DNA of 64,000 nucleotides from contig SZOZ01000009.1 in assembly GCA_030263455.1 (NCBI GenBank), positions 1 through 64,000 on the forward strand, written 5' to 3'. The translations under genes and the position numbers were made by a program. This stretch comes from Synechococcales cyanobacterium CNB (GTDB lineage: Bacteria; Planctomycetota; Phycisphaerae; Phycisphaerales; UBA1924). Positions 1 to 64,000 of the stretch are shown in pieces (position 1 is the stretch's first letter; every line of letters starts with the position of its first letter). Under the pieces are notes generated by a model. The model had not been told where the DNA came from. It searched no databases and saw only the letters and a program-made list of their open reading frames with translations.

Positions 1-211
1 CGAGTGCCTCGCCGTCGAGGAACCCGGCCGGCGGCTCGACCCCCCGGCCATCGTCCAGCGACGCCGCGAAACCTCGCGCCGCGCCGCCGCGCAACTCCTT
101 CGTTCCACATCCTCCCCCGGAGCAGCCCCTGAGCGAATCGATCCCGGCTACTCTCAAACCGGGGCGTGGCCCGGCAGGCCCCGTTCGATCACCGCACTCG
201 CTCGCTCCCCC
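1..211. other. Left edge, no assignable gene
   Basis: No family can be recognised here. The frame starting at base 2 on the plus strand has strongly G/C-biased third positions for its first 25 or so codons, so this could be the tail of a gene entering from the left. However, it has no stop before the next gene and reads as unconvincing protein. Frame 1 stops at 130-132. An imperfect inverted repeat (CGGGGC ... GCCCCG) lies near 157-184, without a T tract. Confidence 0.2.
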
Positions 212-1483
212 TCAATCCAACCTCACCAGCCTCACGTTCCTGAACTGGATCGGCGTCCCCTCCGACTGCAGCGCGATCGTCCCGGCCACGACCTCCGCAC
301 CGGTCGCGTGATTGAGGGTCTCACCGTTCACGATCAGCGTGATCTCGCCACCGTTGACGACGATCTCGTACTCGTTCCACTCGCCCGCGGGCCTCTCCGC
401 GGCGTGGGATTTCACGATCCGACGCCCGCTCGTCCGCGCGGGATCACCCACGACCTCCGTCCCCCCGATGCAGATGAAGTCGCCCGCGTTCCCGGCGTGC
501 AACTGGGCCTCGACCGAACGCGGCCAGACCTTGTCCTCACCGACGACGCGGACCAGCACCCCGCTGTTCCCGGTCTGCCTGGTCTCCGGATCCCACCGCC
601 ACTCGACCCGCAGGATGAAGTTCGTATACGCCTCGTTCGTGCGAATGTACCCGGCCGGATCGCCGGTGCAGAGCAGCACGCCGTCGCGCACTGTCCACGT
701 CCCACTGTCGGCCTCTGTCCCGACCACCGTCCACCCGTCGAGATTCCGACCGTTGAAGAGCGCAACCTCCCCGGGCATCCGCGCGCCGAGATCACGCACC
801 CGAACGTTCCGGAACGAGACCTCGTCCCCGTGGTCCTGCAGCGCGACGTGCCCGCGCGGCTGGACACCGAACCCCTGCATCTGCGCGAACTTGCTCCGCT
901 TGATCGCGCCGGCCCACTCGGCGGTGGGCGACCCGTCATCGTTGAACGCCCGGACCTCGACGACCTTCACCCCGTTCAGCCAGTGCTGGATCACCCCGTT
1001 GCGGATCACCACCCTCGCGTCGTTCCACTCGCCCGCGGGCTTCGACAGCTTCCCCTCCGCCGGTGTGAACAGGTCGTAGAGCGCGCCCGCCGAGTGCGGG
1101 TGGTTCCCCGCGAGGTTGTGCCCGTGATCGTCCAGCACCTGGAACTCCGGCCCCGTCTGCCATGTATAGTCGCCGCGCTCCACGACCCGGTAGATGATCC
1201 CGCTGTTCGCCCGCGGCGCGACACGGTACTGCAACACGAGATCGAAGTCCCCGAACTGCTCGCGTGTGATGATGTCGCCCCCGCCGCCGCCGACCGCGTG
1301 CGTCAGCACGCCCTCGCTCAGCGTCCACCCCGACGCCGGGAACGAGTCCTTCCTGTACCCGCGCCAGTGCTTCATCCCCTCCGCCCCCGTCAGCAGCGTC
1401 TCAGCGGGACCAACCGCGGCCGGCTGCGCGATCACGGGCGTGCAGGCCGCGGCGACAAGAACGGCGAGCGTTACAGGCTTCAT
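212..1483 (-). CDS. Exported protein with two DUF1080 (3-keto-disaccharide hydrolase-like) domains
   Basis: This 423-residue protein begins with a signal peptide (MKPVTLAVLVAAACTPVIAQ). Two consecutive DUF1080 beta-sandwich domains follow, at about residues 35-230 and 240-423. Each carries the family features: the GW/W strand near the start (ALFNGRNLDGW in the second), NSGIIYR or NSGVLVR, and the closing QSEGTPIQFRNVR-type strand. The family is concanavalin-like and is greatly expanded in Planctomycetes; some members hydrolyse 3-keto-glycosides. It probably acts in the periplasm on sugars. The start at 1483 is chosen because GAGAGGAG sits just upstream and the signal peptide begins there; an upstream in-frame ATG at 1558 would hide it. 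Substrate unknown. Confidence 0.88.
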   Translation of the reverse strand: MKPVTLAVLVAAACTPVIAQPAAVGPAETLLTGAEGMKHWRGYRKDSFPASGWTLSEGVLTHAVGGGGGDIITREQFGDFDLVLQYRVAPRANSGIIYRVVERGDYTWQTGPEFQVLDDHGHNLAGNHPHSAGALYDLFTPAEGKLSKPAGEWNDARVVIRNGVIQHWLNGVKVVEVRAFNDDGSPTAEWAGAIKRSKFAQMQGFGVQPRGHVALQDHGDEVSFRNVRVRDLGARMPGEVALFNGRNLDGWTVVGTEADSGTWTVRDGVLLCTGDPAGYIRTNEAYTNFILRVEWRWDPETRQTGNSGVLVRVVGEDKVWPRSVEAQLHAGNAGDFICIGGTEVVGDPARTSGRRIVKSHAAERPAGEWNEYEIVVNGGEITLIVNGETLNHATGAEVVAGTIALQSEGTPIQFRNVRLVRLD

Positions 1484-1699
1484 GGCAGGCTCCTCTCGGC
1501 GGCGCGACCCGCGGGCGTACACCCGCGAGGCGACAGCGTGAGAAAGCATACCAGACATCCCGCCTGCGCGCGAAAGGGGCGCGGGGGAAGGATCGCCCGC
1601 GCCCCGTGGGGCAGCCCCGCTCGTGCCCGGGGCCGCCCGGGAGCCGCCGTCGCGCGACGGGTTCCCCGCGCGCGGCAGCCCGGAGAGAGACCGTCCTGC

Positions 1700-2209
1700 C
1701 TACTCGACACGCTGCCAGTGGTCGATGAACTCACCCTCGCGCGACGCGGTGATCGTGCGGTTCTTGAACGTCAGCCGCATCTCACCGCGCAGCGGAAGGT
1801 CGAACGTCACCGCCTCGCCATCGCGCTCGACCCGCGCGGTGGCCGTGTTCCGCTCGGCGTCCCGCACCGGCTGGTCGGCGGAGTTGAAGACGAGGAAGTG
1901 GATGTTCTCCTCGGAGTAGTTCTCGTCGTTGATGGTGTAGCGCGCGATGGACGAGATGGAGTGGACCTCGCCGTCGCTCGTCGTCCAGTAGGCGTTCATG
2001 TTGCGGTACTGCCGCGTGAAGGTCAGGAGACCGTCGATCTCGGGCGCGCGGAGCACCGTGCCGTCGGGCAGTTCTCGCATGACGAGCCGGTACGTGCCCT
2101 CGATGGAGGGCGGAGCGCCCGAGCCTCCTGACTCGGGGTAGCCCGCCAGCACGGCCGCGCCGATCGCCGCTCCACCCAGAACGCCCGTGAGCACTTTCGT
2201 TCGCTTCAT
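1700..2209 (-). CDS. Small exported lipocalin-like protein
   Basis: A 169-residue protein with an N-terminal hydrophobic segment (about residues 5-23) that could be a signal peptide or anchor. The rest is a predicted all-beta domain: IEGTYRLV at the start, LLTFTRQYRNMNAYW in the middle and DGEAVTFDLPLRGEMRLTF near the end. This is the pattern of lipocalin-like single-domain proteins, in which the opening G-x-Y/W strand and alternating strands form a small barrel. A GGAGA motif precedes the ATG. No catalytic residues are evident. It is not clearly in an operon with its neighbours. The lipocalin call is a weak fold-level inference and hypothetical protein is a fair alternative. Confidence 0.6.
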   Translation of the reverse strand: MKRTKVLTGVLGGAAIGAAVLAGYPESGGSGAPPSIEGTYRLVMRELPDGTVLRAPEIDGLLTFTRQYRNMNAYWTTSDGEVHSISSIARYTINDENYSEENIHFLVFNSADQPVRDAERNTATARVERDGEAVTFDLPLRGEMRLTFKNRTITASREGEFIDHWQRVE

Positions 2210-2323
2210 TGCGAGTCTCCAGTCGCCGGATCATGCCCGGCCGAGGTGCGGCACGCGCGCACCAATCGCGCCGTTCACGCATCCGACGGAGTTCCCTGGC
2301 TGTCTCGATCCCACTCACATGCG

Positions 2324-2342
2324 GGCGGGCACGCTGCCCGCC
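2324..2342. terminator. Perfect 8-bp hairpin, possible terminator
   Basis: GGCGGGCA and TGCCCGCC pair perfectly around a 3-base loop, between the DoxX-like gene (ends at 2488, reading left) and the start of the lipocalin-like gene at 2209. No T tract follows on either strand, so intrinsic termination is uncertain. Confidence 0.3.
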
Positions 2343-2487
2343 GCTTCGTTGAGATCAATACGCAGCGCCCCGGCAGGGTGTTTACCCGGTTCGGCTCGGA
2401 ACACGCCCGGCGCACGCGCCACGCGGGAAGTTTGACGATGTGGAGGGGTCATGTTCGCAGGAGTGTTCGCGCGTTGGTCGGCAGGCA

Positions 2488-2937
2488 TCACACCGGGTCG
2501 CGCCTGCGCACCGTGCCGCCGATCACCATTGCCGCCGCGAAGAGCATGAGGTCCTTGATGAGGTACTGCCCCTCCGGTGTCGGGCCGAGGGGGACGTGGT
2601 CGAAGCAGACGTCGGCGCGCAGGACGAGCGCGAGGAACGTGCCCGGCAGGCGGATGGCGAGGAGCAGGAGTGCGAGCCGATTGAGCCTGCGCACGATGAG
2701 CGTCATGCCGATCGCCGCTTCCCACCAGCCGAGCGCGGGCACCATCACGTCGGGTGAGCCGAGGTAGATCGTGTGGGCGAGGAGCGAGGAACCGGTCTTG
2801 AGGCCGAAGACCTTGAGCAGGCCCATCCATGCGAAGTACACGCCGAGGGTGATGCGGTGCGCGCCGTGCCCGTGCCGGTCCATCCAGCCTGCGATGGCGG
2901 CGTCGAGACGGTCCAGTCGGCTCGGGAGCGCGGGCAT
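2488..2937 (-). CDS. DoxX/DUF417-like membrane protein
   Basis: A 149-residue integral membrane protein with about four hydrophobic segments: ITLGVYFAWMGLLKVFGL, VPALGWWEAAIGMTLIV, LALLLLAIRLPGTFLALVL and LIKDLMLFAAAMVIGG. The first helix with its FAWMGLLKVFG motif and the last with LIKDL match the DoxX-like superfamily, which are four-helix membrane proteins often of unknown function. The start at 2937 is supported by AGGAGG eight bases upstream; longer readings in this frame are open but lack this signal. It is transcribed divergently from the SMR exporter at 3037. Substrate or partner unknown. Confidence 0.75.
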   Translation of the reverse strand: MPALPSRLDRLDAAIAGWMDRHGHGAHRITLGVYFAWMGLLKVFGLKTGSSLLAHTIYLGSPDVMVPALGWWEAAIGMTLIVRRLNRLALLLLAIRLPGTFLALVLRADVCFDHVPLGPTPEGQYLIKDLMLFAAAMVIGGTVRRRDPV

Positions 2938-3036
2938 GATCGGCCTCCTCGGCGGTGCGGGTGCGCGCACGATAGCCTGTGCCCGACACACCAACGCCCG
3001 CCCGGCGACGCGGCGCGGCGGACGGGGAGGCGAACG

Positions 3037-3357
3037 ATGGCGTGGGCGATGCTCTTCGTGGCGGGGCTGTTCGAGGCGGGGTGGGCGTTCACCATGAAGC
3101 AGTCGGAGGGTTGGACGCGGCTGCGGCCGAGCCTGCTCACCATCGCGCTGATGATCGTGAGTTTCTACCTGCTCTCGCGTGCGATGAAGGACCTGCCCGC
3201 GGGCACGGCGTACGCGGTGTGGACGGGGATCGGCACTGTCGGCGTGGCCGCGCTCGGCGTCGCGTTCCTGAAGGAGCCTGTCACGCCCGCTCGGCTTCTC
3301 TTCATCGGGCTGATCGTGGCGGGGATCGTGGGGCTGAAGGTGACAAATGGCAAATAG
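3037..3357 (+). CDS. gdx: SMR-family exporter of the Gdx (SugE) subtype
   Basis: A 106-residue, four-helix small multidrug resistance protein. It has the membrane glutamate in the first helix (AGLFEAGWAFTMKQSEG), the loop MKDLPAGTAYAVWTGIGTVG that marks the SMR family, and the terminal LIVAGIVGLKVT helix. The pattern W-A-x-x-x-K-x-S-x-G after the glutamate is that of the Gdx/SugE branch, which exports guanidinium and some quaternary ammonium compounds by proton antiport as a dual-topology dimer. The start follows a GGGGAGG motif. Gdx genes are often controlled by guanidine riboswitches, but the 99-base gap to the divergent DoxX gene shows no ykkC-type fold that I can recognise. Confidence 0.9.
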   Translation: MAWAMLFVAGLFEAGWAFTMKQSEGWTRLRPSLLTIALMIVSFYLLSRAMKDLPAGTAYAVWTGIGTVGVAALGVAFLKEPVTPARLLFIGLIVAGIVGLKVTNGK

Positions 3358-3422
3358 CAAATGGGCAAATGGCACATGTGCGAGGAGCACGGGTCGGATG
3401 GGGGAGGGGACGGGAGAAGGGG

Positions 3423-4562
3423 TCAGTGTGGTGATTGATCGCGGCGGCGCTTCGGGGGGCGTTTCGGGAGCCAGCCCATTCGTGCGAACCAGACGATCAT
3501 GGCGACGGCGATGGCGGCCATGGCGAGCATGACGACGGGGTAGCCGAACCGCCAGCGAAGTTCGGGCATGTTCCAGGGCGAGGCTTCGGGGTCGAAGTTC
3601 ATGCCGTAGATGCCGACGACGAAGGTGAGCGGGATGAAGATGGTGGCGATGATGGTGAGGAGTCGCATGGCCTCGCCCATGCGAACGTTGATGGTGGAGA
3701 GGTAGAGGTCCACGAGGCTCGCGGCGATCTCGCGCTGCGTCTCGACGAGGTCCATGATCTGGAAGGCGTGGTCGGCGGCGTCGCGGATGAAGGGTCTGGT
3801 TTCCGGTCGGATAAGCTCGTGCTCGCCTCGGTAGAGCTGGGTGAGCGCGTCGCGCAGCGGCCAGATGGCGCGGCGGATGGTGAGCAGGTCGTGCTTGACC
3901 TGCTGGAGGCGCACGATGGTCTGCTCGGAGGGCTTCGTCGCGGCTTCTTCCGCCAGCCGTTCGAGATGATCGTCGAAGGCTTCGAGGAGGGGGAAGTAGG
4001 CGTCGAGGACGGCGTCGATGACGGCATACGCGAGAAAGTCGGGTCCGGAGCGTCGGACGCGGGTCTGGCCGCGGCGGATGCGTTCGCGGACGGGTTCGAG
4101 GCAGTCGCCCTCGTGCTCCTGGAAGGTGATGACGAAGGAGCGGCCGAGGAAGATGGAGAGTTGCTCGGTGTCGAGCGCGCCGCCCGGGCTGCTTTCGCGC
4201 GGCATGCGGACGACGAGGTAGAGCACGTCCGTGTATTCCTCGACTTTCGGTCGCTGGTGGACGTTGACGGTGTCTTCGAGCGCGAGGGGGTGGAGGGTGT
4301 AGGCCTCGCCGATGCGCTGGATGACGGCGGCGTCGCCGAGGCCGTCGACGTTCAGCCAGGTCACCTTCGCTTCGTGAGTCGGCGTGGGGGCGTCGGGCGA
4401 GGCGGGCCTGCTCTCGTCGAGGCTCTGCTCGGTGTAGCGCATGACGCGAAGGCTCGGTCGCGGCGCATCGGGCTGGGCCTGGATGAGGCCGGGCGGCGAG
4501 CCGCGAGGAGGGCGCTTGAGGCGACGGACACGGGCGCGGAGCCTGAGCGGGAGCCGGGTCAT
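3423..4562 (-). CDS. corA: CorA-family magnesium/cobalt channel
   Basis: A 379-residue CorA protein. The N-terminal cytoplasmic domain includes VTWLNVDGLGD, HPLALEDTVNVHQRPKVEEY and the beta strands LYLVVRM and RSFVITFQE. A long helical stalk follows (about 150-310), then two membrane helices joined by the diagnostic pore loop motif YGMNF near residue 330. The C terminus is short and basic. CorA forms a homopentamer that admits Mg2+ (also Co2+/Ni2+). The start at 4562 has GGAGA upstream; further in-frame upstream sequence is low-complexity and not conserved-looking. It is a single-gene unit with a repeat-bearing leader at 4563-4818. Confidence 0.93.
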   Translation of the reverse strand: MTRLPLRLRARVRRLKRPPRGSPPGLIQAQPDAPRPSLRVMRYTEQSLDESRPASPDAPTPTHEAKVTWLNVDGLGDAAVIQRIGEAYTLHPLALEDTVNVHQRPKVEEYTDVLYLVVRMPRESSPGGALDTEQLSIFLGRSFVITFQEHEGDCLEPVRERIRRGQTRVRRSGPDFLAYAVIDAVLDAYFPLLEAFDDHLERLAEEAATKPSEQTIVRLQQVKHDLLTIRRAIWPLRDALTQLYRGEHELIRPETRPFIRDAADHAFQIMDLVETQREIAASLVDLYLSTINVRMGEAMRLLTIIATIFIPLTFVVGIYGMNFDPEASPWNMPELRWRFGYPVVMLAMAAIAVAMIVWFARMGWLPKRPPKRRRDQSPH

Positions 4563-4695
4563 CGGGCGTCTCCGGGAAGCACGCGGGATGGTAACCGATT
4601 CGCCGGTGTGCCCCCCGCGGGAGGTGTTGTGATGAAGCGTGGCGGCGTCGTTCGGGGAAAGGGGGGGGTGGCTTGCGTGGAACGGACGGCGTGGC

Positions 4696-4755
4696 GACCC
4701 TTTCAGGGTCAAGGCGGGGAGATGCCTGATCCCTGGCGTCCGGCCCTTCGGGGCG
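4696..4755. repeat. Intergenic hairpin repeat
   Basis: Two short inverted repeats lie in the 256-base gap between aconitase and corA: GACCCTTTCAGGGTC (4696-4710, six pairs round TTC) and GGCCCTTCGGGGCGAAG near 4742-4758, which can fold in two ways. Both resemble the short palindromic intergenic elements typical of large GC-rich genomes. No second copy was found in this window. The remainder of the gap shows nothing recognisable. Confidence 0.35.
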
Positions 4756-4818
4756 AAGAGGCTTCGGAAGTGATTTGTCCTTGATCTCGGATGGGCCGAG
4801 GAGAGAGGGTGAGAAGGG

Positions 4819-7680
<2,862 letters not shown>

Positions 7681-7827
7681 CGGCCGGCCTCCGTCTGCGT
7701 TACGGGCGTTTATCCGACACTATCGGCGCGCGGGTCGGTGAATCAAATATCGGCGATTGTCCGGCGTCGGGGGCGGTGGAATATGCTCGTCTCGAGCCGC
7801 GGGAGTGCGGCCCGGAGGGTGACGCGC

Positions 7828-8853
7828 GTGATCGATCTTCGCTCGGACACGATCACGCGGCCGACGGCGGCGATGCGCCGGGTGATGGCGGAGGCGCCGG
7901 TGGGCGACGACGTGTTCGGGGACGACCCGACGGTGCGCCTGCTGGAGGAGCGGTTCGCGGGGCTGTTCGGGAAGGCGGCGGCAGTGTTCGTACCGTCCGG
8001 GACGATGGCGAACCAGCTGGCGATCCGCGCGCAGACGGAGCCGGGTGACGAGGTGATCACGCACCCGGAGAGCCACGTGTCGCTGTACGAGAGCGGCGCG
8101 CCGGCCGCACTGTCGGGTGTGACGTTGCGCTATGCGGAAGGGCCACGGGGAACCTTCACCGCGGAGGAGGTGCGGGGGTGCGTGAGGCCGCGGGACGCGC
8201 ACTACGGACCGTCCGCGCTGGTGGCGGTGGAGAACACGCACAACCGGGGCGGGGGCCGGGTGTGGCCGTTGGAGCAACTGCGAGCGGTGCGGGAGGAGTG
8301 TCTGAGGCTGGGCGTGCGTCTGCACCTTGACGGGGCGCGGATCTGGAATGCGCACGTGGTGTCCGGCGTACCGCTGGCGGAGTACGGGTCGCTGGCGGAC
8401 ACGGTGTCGGCCTGCTTCAGCAAAGGCCTCGGCGCGCCGGTGGGCAGCGCACTGGCGGGCGATGAGCGGACGATCGCGCGGGCGCGACGGTTCCGCAAGA
8501 TGTTCGGGGGGGGGATGCGGCAGGCGGGGATTCTGACGGCGGCGTGCCTGTATGCGCTGGATCATCACGTGGCGCGGCTGGGGGAGGACCACGCGAAAGC
8601 GCGCGCGCTGGCGGAGCGGCTGGCGCGGGTTCCGGGGGTGTCGGTCGATCCGGCGGAGGTGGAGACGAATCTCGTGTATTTCGGGGTCGATCCGCGATTC
8701 GGCGGGGCGGATGCGGTGTGCGCGCGGCTCGGGGAGGCGGGGGTGGGCGTGCTGTCGGAGGGGCCGCACAGGATTCGTGCCGTAACGCACTTGGACGTGA
8801 CGGCGGATGATGTCTCGCGGGCGGGCGAGGTGATCGCGAACGTGCTGGCCTGA
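7828..8853 (+). CDS. ltaE: Low-specificity L-threonine aldolase
   Basis: A 341-residue PLP enzyme of fold type I that cleaves L-threonine and L-allo-threonine to glycine and acetaldehyde. The opening IDLRSDTITRPTAAMRR and APVGDDVFGDDPTV match the family N terminus exactly, which argues for the GTG at 7828 as start: the valine sits where E. coli LtaE has its initiator Met, and GGAGG lies nine bases upstream. An in-frame ATG at 7783 would add 15 residues with no match. PSGTMANQLAI binds the cofactor, LDGARIWNA holds the PLP aspartate, and CFSKGLGAPVGS holds the Schiff-base lysine. It is divergent from acnA. Confidence 0.95.
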   Translation: MIDLRSDTITRPTAAMRRVMAEAPVGDDVFGDDPTVRLLEERFAGLFGKAAAVFVPSGTMANQLAIRAQTEPGDEVITHPESHVSLYESGAPAALSGVTLRYAEGPRGTFTAEEVRGCVRPRDAHYGPSALVAVENTHNRGGGRVWPLEQLRAVREECLRLGVRLHLDGARIWNAHVVSGVPLAEYGSLADTVSACFSKGLGAPVGSALAGDERTIARARRFRKMFGGGMRQAGILTAACLYALDHHVARLGEDHAKARALAERLARVPGVSVDPAEVETNLVYFGVDPRFGGADAVCARLGEAGVGVLSEGPHRIRAVTHLDVTADDVSRAGEVIANVLA

Positions 8854-9017
8854 GGGCGTCGGCGCGATCGGCACAGCCCGCACGATCGTCAGTGTCTACG
8901 CGGGTTCGCGGCCCGGGGATGCTCGGCGGGGCGGGGCGTGCCGATACCACGATGAGGCGCCGGGCCGGAGTGGGCGGCGGCGGTGCGCACCGGGAACCCT
9001 TGCCGCGGGTGAGCGCG

Positions 9018-10151
9018 ATGGCTTCAACGAACAACACAGACCACGAGCGTGCGGTGGACGGCGTCGAGCGGGCGCAGGGGGAGGCGCCGGGGCTGGACGC
9101 GGAGGGCATTCTCGAGGTCGTCTCGACGATCGAGGGGCGGCTCGAAGAGGTCCGCCGGATTCACGTGCAGCAGGAGGCGGAGCGTGCCGCGCTGGAGCAA
9201 CGCGAGGCGGAGGCGGCCGAGCGCGAGCGGCAGCTGACGGAGCGTGCGCGGCGGATCGCGGAACTGACGCGGGAACTGGAGGAGCGGCGTGCCGCGCTGG
9301 AGGCGGAGCGTCAGACGGCGGTGTCGGAGTTGGAGGCCGCGCGGGCGGAACTGGCATCAGCGCGGGCGCGCGCGGCGGAGACGGCGGCGGACGGGCAGGC
9401 AGCGCCGGGCGAGGCGGAACGTGCGGAGGCACGCTGCAGCGAACTCGAGGAAGAGTGCGAACGTCTTCGCAAACGCATCGAGGAGATGCGGGACGACCCG
9501 TACCGCCAGCAGGCGGAGCGGGAAGAGGCACGGGCGCGGCGCGCGGCGAGGCAGGCGCGCTGGTCGTCGTCGATGCGTTCGTGCGCGCTGGCGTTGATCT
9601 GGATGAGCCTGGCGGGGCTGGTGGCGCACGCGGGTTGGATCGGGCTGACGTATACGTCGCCGGAACAGGCGGCGATGTCGCTGGGGCTGGGGTTCGCGGC
9701 GGTGTTCTTCGGCGCGATGACGGTGGCGCGTCGTCTGCTGGACCCTCCCGCGCTGGCGATCGGCGCGCTGGGGGCGACGTTCGGTGTCTGGTTCCCCGAG
9801 TGGGTCGGCGCGATCGAACTCGCGATCCAGACGTGGAGCCTGCCGCTGGGTGGGTTGCCCGAAGCGGTGATCCCGATGATCCCGATCAGTTTCGCTGTGG
9901 CGACGACCTCGCTGGCGATGGCCGTTGCTCTGTTTGCGCTCACAGGTTCGGGGACCGTCCTGCTGCTGGCGGCGTTCGGCGCGGTGGCTTGCTCCCTGCT
10001 CACGATCATGCCGGACCGGTCTGGCGTGACCGTCTTCGGCGCGGCGGTGCTGTGGAACGCGCTGGTCGCGACCGGCCTGACGCGGTGGGCGGTTGTCGTT
10101 CGGGGGGGGACGCCGGCATCGAGTGCGAACGCGATCGCTGCCGGGGAGTGA
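9018..10151 (+). CDS. Coiled-coil plus polytopic membrane protein, unknown function
   Basis: A 377-residue protein with two clear parts. Residues 1-35 are acidic. Residues 35-190 are a long charged coiled coil rich in Glu, Arg and Ala heptads (EQREAEAAERERQLTER, LEAERQTAVSELEAA). After a basic stretch, about six hydrophobic segments run from residue 195 to the end (for example LALIWMSLAGLVAHAGWIGL and AMSLGLGFAAVFFGAMTVA). No family is recognised. The ATG at 9018 is preferred because it opens a natural hydrophilic N terminus, but the ribosome site is weak, and ATGs at 8892, 8919 and 8952 are also in frame. A role as a membrane-anchored scaffold is only a guess. Confidence 0.6.
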   Translation: MASTNNTDHERAVDGVERAQGEAPGLDAEGILEVVSTIEGRLEEVRRIHVQQEAERAALEQREAEAAERERQLTERARRIAELTRELEERRAALEAERQTAVSELEAARAELASARARAAETAADGQAAPGEAERAEARCSELEEECERLRKRIEEMRDDPYRQQAEREEARARRAARQARWSSSMRSCALALIWMSLAGLVAHAGWIGLTYTSPEQAAMSLGLGFAAVFFGAMTVARRLLDPPALAIGALGATFGVWFPEWVGAIELAIQTWSLPLGGLPEAVIPMIPISFAVATTSLAMAVALFALTGSGTVLLLAAFGAVACSLLTIMPDRSGVTVFGAAVLWNALVATGLTRWAVVVRGGTPASSANAIAAGE

Positions 10152-10168
10152 AGTCGCACGTGAGGAGG

Positions 10169-10197
10169 AACCGCCCCTTCACGGTCGCGGCCCGTTG
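10169..10197 (+). repeat. Dispersed repeat family 1, copy 1
   Basis: AACCGCCCCTTCACGGTCGC and the following GGCCCGTTG match copies near 43655 and 47186. The core ACGGTCGCG is flanked by short arms that can pair (CCGC with GCGG). It lies between the convergent coiled-coil gene and ftsH. Confidence 0.55.
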
Positions 10198-10209
10198 TTT
10201 CGTGTTGCG

Positions 10210-12240
<2,031 letters not shown>

Positions 12241-12403
12241 GGGGTGGCTCAGCGGGTTTGGCGCCTGTGCGCGGTCTGATGGCGGGTCTGGACGCATCTG
12301 GGCGAGGTCTCCGAGGACTTCTTCGGACAGGAGCGGTCGGTGGTTCACCCGCGGACGGGAAACGGTAGGCGTTGGAAGGCTGCGCTTCGACCGTGCGCCG
12401 GGG

Positions 12404-12925
12404 TCACCAGTTGGCGCGGAGTTCGGCGACGATGTCGCGCGAGAGTTCGCGGATGGCCTCGTTCTGGCCGACTTCGAGGCGTTCCTGGACGCCGCGGTGT
12501 GGGACGAACGTGGCGAGCGAGGAGAAGTTTCGGCGGCTGACGATGGGCTGGCCGGTGCGGTTGTCGATCCACTCGAACTCGACGGTGATGCGGACACCCT
12601 GTTCCTGGACGAGGCCGGTGGTGCGCTGGCGCGTGACGCTCTCGAGGTCCGAGCCTGTGATGGCGCCGCGGAGCGTGGTGGTGGCTTCGCCGGAGCGGAC
12701 GACGCGCCAGGGCGTGGTGCGCTGGATTTCTTTGACGACGGCCTCGGTGAGGCGGGCTTCCATGCCGGTGGAGAAGGTGCGGTTTTCGAAGACGGGCACG
12801 GCGATGGTGCGCACGTGGGGATCGTGAGTCGTGGCGAAGGCGTAGCCGGAGCGCGGGTCCGAGGAGCAGGCGCAGGCGAGCGCGCAGGCGATGAGGGCAA
12901 GGGCGACGGCTGCGGTGCGCGTCAC
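12404..12925 (-). CDS. lptE: LptE-like outer-membrane lipoprotein
   Basis: A 173-residue lipoprotein with a signal peptide ending in a lipobox (ALACAC, cysteine about residue 20). The body matches the LptE family seen outside Proteobacteria: HVRTIAVPVFENRTFSTGMEARLTEAVVKEIQ, then a region predicted as beta strands with GAITGSDLESV and VRITVEFEWIDNRTGQ. LptE plugs the LptD channel that inserts lipopolysaccharide into the outer membrane. It starts with GTG that overlaps the TGA of the BamD-like gene (GTGA), so the two are translationally coupled. No lptD is in the window. The assignment rests on sequence pattern and neighbours, so moderately sure. Confidence 0.78.
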   Translation of the reverse strand: MTRTAAVALALIACALACACSSDPRSGYAFATTHDPHVRTIAVPVFENRTFSTGMEARLTEAVVKEIQRTTPWRVVRSGEATTTLRGAITGSDLESVTRQRTTGLVQEQGVRITVEFEWIDNRTGQPIVSRRNFSSLATFVPHRGVQERLEVGQNEAIRELSRDIVAELRANW

Positions 12926-13983
12926 GGCTGATCGCCCTCCGCCGGGGGATTCGCTTCGGCAGGCTCGTCGTCGTAGTACGGAAGGTCTGGCGCGCCGGCT
13001 TCGAGGTCGGCGGGTTCAAGCCAGCCGTACTGTTCGAGGACGGCGATGGCGCGTGTCGCGGCGACGGTGTGCGGGTGGCGTCGCGCGAGGCGTTTGAGGG
13101 ACATGCGCGCGCTGACGCCGTCGCCCCTGGCGAGGTACCAGCGTGCGGCGGCGAGCCGTTCGGCGGCGGCGGACTCGTCGATGCGTGCGAGGAGGGCCTC
13201 GGTGATGCCGCCATCCTCGGCATCGGCGGGGTAGGCGGCGCGGAAGTCTTCGATGAGGGCGCGCGCCTCGACGAGTCCGGTGCCGTCGTACTCCGGCCCC
13301 TTGAAGCGGCCGAGGTTGGCGTAGATGCGCCGGAGCATGGCCTTGCGCCGGTGCTGGCTCTGGGGGTAGTTGGTGAGGAAGATGCCGTACATCTCGGCGG
13401 CCATTTCGAGCTCGCGTTCGCGGTAGAAGTAGTCGGCGAGTTCGAGAGCGGCGCGTTCGGCGATCGCACTGCCGGGGAGGCGCTCCTGGACGCGCATGAG
13501 GAGTTCGACGCCGATGGTCTTGCCGCTGTCGATACGGAGGCCGAAGACCTTGCGCTTCAGGCCGTGGAGGTAGCGTGTGCCGATCTCGAGTTCTCGTTCG
13601 ACGGCGGCGGCGAACGCGCCGGAACCGGGAAAGGAGTTGATGACCATCTCGTAGTCGTAAAGGGCCTTGTACTCATCGCCGGCCGCGGTGAGGGCGTCGC
13701 CGCGGAGGAGGTAGGCCTCGGCGAGCCAAGGGCTGTCGGAGCGCTGGTTGTCGTTCAGCCACCTTGCGGCGATGGCACGGGCTGCCTTGGTGTCGCCGGC
13801 GGCGAGGAGGCGTCGTGCCTCCGCGATTCGGCCCTCGTCGGAGTCGGGGTCCGGAGCGCGGGTGCGGACCCAGTCGCCGGATTCGTCGAGTTCGTAGGTG
13901 GATTGCTGGGCAACCACCGACGCGCACGCAAGGCAGAGCGTGAAGCAGGCCGCGAAGCGGTGGTGCGGGGCGCACGGACGCAT
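12922..13983 (-). CDS. BamD-like TPR protein (outer-membrane assembly)
   Basis: A 353-residue exported protein: signal peptide (FAACFTLCLACASVVAQ), then helical repeats. Pairs such as IAEARRLLAAGDTKAARAIA, EYKALYDYEMVINSFPGSG and ELEMAAEMYGIFLTNYPQSQ are TPR units of the kind in BamD/YfiO, where they hold beta-barrel precursors at the BAM complex. The C-terminal half carries further helices (SARMSLKRLARRHPHTVAA) and ends in an acidic, proline-rich tail. There is no lipobox at the cleavage site, unlike proteobacterial BamD. The start at 13983 gives a proper signal peptide. Overlap with lptE and closeness to ftsH mark an envelope-biogenesis operon. Confidence 0.72.
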   Translation of the reverse strand: MRPCAPHHRFAACFTLCLACASVVAQQSTYELDESGDWVRTRAPDPDSDEGRIAEARRLLAAGDTKAARAIAARWLNDNQRSDSPWLAEAYLLRGDALTAAGDEYKALYDYEMVINSFPGSGAFAAAVERELEIGTRYLHGLKRKVFGLRIDSGKTIGVELLMRVQERLPGSAIAERAALELADYFYRERELEMAAEMYGIFLTNYPQSQHRRKAMLRRIYANLGRFKGPEYDGTGLVEARALIEDFRAAYPADAEDGGITEALLARIDESAAAERLAAARWYLARGDGVSARMSLKRLARRHPHTVAATRAIAVLEQYGWLEPADLEAGAPDLPYYDDEPAEANPPAEGDQP

Positions 13984-14132
13984 GGGCAGGAAGGATACCC
14001 GGGATCGGTGGAGGAGGAGGCTGCGAGAAGCGAGGCAGGTGAGGGACAAGCCCTGCCCGTCGGGGTGCCGGCGACGGGCCAGAGCGGCCGGGGGTCGGTG
14101 GCTCATCCCGATTGCATCTCGCTTGCGCGGCG

Positions 14133-14582
14133 TCACTCGACGGTCAGGATGCCCTGCATCGCGCGCAGGTAGTTGATCTGGCCGAAGTGGTAGGCGTCGT
14201 GAGGGAGGAACTCGGCGAGAACATCGTTGGCGGGATCGGGGTCGCGAAGGGCGCCGGCGACGCGGGCGTGCGTGTCGTCGAGGCGTTGCCGAGCCTCGGC
14301 CCAGGCGGATTCGGAGCGGTCGGTGATCTCGGGGAAGTTGAGGCGGGCGCGCTCATCGGGCGTGGTGCGTTCGCCGGTGCGGGCGCGGCGGAGCGCAGCC
14401 TCGCGCCAGAAGACCATGTGCAGGACGATCTGCCAGATCGAGTGGCGGCCCGGCGCGGGGGACCAGGCGGCCTGCTCGGCGGTGAGGCCGTCGATCGAGG
14501 CACGCCACGGCGCGGCCCAGTGGCCTTCGGTCAGGACTTCGTCCCACCAGGAGGCGATGAGAGCGCGGGCTTCGGGGTGCAT
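14133..14582 (-). CDS. DinB-superfamily putative metal enzyme
   Basis: A 149-residue four-helix DinB protein. The putative metal-binding histidines are present: one in the second helix (IWQIVLHMVFWREAAL) and a pair in the last (LPHDAYHFGQINYLRA, H-x3-H). DinB/YfiT proteins are a large metal-dependent family that includes thiol-S-transferases, but most have no known substrate. GGAGC precedes the start. It lies 187 bases downstream of thiC on the same strand, with a hairpin between them, so co-transcription is possible but not shown. It is a separate paralogue of the DinB gene upstream of thiC. Confidence 0.82.
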   Translation of the reverse strand: MHPEARALIASWWDEVLTEGHWAAPWRASIDGLTAEQAAWSPAPGRHSIWQIVLHMVFWREAALRRARTGERTTPDERARLNFPEITDRSESAWAEARQRLDDTHARVAGALRDPDPANDVLAEFLPHDAYHFGQINYLRAMQGILTVE

Positions 14583-14690
14583 GAGTGCGGCTCCATCGTG
14601 CGTGCGTCGGCGGTGCGCACGGATGATACGGACGGCGTGAGCCCTTGCGCGAGGAGGAGATGAGCAGGCGAAGCGCCACCACGGAGAGGC

Positions 14691-14708
14691 TGGGTGCCCG
14701 AGCACCCA
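14691..14708. terminator. Hairpin between thiC and downstream DinB gene
   Basis: TGGGTGC and GCACCCA pair perfectly around a four-base loop, 62 bases beyond the thiC stop. No T tract follows in the direction of transcription, so it could be a weak terminator, an mRNA stabiliser or an intergenic palindrome. Confidence 0.35.
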
Positions 14709-14769
14709 TGTCGGCTCGGGGGCGGCCGACGCCGGTGGCACAAGCAGGGTTGCACATGCGCTCTGTTTT

Positions 14770-16701
14770 TCAGATGACCCGATCTTCCTTCGCGATGCCG
14801 AGGGCGGGGCGGACGTCCACGTTGACAAGGTGTTCGCGTTGGAGGCGTTTGGCGGTTTCGGCGTCGGCGTAGTCGCTGTGGCAGGAGAGTTTGGCGGCGG
14901 CTCGCCCTTCGTCTGGTGCCTGATGCCCGGCGGCCGATGGCTTGTTCTTGGCGGCGAGTTTGTGGATTTCGTCGGGGGTGAGGACGCCTCGTTGGCGGAG
15001 GATTTCCTGTTGTTCGGGGGTGAGTGGCGCGGAGCGCTTTGGCGCGCCGGGCGTCGTGCCGTCGCGGCCGCCGAGGCGTTCGAAGCCCTCGGCCTTTCCG
15101 CTGGCGAAGTCCTGGATTTCCTTGCTGATCCGGACGGAGCACCAGTCGTGGCCGCACATGGCGCAGAAGTCGGTATCGACGTCGAGGTCTTCGTCGTGGT
15201 AGGCGCGCGCGGTGTCGGGGTCGAAGGCGAGCTCGAAGTGCTTCTCCCAGTTGAGGGCGGCGCGGGCCTTGGTGAGCTGGTCGTCGCGGTCGCGCGTGCC
15301 GGGGATGCCGAGGGCGACGTCGGCGGCGTGCGCGGCGATCTTGTAGGCGATGCAGCCCTGCTTCACGTCATCGCGCTTGGGAAGGCCGAGGTGCTCCTTG
15401 GGCGTGACATAGCAGAGCATGCTGGCGCCGTGGTAGGCGATGGCAGTGGCGCCGATGCAGGAGGTGATGTGGTCGTAGCCGGGGAAGATGTCGGTGACGA
15501 GGGGTCCGAGGACGTAGAAGGGCGCGCCGTGGCAGAGTCGCCGCTGGACTTTGGCGTTGTACTCGATCTGGTCGAAGGGGACGTGGCCGGGGCCTTCGAT
15601 CATGACCTGGACGCCGTGGCGCCAGGCGCGCTCGGTGAGTTCGCCGAGTGTTTCGAGTTCGGCGAGTTGTGCGTCGTCGGTGGCGTCGGCGAGTCCGCCG
15701 GGGCGGAGGCCGTCGCCGATGCTGAAGGTGACGTCGTGGCGGCGCATCAGTTCGCAGATGTCGTCCCACATGTCGTACATGAGGTTTTCGCGGTTGTGGT
15801 GGAGCATCCACTTGGCGAGGAGGGAGCCTCCGCGCGAGACGATGCCGATGAGTCGGTTGCGGACGTACTTGAGGTGCGCGCGACGGACGCCGGCGTGGAT
15901 GGTGAAGTAGTCCACGCCCTGTGCGGCCTGGCGTTCGAGCATCTCCAGGACAGCGGCCTCGTCGAGGTCTTCCAGTCGGCGGCCGATGATCATGGAGTAG
16001 ATGGGGACGGTGCCGATGGGAACGGTGGAATGTCGGCAGAAGGCCTCGCGGCATTCGTCGAGGTCGCCGCCGGTGGAGAGGTCCATGACGGTGTCCGCGC
16101 CCCAGCGGACGGCCCAGTCGAGTTTCTCGAGTTCCTCGGCGGTGCCGCTGGAGATGGGGGACGCGCCCATGTTGGCGTTGACCTTGGTTCGGCTGGCGCG
16201 GCCGATGCACATGGGGTCGAGGCGGTGGCGGAGGTGGTTGAAGTTGGCGGGGATGACCATGCGGCCGGCGGCGACCTCGTCGCGGACCTGCTCGGGCGTG
16301 AGGTGCGGCTCGCGCTCGGCGGCGCGGCGCATCTGTGGGGTGATGAGGCCGAGGCGGGCGTGGTCGAGTTGGGTGAGGGGAGCGGTGAGTGCTGCGTCCC
16401 GCGTCTTGAGGTTGGGAGCAGGCACAGCCCGAATGAAACGGCCTATGTCGGGGTGGTTGTGTCCCGCGCAGCCGGTGGCGTGGTCGGGTGCGGATTGAAT
16501 GGTCCAGCCTTCGGGGAGGAAGTCCCAGGCGGTGTAGGGGGAGGGGGGAGGCATGCCGGGGGTGTCGGGGGAGGAGTAGGCCCAGGGCGTACCGACTCGC
16601 GGAGGATTTGCGAACGAACCCGGAGTAGTGGTGTTCGGCGTAGTCCCCGGATTGCCGCCGATCGCGGGGAGATAGAAGCGGGGGTCAGCGGTCGGGAGCA
16701 T
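14770..16701 (-). CDS. thiC: Phosphomethylpyrimidine synthase ThiC
   Basis: A 643-residue radical SAM enzyme that turns aminoimidazole ribotide into HMP-phosphate, the pyrimidine half of thiamine. Conserved blocks include [33 protein letters not shown] (two stretches), [20 protein letters not shown] and [10 protein letters not shown]. The C-terminal cluster motif is C-x2-C-x4-C ([16 protein letters not shown], about residues 560-570). An N-terminal Pro-rich extension (about 60 residues) carries no recognised domain. GGAG precedes the ATG. The gene overlaps the upstream DinB gene by 17 bases, so both depend on the TPP riboswitch at 17214-17288. The end overlaps no other gene. Confidence 0.97.
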
Positions 16702-17209
16702 GGACTGTCTCCTGAGTCGAATCGATGAGATCGATCTCCGGCAACGGGGCTACGCCGAGGTTGCGGAGCATGTTGAGGCACTGGACGCGGTGGTGCGTGC
16801 CGTGGTTGAAGACGTGGAGGAGCACGGCGGCCCTGATGAAGCGAACGGTGACGACACTGCCGTCGGGCTGCTCGAAGTCGCTGGCGATGACTTCGGCGAG
16901 TCGAGCGGAGGTTGAGCGTGAGAGGAGCGACGAGAGGTCGTCCCAAGCGTGCTCGTACCGGTCGATGATGGCATCCAAGGATACCGACGGTTCAGAGTTG
17001 AAGGGGCGTGGCGCTCTGCTGTCGGCGCGGTCGAGCCACCACTCCATGTTGGCGACGACGTGGACGAGAGTTCTGCGGATGGAGCCGAGCCCGATCTCGA
17101 AGGTGCGGTCGAGGGCGGCGTCGTCGAGCGCGCGATACGCGGCGAAGAGGCGTTCGGTGGCCCAGCGGTCGAAGCGAGCGAGGACGTGGAGCGGGTCCGA
17201 TGGCTGCAT
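16685..17209 (-). CDS. DinB-superfamily protein at the head of the thiC operon
   Basis: A 174-residue DinB-family protein with an intact putative metal triad: the helix-2 histidine in [15 protein letters not shown] and the pair in [16 protein letters not shown], the most canonical DinB motif in this window. It has no known thiamine role. Its ATG lies six to seven bases after GGAGG, which is itself the 3' strand of the TPP riboswitch. It is therefore the first gene controlled by thiamine pyrophosphate, and it overlaps thiC by 17 bases. DinB proteins include thiol-transferases, isomerases and hydrolases; the context suggests an accessory step in HMP or thiamine metabolism, which is inference only. 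Confidence 0.85.
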
Positions 17210-17213
17210 CGCA

Positions 17214-17288
17214 TTCCCTCCGCCGGTACGAACCGGATCAGGTTCTACGGGTGCTTCTCAGCGGCGGATGAGGCCCTGGGCACCGGGC
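17214..17288 (-). promoter_or_regulatory. TPP riboswitch (thi-box)
   Basis: On the minus strand the element contains GGTGCCC, the conserved CTGAGA (17257-17262), then GCACCCGTAGAACCTGATCC, a CCGG hairpin round TTCGTA and the closing GGCGGAGGGA. These are the P2, pyrimidine-sensor and P4/P5 diphosphate-sensor parts of the classic thi-box. The arm GGTGC pairs with GCACC. The last bases include the GGAGG ribosome site of the DinB gene that starts at 17209, so binding of thiamine pyrophosphate should hide the site and block translation of DinB and, by overlap, thiC. The P3 stem looks imperfect. Confidence 0.93.
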
Positions 17289-17498
17289 GCCAGGCACTCG
17301 GGGCCGCGCCCCGTGCGTTGGTCGAGTATAGGGGTCGGTCAGACGCGCTGGAGGCGAGGTTGCGTTTGACGCTGCAGGCGACTTCGCTGTAGCGGAGGAG
17401 CCCGGGGGTATCGCGGTGCTGTTCGGCCCCGGTGGTGAGGGGGTGGTGCCGACGGACATGCGACGATTCCCGGGGAACGGGGTTTGTATCATTGCTGC

Positions 17499-18857
17499 AT
17501 GAAGAGACGGCATGGCTTCGTGTGCGGACTTCTCTCCTCGATTGCGGCGGTGGCCGCGGCTGAGGATGGGCTGTTGATCGTCGCGCCGGCTGGGCTGGCG
17601 GATGCGCTCGGGGAGTTCGTCGAGTTCAAGCGCGAGCGGCTGGCGACGAGACTCGTCACGCTCGAGGATGCCCTTGCCGCCGGCGAGGGCGTGGACGACG
17701 CGGAGCGGCTGAAGCGGTTTCTCTACGAGCGGTGGCGCGAGGGTGGAGTGCGGTACGTGCTGCTGGTGGGCGATGCGGACGTGATGCCGGTGCGGTACAT
17801 GGTCCTCGACCGGTGGACAGAGCCGGCGTTCCACTACGCGTTCTATCCGAGCGACCTCTATTACGCGGACCTGGCAAAGACGGACGGATCGTTCGAGGAC
17901 TGGAACGGGCGAGCGGACGGGTTTCACGCGCACTACTTCGGCGAGGTGCGCGGAGAGACGAACAAGGACGACCCGATCAACTTCGACGGCGTGGACTACC
18001 GGCCGGAGGTCGGGCTGGGGCGGTGGCCGGTGAGCACGCCTGAGGAGGCGCGGCAGGTCGCGGCCAAGACGGCGCGGCACGAGCGTGCGGTCGAGCGGGG
18101 CGAGGGGGAGTGGCTCGGGCGTGCGGGGCTGGTGATGGTGGGCGGGTGGATCGATGCGCGACCGCGGTTCGAGGCGGTACGTGCGCGGCTGGAGCCTGCG
18201 TGGGGCGTCGAGCGGATGTACTACGAGGGTGAGGCGTACGGCGTGCCGGGGCCGACGGAGCCGGGGCTGGTTGACCTGATCAACGGCGGGGTTCGGTTGG
18301 TGCTGCACGCGGGGCACGGGAACGACGACCTGTGGGAGCACTGCCTGAGTGTCGGGAGCCTGGAACGGATGCGGAACGGGGAGATGCTGCCGGTGATGAT
18401 GTCGGCCGGGTGCTCGACGGCGCGGTTCGCGACGCTTCCGCCGTACGAGGCGTATGAGGACGTGCACGGCGCGCGGCACGCGGGAACGAACAGCGGGCAG
18501 GTGTTCACGGAGCCTCCGCCGCCGCCCGCGTGCTATGCGCGGGGTGAGTTCAACCTGACGGGGCTTGGGGAACAGTTGCTGCGTGCAGGTGAGGGGGGGG
18601 CGGTGGCGTACATCGGGTGCAACACGGGGAGCCAGCCGTGCGGGCTGACGCTGATCGACGGGTTCGTGGACGGGCTTGCGACGGTCGATGGCGCGCGGCT
18701 GGGGGACTGCTGGGCGCACGCGGTGTCGTTCTATTACGAGCGCGAAGGGCTGGCGACGATCGTGCCGACGGAGAGCTGGTACCCGGCGAGCGTGTTCTTC
18801 CAGGGGATGAAGTTCATGCTGTTCGGGGATCCGTCGCTGCCGATGCGGAGGGAATGA
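17499..18857 (+). CDS. Gingipain-like C25-family peptidase domain protein
   Basis: A 452-residue protein with a short signal peptide (about 1-21). The body resembles the catalytic domain of C25 cysteine peptidases: an opening ILIVAP-type strand, LKRFLYERWREGGVRYVLLV and GDADVMPVR early, PEVGLGRWPVSTPEEA, then the catalytic dyad candidates His273 (VLHAGHGN) and Cys305 (MMSAGCSTA). FQGMKFMLFGDPSLPM at the end is also a family feature. Gingipains cleave after Arg or Lys; specificity here is unknown. It lacks the large adhesin and Ig-like regions of Porphyromonas enzymes and any sorting tail. It is divergent from the TPP-controlled operon. Confidence 0.8.
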   Translation: MKRRHGFVCGLLSSIAAVAAAEDGLLIVAPAGLADALGEFVEFKRERLATRLVTLEDALAAGEGVDDAERLKRFLYERWREGGVRYVLLVGDADVMPVRYMVLDRWTEPAFHYAFYPSDLYYADLAKTDGSFEDWNGRADGFHAHYFGEVRGETNKDDPINFDGVDYRPEVGLGRWPVSTPEEARQVAAKTARHERAVERGEGEWLGRAGLVMVGGWIDARPRFEAVRARLEPAWGVERMYYEGEAYGVPGPTEPGLVDLINGGVRLVLHAGHGNDDLWEHCLSVGSLERMRNGEMLPVMMSAGCSTARFATLPPYEAYEDVHGARHAGTNSGQVFTEPPPPPACYARGEFNLTGLGEQLLRAGEGGAVAYIGCNTGSQPCGLTLIDGFVDGLATVDGARLGDCWAHAVSFYYEREGLATIVPTESWYPASVFFQGMKFMLFGDPSLPMRRE

Positions 18858-18899
18858 GAGGCTCGCGCGGAGCGCGCAGAGGAGTTGAGAGGGGAGTGG

Positions 18900-19667
18900 T
18901 TACGGAGTGGGGATGTCGAGGGGGTCGTGGCCAGCGAGAGAGTGGTGGATTCGTTCGAGGGCGTCGAGGAGGGCTCGGCGCGCGGCGGGGGCGTAGGGGT
19001 TGTCGCGCTGGATGACGGAGAAGAGATGGCCTGCGTCGCCTCGGACGGCATCGACGGCGGCGCGCATGGCGTGGAAGGAGGGAGGGACGAAGGCCGCGTT
19101 CTCGCCGGCGCGGACGTCGATGAGTCCCTTGGCGATGAAGAAGGCGAGGGCGTGCGTTTCGGCCATGAGCCGGTCGTGGGCGTCCGCGTCCTGCGCGATG
19201 ACCTCGCAGCCGAGGCTTTCATAGAGGGCGGTGGCGCGGGTGCGCGCGGCGGGGTGCTGTTCGTTGGGACAGACGACGACGCGGAGTGGACGCTCGTTGC
19301 GGGCGAGGCTGATGGGGCCGAAGAGCGGGTGAGTGCCGATCCACGAGACGCGCGTGCCGAGCGCGGATCGCATCGCGGCTATAGGGGCGAGTTTTACGCT
19401 GCCGGCGTCGAGGACGAGATGCTCCGGCGTCAGGCGCGGGGCGAGATCGCGGAGCGCGGCGGGGATCGCGGGGACCGGCACGGCGAGGAGGATGGTCCGT
19501 GCTTGCTGCGCGAGGTCAGCGAGTGAATCGGCGCTGCGGCCGGCGGGGACAGGCGCGGCGGCATCGAAGGCGATGGGGCGAATGCCGACGGACTCCGCAA
19601 GGTCGGCAACGGCCGCGCCGAAGCGGCCGTAGCCGAGGATGGCGAGGGTGTGCGGGTCGTTGGGCAT
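18900..19667 (-). CDS. tyrA: Prephenate dehydrogenase family protein
   Basis: A 255-residue NAD(P)-dependent enzyme of the TyrA family (prephenate or arogenate to the tyrosine precursor). The N-terminal Rossmann fold starts at LAILGYGRFGAAVADLA; DAGSVKLAPIAAM and IGTHPLFGP hold the substrate-binding residues, including the catalytic-type His of THPLFGP. The C-terminal helical dimerisation domain carries LMAETHALAFFIAKGL. It has no chorismate mutase or ACT domain, so it is the monofunctional, plant-like short form. It is convergent with the C25 peptidase gene and divergent from the cyclophilin gene. Confidence 0.9.
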   Translation of the reverse strand: MPNDPHTLAILGYGRFGAAVADLAESVGIRPIAFDAAAPVPAGRSADSLADLAQQARTILLAVPVPAIPAALRDLAPRLTPEHLVLDAGSVKLAPIAAMRSALGTRVSWIGTHPLFGPISLARNERPLRVVVCPNEQHPAARTRATALYESLGCEVIAQDADAHDRLMAETHALAFFIAKGLIDVRAGENAAFVPPSFHAMRAAVDAVRGDAGHLFSVIQRDNPYAPAARRALLDALERIHHSLAGHDPLDIPTP

Positions 19668-19735
19668 GGGAAGTCCGGGCGATGCTGCCTCAAGGTATCA
19701 TCGCGCGACGGGAGCAGCAACAAGGAGTGTGCATC

Positions 19736-20332
19736 ATGCGGTCGATGGTGACGGCGGCGATGGTGGTGGCGGCGGCGTGCGCGCTCGGGTGCGCATCGGG
19801 CGGGAAGACCGGCGGCGCGGGGGGGGCGACGCGCGTCGCGCTCGAGACCACGAAGGGGAGGATCGTGCTCGAACTGGACGGGGAGCGGGCGCCGATCTCG
19901 ACGGCGAACTTCCTGCGGTATGTGGACGAGCGGGCGTACGACGGGACGATCTTTCACCGTGTGGTGGCAGGGTTCGTGATCCAGGGCGGCGGGCACACGG
20001 CGGACCTGACGGAACTGCCGTCGCACGAGCCGATCGTGAACGAGTGGGGGAACGGGCTGAAGAACGAGCGCGGGACGATCGGGATGGCGCGCGAGACGGA
20101 GCCGGACTCGGCGACGCGGCAGTGGTACATCAACCTGGCGGACAACGCTCGGCTTGACATCGCGCGCGAAGTGAGCGGGAACGCGGGGTACGCGGTCTTC
20201 GGGCGTGTGGTGGAGGGGATGGACGTGGTGGACGCCATCGCGGGGATCGCGACGCGGGAGGTGTCGGAGGACTTCCAGAACGTGCCGGCGGAGACGGTGA
20301 CGGTGAAGCGAGCGCGGCGGGTCAGACCGTAG
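19736..20332 (+). CDS. Cyclophilin-type peptidyl-prolyl isomerase lipoprotein
   Basis: A 198-residue lipoprotein (lipobox ALGCAS, cysteine about residue 18) with one cyclophilin domain. It begins with VALETTKGRIVLELDGERAP and has the active-site blocks IFHRVVAGFVIQGGG, NERGTIGMARE and QWYINLADNARLD. The Arg of FHRV and the Gln of VIQGGG are the usual catalytic residues. It catalyses cis-trans isomerisation at proline bonds, here in the periplasm. AAGGAG sits upstream of the ATG. A Gly-rich linker joins the lipid anchor to the domain. Confidence 0.93.
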   Translation: MRSMVTAAMVVAAACALGCASGGKTGGAGGATRVALETTKGRIVLELDGERAPISTANFLRYVDERAYDGTIFHRVVAGFVIQGGGHTADLTELPSHEPIVNEWGNGLKNERGTIGMARETEPDSATRQWYINLADNARLDIAREVSGNAGYAVFGRVVEGMDVVDAIAGIATREVSEDFQNVPAETVTVKRARRVRP

Positions 20333-20379
20333 CCACGGTTGCACGGCTGCGCCGCTTCACCCGTTGCTGCATTCCTGTC

Positions 20380-20394
20380 GCCCCCTTCGGGGGC
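20380..20394. terminator. GC-rich hairpin downstream of the cyclophilin gene
   Basis: GCCCCC and GGGGGC pair around TTC, 48 bases after the cyclophilin stop. No T tract follows. It may terminate transcription before the BamE-like lipoprotein gene, or be an intergenic palindrome. Confidence 0.35.
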
Positions 20395-20488
20395 TGCGGG
20401 TGAGTCGATGGAGTAGGGAAGGGTGTGATCCGTCGCTCCGTGGGTGGTGCGAGCGCTTGTGGTATGCTGGCCGGAAAGGAGGTCGGTC

Positions 20489-20797
20489 ATGCGTGTTTCA
20501 CGGGGATTGGCGGCGTTGGCGGTGGCGTGCTCGCTGCTGCTCACGGGGTGCGAGCAGCGGCTGACGGAGGATAACTACGAGTCGATCGCGGACGGGATGA
20601 CGATCGACGAGGTGTTCTCGATCCTGGGGGACGGCGAGAAGCAGGCGGCGGCGGGCGTGGGGATCGATTCGTCGGGGTTGATGTCGCGCTCGCAGCAGGA
20701 CAGCCGGGCGGAGTACCTGTGGAAAGAGGACGGGCGCACGGTGACGATCCTGTTCCGTGACGGGAAGGTGATCTACAAGTCGAAGAGCGGATTCTGA
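20489..20797 (+). CDS. Small BamE/DUF3862-like lipoprotein
   Basis: A 102-residue lipoprotein (LLLTGC lipobox, cysteine about residue 20). The sequence NYESIADGMTIDEVFSILGDGE is the characteristic helix-turn-helix pattern (start-x-I-x-x-GM-x-x-x-EV-x-x-ILG) of the SmpA/BamE and DUF3862 superfamily. Strands at YLWKEDGRTVTILFRDGKVIY complete the small alpha/beta fold. BamE stabilises the BAM complex, but this superfamily has many unrelated members, so no function is claimed. AAGGAGG precedes the ATG. It stands alone, convergent with bioY. Confidence 0.75.
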   Translation: MRVSRGLAALAVACSLLLTGCEQRLTEDNYESIADGMTIDEVFSILGDGEKQAAAGVGIDSSGLMSRSQQDSRAEYLWKEDGRTVTILFRDGKVIYKSKSGF

Positions 20798-20799
20798 AT

Positions 20800-20835
20800 C
20801 TCACGCGGAGGCGTGGAGGGCGCAGCGTGGAGACG
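20800..20835 (+). repeat. Dispersed repeat family 2, copy 1
   Basis: CTCACGCGGAGGCGTGGAGG followed by GCGCAGCGTGGAGACG is a tandem-like purine-rich pattern between convergent genes. Related sequences occur at 46089 and 46659. Confidence 0.5.
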
Positions 20836-20843
20836 GCAAGGAG

Positions 20844-21440
20844 TCAGCGCGGTGTGCGGGGGACGATGTAGAGACCGATGAGGACAGCGAGTGCGGTCTT
20901 GATGATCGTGCCGGGGATGAAGACGACGAAGCCGCCGAAGAGGGCTTCGCGGGCAGTGACCGCGGTTGCGGGGTCGGCGTTGCGGACAGCGTAGAGCCAG
21001 GGGACGCCGAGCGTGAAGATGACGGCGTGCCCGGCGATCGAGGCGAGGGCGAGGTTGAGGGCGAGCGGGCCGCGCGTGCGCCGGGCGAGCGCAGCGATGA
21101 CGGGCTGGCAGGTGATGAAACCGAGGAGGTAGCCGCCGGTCTGGCCGAGGATGACGCGGAGTCCCGCGCTGCCTTCGGCGAAGACGCCCGCGCCGATCGC
21201 GCCCACGACGAAGTAGAGGACCATGCTGGCGACGCCGAGCCGCGGGCCGAGACACAGGGCGGCGAGAACGACGGCGAGGGTCTGGAGGGTCTGCGGAACG
21301 CCGAAGGGCGGCATCGGGACGGCGACCTGCGCACTGAGCGAGGTGAAGAGCGTGAAGAGGAGGACGCCGACGATGCGGAGTTCGGCGGCGAGACGGGTCG
21401 CTGCGGCCGGCGCGACGGGCTGAGGGTGCGCGGGGGGCAT
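20844..21440 (-). CDS. bioY: BioY family biotin transporter (ECF substrate-binding subunit)
   Basis: A 198-residue membrane protein with about six hydrophobic segments. It carries the BioY motifs: VGVLLFTLFTSLSAQVAVPM followed by PPFGVPQTLQTLAVVLAALC near the N terminus, GLRVILGQTGGYLLGFI in the middle and PGTIIKTALAVLIGLYI at the end. BioY binds biotin and either works with a shared EcfA/T energy module or alone; neither the ATPase nor the T subunit is in this window. The start ATG lacks a good ribosome site and may be leaderless or mis-set. No biotin operator was seen in the 159-base divergent gap. Confidence 0.9.
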   Translation of the reverse strand: MPPAHPQPVAPAAATRLAAELRIVGVLLFTLFTSLSAQVAVPMPPFGVPQTLQTLAVVLAALCLGPRLGVASMVLYFVVGAIGAGVFAEGSAGLRVILGQTGGYLLGFITCQPVIAALARRTRGPLALNLALASIAGHAVIFTLGVPWLYAVRNADPATAVTAREALFGGFVVFIPGTIIKTALAVLIGLYIVPRTPR

Positions 21441-21599
21441 GGGCGGGAGTGTAGGGAAGGCAGGAAACGAGGAATCTGGGAGGAATTCGGGGCGAATGGT
21501 GACACGGAGAGGCGGTCGCGGTGTCCTGCCTGGTGACGCCCGGTCAACGGGCGGAAGAGCGAACAACCAAGGCCCGATCCGGGCAGGACGGAGGACACC

Positions 21600-22676
21600 A
21601 TGAAGGGCTACACGAGGATGGCGGCGTCGGCGGTGGTGGCGCTTGCCGGGGTGTGCGCTGGCGCGGGGGCGGGCGGGCCGCCGACGGACCCGCTGGCGAC
21701 GATCCGAACGATGGACGACCTGCACGCCGCGGGGCCGACGAACGCCGCGCTGGTGTACTACCGCGCGATCATCGGCTTGCCGAGTTTCAACGACGGCGAC
21801 CTGAAGGCGGCGATGCTCGACGGGGACGAGTCGGTGATGACGCGCGAGGCTGCCGTGAAGAAGCTGGAGGAGTTGCAGGGCGCGATCAACACGTTCTGCC
21901 GCGCGGCCGCGCTGGAAGAGTGCGACTTCGGGCTGGATTTCGACCACGGGTTCGAGCTGCTGCTGCCGCACCTGGGGAAGATGCGGATGGCGGCGCGGCT
22001 GATCGCGAGCGATGCGGTGAGACTGGCGGAGGCGGGCGAGGCGGATGCGGCGGCTGCGCGGCTTGCCGCCCTGTACGGGATCGCGCGGCATGTGGCCGAC
22101 GACGGGACGCTGATCGGCAGTCTCGTCGGGGTATCGATCGCGTCGCTGGCGAACCAAGGCGTGGAGCGGCTGGTCAGCGAGGGGAAGGTGGGCGAGAAGG
22201 GGAAGGCCGCCCTGGTGTCGGCGTTCGAGCGGCTGGGCGACGACGATCCGTTCTTCATGCGGCGAGCGATCGCGATGGAAGGAGCGATCGTGAGGGTGTG
22301 GCTTTCGGACCTGATCGCGAAAGACGGGATGGAGCGATTCATCGGGTTCGTTTCGCCCGGAGGGATCGAAGCCGGGGAAGCGGCGCGGCTGCGCTCGCTG
22401 TCGCAGGCGGACGCGACGGCTGCGGTCGGTCACGCGGTGGAGTACTACGAGCACGCGTACGAGCTGTGGGAGAAGGCCGACGCGGTCGATCGGCTCGCCG
22501 CGCTGGGACAGGTGGCGACGGGAGGCGGGTACGGGCCGATCGGGAAGCACATCTGCGCCAGCGTGGCGAAGGCGTACGAGTCGGACCGGCGGGTGCGCGG
22601 CGAAACGGCGAGCGCGTTCCAGAAGGTGCGTGCGTACCGGCCGGCGCCGGGGACGGCGGTGAAGCCCGCGAGGTAG
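21600..22676 (+). CDS. Exported alpha-helical protein of unknown function
   Basis: A 358-residue protein with a signal peptide (about 1-24, ending AGAGA). The rest is rich in Ala, Glu, Asp and Leu and appears wholly helical, with a Cys pair (TFCRAAALEECDFG) about 30 residues before LRLIASDAVRLAEAGEADA-like helix pairs. No catalytic motif is seen and no family is recognised. GGAGGACACC precedes the ATG. It ends three bases before the sigma-factor gene, so it probably heads a three-gene unit with the sigma factor and the anti-sigma-like gene. Confidence 0.7.
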   Translation: MKGYTRMAASAVVALAGVCAGAGAGGPPTDPLATIRTMDDLHAAGPTNAALVYYRAIIGLPSFNDGDLKAAMLDGDESVMTREAAVKKLEELQGAINTFCRAAALEECDFGLDFDHGFELLLPHLGKMRMAARLIASDAVRLAEAGEADAAAARLAALYGIARHVADDGTLIGSLVGVSIASLANQGVERLVSEGKVGEKGKAALVSAFERLGDDDPFFMRRAIAMEGAIVRVWLSDLIAKDGMERFIGFVSPGGIEAGEAARLRSLSQADATAAVGHAVEYYEHAYELWEKADAVDRLAALGQVATGGGYGPIGKHICASVAKAYESDRRVRGETASAFQKVRAYRPAPGTAVKPAR

Positions 22677-22679
22677 CGA

Positions 22680-23261
22680 GTGGACGATCTGTGCACACTG
22701 CTGCTGAGAACGCACCGGGGCCACGAGCCGTCGGCGCGGCGCCTGTGGGAGGCGCAGGCGCCGCGGCTCGTTGCGGTTGCGCGGGCGGTGCTGGGGCGGC
22801 GATGCGGCGCGAACGACGCCGAGGACGCGGTGCAGGCGGTGTTCTGCCGCGTGCTGGAACTGGATAGACGATCGGTTCGGGCGGTGCGCGATCCGGGCGC
22901 GTGGCTGGCGCAGATGACGCGGCGAGAGTCGCTGAACATGCTGCGGGCGGCGAGAAGAGCAGCGGTGCGCGAGCGCGAACACGACGGCGGTCGAGCGATT
23001 GGAGCCTCGCAGCGCGAGGCGGGGCTGACGGCCGCGCTGGCGGCGCTGCCGAGGCACTTGCGGGAGGTTGTGGTGCTGCGGCACACGGCGGGGCTGACGT
23101 TCGAGCAGGTGTCGCTCACGCTGGGGGTGAACCGGAACACGGTGGCGTCGCGGCATCGGCTGGCGATGGAACGATTGCGGAACGCGTTGGGAGCGGACGG
23201 GGACGGGTCGAACACGGGACGAAGGAGCGAGCCATGCACGACGATCTCGAACGGCGGCTGA
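22680..23261 (+). CDS. ECF-type sigma-70 family factor
   Basis: A 193-residue sigma factor with region 2 (ANDAEDAVQAVFCRVLEL, about 40-60, then DPGAWLAQMTRRESLNMLR) and region 4 (LAALPRHLREVVVLRHTAGL, then EQVSLTLGVNRNTVASRHRL, about 118-160). It would direct RNA polymerase to a small regulon. It starts with GTG three bases after the preceding stop, and its last 28 bases overlap the next gene in another frame, which suggests translational coupling. The C-terminal 20 residues beyond region 4 are encoded in that overlap. The target promoters are unknown. Confidence 0.9.
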   Translation: MDDLCTLLLRTHRGHEPSARRLWEAQAPRLVAVARAVLGRRCGANDAEDAVQAVFCRVLELDRRSVRAVRDPGAWLAQMTRRESLNMLRAARRAAVREREHDGGRAIGASQREAGLTAALAALPRHLREVVVLRHTAGLTFEQVSLTLGVNRNTVASRHRLAMERLRNALGADGDGSNTGRRSEPCTTISNGG

Positions 23262-23611
23262 GCGGGATGACCAGCCACACGCCGCCCGTGCCGAAGACGT
23301 TCATCGGGCGCGTGCGGCGGCGGGGTCGGCGTCGGCGGGCTGCGATGGCGGGCGTGGCGGCGGGCGTGGTGGGTCTCGCTGCGCTGGCGGTTGTCGTGGG
23401 GCTGCCTTCGACGGGGCCGGCGGGGATTCGGGAGGACTCGCTGCCGATCGCCGGGGACGAGCCGCGAGGGTTGCCGGAGGAGGCCGTGTCGCTGGTCGGT
23501 TTCCGGAGTCTTGCGGACGGGAACGGTGCGGCTGCGGTGCGCAACGGGTTCGATGGGGAGCCGACGCTGGGGTGGTTGCGGTTTTCTGGGGAGTGGCTCG
23601 ACAGGCTGTGA
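23234..23611 (+). CDS. Single-pass membrane protein, probable anti-sigma partner
   Basis: A 125-residue protein: about 30 residues of cytoplasmic sequence (MHDDLERRLSGMTSHTPPVP), a strongly basic patch (RVRRRGRRRRAA), one membrane helix (GVAAGVVGLAALAVVVGL, about 40-60) and a short outer domain. Position and topology are those of a small anti-sigma factor anchored beside its ECF sigma. No zinc motif (H-x3-C-x2-C) is present, so it is not the ZAS type. GGAGCGAGCC precedes the ATG. The call is inferred from context. Confidence 0.65.
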   Translation: MHDDLERRLSGMTSHTPPVPKTFIGRVRRRGRRRRAAMAGVAAGVVGLAALAVVVGLPSTGPAGIREDSLPIAGDEPRGLPEEAVSLVGFRSLADGNGAAAVRNGFDGEPTLGWLRFSGEWLDRL

Positions 23612-23659
23612 GGTGGGCGGGTCTGGAGGGCACGTCGAGTTTGGGCCGATATCGTGGGC

Positions 23660-26563
23660 ATGGGACGCCGGCGTCTGAGTTGTGGTGCGCGCGTGGCGAT
23701 GGCGTTGGCGGCCGCGCTTGCGGGCGTGGGAGTGAGCGCGGGCGCACAACCGGATGGCGATGAAGAGGCGGTGTCGAGGCCGAGCGGTGCGGGACGGCTG
23801 GTGCGGGTGTTCGACTTCGAGGAGCGCGGGACGAACCCGCTTCCGATCCCGATGGGCTGGCTTCGGGCGCAGCACGACCCGCGTGTTCCGCGGGAGCGTC
23901 CGGGGTTCCCGCTGTGGAACGGGGCGGCGCTGGACTACGGGGTGGCGGCTCGCGGCGAGGGATCGGTGCGTCTGCCGGTGAGCGGCGGGAGCGCGAGCCT
24001 GCGTCTCGACCCGGGCGTGGTGCTGGTGTTTCCGGATGCGGACTACCTGGTGGTGGCGCAGGTGCGGACGGAGGGCGTGGAGCACGCGCGGGCGCGAGTG
24101 TCGGCGCGGTTCCTGGACGGCGAGGGGAGGCCGATCGCGGCGTCGGAGGCGCGGAGCGCCGCGCTGAGCACGGACGGCCGGTGGGAGCGGATCGAGGTGG
24201 TGCTGCCCGGGCTGCACTCGGACGCGGTGTCGTTGCAGATCGACCTGGAGTTGCTGCAGCCGCGCGAGCACGAACCGCGCGCGCACGAGCGTTTCGAGGT
24301 CTGGCCGGAGGACTTCTCGGGTTCGGCGTGGTTCGACGACGTGGCGATCATCCAGTTGCCGAAGGTGGAGTTGAGCACGGCGTCGCCGGGGAACGTGGTG
24401 GCGTACCCGGAGTCGCCCGAGTTGACGCTGCACGTGCGCGATCTGACGGGGGAGCGGGTGCGCAGCCGCGTCGCGGTGTACGACGCGCGGGGTCGGCAGA
24501 TCGACGAGCGGACGGACGAGTTCGGCGGGGGGCGAGCGACGATCCCGTGGCGTCCGGCGCTCGACGGGTACGGGTGGTACCGGGCGATCGCGGAACTGCA
24601 CACCGAAGAGGGACGGATCGGCTCGGCGTTCGTGGACTTTGCGTACGTGGAGCAGGTGTTGCCGGTCGCGCCGCGGTATGGGGGGCGCGACTCGGCGGGC
24701 AGGCGCGGCTCGACGATCGCGGGATCGCCCGACCGGGCGCGGTTCGGCCTGACGGTGCGGGAGTTGCACCCGCTGGTCACGCATGAACTGGTGGAACTGA
24801 CGCGTCGTGCGGGGACGGGTTCGATCTCGCTGCCGTTGTGGAGCGCGGACCTGGGGGTGGACGGGCTGGAGTCGCGGCTGAGCGTGGTCGAGCCGCTGCT
24901 GGGCGCGTTGTACGCGGACTGGCAGCGGCTCTCGATCGTGCTGCCGGTGGTGCCGGAGGAGTTGGCGGCGTCGTCGGGGGTGGGGCCTGAGGACGTGGCG
25001 GGGGCGCTCGCGTCCGGGACGGCGTGGGAGCCGTATCTGGCGGATGCGCTGTACCGGCTGGGGCAGAAGGTACAGCGTTGGGAGTTGGGGCCGCCGGGTT
25101 CGGAGTTCGCCGCGTTGCGTCCCGGGCTGGGTGAGGCGTTGCGCGCGGCGCGTTCGGGGATGTCGCGGTTTGCGGCCGCGCCGGCGTTGGCGGCGGGGTG
25201 GCGCGCGGACCTTCCGGCATCCGAGCCGCTGCTGGAGCAGCACTCGGGTTTGAACGCGCTGAGTGTGTTGGTGGAGCCGGACCTGCCGCCGGACGCGATC
25301 GCGAGTCTTGCGGAGGGGTGGGCCGCGCCGCTGGCGGGCGGAGCGGACGCGACGGGGCGTCCTGACCTGTCGCTGGTGATCGGGACGCTGGATGGGGACG
25401 TGTACGGGCACCGGGCGGTGGCGGACGACTACGTGAAGCGGGCGGTGCTGTTCTGGGCGTCGTTCGAGCGTCGGACGAACGAGTATGGTGACGCTCGGAA
25501 CCGGCTGGTGGTTGAGGCGCCGTGGCGTGTGGTGGGCGACCGGAGGCCGCGGGTGATGCCGACGGCTGCGCTGCCCGCGCTGCGCGCGACCGTGGGCCGG
25601 CTGGCGGACCGTGAGGTGGTGGCGGAGTGGCCCGTGGCGGAGGGCGTGCGGTGCTACGTGCTCGCGCCCGCGCCGTGGGCGTCGTCGCAGAGGGGGGGGG
25701 CGATCGTGGCGTGGCTGGAGCAGCCGCGCGAGCGGGGGAGCGTGGCGATCGAGGCGACGCTGGGCGAGGGAGCAATCACGGCGTTCGACGTGTACGGGAA
25801 TGCGAGCGTGGTCGAGCCGGAACGTTCGGCGGACGGGCTTCGGCTGGTGCATCGGGTGCCGATCGGGGCATCGCCGACGTTCGTGGAGGGGATCGACGCG
25901 GACCTGGTGCGGTTCCTGGCGTCGGTGCGGATCGACCCGACGGAGGTGCAGTCGGCGGCGACGGAGCGGGAGCACCTGGTGGTGTTCAACAACCCGTGGC
26001 CGGTGGGGTTGATGGGGCGGATGATCGTGGTCAGCCCGGGCGGGTATCACGGCGACGCGTCGGTGAGCGAGCGGCAGTGGAGCATCACGCCGCGGACGGC
26101 GGCGTTCAGCGCCGCGCCCGGGGAACGCGTGACGATCCCGCTTTCGGTGGCGATGAGGCCGACGGAAGAGGCGGGACCGGTGCGATTCGTGCTGGACTTC
26201 CACCTGCGCGCGACGGCGGACTACGGCTGGGTGCGCGTGGCCTCGACGGCGGAACTGGGCGTCACGGGGCTGGAACTGGACATCGTGGCGCGGCCTGCGC
26301 CGGGGCCGGAGGGGCCGCACGTGGTCGTCGAGGCGGTGATCACGAACTCGAGCGACGAACCGATCACGCTCGAAGCGTCGGCGACCGCGCCGGGATACCC
26401 GCGGGCGCGCACGGCGGTGACGGAACTCGGGCCTGGCGAGCAGACCGTGCGGGCGTTCCCGTTCCAGGATGGGATGCAACGGCTGCACGGGCAGCGCGTG
26501 GTGGTGAGCGTGTCGGCGATCGACGGGTCGGCGCGGCTCAACAAGGGCGTGAGCGTGCCATAG
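23660..26563 (+). CDS. Large exported beta-sandwich/TIM-like protein, possible glycan-active
   Basis: A 967-residue protein with a signal peptide (RVAMALAAALAGVGVSAGAQ). Residues about 35-230 look like a carbohydrate-binding beta sandwich (VFDFEERGTNPLPIPMGW through SGSAWFDDVAIIQLP). A second beta region covers about 235-330. The middle (about 350-640) is alpha/beta with LYRLGQKVQRWELGPPGSEF, reminiscent of the WELGNEP strand of clan-A glycosidases, but the acid/base pair is not evident. The C-terminal quarter has two more beta domains. No sorting tail is seen. An ATG six bases after a GTG start was used. Function unknown; glycoside-hydrolase-like is a weak inference. Confidence 0.65.
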   Translation: MGRRRLSCGARVAMALAAALAGVGVSAGAQPDGDEEAVSRPSGAGRLVRVFDFEERGTNPLPIPMGWLRAQHDPRVPRERPGFPLWNGAALDYGVAARGEGSVRLPVSGGSASLRLDPGVVLVFPDADYLVVAQVRTEGVEHARARVSARFLDGEGRPIAASEARSAALSTDGRWERIEVVLPGLHSDAVSLQIDLELLQPREHEPRAHERFEVWPEDFSGSAWFDDVAIIQLPKVELSTASPGNVVAYPESPELTLHVRDLTGERVRSRVAVYDARGRQIDERTDEFGGGRATIPWRPALDGYGWYRAIAELHTEEGRIGSAFVDFAYVEQVLPVAPRYGGRDSAGRRGSTIAGSPDRARFGLTVRELHPLVTHELVELTRRAGTGSISLPLWSADLGVDGLESRLSVVEPLLGALYADWQRLSIVLPVVPEELAASSGVGPEDVAGALASGTAWEPYLADALYRLGQKVQRWELGPPGSEFAALRPGLGEALRAARSGMSRFAAAPALAAGWRADLPASEPLLEQHSGLNALSVLVEPDLPPDAIASLAEGWAAPLAGGADATGRPDLSLVIGTLDGDVYGHRAVADDYVKRAVLFWASFERRTNEYGDARNRLVVEAPWRVVGDRRPRVMPTAALPALRATVGRLADREVVAEWPVAEGVRCYVLAPAPWASSQRGGAIVAWLEQPRERGSVAIEATLGEGAITAFDVYGNASVVEPERSADGLRLVHRVPIGASPTFVEGIDADLVRFLASVRIDPTEVQSAATEREHLVVFNNPWPVGLMGRMIVVSPGGYHGDASVSERQWSITPRTAAFSAAPGERVTIPLSVAMRPTEEAGPVRFVLDFHLRATADYGWVRVASTAELGVTGLELDIVARPAPGPEGPHVVVEAVITNSSDEPITLEASATAPGYPRARTAVTELGPGEQTVRAFPFQDGMQRLHGQRVVVSVSAIDGSARLNKGVSVP

Positions 26564-26580
26564 GCATGAGGGCGTCGTGC

Positions 26581-26605
26581 GCGGTCTGAAGCCCGCGGCT
26601 CCGAG
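26581..26605 (+). repeat. Dispersed repeat family 3, copy 1
   Basis: GCGGTCTGAAGCCCGCGGCT, then CCGAG. It nearly matches the copy at 27494-27518 in the same orientation. Its arms pair imperfectly around GA. Confidence 0.55.
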
Positions 26606-26645
26606 AGAGGGAAGGAGACTGGGCTTGCGCGGCCCCGCCCCGGCC

Positions 26646-27446
26646 CTAGCGCTTGCCGAGGACGAAGATGGCGTAGCCGGGTTCGTGGGCGAAGGCGTCG
26701 TCGCCGTGTTCATCGACGACGGCGAGCACGCACAATGGTGAGCGAGCGATGACGCCGAGCCATTGTGAGAGGTTGTAGGTTCGCAAGCGGTAGGTAGCGT
26801 CGCGGTGCTCGACTCGTCCTCGGCGCGTGATGGTGAGATGGCTGACGACGAGTTCGGAGCGAGGCTCGGGATTGGCGGCGTCGCCGGGTGGGAGGTATTG
26901 GACGACCTGATGGACGTGCGTATCGCCACGGCGTCCTTGCCAGTGGTCCTCGGACGGTTGTTCGCAGCGGTAGGCGGTGATGCTAAGCCCGACAGCGTAG
27001 ACGCCGCCGGGGCGGAGGACGTGGGCGATCTCTCGGAGGTGCGCGGCGAGCGAGCGGCCATCAGGGAGATGACGGATGGTGTTGATGAGGCAGAAGGCGA
27101 ACGAGATGGAGCCTGCGTTGACGAAGGCCGAGAGGTCTGTCATGTCGCCGAGTTCGATGCGCCAGCGGGCGGAAGAGCGGATGGCGCGGAGGCGGGCCCG
27201 GGCGTACTCGACCGAGGCGGGGTGGATGTCGATGCCGATGCAGTCGATGCCGCGGCGGACGGCGGCGCGGAGGCAGCGCGCCGTGCCGCAGGCTGGTTCG
27301 AGCCAGGTTCCGCGACCGGGTCGCCAGCGAGGGAGGAAGCGTCGGCAGATGGATTCGAGGCCTGCGACTTCTTCGGCGGTGCCGTCGGCGTGGAGGATGT
27401 CGTAGATGCGAGGGTCGTCGTAGAAGCCTCCGCCGGTGGTGTCCAT
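26646..27446 (-). CDS. Class I SAM-dependent methyltransferase
   Basis: A 266-residue protein with the class I methyltransferase fold. Motif I is TWLEPACGTARCLRAAVRRG (residues about 46-65); the acidic end of strand 2 is CIGIDIHPASVEYAR; RIELGDMTDLSAF is motif II; and LREIAHVLRPGGVYAVGLSI is the post-III helix-strand. The N terminus FYDDPRIYDILHADG is like that of small-molecule methyltransferases of this class. The C-terminal domain (EPRSELVVSHLTITRRG through NLSQWLGVI) is a beta-rich cap that should select the substrate, which is unknown. Direct repeats flank the gene on both sides. Confidence 0.82.
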   Translation of the reverse strand: MDTTGGGFYDDPRIYDILHADGTAEEVAGLESICRRFLPRWRPGRGTWLEPACGTARCLRAAVRRGIDCIGIDIHPASVEYARARLRAIRSSARWRIELGDMTDLSAFVNAGSISFAFCLINTIRHLPDGRSLAAHLREIAHVLRPGGVYAVGLSITAYRCEQPSEDHWQGRRGDTHVHQVVQYLPPGDAANPEPRSELVVSHLTITRRGRVEHRDATYRLRTYNLSQWLGVIARSPLCVLAVVDEHGDDAFAHEPGYAIFVLGKR

Positions 27447-27493
27447 GTGGGGGCAGAGTAGGAAGGCGAGTAGAGAGAGTGGAGAAGGGGCGC

Positions 27494-27518
27494 GCGGACT
27501 GAAGTCCGCGGCTCGGAG
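27494..27518 (+). repeat. Dispersed repeat family 3, copy 2
   Basis: GCGGACT and AGTCCGC form a perfect seven-pair stem around GA, followed by GGCTCGGAG. It has the same orientation as the copy at 26581, and the two bracket the methyltransferase gene. Confidence 0.6.
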
Positions 27519-27541
27519 CCGGGGGGCGTGCGGGGGCGGGA

Positions 27542-29254
27542 TCAGTGGAGGACGCGGTAGACCTCGGCCTGATCGGTGAGGCCCTGGGCGACCTTCTCGG
27601 CGGCGTCGTCGCGCATGGGGTGGAAGCCCGCGTCCACGGCGGCCTGATAGAGGGTGACGCCGTCGGCGCGCCGGGCGGTGAGCCGACGGAGTTCGTCGTT
27701 CATGGACATGATCTCGTAGACGGCGACGCGGCCGCGATAGCCAGCACCGAAGCAGGCGTCGCAGCGTGCGCCGTCGTGGGTCTGCGCGCCGCCGCAGGCG
27801 GGGCAGACACGGCGCACGAGGCGCTGGGCGAGGACGGCGAGCAGGCAGGAAGTGACGAGGTACGGCTCGACGCCGATGTCGATGAGGCGGGGGATCGCGC
27901 TCGGTGCGTCGTTGGTGTGGAGCGTGGCGAGGACGAGGTGGCCGGTGAGGGAGGCCTGGATGGCGAGTTGCGCGGTTTCCTTGTCGCGGATTTCACCGAC
28001 GAGGATGACGTCCGGGTCCTGGCGGAGGAGGGCGCGGAGGCCTGTGGCGAAGGTGACACCGCGCTTGGGGTTCACCTGCATCTGGCTGATACCGTCGAGG
28101 TGGTATTCGACGGGGTCTTCGATGGTCATGACGTTGCGTGAGCCGCGATCGACGCGGCCGAGGGCGGCGTAGAGGGTGGTGGTCTTGCCTGAGCCGGTGG
28201 GTCCGGTGACGAGGATCATGCCTGTGGGGCGGTCGATGAGGTCGAGGAGCTGGGCCTGCATGCGCTTGGCCATGCCGATCTCGTCGAGGGAGAGCTGGGT
28301 CTGGCTCTGGTCGAGGAGTCGGAGGACGAGGCGCTCGCCGAAGACGGTGGGGATGCAGGAGAGGCGGACGTCGACCTTCTTCTGGCCGATGCGGACGGAG
28401 GTGTGGCCGTCCTGCGGGCTGTGTCGGTTGGCGATGTCAAGTTCGGTCATGACCTTCATGCGGCTGGAGATGGCTGCCGCGAGGGACATGGGGGGCGTGA
28501 AGGCATCGACGAGCATGCCGTCGATGCGGAATCGGATGACGAGGCGGTTCTCCTGGGGGTGGACGTGGACGTCGCTCGCTCGGCGGCGGAGGGCCTCGAA
28601 GAGGATCATGTTGACGAGGCGGATGACGGGCGTCTGGCGAGCGAGGGAGAGGAGGTCGGTGGAGGAGGAGAGGCCGGCGGCGGCGGACTCGATGGCGGAC
28701 TGGTCGAGGGGAAGCTCCTCGATGATCTCGGTGACGAGGTCGCCGCGCTGCTCGTAGCCGCGGTTGAGGACGTTGGCGACGGCGACGCGGGGGGCGAGGA
28801 CGATGCGCAGGGGCATGGAGAGGAGGTCTTCAACGAGGTTGAAGACGGCGGGCTGCATGGGCTGGCTGGTGACGACGGTCATGGTCTGGCCGTCGCTGGA
28901 GAGGCCCGCGACCTGCTGCTGGCGTGCGAGGTCGGCGGGGACGACCTCGTAGAAGCGGCTGGCGGAGTCCTGGAGGCGTGGCTCGGGGTCGAAGGGGAGG
29001 CCGGTGCGTTCGGCGAGGCGTGAGAGGGCCTGCTGCTCGTCCATGGCGAGCATGGCGAGCATGACGTCCCAGGGGTCGGAGTCGGAGCCTTCTGCGCGGG
29101 GGAACTGACGGAGTTTGTCGGGGCTGACGCGGAGCGGGCCGAGGAGGTCGGCGACGCGGGAGAACTCGTCGGCGGCGAGCGCGCGCGCGGGGGTGGTGGC
29201 GGCGCGTGGGCCGTTGGTTCGCTCGCCGGGGCCGAGGAGTCGGCGGATGCGCAT
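27542..29254 (-). CDS. gspE: Type II secretion/type IV pilus assembly ATPase (GspE/PilB)
   Basis: A 570-residue secretion ATPase. Residues about 60-165 form the N-terminal MshEN-like domain. The motor domain has Walker A GPTGSGKTT (351-359), the Asp box MTIEDPVEYHL, Walker B DVILVGEIRD (415-424) and the His box TGHLVLATLHTND. A zinc-binding tetracysteine loop follows (C484, C487, C498, C501), typical of GspE and PilB. It would power pseudopilus or pilus assembly at the inner membrane. Its ATG shares one base with the gspD stop (TGATG), so the two are coupled. No GspF, GspG or other component is in the window. Confidence 0.95.
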   Translation of the reverse strand: MRIRRLLGPGERTNGPRAATTPARALAADEFSRVADLLGPLRVSPDKLRQFPRAEGSDSDPWDVMLAMLAMDEQQALSRLAERTGLPFDPEPRLQDSASRFYEVVPADLARQQQVAGLSSDGQTMTVVTSQPMQPAVFNLVEDLLSMPLRIVLAPRVAVANVLNRGYEQRGDLVTEIIEELPLDQSAIESAAAGLSSSTDLLSLARQTPVIRLVNMILFEALRRRASDVHVHPQENRLVIRFRIDGMLVDAFTPPMSLAAAISSRMKVMTELDIANRHSPQDGHTSVRIGQKKVDVRLSCIPTVFGERLVLRLLDQSQTQLSLDEIGMAKRMQAQLLDLIDRPTGMILVTGPTGSGKTTTLYAALGRVDRGSRNVMTIEDPVEYHLDGISQMQVNPKRGVTFATGLRALLRQDPDVILVGEIRDKETAQLAIQASLTGHLVLATLHTNDAPSAIPRLIDIGVEPYLVTSCLLAVLAQRLVRRVCPACGGAQTHDGARCDACFGAGYRGRVAVYEIMSMNDELRRLTARRADGVTLYQAAVDAGFHPMRDDAAEKVAQGLTDQAEVYRVLH

Positions 29255-31704
29255 CAGTGGCCGTCCTCGGGTCGGATGCGGTGGACGGTGCCGGGAAGGG
29301 GGGGGGGTTCGGGGGCGTCGGTTGCCGGGTCGATGAGTCGCATGGGGGAGGGCTTGAGGGAGGGGAGGTCGGGGGCGAGGCCGGTGCGCTCGAGGGGGCC
29401 GCGGGTAAGGAGGCGCGCGTCGTAGAAGTCGGTGTCGGTGAGGATGCGCGGGGTGATGAAGACGTAGAGGAGAGTGCTGCTCTTGACCTTGTTGGTGTCG
29501 CGGAACAGGAGGCCGAGGAGGGGGACGTCGCCGATGAGGGGGACCTTGGCGACCGTGTTCCGCGCGTCCTCAACGGTGATCCCGCCCACCACGATCGTTG
29601 TATCCGAGGGAATGGTGACGGCGTCGGAACGGATGGTGCGGCTGATTCGCGGGGGAGGCACGCCGCCCTGCCCGCTGCCCGCGAAGTTGGAGAGGTCGAT
29701 GAAGTAGTTGAGGCGCATGTATCCGGCCTCGGAGATACTGGGGGTGACGCGCAGGGTCGTGCCGGCGGATTCGTACCCCGAGAACGAGACCTGATCGGTT
29801 TGGGTGCCGATCGTGGTTGTCGTGGTCGGTTGCTCTTCGAGACTGACGATCTCGGCCTCTTCGTTGTCGTTCACGAGGAGCTGGGGCGACGAGATGATGC
29901 GGGCGTCGGTGTCGCGCTGGACGGCGCTGATGATGAAGGGGACATACTCGCTCTTGATGAGGGCGGCGGTGAAACCGGCGAGGTTGGCCGCGGGGGTCTT
30001 GGGGTCGGTGAACTCCGCGCCGTTGCCGAGGTCGTTGAGGCCGAAGTTGGTGCCGGCGCGGAACTGCCCGGCCTTGAGCTGGCTCTCGACGGCGAGGCGG
30101 AAGTCGGTGGCGTCGCTGACGGCGAGGATGCGCGCCTCGATGTAGACCTGCGGCCTGCGCTGGTCGAGTTTGTCGATGAGGTCGGCGAACTGCTTCTGGA
30201 GCCGCTGCTGGGCCTTGACGAGGACGGTGTTCGTCGGCTCGAAGGCGACGACGAAGGCGGTCTCTGCGGTCGCGGTGAAGCCGGCGTCCTCCTGGCCGGG
30301 CGCGGTGATGAAGACGGAGGTGGGCTGCGCGCCGCCGGCAGCGGCACGCCCGACACCCGGCAGGAGCGGCGAAGTGCCCGTGGCGGTGGAGCCTTCGATG
30401 AGGCCCATCATGAGATCGGCGAGGGCGGTGGCATCGACGTTGCGGACCTTGTACTCGCGGATGACGATGCGTTCGTCCTCGGTGCCGAAGGTCTCGATGA
30501 GGCGTGCGAGTTGTTCCTGCTGGACCTCGGTGCCGTAGTAGACGATCAGGCCTCGGCGTTCATCGACGACCATGACGGACCCGCCGCCGCCCGGCTCGGC
30601 CTGCCCGAGGATTCCGGCGGCCTGCTGCTGGCGCTGCTGCTGGGCGGTGAAGACGGCGAAGGGCGACTGCTGCTGGGCGGTCGCCTGCGTGTCGAGCGTG
30701 ACGACCTGTCCCATGCCGCGGCGGCTGGCGAGGTCGGCGATGGCGCGGGCGGAGGAGCCCGCGAAGAACTGCTTCGGGGTGAGTTCCGTGGGCCGGTCGA
30801 TCATCTCGATGACGCCACGGACGCGGTCGGCCTCCGCGGGATAACCGCGGAAATAGAGGGCGTTGGACTGCGGATCGACGGTGAGGCGATCGGCGAGGTT
30901 GTCGAGTCCGCCCGCGAGGCCGGCGGCGGCGGCGGCGGGGTCCTGCTGCTGGGTGCGCTGGCGTGCGGCCTGGCTCTGGCCGACGAGTTCGATGGCGCGC
31001 TCGCGTGCGGCGGAAGCGGAGACGAAGCGCAGGTCGATGCGCGACTGCACCATGCCGTTGTAGTGCCGGAGGAGGCGCGAGACCATCTCTTCGACGTGGC
31101 GGACCCGGCGCGGGGAGTCGGTGACGACGAGCAGGCCGAGGTCGTCGAGATAGGCGATCTGCGACCCGCTCTGCCTGGGCTGGCCGGGTACGGCACCGGG
31201 TTCGAGCGCGGTACGGAGCGCGGAGGGTCGGACGTTGGGTGTGGGGATGATGCGGGTGGTGGCGAAGTCCTCGGCGAAGGACTGGGGCACTTCGTTGGCG
31301 GGCTGGATGCGGTAGAAGCCCGCGGCGTCACGGACGATGGAGTAGTCGTGCTGGTCGAGGAGCGCTTCGAGAAGCGTGAGGAGTTGGGATCGCTTGACGG
31401 TCTGCGAAGCGTTGAAGGTGACCTGGCCCGTGAGCGTGCCCTTGACCGAAACGTTGATGCCGAGCGTCTCGGTCACGTAGTCAACGAGTGCCATGAGTTC
31501 CACGGCCTCGGAGAAGGCAGGGATGGTGATGTCGTCGTCGGGCTGACCGAGCGGGCCGGCGTCGGCGGGTTGAGCGTCCTGCAACGCGAGCGCGGCACAC
31601 GGCGTGGAGAGCATGGCTGCCGCGATCGCGACCGCGAGAGACCTCCCCCACTTCCCCCACAGCGGGCGGGAACGAGGCGAACAGACGGGGCGTTGGGCTG
31701 TCAC
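29254..31704 (-). CDS. gspD: Type II secretion secretin GspD
   Basis: An 816-residue outer-membrane secretin. After a signal peptide (SLAVAIAAAMLSTPCAALAL) come N-domains with NVSVKGTLTGQVTFN and repeated KH-like folds: residues ALVDYVTETLGI, VRHVEEMVSRLLRHY, EQLARLIETFGT and FADLIDKLDQRRPQVYIEARI. The C-terminal secretin core holds ESAGTTLRVTPSISEAGYMRL, VTIPSDTTIVVGGITVED and VPLLGDVPLLGLLFR-type beta-barrel strands. A long Gln-rich insertion (QQRQQQAAGILGQ) sits mid-protein. The GTG at 31704 is preferred because AAGGAGG lies seven bases upstream; the GTG at 31722 contains that site. A C10 run on the coding strand lies near the end. Confidence 0.94.
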   Translation of the reverse strand: MTAQRPVCSPRSRPLWGKWGRSLAVAIAAAMLSTPCAALALQDAQPADAGPLGQPDDDITIPAFSEAVELMALVDYVTETLGINVSVKGTLTGQVTFNASQTVKRSQLLTLLEALLDQHDYSIVRDAAGFYRIQPANEVPQSFAEDFATTRIIPTPNVRPSALRTALEPGAVPGQPRQSGSQIAYLDDLGLLVVTDSPRRVRHVEEMVSRLLRHYNGMVQSRIDLRFVSASAARERAIELVGQSQAARQRTQQQDPAAAAAGLAGGLDNLADRLTVDPQSNALYFRGYPAEADRVRGVIEMIDRPTELTPKQFFAGSSARAIADLASRRGMGQVVTLDTQATAQQQSPFAVFTAQQQRQQQAAGILGQAEPGGGGSVMVVDERRGLIVYYGTEVQQEQLARLIETFGTEDERIVIREYKVRNVDATALADLMMGLIEGSTATGTSPLLPGVGRAAAGGAQPTSVFITAPGQEDAGFTATAETAFVVAFEPTNTVLVKAQQRLQKQFADLIDKLDQRRPQVYIEARILAVSDATDFRLAVESQLKAGQFRAGTNFGLNDLGNGAEFTDPKTPAANLAGFTAALIKSEYVPFIISAVQRDTDARIISSPQLLVNDNEEAEIVSLEEQPTTTTTIGTQTDQVSFSGYESAGTTLRVTPSISEAGYMRLNYFIDLSNFAGSGQGGVPPPRISRTIRSDAVTIPSDTTIVVGGITVEDARNTVAKVPLIGDVPLLGLLFRDTNKVKSSTLLYVFITPRILTDTDFYDARLLTRGPLERTGLAPDLPSLKPSPMRLIDPATDAPEPPPLPGTVHRIRPEDGH

Positions 31705-31779
31705 GGGCGTCCCTCCTTGCACGGGGCCGCTAGGTTATACCAACTTGGTCGGGAACGGCTGAAGGCCCGGGAAACCGCG

Positions 31780-32742
31780 ATGCGGATCGTCAGTCTGGTG
31801 CCATCGGCGACGGAGACGCTGTGCCTCGTCGGCGGGCGCGGGATGCTGGTCGGGCGGTCGCACGAGTGCGATTTCCCGTCCGGTCTGGAGGGCGTCCCGA
31901 CACTGACGGCGGCCCGGACGGGGCGTGGCGACGTCGCGGCCATCGACGCGGAGGTACGACAGCAGTTGGCCGAGGGCCGACCGCTGTACACGATCAACGA
32001 GGCGGAGATCGAGCGATTGCAGCCGGACCTCATCCTGACGCAGGATGTGTGCTCGGTCTGCTCGATTGACCTTGCGACGGTGCGCCGGCTGGCGGAGCGG
32101 ATGACACCGCGGCCTCGGGTGATGAGCCTGAACCCGAAGACAGTCGAGGGCGTGCTGGATGACGTGATGGCAGTGGGCGAGGCGGCGGGACTGGCGCGCG
32201 AGGCGCACGCGGCAGCGCTGCGGCTGCGGGAGCGGCTGTTTCGGGCGCAGGAGTTCGTGCCGCCGTATGTGGATGGGCCGGTGGTCGGGTTCCTGGAGTG
32301 GACGGACCCGCTCTTCATCGCGGGCCACTGGACGGTGCAGTTGATCGAGCGTGCGGGCGGGCGGCACCCGCTGAACCCGACGGTGGCACGCGAGGACGCC
32401 GGCGCGGCGGAGGGGCCCCAGCAGGCGGAGCGCACGGCGGGACGGTCCATCGCCGTGCCCGCGGAGGTGTTCGCGGGTGTGCGACCGGAGTGGCTGGTGG
32501 TGTGCCCGTGCGGGCTCGGGCTGGAGCGGGCGTGGGAGGAGATGGCGCGGCTGGCGAGAGAGGAGTGGTTTCGATCGCTGCCGGCGGTGCGCGCGGGGCG
32601 CGTTTCGGTGGTGGACGGGAACCAGATGTTCAACCGTCCCGGGCCGCGGCTGGTGGATGCGTTCGAGTGGCTGGTGGGGTGGCTGCAGGGGCGTGGGGAG
32701 TTGATGCCGCGCGGGTTTCCGTGGCGGGCGTGGGAGGGGTGA
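31780..32742 (+). CDS. BtuF-like cobalamin/periplasmic-binding-fold protein without signal peptide
   Basis: A 320-residue protein of the class III substrate-binding fold (BtuF/FepB type). The opening MRIVSLVPSATETLCLVGGRGMLVGRSHECDFPSG, split here as RIVSLVPSATETL and GRSHECDFPSG, is the hallmark of a BtuF-like subgroup. LQPDLILTQDVCSVCSID and AGHWTVQLIERAGGRHPL follow, with RPEWLVVCPCGLGLERAW and FNRPGPRLVDAFEWL near the end. There is no signal peptide, so it appears cytoplasmic and is probably not a transporter component; no permease or ATPase is near. Several cysteines (C-S-V-C, C-P-C-G) could bind metal or corrinoid. It overlaps no neighbour and is divergent from gspD. Confidence 0.78.
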   Translation: MRIVSLVPSATETLCLVGGRGMLVGRSHECDFPSGLEGVPTLTAARTGRGDVAAIDAEVRQQLAEGRPLYTINEAEIERLQPDLILTQDVCSVCSIDLATVRRLAERMTPRPRVMSLNPKTVEGVLDDVMAVGEAAGLAREAHAAALRLRERLFRAQEFVPPYVDGPVVGFLEWTDPLFIAGHWTVQLIERAGGRHPLNPTVAREDAGAAEGPQQAERTAGRSIAVPAEVFAGVRPEWLVVCPCGLGLERAWEEMARLAREEWFRSLPAVRAGRVSVVDGNQMFNRPGPRLVDAFEWLVGWLQGRGELMPRGFPWRAWEG

Positions 32743-32774
32743 GCTGGGGCGCGAGCGTCCCGTACCATGCGGGC

Positions 32775-33677
32775 ATGCTGCAGCAGTTTGACCCTCGGAA
32801 CCGCGACATCCTGGTGAACATCAACGGTCGGCTCGTGCATCGGGACGAGGCGGGAGTATCACCGTTCGACTCGGCGGTGCAGGGGGGGGACGCGGTGTGG
32901 GAAGGGCTGCGCGTGTACGACGGGCGCATCTTCCGGCTGACGGAGCACCTGGACCGGCTGCGGGGGAGCGCGCTCGCGCTGGCGTTCGAGACCATCCCGA
33001 GCCACGCGGAGATCACGGAGCAGGTGCGGCGGACGCTGGAGGCGAACGGGATGCGCGACGGCGTGCACATCCGATTGACGCTGACGCGGGGCGTGAAGGT
33101 GACGAGCGGGATGGACCCTCGCCTGAACCGGAGCGGGCCGACGCTGATCGTGCTGGCGGAGCACAAGCCGCCTGTGTACGGATCGGGCGGTATCGCGCTG
33201 GCGACGAGCGGCGTGCGACGGTTCCCGCCGGACTGCCTGGACCCGAAGATCCACCACTGCAACCTGATCCAGTCGATCCTGGCGAAGATCGAGGCGACAA
33301 ACGCCGGCGCGGACGATGCGCTGATGCTGGACGTGCGCGGGTTCGTGGCGGAAACGAACGCGACGCACGTCCTCATCGTGACGCGGGGGAAGGTGGAGAC
33401 GAGCCGCACGGTGGCGTGCCCGGAAGGGATCACGCGGGCGGCGGTGTTGGGCTTGTGCCTCGCGCACGGGATCGCGCACGAGGAGCGCGACGTGTCGCTC
33501 GCGGAGGTGTACCGGGCGGACGAGGCTTTCTGCACGGGGACGATGGGCGAGATCGTGCCGGTGGTGAAGGTAGACGGACGGACGATCGGCGCGGGAGAAG
33601 CGGGGCCTGTCACGCGGCGGATTCAGGGCCTGTTCCGCGAGTTGACGGCGAGCGAGGGGGAGCGGGTGGTGGGGTGA
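32775..33677 (+). CDS. Class IV aminotransferase (branched-chain/D-amino acid type)
   Basis: A 300-residue PLP enzyme of fold type IV. ILVNINGRLVHRDEAGVSPFDSAV and QGGDAVWEGLRVYDGRIFRL form the N-terminal domain. The Schiff-base lysine should be the one in DPKIHHCNLIQSILAK (about residue 158), and GFVAETNATHVLIV carries the conserved Glu. EEVYRADEAFCTGTMGEIVPV-like sequence (EVYRADEAFCTGTMGEIVPV) closes the cofactor site. Such proteins are IlvE, D-amino-acid transaminase or aminodeoxychorismate lyase; TGTMGEI with IVPV favours an IlvE-like branched-chain transaminase, but the substrate is not certain. It starts 32 bases after the preceding gene. Confidence 0.85.
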   Translation: MLQQFDPRNRDILVNINGRLVHRDEAGVSPFDSAVQGGDAVWEGLRVYDGRIFRLTEHLDRLRGSALALAFETIPSHAEITEQVRRTLEANGMRDGVHIRLTLTRGVKVTSGMDPRLNRSGPTLIVLAEHKPPVYGSGGIALATSGVRRFPPDCLDPKIHHCNLIQSILAKIEATNAGADDALMLDVRGFVAETNATHVLIVTRGKVETSRTVACPEGITRAAVLGLCLAHGIAHEERDVSLAEVYRADEAFCTGTMGEIVPVVKVDGRTIGAGEAGPVTRRIQGLFRELTASEGERVVG

Positions 33678-33762
33678 AACACGCGTGAACTTGCGGGGAG
33701 GGCAATCCCAAGAGAGACTGTGAGGCGCGTGGCCCGATGCACGCCTTCCGGGAGGTTGACGC

Positions 33763-34221
33763 ATGGTAAGGGCAATAGCGGGTGTGATCGTGGCCTACCT
33801 GGTCATGGCGATGGTGACGGTCGTCGCGTTCTTCGGGCTGTACGCGGTGGTTGGGGTGGACGGCGCGTTCCGCGAGGGAACGTACGAGCCGTCCCCGGTG
33901 TGGATCGCGTGCAGCGTCGTGATCGGGGTGGCGGCCGCGTTGCTGGGCGGGGCGTTATGCGCCCTGATCGGGCGGTCGAAGCGGGCGGCGCAGGTTCTGG
34001 CGGCGCTGCTGCTGGTCTTCGGGCTTGCCTACGCGGCGGGGAGCCTGAAGGGGCCTCAGGAGGTCGTGGTTCGCCCGGCGGACGTGCCCGCGATGGAAGC
34101 GATGCAGAACGCGCGCACGCCGGCGTGGATGGGTGTGCTCAACGCGCTCATCGGCGCGACGGGCGTGATGGTCGGGGCGACGATGGTTCTGAAGAAGCGC
34201 GACAGCGGCGCGAAGTCCTGA
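33763..34221 (+). CDS. Small four-helix membrane protein of unknown function
   Basis: A 152-residue membrane protein with about four hydrophobic segments: AGVIVAYLVMAMVTVVAFFG, VWIACSVVIGVAAALLGGAL, AAQVLAALLLVFGLAYAAG and MGVLNALIGATGVMVGATMV. A short outer loop lies between helices 1 and 2 and a charged linker (PADVPAMEAMQNARTPAW) precedes the last helix. No family is recognised with confidence. It stands alone between the aminotransferase and the convergent DinB gene. Confidence 0.65.
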   Translation: MVRAIAGVIVAYLVMAMVTVVAFFGLYAVVGVDGAFREGTYEPSPVWIACSVVIGVAAALLGGALCALIGRSKRAAQVLAALLLVFGLAYAAGSLKGPQEVVVRPADVPAMEAMQNARTPAWMGVLNALIGATGVMVGATMVLKKRDSGAKS

Positions 34222-34240
34222 GCGTCCGCGCCGATCGTTC

Positions 34241-34873
34241 TTACGACTTCCCGTGGCAGCCGCAGGAGGGGCCGCAAGGGGTTCGGGTCTGTTGTTCGGG
34301 CGGGCACTCGGCGCGGGGGCCGAGGAAGCGGTCGATCTTGGCCTGCAGGTAGACGTTGTGGTGTTCGAGGTGCCAGGTGGTGCCGACGACGACGTCGCGG
34401 AGGGTGATGCGGCCGCGCTCGGGGTGCATGGCGGGGCGGGACCACTGCTCGGGGGAGAGGGACATGAGCAGTTCGGTGGTCCATCGGCGGAGGGTGTGGA
34501 TGGCGGCGATGAAGCCGGCGACGGGCTGGCGAAGATCGGGGGTGTAGAGCGGGCTGTCTGCGAAGGCCATCTCGTCCCACACGGCGATGACGGGGTTGTC
34601 CTCGGCGAGCAGGCGGCGGATGCGGAAGGTCATGACGAGTTCAGCGTCGGCGAGGTGGCCCAGGAGAACGCGGACGGGCCAGCGGCCGACGCCGGAGTCG
34701 GGAAGGAAGGCGGTGTCGAGCTGCCCGTCGTCGAGGTCGAAGAGGCGTGGGTCGAAGTTCTCGACGCCGCGGCGGTAGCGGAGGATGAGCGATGGGGTGT
34801 CGAGGGTGTCGATCTCGCGTCCGATCTCGGGGTGACCGGCGACCGCGCCGACGGGAGTGGATGAGGTGGTCAT
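34241..34873 (-). CDS. DinB-superfamily protein with Cys-rich tail
   Basis: A 210-residue DinB-family protein, the third in the window. The metal histidines are in VRVLLGHLADAELVM and TTWHLEHHNVYLQAKI. It differs from the other two by a C-terminal tail with three cysteines close together (CGPSCGCHGKS), which could bind metal or act in thiol chemistry. Related DinB proteins of about 200 residues include putative damage-inducible proteins without an assigned reaction. It is convergent with the membrane protein at 33763 and divergent from the thioesterase. Confidence 0.82.
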   Translation of the reverse strand: MTTSSTPVGAVAGHPEIGREIDTLDTPSLILRYRRGVENFDPRLFDLDDGQLDTAFLPDSGVGRWPVRVLLGHLADAELVMTFRIRRLLAEDNPVIAVWDEMAFADSPLYTPDLRQPVAGFIAAIHTLRRWTTELLMSLSPEQWSRPAMHPERGRITLRDVVVGTTWHLEHHNVYLQAKIDRFLGPRAECPPEQQTRTPCGPSCGCHGKS

Positions 34874-34935
34874 GGGGGATTGTTCGCAGGCGGAGAGGTG
34901 CGGGCGACGAGGCGAAGGGTGGATAGGCTGAGGAC

Positions 34936-35322
34936 ATGAGCGAACGGCGCCTTGCCCTGCGGGTTGTGACGATGCCGCGGGAGACGAACCAGTACGGGAC
35001 GATCTTCGGCGGGGTGATCCTGAGCTACATCGACCAGGCGGGGTTCGTCGAGGCTCGGCGGCACGGGCAGCACCGGTGGGTCACGGCGTCAATGGACCGG
35101 GTGGATTTCACGGCCCCGGTGCACCTGGGGGACATCGTGTCGTTCCACACCTCGACGGAGCGGCTGGGGACGAAGAGCGTGACGGTGCGGGTGGAGGTGG
35201 AGGCGGAGCGGTACACAACGGGGGAGACGGTGCCGGTGACGAGCGCGACGGTGACGCTGGTGTCGGTGGACGCGGCGGGAAGGCCGATCCCGTTCCGGGA
35301 CAAGCCGACGACCGGGGCGTGA
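34936..35322 (+). CDS. Hotdog-fold acyl-CoA thioesterase
   Basis: A 128-residue single hotdog domain of the YciA/acyl-CoA thioesterase family. ETNQYGTIFGGVILSYIDQA contains the conserved N-x-x-G-T-x-F-G-G and the catalytic-type Asp. WVTASMDRVDFTAPVHLGDI and VTVRVEVEAERYTTGE supply the central helix edge and strand pair. It would hydrolyse acyl-CoA to fatty acid and CoA in the cytoplasm. GAGGAC precedes the ATG. It begins a set of three closely spaced plus-strand genes with the STAS and purN genes. Confidence 0.9.
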   Translation: MSERRLALRVVTMPRETNQYGTIFGGVILSYIDQAGFVEARRHGQHRWVTASMDRVDFTAPVHLGDIVSFHTSTERLGTKSVTVRVEVEAERYTTGETVPVTSATVTLVSVDAAGRPIPFRDKPTTGA

Positions 35323-35343
35323 GAGATCGGGTAGACTGGGGTA

Positions 35344-35694
35344 ATGTCGGGGGCGATGTTCGTGGAGATCGGGCGGACAGGGCCTGCGCTGGTCGGGCGG
35401 GTAGTGTCGTCGAAGGTGACGGAGCGCGAGGCGCCGATCATCGAGGCGGAACTGAGCGGGTCAGCGGAGGGCAGCGCGTGGCGGATGGTGGTGGACCTGA
35501 CGGAGGTCGGGATGCTGGCGTCGGCGGGGCTGGGAATGCTGGTGACGCTGCACCGCAAGTGCCGCGACAACAGCGGGAAGATGGCGATCTGCGGGGTGAG
35601 CGAGGACATCCTGGGCGCGCTGAAACTGAGCCGCCTGGACCGGATGCTGGTCATCAAGACGGACCTCGAGGCGGCGGTGAAGGCGGTGGCGTGA
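35344..35694 (+). CDS. STAS-domain (anti-sigma factor antagonist-like) protein
   Basis: A 116-residue single STAS domain. WRMVVDLTEVGMLASAGLGMLVTLHRKC aligns with the signature strand-loop-helix of SpoIIAA/RsbV. In that family the loop reads D-S-S-G and the serine is phosphorylated; here it reads A-S-A-G, so the candidate serine is present but the neighbouring Asp is lost. No anti-sigma kinase is in the window. Its TGA overlaps the purN GTG (GTGA), so the two genes are coupled. Confidence 0.85.
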   Translation: MSGAMFVEIGRTGPALVGRVVSSKVTEREAPIIEAELSGSAEGSAWRMVVDLTEVGMLASAGLGMLVTLHRKCRDNSGKMAICGVSEDILGALKLSRLDRMLVIKTDLEAAVKAVA

Positions 35695-36263
35695 GCGGCG
35701 CGGCGGCCCGGCTGTGCGTGATGATCAGCGGGGGGGGGCGGACGCTCCTCAACATCGCCGACGCGATCGACACGGGTCGGCTGCGGGCAACGATCGCGCT
35801 GGTGATCGCGTCGCGCGAGTGCCGCGGCGCGGAACGGGCGAGAGCGCGCGGGTTCGAGACGGTCGTCGTGCCCGGTGAGATCGGGCGCGATGCGCTGGCG
35901 GCGCTGCTCGATGAGCGGGCGATCGACTGGGTCGTACTGGCGGGGTATCTGCGGTACGTGCACGTGGCGGAGCCGTACCGTGGGCGGATCGTGAACATAC
36001 ACCCTGCGCTGCTGCCCGCGTTCGGGGGCAAGGGGATGTACGGCGAGCGCGTGCATGCCGCGGTGCTGGCGTCCGGAGCGACGGAGACGGGCTGCACGGT
36101 TCACCACGTGGACGAGGAGTACGACCACGGGCCGATCGTCCTTCAGGCTCGGTGCCCGGTGCTGCCGGGCGACACCGTGAAGGCGCTGGCGGAGCGGGTG
36201 TTCGAGCTGGAGTGTCGGGTGTATCCCGAGGCGTTGCGGCGTCTGATCGAGGGGAAGACCTGA
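35691..36263 (+). CDS. purN: Phosphoribosylglycinamide formyltransferase
   Basis: A 190-residue PurN-type enzyme that adds the formyl group from N10-formyl-tetrahydrofolate to GAR in purine synthesis. MISGGGRTLLNIADAI is the phosphate loop, WVVLAGYLRYV precedes the catalytic block NIHPALLPAF (Asn and His), and VDEEYDHGPIVLQ holds the catalytic Asp. The start is the GTG that overlaps the STAS stop. A run of nine Gs falls within the phosphate loop codons. It is slightly shorter than E. coli PurN. Confidence 0.92.
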   Translation: MSGAAARLCVMISGGGRTLLNIADAIDTGRLRATIALVIASRECRGAERARARGFETVVVPGEIGRDALAALLDERAIDWVVLAGYLRYVHVAEPYRGRIVNIHPALLPAFGGKGMYGERVHAAVLASGATETGCTVHHVDEEYDHGPIVLQARCPVLPGDTVKALAERVFELECRVYPEALRRLIEGKT

Positions 36264-36317
36264 CGACGCATCCGACTCCGCAACCGGCCGATAGGATTGG
36301 GCGGAAGGCAGTGAGCG

Positions 36318-37793
36318 ATGCGAGCGTTTCGCGGGATGGCGGGCGTTGTGGTCGTGGCGGCTGCGCTGTCGGCGGCGTGTCCGAGCGCTGTGCTCGGTCA
36401 GGACGCGGGCGGGTCGCTGGAGGAGCGGGCGATCCGTGCGTTCGCGGCGGGGGACTACGAGGCGGCGGAGGCCGCGCTGCACCTGCAGCTGGAGGAGGAG
36501 CCGGGCAACTTCGTGGCGATGTACAACCTGGCGTGCGTGCGGGCGATGCGCGGGGACACGGCCGAGGCTGGGGAGATGCTCATTCGCGCGGTGGAGCACG
36601 GGTTCACGGACATTCGGCAGCTGACGCACGACCCGCACCTCGCGCCGCTGCGGGGCGACCCTCGATACCTGGCGATCGTGCAGCGGTGGGACGAGATCCT
36701 GGAACGGCGGGCGGCGACAGACCTCGAAAGGGCGCGGGAGCGATTCGGGGCGGGGTACCTGTACGAGCGTGACGGGCGTCTGCGGCTGCTGTTCGCGTCC
36801 GGGTTCACGGCAGAAACGACGGCGCAGTGCCGGGCGGAGGTGGAGCGCATCTACGAGTGGGCGATGGCGGAGGTGTTCGGCGAGACACACACGGAACTGG
36901 CCGGTTCGAAGGACGCGTGGGTGCTGGTCGCGCTGCCGACCCGGCGGGACTTCGAGCGGTGGGCGGTGGAGACGTATGGGCCTGCGGCGCGGGGCTACAC
37001 GCAGGGGATCGGCGGGCACTACAACCACGACACGAAGCAGCTGGTGACAGGCGACCTCGGGGCGAGCCTGCGGCACGAGTTCATGCACGTGCTGCACTGG
37101 CGCAGCACGACGCGGCTGGGGCAGATTCATCCGGTGTGGGTGCAGGAGGGGTTGTGCTCGCTGGTCGAGGACTACGACCCCGGACCCGACGGACGCCCGG
37201 TGCCGGTGCCGTCGTGGCGGACGAACCAGGCGCGGTTTCTGGCCGAGGCGGGGAAGCTGCTGAAGGTGCGCGACCTGGTGTCGGTGCCTCGGGAGCACTT
37301 CACCGGAACGAGGCCGCTGGCATTCTATGGTCAGGCGAGGACGCTGTTTCTGTTCCTGCACTCGCGAGGCAGATTGTCGGGGTGGTACAAGCACTTCACG
37401 GAGCACTTCCGGGACGATCCGACGGGTCTGGCGTCGCTGGAGGCCGCGCTGGAGATGTCGGCGGAGGAGATCGACAGCGAGTATCGACGCTGGCTGCTGT
37501 CGCTGCCGAAGGCGCCCGAGGAGGTGCGGGTGGGGTCGGCGTCGCTGGGCGTGCAGATCGACGCGACGGGGACGGGAGAGGGGCTGACGATCAGCGCGTT
37601 CGTGCCTCGGAGCGCGGCGGGTGGGCTGCGTGTCGGCGACGTGATCACGCACGTGGACGGGCGCGCGGTGCGGGACTACTACGAGCTGGTGCGTGTGCTG
37701 GCGCAGCGTTCGCCGGGGGAGACTGTGGAGGTAGGGTATCGGCGCGGCCGGCTGCACGGGACGGCGGAGGTAACGCTCAAGAAGGCGGAGTGA
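36318..37793 (+). CDS. Exported TPR - zinc peptidase - PDZ protein
   Basis: A 491-residue protein with signal peptide (MAGVVVVAAALSAACPSAVLG). Residues 35-125 form TPR-like repeats (FAAGDYEAAEAALHLQLEE). Residues about 150-390 form a gluzincin-like domain with HEFMH at 253-257 and a downstream Glu in WVQEGL (277), the arrangement of the peptidase-MA family. Residues 400-490 form a PDZ domain (GLTISAFVPRSAAGGLRVGD, then VDGRAVRDYYELV). This combination should bind a protein and cleave it in the periplasm, possibly in quality control. Substrate unknown. It is convergent with the UspA gene. Confidence 0.82.
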   Translation: MRAFRGMAGVVVVAAALSAACPSAVLGQDAGGSLEERAIRAFAAGDYEAAEAALHLQLEEEPGNFVAMYNLACVRAMRGDTAEAGEMLIRAVEHGFTDIRQLTHDPHLAPLRGDPRYLAIVQRWDEILERRAATDLERARERFGAGYLYERDGRLRLLFASGFTAETTAQCRAEVERIYEWAMAEVFGETHTELAGSKDAWVLVALPTRRDFERWAVETYGPAARGYTQGIGGHYNHDTKQLVTGDLGASLRHEFMHVLHWRSTTRLGQIHPVWVQEGLCSLVEDYDPGPDGRPVPVPSWRTNQARFLAEAGKLLKVRDLVSVPREHFTGTRPLAFYGQARTLFLFLHSRGRLSGWYKHFTEHFRDDPTGLASLEAALEMSAEEIDSEYRRWLLSLPKAPEEVRVGSASLGVQIDATGTGEGLTISAFVPRSAAGGLRVGDVITHVDGRAVRDYYELVRVLAQRSPGETVEVGYRRGRLHGTAEVTLKKAE

Positions 37794-37805
37794 TCCGACT
37801 CGGCA

Positions 37806-37835
37806 CCACCATCGGTCCAGAACAACCGATGGTGG
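37806..37835. terminator. Bidirectional terminator-like inverted repeat
   Basis: CCACCATCGGT and ACCGATGGTGG form a perfect 11-pair stem round an eight-base loop, in the 70-base gap between two convergent genes. There is no T tract, but the position suits a shared transcription end. Confidence 0.6.
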
Positions 37836-37863
37836 CGGCGCACTCGATGAACGTCCGGACGGG

Positions 37864-38790
37864 TCAGTCGAGGAGGTGGGCAAGGGCGTCGACGAAGCGC
37901 TGGAAGCGCTTCGGAGATTTCTCGGCCCAGACGGAGCAGCCCGCGGCGTCGATGATCTTCTCGCTGATACGACCGAGGAGCACCTGCGCTGGCGCGGTTC
38001 GAGTGTGGGTGCCGAGGACGAGGAGGTCGAGGCGCTCTTCGAGGGCGAGGGCGGGGATGCGCGAGGCGGGGAGGCCCTCCTCAATACGGACGCGGACGGC
38101 GACGCCGGGCGCGATGCGGGCGACCCGGGCGATCATGGCGTCGGCGCGTTCGCGGAGAGCGTGCGCGATCTTCTCGCAGGCTTCTTCCCAGGTGAGGACC
38201 ATGTGGTATCCGCTGGGGACTTCGTAGGAGCCGAGGAGGACGACCTCCGGGACGCCGAGGCGCGAGGCGACCTCGACGGCTCGGATAAGGAACTCGTCGT
38301 TGTCGGCGTGGAGGTCGCAGGCCATGCCGACGCGCTGGATGTCGCCTCGGAACTCGGGGAGGGCGATGACGACGCTGACGGGGGAAGCGCGGAGGAGCCT
38401 GTCGGCGACGCTGCCGAGCCGGCCGCGCTTGAGGCCGCCCTTGCCATAGCGTCCGACGACGATGAGGTCGGCGTGAAGTTTGGCGCGAAGGGCGAGGATT
38501 TCGGACTCGGGGTCGCCGCGCAGGACGTGGAGCGTAACGCCGTCGGCGAGGCCGTGCGATTGGCAGAAGAGCCGGAGTTCTTCCTCGGCGAGTTGGACGT
38601 GCTTTTCGGCGAGGCCCGGGATGGCGCGTTCGGTGACCTCTGAAACGGGTTCGACGACGTGGACGAGGTGCAGGGCCGCGCCGTATCGGTGAGCAAGGAG
38701 GCGAGCGGTTACGACGCCGCCGATGGACTCGGGGGTGAGGCCGGAGCCGACGAGGATGGTTTTGATCTGGCGGAGTGTGTCAGTGGGCAT
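37864..38790 (-). CDS. Tandem universal stress protein (two UspA domains)
   Basis: A 308-residue protein with two UspA domains. Domain 1 (1-150) has KTILVGSGLTPES and the nucleotide-binding pattern ADLIVVGRYGKGGLKRGRLG followed by PVSVVIA, close to the ATP-binding G-x2-G-x9-G(S/T) motif. Domain 2 (about 155-300) has DLLVLGTHTRTAPAQVLLG and a variant motif (LLGRISEKII) that departs from the ATP-binding form. GGAGGTCACC precedes the ATG at 38790; more upstream sequence in this frame is low complexity. Such proteins respond to stress by unknown means. Confidence 0.9.
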   Translation of the reverse strand: MPTDTLRQIKTILVGSGLTPESIGGVVTARLLAHRYGAALHLVHVVEPVSEVTERAIPGLAEKHVQLAEEELRLFCQSHGLADGVTLHVLRGDPESEILALRAKLHADLIVVGRYGKGGLKRGRLGSVADRLLRASPVSVVIALPEFRGDIQRVGMACDLHADNDEFLIRAVEVASRLGVPEVVLLGSYEVPSGYHMVLTWEEACEKIAHALRERADAMIARVARIAPGVAVRVRIEEGLPASRIPALALEERLDLLVLGTHTRTAPAQVLLGRISEKIIDAAGCSVWAEKSPKRFQRFVDALAHLLD

Positions 38791-38992
38791 GGTGACCTCC
38801 GAGTCCGACCCGGCCGGGACTGAACGGTATCGTCTTATCGACCGTCGGCGGTGCGAGGCTGTACGCGATCGTGGCGGGAGCGGGCGAGCGGGGCGGTTAG
38901 CGTTCGGGGTTCGCCTATGATGGCGCCACCGCCGCGTGTGTGGCGGGAATCCCCCCACTGCGACCCTTCCCCGCATCCCGAAGCCGCCCGCG

Positions 38993-40918
38993 ATGACCGA
39001 CCCGACGCCGCGCATCCGCAACTTCTCGATCATCGCCCACATCGACCACGGCAAGTCCACGCTGGCGGATCGGCTGTTGCAGGCGACGAACGCCGTTTCC
39101 GCGCGCGAGGCGCGGGAGCAGATGCTCGACTCGATGGACCTGGAGCGCGAGCGGGGCATCACGATCAAGGCGTCGGCGGTGACGGTGATGCACCGGCACC
39201 GGCCGGGGACGAAGCGCGACGAACTGGAGGCGGACTACGAGGAGCCGACCGACGAGGAGGGTCGGCACCGCGCCCGCAAAGGCTCGCCGGAGGAGCACGG
39301 CGAGCTGTACATGCTGAACTTCATCGACACGCCCGGGCACGTGGACTTCAACTACGAGGTGTCGCGGGCACTCAAGGCGTGCGAGGGCGCGTTGCTCGTG
39401 GTGGACGCGACGCAGGGGGTCGAGGCGCAGACGGTGGTGAACGCGCTGCTGGCGATCGGGCAGGATCTCGAGATCATCCCGGTGCTGAACAAGATCGACC
39501 TGCCGTCGGCGCGGCCGGACGAGGTGGCGATGGAGGTCGAGCAGGTGCTCGGGTTCGCGGCGGAGGACTGCCTGCGTGTGTCGGCGAAGACCGGCGAGGG
39601 GATACGTGAGTTGCTGGCGGCGATCTGCGAGCGGTTGCCCGGGCCGCGCACGCCGGAGACGAGCAAGACGCGGGCGCTGATCTTCGACGCGGTGTACGAC
39701 GACTACCGCGGGGTGATCGTGTACGTGCGGGTGTTCGACGGGCGGCTTCGCGTGGGCGAGAAGGTCCGCATGATGGGGCTGGGACGGACGTACCAGGTGA
39801 CGGAACTCGGGAAGTACACGCCCAAGCCTGTGAAAGTGCAGGAACTGGGGCCGGGCGAGACGGGCTACCTGGTGGCGGCGATCAAGACGCTGGGCGACGT
39901 TCGTGTCGGCGACACGATCACGCTGGAACTGGACCCGGCGGAGGCGCCGCTGGAGGGGTACCAGCCGCCGAGACAGATGGTGTTCTGCGACTTCTACCCC
40001 GCGACGACGGAGAAGAAAGGGAACGACTTCGAGGAACTCCGCGAGGCGATGGAAAAACTGAGCCTGAACGACTCGTCGTTCACGTTTCAGGCGGTGCACT
40101 CGGAGGCGCTTGGGTTCGGGTTCCGGTGCGGGTTCCTGGGGCTGCTGCACATGGACATCGTGCAGGAGCGGCTGGAGCGCGAGGGGGGGGTCGAGGTGGT
40201 CCAGACGGCCCCGACGGTGAGCTACAAGGTGCTCGTGCGTGGCAAGGGGGGGGTCGTCGAGGAGGTCGAGGTGCACAACCCGGCCGACCTGCCGGACATG
40301 GGACTGGTGGAGGAGATCCGTGAGCCGATCTGCCGGGTGGAGATCATGATCCCGAACCAGTACGTGGGCGAGATCATGAAGCTGTGCCTGGACAGGCGGG
40401 GCGTGTACAAGAGCCAGATGGTGGTCTCCGAGACACGGCAGATGCTGACATTCGAGGTGCCGCTTGCGGAGCTGATCTACGACTTCTACGACAAGCTCAA
40501 GGGGCTGACGAGCGGGTACGGGACGATGGACTACGAGGTCGTCGGCTACCGCGCGGATCGGCTGGTGAAGGTGGACGTGCTGATCAACGGCGACCCGGTC
40601 GAGGCGCTGTCGTTCATCTGCCACCGGGAACGGGCCGAGCATCGCGGTCGGCAGCTGCTGGTGAAGCTGCGCAAGCAGATCGACCGGCACCAGTTCGAGA
40701 TCCCGCTGCAGGCCGCGATCGGCGGGAAGGTGGTGGCCCGCGAGACGATCAAGGCGTTCCGCAAGGACGTGACGGCCAAGTGCTACGGCGGGGACGTGAC
40801 GCGCAAGCGAAAACTGCTGGAAAAGCAGAAGAAGGGCAAGGAACGCATGAAGTCCATCGGGAGCGTGAACATCCCGCAGGAAGCGTTCATGGCGGTGCTG
40901 GATACGGGGGAGGAGTAG
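38993..40918 (+). CDS. lepA: Elongation factor 4 (LepA) with insertion in the G domain
   Basis: A 641-residue translational GTPase that acts on stalled or mistranslocated ribosomes. G motifs: AHIDHGKST (P-loop), RGITIK (switch I region), DTPGHVDF (G3) and NKIDL (G4). LepA-specific blocks follow: ALGFGFRCGFLGLLHM and the C-terminal AKCYGGDVTRKRKLLEKQKK. Compared with E. coli LepA, about 30 extra charged residues lie between VTV and LNFIDTPGH (residues about 67-105). The ATG at 38993 matches the family N terminus (IRNFSIIAH). It ends three bases before the zeta-like gene. Confidence 0.97.
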   Translation: MTDPTPRIRNFSIIAHIDHGKSTLADRLLQATNAVSAREAREQMLDSMDLERERGITIKASAVTVMHRHRPGTKRDELEADYEEPTDEEGRHRARKGSPEEHGELYMLNFIDTPGHVDFNYEVSRALKACEGALLVVDATQGVEAQTVVNALLAIGQDLEIIPVLNKIDLPSARPDEVAMEVEQVLGFAAEDCLRVSAKTGEGIRELLAAICERLPGPRTPETSKTRALIFDAVYDDYRGVIVYVRVFDGRLRVGEKVRMMGLGRTYQVTELGKYTPKPVKVQELGPGETGYLVAAIKTLGDVRVGDTITLELDPAEAPLEGYQPPRQMVFCDFYPATTEKKGNDFEELREAMEKLSLNDSSFTFQAVHSEALGFGFRCGFLGLLHMDIVQERLEREGGVEVVQTAPTVSYKVLVRGKGGVVEEVEVHNPADLPDMGLVEEIREPICRVEIMIPNQYVGEIMKLCLDRRGVYKSQMVVSETRQMLTFEVPLAELIYDFYDKLKGLTSGYGTMDYEVVGYRADRLVKVDVLINGDPVEALSFICHRERAEHRGRQLLVKLRKQIDRHQFEIPLQAAIGGKVVARETIKAFRKDVTAKCYGGDVTRKRKLLEKQKKGKERMKSIGSVNIPQEAFMAVLDTGEE

Positions 40919-40921
40919 GCT

Positions 40922-41512
40922 GTGGCGGACATGCCGCCCAGCGTCGTGATCCTGGCGGGGCCGAACGGGGCCGGGAAGACGACGGCCGCGCCGTTCGTGC
41001 TGCGGGACGCTCTTGGGGTCGACGAGTTCGTGAACGCGGACGACATCGCCCGCGGGCTATCGGGGTTCGCTCCGGAGCGCAGTGCTGTCGCGGCGGGGCG
41101 GATCATGCTCGCCCGGATGCGCGAACTGGCGGGCGTTCGGGCGACATTCGCGTTCGAGACAACGCTGGCGACGCGGTCGTACGCGCCGTGGCTGTCGCGC
41201 ATGCGTCAGACCGGGTACCGAGCGACGCTGGTGTTCCTCTCCCTGCCGTCGGCAGATGCGGCGGTCGAGCGCGTCCGCGGCCGGGTCGCGGAGGGCGGCC
41301 ACGACGTGCCGGAACCGGTCGTGCGGCGGCGCTATGCGCGGGGGTTGCGGAACCTGTGGAACCTCTACCTGCCGCTGGCGGATGACTGGAGCGTCTACGA
41401 TAATGCGGGTCGAACACCTGACCTGATGGCCGTTGGCAGCGGGATGATTGTTGAGCGAGTTGTCCTTCAGTCGCAGTGGAAGAGGCTCCGAGGAGGCTGC
41501 GGCGATGAATAA
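40922..41512 (+). CDS. Zeta-toxin-like P-loop kinase
   Basis: A 196-residue protein of the zeta-toxin/AAA_33 group. Walker A is ILAGPNGAGKTT (about 10-21). FVNADDIARGL, FAFETTLATRS and RVRGRVAEGGHDVPEPVVRR match the conserved blocks of chromosomal zeta-like proteins. Zeta toxins phosphorylate UDP-N-acetylglucosamine or related sugars and are held by a small antitoxin. It starts with GTG three bases after lepA, with GGAGG upstream, so it is translated in series with lepA. Whether it is toxic is not shown. Confidence 0.85.
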   Translation: MADMPPSVVILAGPNGAGKTTAAPFVLRDALGVDEFVNADDIARGLSGFAPERSAVAAGRIMLARMRELAGVRATFAFETTLATRSYAPWLSRMRQTGYRATLVFLSLPSADAAVERVRGRVAEGGHDVPEPVVRRRYARGLRNLWNLYLPLADDWSVYDNAGRTPDLMAVGSGMIVERVVLQSQWKRLRGGCGDE

Positions 41513-41669
41513 GCCCATTGCGAACCCGGCTCGGGATCAATCACGCCGTCCGATTGGCGAAGTCATCCGCGATCGCGAGATCATGCGCGAAGCGCTGCGG
41601 CGGGCAGCGGAAGTCGCGGAGCGTAGGAAGGCGTTGCGGCCGCAGCCGTCGTCAAAGGCGGAGCACTGA
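41505..41669 (+). CDS. Small partner of the zeta-like kinase, possible antitoxin
   Basis: A 54-residue, highly charged helical protein (REIMREALRRAAEVAERRKA). It begins with ATG after CGAGGAGG, and its first eight bases overlap the zeta-like gene, so the two are coupled. Small charged proteins are commonly encoded next to zeta-like genes and may act as antitoxin. It has no recognised DNA-binding fold. A longer reading from 41448 has no ribosome site. Confidence 0.6.
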   Translation: MNKPIANPARDQSRRPIGEVIRDREIMREALRRAAEVAERRKALRPQPSSKAEH

Positions 41670-41782
41670 GCACTCCACCGTAGGCGGCGATTATACCGCA
41701 TCCGCCTCGCAGGGTGGGTTGCATTGGACCGAGCCGCTGGTCTACGTAGCTTCCTGCTCGATCAGCGGATTGAAGTCCCTCC

Positions 41783-43519
41783 TCAATGTGACTGCTCAGA
41801 CAATCCCGCTTCAGGGTGTTGCCCATCAGATCCCAGATACTCATTGAGCCGTGTTGCGATGAGGCGCCTCCGCTCTGCCAAGAAGTCGGAATAGCGATCC
41901 ACATGCAGCACATCTTCACGGGTCGGTATGCACTGGGCGTCGAAGACCTCGACGCCCTGGCGCTCAACTATCCCGGGAACGTAATCGACTGGTGGCTTAT
42001 CGCTGATCGTCCGGTTGGTCTTCCCTCCAATGAACGTGAGGTTTGCTATATCGTCTGCCTCTCTGGACGTGTACCGTCCTTTCAGCACCGACTTGGCGAA
42101 GAAATGGTGAAACTGAAGCCGGTGCTGGGAACTGCTATGGTCGAGTGAAATGGCGAGATTCGATCGCCAGTCCCGAGCACCTGCTGCCCGAAATGCAAGG
42201 AACATCGTTTTGAAGAGGGCGCTTCGCTGATTGCGGCCGACGAGATCCTCCGGCGCCACGTCGAGGCGCCCCACCTGCTGCCGAAGTCGCTCAATCAGAT
42301 CGTCCGCGCCGCGTCCGTCCCGCAGTGTTGCCAGATCCTGATCCAGAATGGTTTCGCTCGATCCTCGCGAGTATCGCCCCTTTGCGTTCGCAACGAGTGT
42401 CCAGTGTCGAAGGCGCCGGGCATCCTCAGACGTAATGCTGTACTCTCGCTTGTGTCCGTAGTACCCGAGCGTGACAAGCAGGAACGGCGATGACAGCAGC
42501 ACCGGGCTGCCGATCCCAACATTGCTCCGAGCGAAATCGATGGCGAACTCCATGCCGGGCACGCACGCTTCCCATGCCGCTTTCAGGTCATTGGCAGAGA
42601 GTCCGCCAACCGTCAGGAACCGCGACTGACCCGTCGCGAATACGATGAGATTTTTCAGGTGCAGGCCAAGGTCGAGGTCAAAGCCCGTCTGCGCGCACTG
42701 CTCCTGGAAGCCCTGGAACACTTTGAGAGCACCGCGCCACTTCGCGGTGATCTGAGCGAGCGCAAGGTCCGAACTCCGGAGCTTCGCGCCCAGTGAGTTG
42801 ACGCGGACAAATATCTCCGTCACTTCATCGTATGAGAGCGACCGTTCCAGAATGTCCATGCGGTACACGTAGTTGCGAACGCCGCGGAGCCTGGCCAGTC
42901 GCTGGCTATACTTCTTGAAGCGTGGATCGCTGACCCGTTCGATGCCGGCTCTCTCAAGAAATGGCGCGTCCTCATCGGTCTTGAAGACGTCCGTGACTCT
43001 CACCCAGTGAGGATGCTGTTCCAGCTTCTTCGTCGCAACCACGAATGTCATGCGATTCAGACGCGCATCCAGTTCGTTTTCGCTGGAGTCCGTCTCGTCG
43101 TCGAAGAGATCGCTCTCGTCGTCCTTGCTATCTTCGTTGACCTCGGTAACCACGGCGAGCTCTTCCGGGTGTTCAAGGTTGAACAGCAGCTCGATGGGTC
43201 TCTTGCGCCAGCGCACGTTGACGGGTTTTCCTCGGATGACGGCGGCGAGCGATGTGAGTCGCTGCTGGCCGTCGAGCAGGAGCAGAGCGCTCTGGTAGGG
43301 GTTTCTCTGCTGCTCGACAGCGAACTCCTGAAGCGGGACCGCTTCGTCGGTCTCCCAGAGCAGGATCGCACCCGACGGGTAACCGCGGTAGAGCGAGTCG
43401 AGGAGATCCCGCACGCGCGTCGATTGCCACACATACCGCCGCTGCATTTCGGGCAGGCGCAACTCACCCCGTTCGATCTTGGCTACGAGTTCCTCAACGC
43501 TGGCTTCGCCCTTTGCCAC
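41783..43519 (-). CDS. DUF262/HNH (GmrSD-like) protein, probable defence
   Basis: A 578-residue protein. The N-terminal DUF262 domain has PEMQRRYVWQSTRVRDLLDS, then LYRGYPSGAILLWE and the nucleotide-handling motif LLLDGQQRLTSL (about residues 80-91), as in GmrS. An acidic linker (SKDDESDLFDDETDSSENEL) and FVRVNSLGAKLRSSDLALAQ follow. Near the end, LQFHHFFAKSVLKGR and FIGGKTNRTISDKPP resemble the DUF1524 HNH nuclease of GmrD, but with Ala in place of Pro in HHIFPK. GmrSD enzymes are type IV restriction systems acting on modified phage DNA. Sampled lines give 53-62 percent GC, below its neighbours, which suggests transfer. Confidence 0.88.
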   Translation of the reverse strand: MAKGEASVEELVAKIERGELRLPEMQRRYVWQSTRVRDLLDSLYRGYPSGAILLWETDEAVPLQEFAVEQQRNPYQSALLLLDGQQRLTSLAAVIRGKPVNVRWRKRPIELLFNLEHPEELAVVTEVNEDSKDDESDLFDDETDSSENELDARLNRMTFVVATKKLEQHPHWVRVTDVFKTDEDAPFLERAGIERVSDPRFKKYSQRLARLRGVRNYVYRMDILERSLSYDEVTEIFVRVNSLGAKLRSSDLALAQITAKWRGALKVFQGFQEQCAQTGFDLDLGLHLKNLIVFATGQSRFLTVGGLSANDLKAAWEACVPGMEFAIDFARSNVGIGSPVLLSSPFLLVTLGYYGHKREYSITSEDARRLRHWTLVANAKGRYSRGSSETILDQDLATLRDGRGADDLIERLRQQVGRLDVAPEDLVGRNQRSALFKTMFLAFRAAGARDWRSNLAISLDHSSSQHRLQFHHFFAKSVLKGRYTSREADDIANLTFIGGKTNRTISDKPPVDYVPGIVERQGVEVFDAQCIPTREDVLHVDRYSDFLAERRRLIATRLNEYLGSDGQHPEAGLSEQSH

Positions 43520-43633
43520 GCCGTAACTCCTGGATCAAGGGAGTGAATCGTACCCGATACCGCTTGGTTGGGCCCCGACTCCCAGACATGCGGTGATTTC
43601 GGCAAGGGCACATCCAAGCAGATCACGCCGGCC

Positions 43634-43684
43634 CGCCGGTACAAGCCATCCCCTCAGCCGCTCCCTCACGGTCGCGGCTCGTTG
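43634..43684 (+). repeat. Dispersed repeat family 1, copy 2
   Basis: This copy begins CGCCGGTACAAG and ends with CAGCCGCTCCCTCACGGTCG and CGGCTCGTTG. AGCCGC and GCGGCT form a six-pair stem. It lies upstream of the DUF262 gene and downstream of a lipoprotein gene on the same strand. Confidence 0.6.
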
Positions 43685-43708
43685 GGCGTGGGGTGTGGGG
43701 CGTGTGGA

Positions 43709-44251
43709 TCACGGGCCGCGCTTTCGCTTCAGCGCGAAGGCGGTCGGTTCGGTGAGTTTGCCGTTGCGGTCGTAGGATCGCCAGTCCTGGCGGATGGTGC
43801 CGTCGCGGAGGAGGGTGAGTGTCACGCGGCCCATGTAGTGGTCGTGCTCGGGGCGGAGGTTGGAGACGGAGTCGAAGTCGAACTCGTAGACCGTGCCCTC
43901 GGCGGTTTCGCGCACTTCGTGGGCGATCATGCGGGGCTGGTTGCCGGCGGCGCAGTAGTGGGTGAGGACGAGATCGCGGCCGTCCATGTGGTAGAGGTTG
44001 GTCATCTCGTGCGGGTGACCGGGGAACATGATCTCACGGACAACGGAGCCGGCGGAGGAGACGGTGAAAACGGCCGTGTAGGGCACGTCGGCGTCGGGGG
44101 AAGCGGGTTCCCATTCGCCCTCGAGGGCGGCGATGCGGGCGAACATTTCGGCGTCGCGCTCGGGCGAGGCGGCGCGGCGCGCGGGCTGCGACGAGCACGC
44201 GGCGATGGTGAGCAGCGCGATGCAGACGACGGTGAGCGTGGCACGGGTCAT
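43709..44251 (-). CDS. Lipoprotein of unknown function
   Basis: A 180-residue lipoprotein (lipobox IAACSS, cysteine about residue 19). The body reads as a beta-rich domain: IAALEGEWEPA, PYTAVFTVSSAGSVVREIMF, YHMDGRDLVLTHYCAAGNQP and MGRVTLTLLRDGTIRQDW. The sequence resembles small lipocalin-like or DUF1579-like proteins that carry an opening G-x-W strand and a DxxxLTHYC-like segment. No catalytic role is evident. No operon partner is clear; the sorted exported protein gene lies upstream on the same strand. Confidence 0.7.
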   Translation of the reverse strand: MTRATLTVVCIALLTIAACSSQPARRAASPERDAEMFARIAALEGEWEPASPDADVPYTAVFTVSSAGSVVREIMFPGHPHEMTNLYHMDGRDLVLTHYCAAGNQPRMIAHEVRETAEGTVYEFDFDSVSNLRPEHDHYMGRVTLTLLRDGTIRQDWRSYDRNGKLTEPTAFALKRKRGP

Positions 44252-44413
44252 TGTGGTTCCTCGGGGGTCTTGAGGGTCAGTATACCGAAGGTTTGGGCCG
44301 CCGGGTTGCGGCTCGGTTGCAGGCGGTCAGTGCGCGCACCGGAAGGCCCTCGGCGGGCCTTCGGCGGTGAACGGAACGGAGAGAGAGAGGAGATGCGTGT
44401 GAGCCGTGATGGT

Positions 44414-45031
44414 TCAGGCGCGGCGGCGGCGTGCGGCGACCAGGCCGGCGAGTGAGAGGAGCGCGAACGTGCCGGGCGCGGGGATGACGCGGGTGAAGAC
44501 GCGGATCTGCTCGATGTCGGCGACGGGGCTGACGGTGGAGAGTTGGAAGGTGAGGACGTTGCCGTTGATGTCGACAAAGTCCGCGCCGGTCCAGTTGTTG
44601 AATCCGCGGAAGGGCATGCCGGTGGGGTAGATGGTGCCGGTCGTGGCGATGGCGTCGGAGAGGTCGAGGTTGAAGTCGGAGTATTGGACGGCGGCGATGG
44701 GATCCTTGAAGGTGACGGTGCCGAAGATGACGATGCCGGGCGGGCCGTCGAAGTGGACCATGTGCGAGTCGAAGGTGCCGGTGAGGAAGCCGGGGACGGC
44801 GGCGTTGCTGTTGCTGGGGTTGGTGCTGAGGTCCACGGGCATGAGGGCGAGGCTGATCCCCTGCTGCTCGTCCCACGCCCAGGCGTTGGTGGCGTTGAGC
44901 GGCCCCATGACCGCGCTGGGCGGGGCGGCGATCTGGGTGCAAAGCCCGGTGGTGGCGACGATGGAGGCGTTGGCCGAGGCGGCGGCAGCGGCGAAGGCGA
45001 GACAGAGAGACAGCGTGCGCGAACGGTTCAT
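44414..45031 (-). CDS. Exported protein with PEP-CTERM-like sorting tail
   Basis: A 205-residue protein with signal peptide (LSLCLAFAAAAASANA) and a C-terminal sorting signal: VIPAPGTFALLSLAGLVAARRRRA, with the proline-rich motif, a hydrophobic stretch and an arginine cluster. Such tails are cut by exosortase, which is not in this window. The body (FDSHMVHFDGPPGIVIFGTV, then FRGFNNWTGADFVDINGNVL) is beta-rich and resembles the secreted proteins whose only shared feature is the tail. Function unknown. It is divergent from the bactofilin gene. Confidence 0.85.
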   Translation of the reverse strand: MNRSRTLSLCLAFAAAAASANASIVATTGLCTQIAAPPSAVMGPLNATNAWAWDEQQGISLALMPVDLSTNPSNSNAAVPGFLTGTFDSHMVHFDGPPGIVIFGTVTFKDPIAAVQYSDFNLDLSDAIATTGTIYPTGMPFRGFNNWTGADFVDINGNVLTFQLSTVSPVADIEQIRVFTRVIPAPGTFALLSLAGLVAARRRRA

Positions 45032-45250
45032 GGGACGGGCCTTTCGTGTGAGGAGTTCCCTCCCCCGCCGAACCGGAACACCCGGGAATGCGTCGGGTCG
45101 GGGATCGTGTGCCGCGTGTCTCGCGGCTCCGGTGCAGAGCGACGGAGCACGACGGGCCTCACGCGGTCGGCAGGTTTTTTTTGAGGGGTTCGGGGGTCGG
45201 GTAGACTGCCCGGCGTCGGGGGCACGCACGCCGAACCCACGGAGGAGATC

Positions 45251-45655
45251 ATGGCCGAGAGCACGAACCAGACGACGACCATCGGAGCGGACACGAGCAT
45301 CACGGGGGAGATCTGCTTCGAGTCGGCGGCGCAGGTGTACGGGCGGGTGGAGGGGAAGATCGTCGGAAAGGGGGAGTTGCGGATCGGGAGCGGTGCGACG
45401 TGCCGGGCGGCGATCGACGCGGGTCGCGTGACCGTGGACGGCACAGTGGAGGGGGACGTCGTGGGGCGCGACCGGGTGGAACTGACTGCCAAGGCGCGCG
45501 TGACGGGCGACGTGACCGCGCCGAAACTGGTGGTGAACGAGGGGGCGTCGTTCTACGGGCACTGCCGCGTGGGACCGGACGCGGGCAAGGAGCACGCCAA
45601 GAGCGTGGCGGAGGCGAAGCCTGCGGCGAAGGGAGCGGGCGTGCCGACGGCCTGA
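45251..45655 (+). CDS. Bactofilin (polymer-forming cytoskeletal protein)
   Basis: A 134-residue bactofilin. TTIGADTSITGEICFESAAQ and YGRVEGKIVGKGELRIGSGA form a right-handed beta-helix with repeated G-x-V/I-x-G turns (TVEGDVVGRDRVELTAKARV). A disordered Lys/Ala tail follows. Bactofilins self-assemble without nucleotide and act in cell shape, polarity or stalk formation. GGAGGAGATC precedes the ATG. The next gene starts 19 bases later, so the two are probably co-transcribed. Confidence 0.93.
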   Translation: MAESTNQTTTIGADTSITGEICFESAAQVYGRVEGKIVGKGELRIGSGATCRAAIDAGRVTVDGTVEGDVVGRDRVELTAKARVTGDVTAPKLVVNEGASFYGHCRVGPDAGKEHAKSVAEAKPAAKGAGVPTA

Positions 45656-45674
45656 GACGGAGAGCGCGCCAGCG

Positions 45675-46112
45675 ATGCCGGCGGAGACAGCCCAGCGCAG
45701 CGTGCAGTGCTACCACTGCCGCCGACGGTTCGAGGTCGGCGTGCGGGCGGTGACGGTGTCGTGTCCTGGCTGCCACAAGCGTCTGGTGATCGAGGACCTG
45801 GTGATCAAGAACGCGCAGGCCTACACGAAGCTGCAGACGTGCGGCCGGGTGGTGGTGCAGCGTCGCGGGCACGTGATGGCGTCGCTGGTGGAAGCCCACG
45901 CGGGGATCGAGGTGCTGGGCGTGCTGGAGGCGAACGCCGTCACGGGGGGGGGCGTGCGGATCGGGCCGAAGGCAACGTGGAAGGGGGACCTGGCGGCACG
46001 GACGCTGCGGGTCGAGGCCGGGGCGCGGATCATCGGGGGACGTTTCGCGGTGCCGGACGATCCGCTGGGTTTGGGGGAGGAAGAACCGCACGCGGAGGCG
46101 CAGGGGCGCTGA
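45675..46112 (+). CDS. Zinc-ribbon plus bactofilin-like protein
   Basis: A 145-residue protein with an N-terminal zinc ribbon (C-x2-C at 12-15, CYHC; second pair CPGC at about 30-33). The beta-helical bactofilin-like segment spans residues about 55-130 (VVVQRRGHVMASLVEAHAGI, EVLGVLEANAVTGGGVRIGP, DLAARTLRVEAGARIIGG). Fusion of the ribbon to a bactofilin suggests a link between polymer and another partner; function unknown. It lies in series with the bactofilin at 45251. The last codons and stop fall in repeat family 2. Confidence 0.82.
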   Translation: MPAETAQRSVQCYHCRRRFEVGVRAVTVSCPGCHKRLVIEDLVIKNAQAYTKLQTCGRVVVQRRGHVMASLVEAHAGIEVLGVLEANAVTGGGVRIGPKATWKGDLAARTLRVEAGARIIGGRFAVPDDPLGLGEEEPHAEAQGR

Positions 46113-46113
46113 G
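46089..46113 (+). repeat. Dispersed repeat family 2, copy 2
   Basis: CACGCGGAGGCGCAGGGGCG followed by CTGAG. It overlaps the end of the zinc-ribbon bactofilin gene, where it encodes HAEAQGR and the stop. Confidence 0.5.
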
Positions 46114-46143
46114 GGTAAGGAGCAGAAGTAGAACGACGGTGCG

Positions 46144-46605
46144 CTAGAGGGGGCGGACGGCGCGCATGTCGTGCTTGGCTTCGAGAACGGCTCGGAGGTT
46201 GCAGATGTGCCAGGCCCAGAACTGGGCTTCGAGCGCCATGCCGACGAGCGAGTCCTCGTCCGGTGCGAACGGCCCCTGGCGGAACCGGAGGATGGAGCCT
46301 CGCTCGACGTCCGGTACGACTTCCCAGTAGATGGGTGCGTGCTGGTCGCGGTGGGCGGCGTACCAGTCCCAGGTGATGCGGCCGCCGGGGTCGTAGTCGA
46401 GAATGGCGATGGTGGTGCGGCGTTTGGCCTTCTCGTCCCATCCGAGGGTGATGAGACCACCTTGGCGCAGGTCCACCTCGGCGGAGACAGGGAACCACGT
46501 CGAGAGTCCCGCGCCCGTTGTGAGGCAGGCGAAGGTCAGCTCGTGATGCACGGCGATTCGCTGCTCGTGCTCGATCCAGTAGCCATCGTCCTCGCGCCGG
46601 ATCAT
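46144..46605 (-). CDS. SRPBCC (AHSA1-like) domain protein
   Basis: A 153-residue START-like/SRPBCC protein. IEHEQRIAVHHELTFACLTT and STWFPVSAEVDLRQGGLITL open the fold; YDPGGRITWDWY and GSILRFRQGPF continue the sheet, and a final long helix (LEAQFWAWHICNLRAVLEAK) would cover the pocket. The family binds hydrophobic ligands or assists Hsp90-type chaperones; ligand unknown. GGAGGCCACC precedes the ATG at 46605. It is convergent with the bactofilin pair. Confidence 0.82.
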   Translation of the reverse strand: MIRREDDGYWIEHEQRIAVHHELTFACLTTGAGLSTWFPVSAEVDLRQGGLITLGWDEKAKRRTTIAILDYDPGGRITWDWYAAHRDQHAPIYWEVVPDVERGSILRFRQGPFAPDEDSLVGMALEAQFWAWHICNLRAVLEAKHDMRAVRPL

Positions 46606-46658
46606 GGTGGCCTCCGCCCTCCGTTTGCAGAGCATACCCGGTCCGGGCCGCTGAGACG

Positions 46659-46700
46659 CTCACGCGGAGGCGGGGGGACGCGGATGGCGAGGATGCGGCG
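46659..46700 (+). repeat. Dispersed repeat family 2, copy 3
   Basis: GCTCACGCGGAGGCGGGGGG followed by ACGCGGATGGCGAGGATGCG. It is the longest and most degenerate copy, in the divergent gap upstream of the zinc-ribbon membrane gene. Confidence 0.45.
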
Positions 46701-46771
46701 TGCGCAGCGTTCGCACGCGGCCCGATGGGTCGGGTTGTTCCTTGTTGATGCGTTTCCGGTACACTGCGGCG

Positions 46772-47155
46772 ATGCCGCATCGCGCCGCCATCCCGCCCGA
46801 GCGGATCAACGCACTGCGTGCGATCGCCACGCTGGTTGTGCGGGGGGTGGCGGTGTGGTGCCTCGGGTTCGGAGCGTACCTGTTTCTCAAGAAGGCCCTG
46901 CTTGCAGTGAGCATCGGGGATCTGACGCACATGTTCCGCGTCTACATGGACGACGGCGACATGCACTCCACATCGCGCGGACTCGCGCTGATGGTGGTCG
47001 GCTCTGTTCTCGCGTTGCTTTCGCGGCGCGTCGCGGGCTGGGTGGTTCCGGTTCCTGCCACGGGGTGCCCGCGGTGCGGATACCCGACGCCGGACTCGGA
47101 GGGCCGGTGCCCGGAGTGCGGGCTGCCGGGCTTTGAGCGAGACGAGTCCGAGTGA
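46772..47155 (+). CDS. Membrane protein with C-terminal zinc ribbon
   Basis: A 127-residue protein with two hydrophobic segments (IATLVVRGVAVWCLGFGAYL and RGLALMVVGSVLALLSRRVA) followed by a zinc ribbon: CPRCGYPTPDSEGRCPECG, a C-x2-C-x10-C-x2-C motif near the C terminus. The ribbon is of a kind widely attached to planctomycete membrane proteins. Function unknown. The ATG at 46772 is used; in-frame ATGs at 46700 and 46748 would add 24 or 8 residues that look unlike the rest. It is convergent with the last gene of the respiratory cluster. Confidence 0.7.
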   Translation: MPHRAAIPPERINALRAIATLVVRGVAVWCLGFGAYLFLKKALLAVSIGDLTHMFRVYMDDGDMHSTSRGLALMVVGSVLALLSRRVAGWVVPVPATGCPRCGYPTPDSEGRCPECGLPGFERDESE

Positions 47156-47167
47156 GGGCGGCTCACG

Positions 47168-47213
47168 CGCCGATACAAGAGCGCGAACGCTCCTTTACGG
47201 TCGCGACTGGTTG
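47168..47213 (+). repeat. Dispersed repeat family 1, copy 3
   Basis: CGCCGATACAAG opens this copy and AACGCTCCTTTACGGTCGCG with ACTGGTTG closes it. It overlaps the 3' end of the minus-strand gene at 47195 and supplies its last residues (VNQSRP) and stop. Confidence 0.6.
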
Positions 47214-48013
47214 ACGGTCGGGTTCGTTGTGGGTCGGTTCGGTGCGACGGCGACGAGGATCGCGGCGACGAAGGCGAAGATGGCAATGGAGGCCGCGGGG
47301 AGAGTCCAGCCTGCGGCACGGATCGCGCTGTCGGCGGCCATGATGCGCGGGCCGCTCCCCTCGGGCATGACGTGCAAGGCGGCGTCGAACTGCCATGAGT
47401 CCGGTCGCAGCGTGGGCAGGCCGTTGTGGACCGTCGGCGCGTCGGGCGAGTAGGGCCGTCCCTGCGGGTAGGCGAAGCGCTCGTGCCGGATCGTGCCTTC
47501 GGGGAGGAGCTCGTACACGTCGAACGTCCAGTCCTTGCGCCAGATGCGGCCCCAGGTCTCGGGGTCCGCCCCCGGAGGGGGGGTGCGGGTCACGACGGCG
47601 ATGCGGTCGGCGATCTCGCCCGAAGTGAGGGCGTCGGCGAACTCGCGGTCGGTGCGGCCACTGAGGGGCGCGAAGCGAAGCACACGCATCCAGTCCTCGT
47701 GGCGGACGAGGCCGGGCAGGCTCGCGGCGTGCGCGCGGGGTGCGACGGTGACCCGCAATCGCACCTGCTCCTCGCCGTAGCGGAGCAACAGCGCCCCGAA
47801 CGGCTCGGCCTCGGTTGCGGGCTGATCGTCGAAGGCGACCGGTCGGCCGGCGTACTCGAAGCGCGTGTCGGCGACCGGGCGGAAGGCGTAGACGGTGCGG
47901 CCGTGGCGCTCGACGAAGGCCGCAAGCCGGCGGGCCATCAGATAGCCGGAGGCGATCGCGCCGAAGAGGGCGAGCAAAGCGACCGCGGCGGCGATGGCGC
48001 GAGCGCGGCTCAT
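47195..48013 (-). CDS. Two-helix membrane protein at the end of the respiratory cluster
   Basis: A 272-residue protein: an N-terminal membrane helix (AIAAAVALLALFGAIASGYL), a large outer domain (about 30-235) and a second helix near the end (LPAASIAIFAFVAAILVAVA). The outer domain is mixed (FRPVADTRFEYAGRPVAFDD, WTFDVYELLPEGTIRHERFA) without known catalytic residues. It lies 19 bases after coxD on the same strand, so it belongs to the act-cox unit; an assembly or stability role is possible but unproven. Its stop codon lies in repeat family 1. Confidence 0.7.
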   Translation of the reverse strand: MSRARAIAAAVALLALFGAIASGYLMARRLAAFVERHGRTVYAFRPVADTRFEYAGRPVAFDDQPATEAEPFGALLLRYGEEQVRLRVTVAPRAHAASLPGLVRHEDWMRVLRFAPLSGRTDREFADALTSGEIADRIAVVTRTPPPGADPETWGRIWRKDWTFDVYELLPEGTIRHERFAYPQGRPYSPDAPTVHNGLPTLRPDSWQFDAALHVMPEGSGPRIMAADSAIRAAGWTLPAASIAIFAFVAAILVAVAPNRPTTNPTVNQSRP

Positions 48014-48032
48014 GCGCGAGGATAGGAGCGCA

Positions 48033-48731
48033 TCAGTGCCCGCCGTGCGCGGCGTCGGGGGCCGGGGCGTGCTCGTCGAGCGCGCCGCTCAGGCCGCGTT
48101 GCGGGCGCGAGCGGTTGGGTCCGACAGCGGCGTCCTCGTGGTGCGGGTGCTTCTCGGCGAGCTTCTTCTCGACGTAGTCCGCGCCCTTCTTTTCGACGGT
48201 GACGTTGCGGACGTAACCGGCGATGGGGCCGACGATGTTCTCTACCCTTGGGTTGCCGTGCTCGTCAACCTCCCCGGACTTGCGTGTGAGGTTGACGCCG
48301 GTGCCTCCGGCGGTGATCTGCTGGGCGCGGTACGCCTCGACGCGGTCGCGGTTGCCGAGGTCGAGGGCGGTGAAGGAGAGGAAGATGGCGAACGCGAAGA
48401 GGCAGAAGAGGAAGACGATGGTGTTGAGGGGGTTGTCGTACTTGAGGGCCATGAAGAAGGTGACGACGAGGAAGGCCTTCACCGTGGCGATGGTCATGGC
48501 GATGATGACGTTCGCCCAGTGCGGGATGTTCCAGCCCATGACCTCGATCATGTAGGTCTCGACCTCGGCCGCGCCGACGGTCAGGCCCGTGAAGGCGAGG
48601 AGCGCGAGCAGCACGAGCAGGAGGGTGCGTCCGCTCATGACGTGATGCCCGTGGTCGACGTAGGTGAACCCGTGTGGATTGTTGGGGTCGTACTCGTCGC
48701 CGTTGTGGTGGGTCGGCTTGCTGTGGCTCAT
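48033..48731 (-). CDS. coxD: Cytochrome c oxidase subunit IV with C-terminal extension
   Basis: A 232-residue subunit IV-type protein of caa3 oxidases. Residues about 30-125 contain three membrane helices (LLLVLLALLAFTGLTVGAAE, IIAMTIATVKAFLVVTFFMA, VFLFCLFAFAIFLSFTALDL), with the family feature K-x-x-x-V-x-x-F-F-M-A-L. A soluble C-terminal extension of about 105 residues follows, His- and charge-rich at the end, which usual subunits IV lack. The N terminus is also His-rich. It is encoded between coxC and the last gene of the cluster. Confidence 0.85.
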   Translation of the reverse strand: MSHSKPTHHNGDEYDPNNPHGFTYVDHGHHVMSGRTLLLVLLALLAFTGLTVGAAEVETYMIEVMGWNIPHWANVIIAMTIATVKAFLVVTFFMALKYDNPLNTIVFLFCLFAFAIFLSFTALDLGNRDRVEAYRAQQITAGGTGVNLTRKSGEVDEHGNPRVENIVGPIAGYVRNVTVEKKGADYVEKKLAEKHPHHEDAAVGPNRSRPQRGLSGALDEHAPAPDAAHGGH

Positions 48732-48743
48732 GGGTGGGTCCGG

Positions 48744-49445
48744 TCAGTGGATGAGGTACAGGAGCGGGAAGAGGAAGATCCAGATGAGGTCGACGAGGTG
48801 CCAGTAGAGTCCGGAGTTTTCGAGCATGGTGTAGTGCGTTGGGCCGTAGGCCTTGTGGCGCACGGAGCGGTAGAGGCACCAGGCGAGGAGGCACGCGCCG
48901 ATGACGACGTGGAGGGCGTGGATGCCGGTAGCGCAGTAGTAGACGCTCCACCAGATCGGCTCCTGCGGGTGGCCCCAGTAGGGGTAGTCGAAGAGGACGC
49001 CGGGCCGCTTGCCCTCGGCCCACTTGGGGCCGTACTCGAAGGTGAACTTGATGGCGACGAACGCTGCCGCACAGATGAGCGTGATGATGAGGTTGAAGTG
49101 CAGCCAGAAGCGCTTGTTGAGCTGTGCGCAGCGGATGCTGGAAGCCACCGTGTAGGAAGAGATGAGCAGGACGACGGTGTTCAGCCCGCCCCAGCGCACG
49201 TCGAGGGAGTGGCTGCCGGAGGCGAAGGCCTCGGGGTACATCATGCGGAAGATGGCGTAGGCGCAGAAGAGGCCGGCGAAGAGCAGGACTTCGGTGGCGA
49301 GGAAGAGCCAGAAGCCGAGCTTGCAGGCGTCGAACTCGTCGGCGGCGGAGCGGAAGTGTGACGCGGCGACGTAGCGCTTCCAGCCCGGGACCGAGGGGTC
49401 GGCCGGCGACGGCTGATGATCGTGGTGCGTGGGGATGCTGGTCAT
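48744..49445 (-). CDS. coxC: Cytochrome c oxidase subunit III
   Basis: A 233-residue subunit III with about five to six membrane helices. KLGFWLFLATEVLLFAGLFC contains the conserved Glu, and HALHVVIGACLLAWCLY has the H-x-x-H-V pattern of the family. ALENSGLYWHLVDLIWIFLF-type sequence (LENSGLYWHLVDLIWIFLFP) closes the protein. The subunit stabilises the catalytic core and proton uptake. It lies 12 bases after coxA and 12 bases before coxD. Confidence 0.95.
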   Translation of the reverse strand: MTSIPTHHDHQPSPADPSVPGWKRYVAASHFRSAADEFDACKLGFWLFLATEVLLFAGLFCAYAIFRMMYPEAFASGSHSLDVRWGGLNTVVLLISSYTVASSIRCAQLNKRFWLHFNLIITLICAAAFVAIKFTFEYGPKWAEGKRPGVLFDYPYWGHPQEPIWWSVYYCATGIHALHVVIGACLLAWCLYRSVRHKAYGPTHYTMLENSGLYWHLVDLIWIFLFPLLYLIH

Positions 49446-49457
49446 CGTCGTCTCCGG

Positions 49458-51248
<1,791 letters not shown>

Positions 51249-51309
51249 CGGTCGCTCGCCTTCGGAGCCGGTCGCTCCCGGAATGGCGCGTCTCGGCGCG
51301 CCGGGTGGT

Positions 51310-52431
51310 TCAGTTCGGCCCCCCGTTGGCTCCCTGGCCGTTCGCGGGCGCGTCGCCTTCGGGATTTGCGGCCTGCTCGGCTTCGAGCGCGGCCGCGCCG
51401 AGCGGGTGGTCGCTGAGACTGCGGATGTAGGCGGTGATCCAGAGGATCTCGTCCTCGGTGATGATGCCCTGGAAGGAGTTCATCTGGTTGGGGTAGCCCG
51501 CGTGCAGTTTTGCTCCCGGCACGAGGATGGACTCTCGAATGTAGTTATCCCAGGCGGTGCGGTCGTCACCGGGAATCGAGGAGCCGTCGGCGAGCGGGAC
51601 GGGGTTGCCGTAGGCGTTGCGCCAGGTGGGGCCGACGTTGCGTGTGCCGTCGATGGAGTGGCACGCGAAGCAGCCGTGCTTGCGTGCGGCGCGTTCGCCC
51701 ATCTCCTGCGGGGTGCCGCCGACCATACCCCACTGCCCGACGAGGTCGTTGTACTCGGCCTCGGTGACAACGCGAATGACGGCGGCCATCTCGGAGTGCT
51801 GGTCGCCGCAGTACTCGGCGCAGAAGACCCAGTGGGTCTCGCCGGGCTGCATGGGCTGGATCCAGAAGCTGGTGTAGCGGTTGGGCATGACGTCGAACTT
51901 CATGCGGAAGTCCGGGATCCAGAAGGAGTGGATCACGTCGTCGCTGTACATCTTGAAGCGGATCGCACGCCCGGCGGGGAGCACGATGACGGGAACGTTG
52001 CTCGCGCCGAGATGCGTCGTTTCGGGGGAGATGGCGCCGTTGGGGTAGGTAGCGGTCCAGTTCCACTTCATGCCCTTGACGACGATCTCGATCGAGTCGG
52101 CGGGGGGGACGAGCTTGTCGATGTAGGCGTGGAAGCCGCGGAAGAAGATGTAGCCGAGGAAGAGCGAGGGAACGACGGTCCAGACAACTTCGAGCGGCGC
52201 GTTGTGCGAAACGCTGCGCGGGGCGGGGACGCCGGGACGGCGGCGGTACTTGTAGACCCACCAGACCATGAGGCCCATGAGGAGGACGAACCAGAAGGTG
52301 GAGAACCAGAAGACCCACATGAACAGGCTGTCGGTGGCGACGCCCTTGTCCCACGCCGCGCTTCCACGGAAGAACATGTCGTGGACGGGGCCGGTTCGCT
52401 GCGCGAGGGTTGTGAGGGTTGTTGCGGTCAT
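51310..52431 (-). CDS. coxB: Cytochrome c oxidase subunit II fused to cytochrome c (caa3 type)
   Basis: A 373-residue subunit II. Two N-terminal membrane helices ([20 protein letters not shown] and [18 protein letters not shown]) are followed by the cupredoxin domain with the CuA motif [12 protein letters not shown] (about 217-228). A cytochrome c domain follows with heme motif CFACH (about 272-276) and the distal Met region in [15 protein letters not shown]. The fusion makes this a caa3-type enzyme, which takes electrons directly from the ACIII cytochromes. The tail is Glu/Ala/Gly-rich. The ATG overlaps the sco stop (ATGA). Confidence 0.96.
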
Positions 52432-53354
52432 GTGGTCTGCCCTGCCAGCGCGCCGCGTGCGGGCGCTTGCGTTGTGGAAGCGTCGGAGCGCCGGCCCCGG
52501 GTTCGCCTGCGACGGACGATGCGCTCGCGGGCGAGGAGGGCGGCGATGAGGCCGAAGACGCCGATCATGGCGAGCACCCCGCCGATCTGCATGACGCGGA
52601 ATGCGGCGAGCGTGTACGTGCCCGCGGTCGGGTCGTAGCGATAGCAGAAGTGGAGGAAATAGTCGCCGATCGACTGGGCGATCCGACCGCCGGAGGCGTC
52701 GAGCAGCGCGAGGCGGACCTCTCGCGGCGGGTACTCGAAGCCGTAGACAGCGGACGAGACGCGGCCGTCCGGCGTGAGCACGAAGAAGGCGACGGGATGG
52801 CTGTACTCGCCGTTGGGCAGGGCACGGTAGTCGTAGCCGACGGCGTCGGCGAGACGGCGGACGTGCTGCTCCTCGCCCGTGTGGAAGGCCCAGCCGGCGC
52901 GGACTCCGGGCGTCTTCTCGCGGTCGTAGGACTCGAGTGTGTGCTGGCGTGCCGAGGCGGCGACGGGCGTGCGCTCGCTCGGGTCGAAACTGGCGACGAC
53001 GACCTGGAAGTCCTTGCCGGCGGTGTAGTCGAGCTGGTTGAGACACTCGACGAGTTTCTGCTGCACGACGGGGCAGACGATCGGGCATCGGTAGTACTGC
53101 AGGACGAGGATGATCGGACGGCCGTCGGTGTTGAAGTAGGAGCCGAAGGGAACCGCCTTGCCGTCGTGGTTGACGAGGACGGCGTCGGGTGGCGTGGGCT
53201 GGCCGCGGCGATCGACGACTTCGAGGCCGCGCACCTGCTCGGGGAGTTCCTTCGAGAGCAGTTGCGCGTTCGCGGCCTGCGCAGCGAGAACGGCGAGCAG
53301 CGCGAAGCGTGCCGCCCATGCACGAACGCTGGTTGTGAACCGGTCAGCTGCCAC
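52428..53354 (-). CDS. sco: Sco1/SenC-family copper chaperone
   Basis: A 308-residue protein with signal peptide (WAARFALLAVLAAQAANA), a thioredoxin-fold Sco domain and a C-terminal membrane helix. The copper site is CPIVCPVVQQK (C-x3-C) with the distant His in NGEYSHPVAFFV. The C-terminal helix (VMQIGGVLAMIGVFGLIAAL) and basic tail (RERIVRRRR) anchor it. It delivers copper to CuA of CoxB. The GTG at 53354 is supported by GGAGGT upstream, and gives a good signal peptide; its first 11 bases overlap the gene before. The domain is longer than in mitochondrial Sco1. Confidence 0.93.
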   Translation of the reverse strand: MAADRFTTSVRAWAARFALLAVLAAQAANAQLLSKELPEQVRGLEVVDRRGQPTPPDAVLVNHDGKAVPFGSYFNTDGRPIILVLQYYRCPIVCPVVQQKLVECLNQLDYTAGKDFQVVVASFDPSERTPVAASARQHTLESYDREKTPGVRAGWAFHTGEEQHVRRLADAVGYDYRALPNGEYSHPVAFFVLTPDGRVSSAVYGFEYPPREVRLALLDASGGRIAQSIGDYFLHFCYRYDPTAGTYTLAAFRVMQIGGVLAMIGVFGLIAALLARERIVRRRRTRGRRSDASTTQAPARGALAGQTT

Positions 53355-53748
53355 TCGTGCCGGACCTCCGGTACTCCTCGACGACGAGACGCTTGGCTCG
53401 CTCGATGGGGATGGTGACGGTGCCCGTGTCGCGGTCCACCCAGACGCTCGGGGCTGCGAGCGCGTTGCGGGCCGCTTCCTTCTCGCTGCGTGCCTTCGTC
53501 GCGGCGGTGATGGTCTCGGTGCGCTGGGCCTTGAGGCGGGTGACGTACCACTCGAAGTAGACGGCGACGCCGAGCACCATTGCGACAACCGAAACGATCA
53601 TCGAGATACACACGACCGCCAGGATGGCGGGCTTGGCGCGAGCGCCGTGCTCGTGCTGCGGTTTGCCCTCGTCCAAGGTGTGCCGGTGCCATGCATCCGG
53701 CTCCTCGTGGACGATCGGCGTCTCGTGCGGCTCTTGGTGCGCGCTCAT
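53344..53748 (-). CDS. Small His-rich single-helix membrane protein
   Basis: A 134-residue protein with a His- and Glu-rich N terminus (HQEPHETPIVHEEPDAWHRH), one membrane helix (AILAVVCISMIVSVVAMVLG, about 40-62) and an outer region ending SVWVDRDTGTVTIPIERAKR then LVVEEYRRS. No family is recognised, but the conserved-looking V-x-I-P-I-x-R-A strand and position between actF and sco suggest a subunit or assembly factor of this respiratory cluster. GGAGA precedes the ATG at 53748. It overlaps sco by 11 bases. Confidence 0.7.
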   Translation of the reverse strand: MSAHQEPHETPIVHEEPDAWHRHTLDEGKPQHEHGARAKPAILAVVCISMIVSVVAMVLGVAVYFEWYVTRLKAQRTETITAATKARSEKEAARNALAAPSVWVDRDTGTVTIPIERAKRLVVEEYRRSGTSGS

Positions 53749-53868
53749 CGACCGGTCTCCGATGCGGCCCCCCGGCCCCGGGTAACTCTTGCCAAACAAT
53801 ATGCATTCCTGTCCGACAGGACGAGCAGGCCCGGACCCGGGTTTTGGGTCGGCTGGGTCCGGGGGTGG

Positions 53869-55221
53869 TCAGACATAGTTCTTGTGCTCCATCGCCTCGG
53901 GCAGGCGGGGATCCTTGAGGGGAAGGAGGGGCCCGGAAGCGACCTTTCGGACATAGAAGCCTGCGAAGACGGCGATGACGCCGACGGTGGCGGCAACGTC
54001 GAGCCACCACGCGGACGGGCCGGGACCGGCCTGGGCGTCGCGAGCGGCCTGGGCGGCCTCGGCACCCGCACCGGCCCGGATCGCCTCCAGCCAGGCTTCG
54101 TTCATCGGGTGGACGTAGACCGTCGGCCGCACGACCCAGACCATGTCGAGGACGTGCATGAGCAGGAGCCAGCACGCGCCGAGCGAGAGAAGAACGGGGG
54201 TGCGCTTGATGCGCCGGGCCATGAGGTAGATGAAGGGCACGATGAAGTGTCCGGCGGCGAGGATGAAGGAGAGGTTCTCCCACCCGCCCGTCTTGCGGTC
54301 GAGGAAGAAGCGGGTCTCCTCGGGGATGTTGCTGTACCAGATGAGGAAGTACTGGCTGAAGGCGATGTAGGCCCAGAAGACGGTGAAGCCGAAGAGGAGC
54401 TTGCCGACGTCGTGGAAGTGGTCCTCGGTGACGAGGCCGTTGAGTCTGCCCACGAACCGGGCCGAGAAGAGGGTGAGCACGACGATGGCGAAGCAGGACA
54501 TGAACGCGCCGGCGAAGTAGTAGACGCCCCACATGGTGCTGAAGAACTCGTAGTCGAGGCTCATCAGCCAGTCGAAGGCCGCGAAGGCAAGGGTGAGAGC
54601 GGTGACGGGGATGCCCCACGCGCTGGTCCAGCGGGCGCGGGCGGTGAGCCAGCGGTCGCCGGTGCGGTCCTGCTCCGTCGAGTACCACCAGAGACGTCGA
54701 GCGAGATAGGTCCAGACGAAGATGTAGAAGAGAGCGCGGATGAGGAAGAAGGTAACGTTGAGGTAGGGCGCCTTCTTTTCGAGGAGGTAGGAGTGCGCGC
54801 GCAGGTCCGGGTCCATCCAGGCGTAGAGCGTGCCGCTGGTAAGGGTCTCGATGAGCAGCACGGGGATCATCAGCCCGACGGCGAGTGGCAGCATGCTCAT
54901 CAGGTTCTCGACCTGTCGGCGGACGGAGGTTGCCCATCCTGCGTTGACGAGGTGGAGGACCATGGTGAAGAGGAGCGCGCCGAGACATGGGGCGAGAACG
55001 GCGGCCGCGCCGACGAGGTAGGAGGCGAGGGCGTGTCGCAGCCCGTAGACGAACGCGCCGATCACGGTGAGGGCGAGTCCGGCCGCGCCGACGAAGAGGA
55101 GCGAGCGTGAGATGGCGGCCGCGCCCGTGCCGGCGAGGCGGACGTTCTCGTCGCGCATGCGCGGCTCGGCGGCGATGGCGTCGAGCTGGCGTTGGTAGGC
55201 TTCGGCGCTGAGCGTGGTCAT
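53869..55221 (-). CDS. actF: Alternative Complex III subunit ActF
   Basis: A 450-residue polytopic membrane protein of the ActF family, with about ten helices. RSLLFVGAAGLALTVIGAFV, SYLVGAAAVLAPCLGALLFT and MVLHLVNAGWATSVRRQ, then RRLWWYSTEQDRTG and AFDWLMSLDYEFFSTMWGVY, are hallmarks of the act cluster. It pairs with ActC in the quinol-oxidising membrane part of the complex. Its C terminus ends with KDPRLPEAMEHKNYV. The start lies four bases inside the actE stop. Confidence 0.94.
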   Translation of the reverse strand: MTTLSAEAYQRQLDAIAAEPRMRDENVRLAGTGAAAISRSLLFVGAAGLALTVIGAFVYGLRHALASYLVGAAAVLAPCLGALLFTMVLHLVNAGWATSVRRQVENLMSMLPLAVGLMIPVLLIETLTSGTLYAWMDPDLRAHSYLLEKKAPYLNVTFFLIRALFYIFVWTYLARRLWWYSTEQDRTGDRWLTARARWTSAWGIPVTALTLAFAAFDWLMSLDYEFFSTMWGVYYFAGAFMSCFAIVVLTLFSARFVGRLNGLVTEDHFHDVGKLLFGFTVFWAYIAFSQYFLIWYSNIPEETRFFLDRKTGGWENLSFILAAGHFIVPFIYLMARRIKRTPVLLSLGACWLLLMHVLDMVWVVRPTVYVHPMNEAWLEAIRAGAGAEAAQAARDAQAGPGPSAWWLDVAATVGVIAVFAGFYVRKVASGPLLPLKDPRLPEAMEHKNYV

Positions 55222-56012
55222 GAGCCGCCCTCCGCGGCGGGCGCGGGTCTGGGCGCGCCCTGGAGTTGCGTTCGTTCGGTTTCGGGGACGTCCTGGAGGC
55301 CGGCGCGGTGGGCGCGCTGCAGAGCGCGGATGTAGGCGACGATGGCCCAGGCGTCGTGCTCGGTGAGGGCGTGGGCGTAGCCGGGCATGAGTTGTCGGCC
55401 GGTTGGGCCGATGAAGCCGTGCAGAGCGACGTCGAAGATGTGTCCTTCCGCGCTGGATGCGCCGCCGGGGAGGAAGCGATCGTCGTGGAAGGAGGGGAGC
55501 GGGTAGGCCCAGGTCTGTCCGACGAGTCCCTTGCCGTCGCCCTTGATCCCGTGGCAGGCGGCGCAGTAGATGTCAAAGCGGTTCTGGCCGCGGTCGAGCA
55601 GGGCCGGTGTGACTTCGACGGGGATGGTGGTGAGGAGGTTGCCGTTGTCATCGACGCCGCGGTAGACGCGATCGTCGGCCTTGAGGAGTTGGGCGCGCTG
55701 GAGCGTGTAGGTGGCGGCCCAAGGCTCGTCGGAGACGACCGGGCTGCGGCCGAAGGCGACCGCCCCCTGCGGGGGCTGGCGCATGGTGCGACCGTCGGCA
55801 AAGAACTCGCTGCGATCCTGTGCCTTCCAGCGGGGCTGATCGTCCATGTCGGGGAAGAACTGTCGCGGGGGGTTGTCGGAGCGATCGCCGCGGCAACCGA
55901 TGAGGGGGAGGGAGGCTGCGGCGAGAAGCAGCGCCAGGGCGTGCGTGGACGCGCGGACGGCGGCACCTGTCCGCTTGGTCGCCCGATCGCTTCGCCACGT
56001 GCTCGTGCTCAT
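55218..56012 (-). CDS. actE: Alternative Complex III monoheme cytochrome ActE
   Basis: A 264-residue lipoprotein (LIGC lipobox, cysteine about 40). The cytochrome c domain has heme motif CAACHG (about 150-155; CxxCH) and a Met region in RQLMPGYAHAL. The N-terminal segment is Pro/Asp-rich (DNPPRQFFPDMDDQPRWK), typical of ActE. It passes electrons from ActA toward CoxB. The start overlaps actD by four bases. Confidence 0.93.
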   Translation of the reverse strand: MSTSTWRSDRATKRTGAAVRASTHALALLLAAASLPLIGCRGDRSDNPPRQFFPDMDDQPRWKAQDRSEFFADGRTMRQPPQGAVAFGRSPVVSDEPWAATYTLQRAQLLKADDRVYRGVDDNGNLLTTIPVEVTPALLDRGQNRFDIYCAACHGIKGDGKGLVGQTWAYPLPSFHDDRFLPGGASSAEGHIFDVALHGFIGPTGRQLMPGYAHALTEHDAWAIVAYIRALQRAHRAGLQDVPETERTQLQGAPRPAPAAEGGS

Positions 56013-56608
56013 GATTCCTCCACGAGTTCGATGGCGGACGCGCCGAGGGATTCGAGCAGTCGCCGCGTGGCGAGGGGGTCGAACTTCGGGTCGGCGGCCT
56101 CGACGACGATGAAGAAGGTATCGTCGCTGGATGAGAGGAAGCGTTCGCTGGCGAGGAGGGGGTGGTTCCAGCGGGGAAGACCGTTGAGGGCCAGCATGCC
56201 CAAGAGGGCGGCGAACGCGCTGAAGAGGACGCCGAGTTCAAAGGTGACCATGAGGAAGGGTTCCCAGGCGAAGTCGGGCTTGCCCTGGACGACGAAGCGG
56301 AAATCGAAGCCGTTCATGTACCACTGCATGAGGAGTGCGCCGGCGACGCCGGTGAAGGCCGCGCCTCCGACGATGAAGGGGAGCTTCGTGCGCTGTTGTC
56401 CCATCGCCTCTTCGATGCCGTGGATGGGGAACGGGGAGTGGACATCCCAGTTGGTGAATCCCTGGTCGCGCATCTTCTCGGCGGCGTGGTAGACCTTCGC
56501 CACGTCGTCGAACTGGGCGAGCACGCCGTGGACGGGCGTGCCGGCCTCGGTGACGAAGCGCGGCGTCGGCGGTCGGAAGAGGAACGGGAGGTAGTGGGAA
56601 AGAGCCAT
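56009..56608 (-). CDS. actD: Alternative Complex III subunit ActD (DUF3341)
   Basis: A 199-residue membrane subunit with two helices (LPFIVGGAAFTGVAGALLMQ and VTFELGVLFSAFAALLGML). The N-terminal domain VLAQFDDVAKVYHAAEKMRD and QGFTNWDVHSPFPIHGIEEA is the DUF3341 signature. It is a small structural part of the complex. It overlaps actE by four bases and starts two bases after the actC stop. Confidence 0.94.
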   Translation of the reverse strand: MALSHYLPFLFRPPTPRFVTEAGTPVHGVLAQFDDVAKVYHAAEKMRDQGFTNWDVHSPFPIHGIEEAMGQQRTKLPFIVGGAAFTGVAGALLMQWYMNGFDFRFVVQGKPDFAWEPFLMVTFELGVLFSAFAALLGMLALNGLPRWNHPLLASERFLSSSDDTFFIVVEAADPKFDPLATRRLLESLGASAIELVEES

Positions 56609-56610
56609 GG

Positions 56611-58187
56611 TCAGTGCCCCCCTCCGTGCTGGTGCGAGCCGTGGTGCCCGTGCGGGTCGGCCTGCGGCATGACGGCCTTGACCTCGGCCATCGGGAACTG
56701 CGGGAGGAACCGCATAAAGAGCATGAACATCGAGACGAAGATGCCGAGCGACCCGGTGAAGATGAGGATGTCCACCCAGGTGGGGAAGAACATGTGCCAC
56801 TCGCCGGGCAGGAACGCACGGTGGAGGCTGGTGACGATGATGACGAATCGCTCGAACCACATGCCGATGGTGACGAGGAGAGCGACGATCCAGATGACGA
56901 CGGGGTTGGTGCGCATGGCCCGCGACCAGAAGAGTTGCGGGCTGACGACGTTGCAGGTGATCATGGTCCAGTAGGCCCACCAGTACGGGCCGGTGGCGCG
57001 GTTGATGAAGGCGTAAAGCTCGTACTCGTTGGCGCCGTACCAGGCGATGAAGAACTCCATCGCGTAGGCGAAGCCGACCATCATGCCGGTGACGAGCAGG
57101 ATCTTCGCCATGTTCTCGAGGTGGCGGAGCGTGAGCAGGTCCTTGAAGTTCGGGTAGAGCTCACGGGCGGGAATGAGCAGGAGCAGCACCATCGCGAAGC
57201 CGCCGAAGATGGCGCCGGCGACGAAGTAGGGCGGGAAGATGGTCGTGTGCCAGCCTGGGAGGATGCTGGTGGCGAAGTCGAAAGACACGATCGAGTGCAC
57301 GCTGAGGACCAGCGGCGTGGAGATGCCGGCGAGGATGAGGTAGGCGTTCTCGTAGCGGTGCCAGTGCCGGCTGGAGAATCGCCAGCCCACGGCGAGCAGG
57401 CCGTAGACGATCGCTCGGATGCGATCGGCGAGGATGGGAAGCTCGACGGCGAACTTGACGGGGCCCGGGGCTTCGAGGCGGATGCGGGCGCTCTGGCCGC
57501 GGCGGAGGCGGCGGTCGGCGCGGTCGCGCAGCGTGGCGAAGTCCGGGATCATGCCCATGTACCAGAAGAGGAGCGAGACGGTGAAGTAGGTGCTGACGGC
57601 GAAGACGTCCCAGAGGAGAGGCGAGCGGAAGTTGGGCCAGATCCAGTTGTAGTTGGGGATGGGGAAGACCATCCAGATGAACCAGATGCGGCCGACGTGG
57701 ATGGCGGGGAAGATGCCGGCGCACATGACGGCGAAGATGGTCATGGCCTCTGCGGAACGGTTGACGGCGGTGCGCCACTTCTGCTTGAAGAGGCAGAGGA
57801 TGGCGGAGATAAGCGTGCCGGCGTGGCCGATACCGATCCAGAAGACGAAGTTCGTGATGTCCCACGCCCAGCCGACCTGGTTGTTCAGGCCCCAGGTGCC
57901 GATTCCGGTGATGATGAGGTAGAGGATCATCAGCATCCCGACACCGGCGACGGTCGCTGCGGTGCAGAACGCGGGCAGCCACCAGCCGCCAGGCGGCTTC
58001 TGCTCGCAGTAGCCGCAGACGATCTCGGTGACATCGTGAATCGAGCGGTCGTTGAGGACGAGCGGGGCGCGGACTGCGGGGTCCTCGATGAGGGTGCCGT
58101 CGCCGGTCGGCGCGTCGCGCAGGGCGGCGACGGCCGGGGCCAGACCGGCGAGCCGCTCGGCGGTGATCCTGTCGGGGTGCATGGCGC

Positions 58188-58191
<4 letters not shown>
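56611..58191 (-). CDS. actC: Alternative Complex III quinol-site subunit ActC (NrfD-like)
   Basis: A 526-residue NrfD/PsrC-type membrane protein with about ten helices. [60 protein letters not shown] and [20 protein letters not shown] are family blocks. The quinol-binding site lies in ActC of known complexes. The C-terminal tail is His-rich. It overlaps actB by four bases. Confidence 0.95.
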
Positions 58192-61763
<3,572 letters not shown>

Positions 61764-61800
61764 GCGTCCGCTCGCTCGTCGGTCGTGTGGGCCGTGGGGG

Positions 61801-62493
61801 TCAGTGGTGGCAGGCTCCGCAGGTCTGGGGGGGGGAGCGCCGCAGCGAATCCACGAGTTGCTGCGGGGTCACGCCGTTGTAGTTTCGGCTGGCGATCGGG
61901 CGCGCGAGCCACTCCGTCTCCACCCAGACGAGGTCGGTGACCTTGTCCGGCGGGACCATGTTCTTCTCGGGATTGCGGTGGCAGTCGAGGCACCAGCCCA
62001 TGTGCAGCCCCTCGGCCTGGTAGACGACGGGCATGCCCATGATCTGGCCGTGGCAGGAGAAGCAGGAAACACCCGCCTTCACATGGGCGTCGTGCGGGAA
62101 GTTGCGCACGTAGTCGGGGAGCTTGTGGATGCGTCGCCACTCGATGGAGCGGTCTTCCGCATAGGCCTCGCGGACGAATCCGACGCGGTGGATGTCCCAG
62201 TTGCGGAGTCGCTCCTCGGCGTGGCAACCGATGCATGTCGCCACGTTGGGGATGTTCGCCTCTGGGGACTTCTCGACCTTGGTATGGCAGTAGCGACAGT
62301 CGATGCCGAACTGGCCGGCGTGCAACTGGTGGTTGAAGCCCGTCCCGGGCTGCGTGGGCATGTAGCCGACACGGGTGTAGTCGGGCGTGGCCCAGTACCA
62401 GGTTCCCCAGACGACGCCGATCAGCCCGAAGAACGCCGCGCCGGCGCCGAGCGTCGGCAGGGCGTTCATCCATTTCGGGAAGAGTGCCGACAC
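61801..62493 (-). CDS. actA: Alternative Complex III pentaheme cytochrome ActA
   Basis: A 230-residue membrane-anchored cytochrome. One N-terminal helix (LGAGAAFFGLIGVVWGTWYW) is followed by five CxxCH heme motifs: CRYCH, CIGCH, CFSCH, CLDCH and CGACH. YTRVGYMPTQPGTGFNHQLH is the ActA signature after the helix. It starts with GTG after AGAGGAG. First gene of the leftward act-cox cluster. Confidence 0.96.
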   Translation of the reverse strand: MSALFPKWMNALPTLGAGAAFFGLIGVVWGTWYWATPDYTRVGYMPTQPGTGFNHQLHAGQFGIDCRYCHTKVEKSPEANIPNVATCIGCHAEERLRNWDIHRVGFVREAYAEDRSIEWRRIHKLPDYVRNFPHDAHVKAGVSCFSCHGQIMGMPVVYQAEGLHMGWCLDCHRNPEKNMVPPDKVTDLVWVETEWLARPIASRNYNGVTPQQLVDSLRRSPPQTCGACHH

Positions 62494-62641
62494 CTTGAAC
62501 GCTCCTCTTGGTCGACCCGCGCGGGGCCGACGGGCGGGCGGGAACTGTCGGGGACTCGGACCCCGGAAAAGCCGGACGCGGGAGGTCCGGACCTGGCACG
62601 GTGGCCGTCCGGTTTTCCATGCGCCGTTGCTGTGAGGCAGA

Positions 62642-62671
62642 AATGTCCGCAGGTTGCGTGTAGTCTGTCAA
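62642..62671 (-). promoter_or_regulatory. Candidate promoter of the act-cox cluster
   Basis: On the minus strand TTGACA (62671-62666) is followed after 18 bases by GACATT (62647-62642), a weak -10 match. It lies about 150 bases upstream of actA in the divergent gap with ctaA. The -35 is perfect, the -10 poor. Confidence 0.3.
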
Positions 62672-62752
62672 GTCCGGGCGACCGGTTGCGTAGTAAATGA
62701 GACGCGATCGCAACAACATCGATACCGTACACAACACTTACAAAGGACGCCG

Positions 62753-64000
62753 ATGGCTGCCGAGTCCTCCGCTGCTCTCCCGAAATCGGATCGGATTACC
62801 GCCCCGCTCGCGCTCGGGTTCGGGACGGCGGTGGCGATGTGGTGCGCGTGGTTCCTGACGCACCTCCCGGGGCTGAACATGCCGCCGATCGCGGTGGCGA
62901 TCGTGCTGCTGCTGGCATGGCTGGGCGCAGCGGCAGGGCTGTCGAGCGCGTGGGGGGCAAGCGCGATGACGGGTGCGGCAGGCGGCGTTGTAACCGCATT
63001 TGTGAATCTACTGGCGCTGGGATCGCTGCTCGTCGAGCAGGCGGACCCCGCGACCTACACGGGGGGGCAGCCGGCGGTGAGACCGAATGCCGCGCTTGCG
63101 GCGGCCGGGTTCGTCGCACTCGGCGCGGTCGTCGGCACGATCGGTGGTGCGATCGGCTCCGCGACGCGTGGGCCTCGGCCCGTGCTGCGCGAGGGCGAGT
63201 CGTGGCTTGGGCGACTGGCGCTGGTGGCCGCGGTCGCGGTCGTGCCGCTGATCCTGATCGGCGGGACGGTGACGAGCACGGAGAGCGGGCTGGCGGTCAC
63301 GGGGTGGCCCGACACTTTCGGCGCGAACATGTTCCTGTATCCGATCTCGCTGATGTCGGAACCGCGGGTGTATTTCGAGCACACGCACCGGCTGTTCGGC
63401 GCGATGGTCGGGCTGTGCTTCCTGACGCTGACGGTGATGGCCGGCCTGTCGCCGGCAGGGAGGCCGGTCCGATTCTGGGTGGCGCTGACGTTCGCGGTCG
63501 TGTGCCTGCAGGGCGTGCTGGGCGGCCTGCGCGTGACGGAAGGGAGCGCGAAACTCGGCATCGTGCACGGCGTGCTTGGGCAGGCAGTGCTCGCGCTGGC
63601 GGTGTGTGTCGCGGCGTGGCTCGCACCGCTCTCTCGCACCGCCGAGATCGCACCGGACCCGGCCGACCGCAGGCGCAAGGCGCTGGCAACGGGCACGCTG
63701 CACGCGTTGCTCATGCAACTGCTGCTCGGCGCTGCGTTCCGGCACCTGCGCCGCGAGGACTCGCCGGGCGCGATGCACGCCCTCTGGACGCACATCGGAT
63801 TCTCGCTTGTGGTGGTCGGGCTGGCGTTCGCGGCCGGGTTCGTGCTCCGGAGCAGGTCCGGGGCGGACGCGGTGTCGCGGTTGGTTCGCAGGCTCGGGAC
63901 TGGGCTGGTGGTGGTCGTGGGGGTGCAGTTCGCGCTGGGGTGGGTGGCGTTCTGGGCGGTGCTTTCGACGCCGCGGCGGGGGCCTGTGCCGACGAGCGAG
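62753..64000 (+). CDS. ctaA: Heme A synthase CtaA (COX15), N-terminally extended, cut by window end
   Basis: An open frame of 416 codons runs off the right edge. From about residue 150 it matches COX15/CtaA: LILIGGTVTSTESGLAVTGW, then PDTFG, FEHTHRLFGAMVGLCF (His ligands), GIVHGVLGQAVLALAV and LWTHIGFSLVVVGLAF. CtaA oxidises heme O to heme A, needed by the CoxA above. The first 145 residues hold about four extra membrane helices not found in ordinary CtaA. AAAGGA precedes the ATG. The C-terminal end is missing from the window. Confidence 0.92.
   Translation, partial: MAAESSAALPKSDRITAPLALGFGTAVAMWCAWFLTHLPGLNMPPIAVAIVLLLAWLGAAAGLSSAWGASAMTGAAGGVVTAFVNLLALGSLLVEQADPATYTGGQPAVRPNAALAAAGFVALGAVVGTIGGAIGSATRGPRPVLREGESWLGRLALVAAVAVVPLILIGGTVTSTESGLAVTGWPDTFGANMFLYPISLMSEPRVYFEHTHRLFGAMVGLCFLTLTVMAGLSPAGRPVRFWVALTFAVVCLQGVLGGLRVTEGSAKLGIVHGVLGQAVLALAVCVAAWLAPLSRTAEIAPDPADRRRKALATGTLHALLMQLLLGAAFRHLRREDSPGAMHALWTHIGFSLVVVGLAFAAGFVLRSRSGADAVSRLVRRLGTGLVVVVGVQFALGWVAFWAVLSTPRRGPVPTSE

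Follow-up and report, generated by a model that had tools for sequence, protein, structure and literature searches.

What does the lone, GC-poor gene at 41783-43519 encode, how did it come to its present place, and does the unusual wording of its HNH motif change what the product would do? These questions were addressed in the 64-kb stretch of planctomycete DNA that carries the gene (hereafter the window), in the genome to which it belongs and in the relatives of the gene elsewhere. We propose, with a probability of roughly 0.7, that the product is a single-chain, NTP-gated, modification-dependent DNA nuclease that resembles GmrSD and BrxU (HEC-05), and that its gene entered a variable site of the chromosome on its own, by horizontal transfer.

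The open reading frame encodes 578 residues from a GTG start without an internal stop, and the sequence AGGAG sits 7 nt 5' of this start. The gene and its parts are located as follows.

41783..43519, minus strand: gene of a DUF262-HNH protein, 578 aa, HEC-05/BrxU-like (open reading frame, Pfam, PADLOC, profile and fold match)
43527..43531, minus strand: likely ribosome-binding site AGGAG (sequence)
42749..43498, minus strand: DUF262 / GmrSD_N domain, residues 8-257 (PF03235, 102.7 bits, cut-off 33.2)
43259..43273, minus strand: DGQQR motif, residues 83-87, putative NTP pocket by analogy with BrxU (sequence, alignment A3)
43085..43144, minus strand: acidic loop of low confidence, residues 126-145 (model pLDDT <50)
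42014..42109, minus strand: HNH catalytic stretch, H471 to N502 (alignments, model)
42092..42109, minus strand: HHFFAK, residues 471-476; relatives of the same type usually read HH[IVLF][FY]P (alignments)

Domain search against Pfam assigned residues 8-257 to GmrSD_N with an E-value of 3.7e-29, and a genome-wide scan, which put the domain in the same place, found this gene to be the only GmrSD_N match in the whole genome (3.2 Mb, 17 contigs). The C-terminal GmrSD_C family stayed below threshold (14.1 bits against a cut-off of 23, E 0.043), and NCBIfam gave no match for the 578-residue protein. Three DUF262 motifs are present, namely QR (Q26-R27), DGQQR and FxxxN (F237/N241). Each of them, as well as S42, H471, H472, N493 and N502, is found in 28/28 rows of alignment A3, which comprises the window's protein, 23 of the 32 viral-contig open reading frames that passed (33 were tried, and L072 was too short) and four of the six loci from genome_contigs. 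The PADLOC model HEC-05 (PDLC04151) matched at 2.5e-47, with residues 5-563 covering profile positions 25-594 of 600. Excerpts of PMC11411939, the sole relevant paper on HEC-05 that we found, equate this group with BrxU, as "HEC-05 (= BrxU)".

Structural evidence points to the same group. A single-sequence search of the PDB up to an E-value of 1 returned BrxU alone (7p9k/7p9m, 4.6e-14), and the A3 profile matched BrxU 7p9k at 9.8e-51 across nearly the full length, with S42 and DGQQR on their BrxU counterparts and H472-F-F-A-K on BrxU H-I-Y-P-K. The AlphaFold2 model built from A3 has a mean pLDDT of 86.6 and a pTM of 0.81; the HNH stretch is confident, with a pLDDT of about 91-93 in the motif region, and confidence is low at residues 126-145 and 566-578. 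Both fold searches placed BrxU first: Foldseek with an E-value of 3.3e-15, a TM score of 0.40 and 19% identity, and VIA with a Z score of 21.7, an RMSD of 14.7-16.1 Å over 480-491 residues and 18% identity. The large RMSD suggests that, in the predicted model, the parts match BrxU and the domain arrangement or the linker differs. Next in the VIA list came SspE chains with Z scores of 11.0-12.8 (7.0 for 6jiv) and a chain of the DndI complex (9jfl, 11.1). Further down, at Z scores of about 4-6, stand ParB folds and the HNH domains of Cas9, a pattern to be expected of a protein with these two halves; a fold missing from this list was not counted as excluded. The preliminary description had read the gene as a GmrS-like DGQQR domain joined to an HNH-like end in a possible single-chain type IV restriction enzyme. 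Both ends stand, the first by its motif and PF03235 score, the second by H472, N493 and N502 and by profile and structure matches to BrxU that reach the C-terminus. The reading as a single-chain, probably type IV-like restriction enzyme is supported as well.

The likeness to BrxU, a GmrSD-family type IV restriction enzyme, extends over a single chain with a DUF262 domain, a helical middle and an HNH domain. According to excerpts of PMC8565348, changes of BrxU S42, Q101, R102, D474 or H475 abolish phage resistance, and N519A and E528A weaken it. Residues S42, Q86, R87 and H472 of the window's protein stand at BrxU S42, Q101, R102 and H475, whereas His471 replaces BrxU Asp474 (a pairing by position beside the aligned His and not by alignment, since HMMER places a two-residue insertion directly ahead of this His) and Ala475 replaces a BrxU Pro. 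The two proteins further differ in overall sequence (18-19% identity), in the acidic loop at residues 126-145 and in domain arrangement, as judged by the large RMSD. Moreover, the window's gene does not lie beside a BREX system, and the PglZ family has no match in its genome. Compared to GmrSD as first defined (GmrS PF03235 plus GmrD PF07510), the protein shares a DUF262 domain with QR, DGQQR and FxxxN and an HNH-type C-terminus, but HHFFAK departs from the narrow GmrD motif (E/D)H(I/L/V)xPQ given in excerpts of PMC4619093, and the GmrSD_C match is below its cut-off. The TgvAB system of cholerae VPI-2 also combines DUF262 with an HNH nuclease; however, it consists of two adjacent DUF262 proteins, both of which are required, and here one GmrSD_N match exists in the whole genome. 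With its DUF262 domain, its HNH on the same chain and its HEC-05 profile match, the product looks like a BrxU/HEC-05-like protein, judging by sequence and model, and we file it as a member of an already known group and not as a new kind of defence.

SspE (7drs, 7dri, 6jiv) and the DndI complex (9jfl) share the two-part plan, which raises the question whether the protein could instead read phosphorothioate (PT) DNA in the manner of SspE and nick phage DNA only in a PT-producing host. SspE is indeed the next fold match after BrxU, and the PADLOC SspE model matches at 5.1e-6. The PT-sensing residue reported in excerpts of PMC9646914, SspE Tyr30, aligns, however, with Met25, so that Tyr30-Gln31 becomes Met25-Gln26 here, and relatives carry M, F, I or L at the Tyr30 position. 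In addition, DndB, the only PT-related family searched, has no match in the genome. An SspE-like PT reader is thus very unlikely.

The same preliminary description read HHFFAK, in place of HHIFPK, as a variant HNH motif and suggested that the nuclease may be altered. To place the motif we compared A3 with A2, an alignment of 26 rows of which 12 form A1; the three alignments share rows, and none of them, nor the tree, includes the homolog in G004, which is in two pieces, or L026, whose frame is broken. Position 473 in A3 is I in 17 rows, V in 5, F in 3 and L in 3. Position 475 is Pro in 27/28 rows of A3, the single Ala being that of the window, in 10/12 rows of A1 and in 23/26 rows of A2, where the window, L002 and L037 have Ala. 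The His pair 471-472 reads HH in 20/26 rows of A2, DH in 3 and HP in 3, and the position of N502 is Asn in 23/26; the HH of 28/28 rows in A3 partly reflects how the rows were selected, because the row L121, which reads DHIFPK, was left out. From these counts, HH counts as a normal form within the branch, and the sole rare change is Pro475 to Ala, which lies outside the catalytic set. The motif is therefore a variant at Ala475, but HH is common and the change from I to F recurs in several relatives; an altered nuclease is not supported as described, as H471, H472, N493 and N502 are all present.

If the Ala at 475, together with Phe473, spoiled the HNH site, the protein would be a nuclease-weak or nuclease-dead derivative, either decaying or acting only as a DNA-binding NTPase. 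The rarity of the change and the existence of degenerate relatives speak for this: L033, L034 and L035 have HP in place of HH, with P or G at the last Asn (N502), and these DUF262 relatives are possibly nuclease-dead by their residues. Against it, the catalytic residues named above are intact, Ala475 recurs in L002 and L037, and the motif region is modelled with confidence. The dN/dS ratio is 0.07-0.12 in four of six pairs, at saturated dS (1.7-2.7), the other two pairs giving no value; such low ratios indicate that the gene is under purifying selection. A loss of nuclease activity is thus unlikely in our view.

Some phages carry modified bases in their DNA. In the working that we propose for a single-chain, modification-dependent nuclease, the DUF262 domain would bind and hydrolyze NTP through DGQQR and Ser42, by analogy with the chemistry of BrxU; the binding of modified-base DNA would be coupled to this NTP cycle; and the C-terminal HNH domain would cut the modified DNA, as HNH enzymes do. 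By the same analogy, H472 may serve as the general base, H471 and N502 may sit at the metal, and N493 may be structural. Since the gene is in an orphan position, no adjacent partner gene would be needed. The NTP gating, the modified-DNA trigger and the HNH cutting are modelled on the BrxU and SspE literature, as far as excerpts of PMC8565348, PMC9646914, PMC10952713 and PMC12409352 describe them. Counted against this reading are the sub-threshold GmrSD_C match, the TM score of 0.40, the high RMSD, His471, Ala475, the saturated dS with two pairs lacking a value, and the lack, among the window genes scanned, of an R-M or other recognised defence gene next to this copy.

Composition bears on how the gene arrived. 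The lower GC content seen at first inspection is borne out, at 59.5% compared to 63.9-70.2% in 12 Pfam-confirmed genes of the window. A 1-kb GC profile falls to 59-60% at the gene and stays at 63-73% in all steps wholly outside 41-44 kb. The 1737-base stretch with the lowest GC in the 64 kb (59.2%, in steps of 10 bases) starts at 41761 and overlaps the gene, and the lowest such stretch without overlap has 63.5%. Codon use is foreign as well: GC3 is 0.709 compared to 0.832-0.944 in the 12 genes, and the codon log-likelihood gives a z of -16.5 compared to -8.0 to +5.4, each of the 12 being left out of its own reference. In a cruder comparison with 43 open reading frames picked by length and composition, the gene had the lowest GC of 44 (z -4.8), with a z of just -0.6 for GC3 and -1.3 for codon use; this set was replaced by the 12 genes because it visibly includes antisense false frames. 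A scan of 41400-43800 for sigma-70-like promoters found none against 0.4 expected, which says little for a planctomycete, and gave four terminator-like sites against 1.4 expected, none of which was used.

The site itself was compared with two congeners, G001 and G002, and is described by three features.

41672..43548, no strand: stretch without counterpart in congener G001 (acquired); G001 and G002 carry a nucleotidyltransferase gene there (genome comparison)
40922..41512, plus strand: left neighbor, an AAA_33 / zeta-toxin-like P-loop kinase gene, flank, not acquired with the gene (PF13671 2.6e-9, PF06414 7.9e-6)
41505..41669, plus strand: small ORF (54 aa) that follows the kinase gene; part of the flank, retained in the congeners (comparison)

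The flanks are syntenic in both congeners, in the order of lepA (96% identical between G001 and the window), the P-loop kinase gene, the small ORF and, after it, the region of 43709-44251. For G001 the homology ends at 41671 and restarts at 43549; for G002 it ends at 41648 and restarts at 43659. The gap in the congeners holds a lone nucleotidyltransferase gene (PF01909, 4.6e-11 and 7.9e-11; L043:12734-13075 and L044:1535-1846), behind which G002 also has an open frame of 242 codons with a likely membrane start. Given the syntenic flanks, one gene stands in place of another, and the DUF262-HNH gene would have been acquired at this spot, behind lepA and the zeta-like kinase gene. Neither codon use equal to that of the neighbors nor an ortholog in the same place was found, by the 12-gene reference and in the two congeners, and horizontal acquisition, as first surmised, is well supported by the sequence comparison. 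Between 41641-41790 and 43501-43620 no identical word of 9 to 19 bases is shared in either direct or inverted orientation, so transposon-like ends were not seen; no tRNA lies in the 64-kb window. Among the loci compared, the flanks of the gene have nucleotide matches at an E-value of 1e-3 in the two congeners only, so that the loci showed no shared mobile unit larger than the gene itself.

Two further observations concern the flanks. A 23-base dispersed repeat, CGCTCCCTCACGGTCGCGGCTCG, lies at 43659-43681, close to the right-hand end of the acquired stretch. As the homology with G002 restarts exactly there, the repeat is a possible breakpoint marker. With at most two mismatches it has 28 copies in the window's own genome, 16 in G001, 50 in G002, 10 in G034, 19 in G004 and 2 in G035, and its reversed control has none in all six. 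On the other side, at 40922-41669, the zeta-toxin-like/AAA_33 kinase gene, the end of which is overlapped by the 54-aa ORF, is possibly one half of a toxin-antitoxin pair with that ORF, and both lie behind lepA in the two congeners.

A native gene of the lineage, low in GC by descent and lost by the congeners, would require no acquisition. The GC content of several relatives is similar (0.59-0.62 in 8 of 16 other genes measured), and composition alone does not suffice against this explanation. However, the two congeners have a different gene in common at this spot. Moreover, among the 34 genomes of other genera in the family, only G034 (73%) and G004 (55% and 52%, in two pieces) have a relative above 50% identity, in both cases on a contig other than that carrying lepA. 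Native descent is therefore extremely unlikely.

Relatives of the gene are scattered. Matches at an E-value of 1e-3 or better occur in 14 of the 61 genomes searched, the window's own included, and of 392 genomes drawn from the phylum, 16 have a match with an E-value of at most 1e-20. Four of these, again with the window's own, exceed 70% identity over almost the entire protein; in a fifth, G262, there is a piece of 59 residues at 81% with two stops. The genome_contigs search gave six relatives with 68-79% identity in the best segment, of which three are labelled Planctomycetota and one each Armatimonadetes, Parvibaculum and Akkermansia, although labels of metagenome-assembled records may be wrong; the Akkermansia-labelled one matches in frame at residues 1-253 only. 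Counts across these searches overlap, because L021/G228 and L022/G369 look like the same records. Two of 168 matching plasmid records exceed 60% identity (Rhizobium rhizogenes, 65%; Planctomycetes K2D, 64%). An alignment-based scan of IMG/VR contigs gave at least four relatives at 67-71% among the 80 of 180 relatives kept, a second alignment-based scan of viral contigs kept 12, and a viral-contig scan with the single protein as query found nothing; six matches in phage records were all below 60%. Altogether, relatives at 64-77% identity occur in records of other phyla, on two plasmids and in IMG/VR contigs. In a tree of 17 rows, in which 7 of the 14 inner forks are open, the Armatimonadetes copy falls within a set of copies from Planctomycetota (100/98), and the window's row lies outside every starred group. 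The G004 homolog (L059:8688-10393) consists of two adjacent pieces in different frames, covering residues 1-362 and 366-562, which may reflect a frameshift, an assembly error or a natural split.

The neighborhoods of the relatives, with crude gene calls, were examined in 11 loci in which at least one neighbor was scanned, mostly in part; L022, L024, L066, L068 and L069 were left out. Restriction-modification (R-M) methyltransferases adjoin the gene in four of the 11: in L058 and L064 a DrmD-like helicase accompanies a type III-like methyltransferase and helicase, L062 has HsdM before and HsdR after the gene, and L065 has HsdR and HsdM upstream. L059 adjoins DpdE- and DruE-like helicases, and L026 adjoins Schlafen/AlbA_2 and SNF2-PLD genes. 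No R-M gene and no such helicase or Schlafen gene was seen among the partially scanned neighbors in L021, L025, L060, L063 and L067. The window's copy, too, has no R-M or other recognised defence gene alongside among the window genes scanned. Excerpts of PMC11411939 already place DUF262 genes inside type I R-M loci and Hma clusters, and in the TgvAB comparison state that such genes can lie within type I R-M operons; this embedding is in print and is not claimed as new. Large serine recombinase genes lie near two homologs (L058:6902-8500, Pfam-confirmed; L068:1342-2286, by eye) and are a possible vehicle for them.

The four R-M loci could mean that the protein works as an accessory, together with a modification enzyme, within an R-M or helicase-methylase cluster, and that it has lost its partner here. 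The window's genome (G000, 3.2 Mb) does have, elsewhere, 14 over-cut-off matches to the N6_N4 DNA methyltransferase family PF01555, in at most 13 open frames on contigs C1, C2, C3, C5, C8, C12 and C15. HsdM-type N6_Mtase gave a single match, below its cut-off; the genome has many methyltransferases of one type. On the other hand, five loci lack an R-M gene among their scanned neighbors, and the HEC-05 and HEC-06 proteins are said in excerpts of PMC11411939 to function independently. Dependence on a lost partner is accordingly improbable, and we retain the lone, single-chain nuclease as the preferred reading.

As it stands, this is a fairly ordinary acquired defence gene, mainly of use for annotation. 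Through it the BrxU/HEC-05 group gains a conserved branch that spans phyla, in the little-studied Planctomycetota, and at one chromosomal spot a small accessory gene is seen cleanly exchanged for a defence-type gene. A bolder proposal, tentative and rather doubtful, is that the HH-type branch around this gene, whose members are 64-77% alike to it and occur in records of Planctomycetota, Armatimonadota and Alphaproteobacteria, on plasmids and in IMG/VR contigs, represents a portable nuclease encoded by one gene and having its own specificity. With the BrxU Asp of the metal site replaced by His, and with an additional acidic loop, this nuclease might read a modification new for the family and travel alone or in type I or type III-like R-M clusters. 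If the branch does read another modification, the range known for type IV enzymes would widen.
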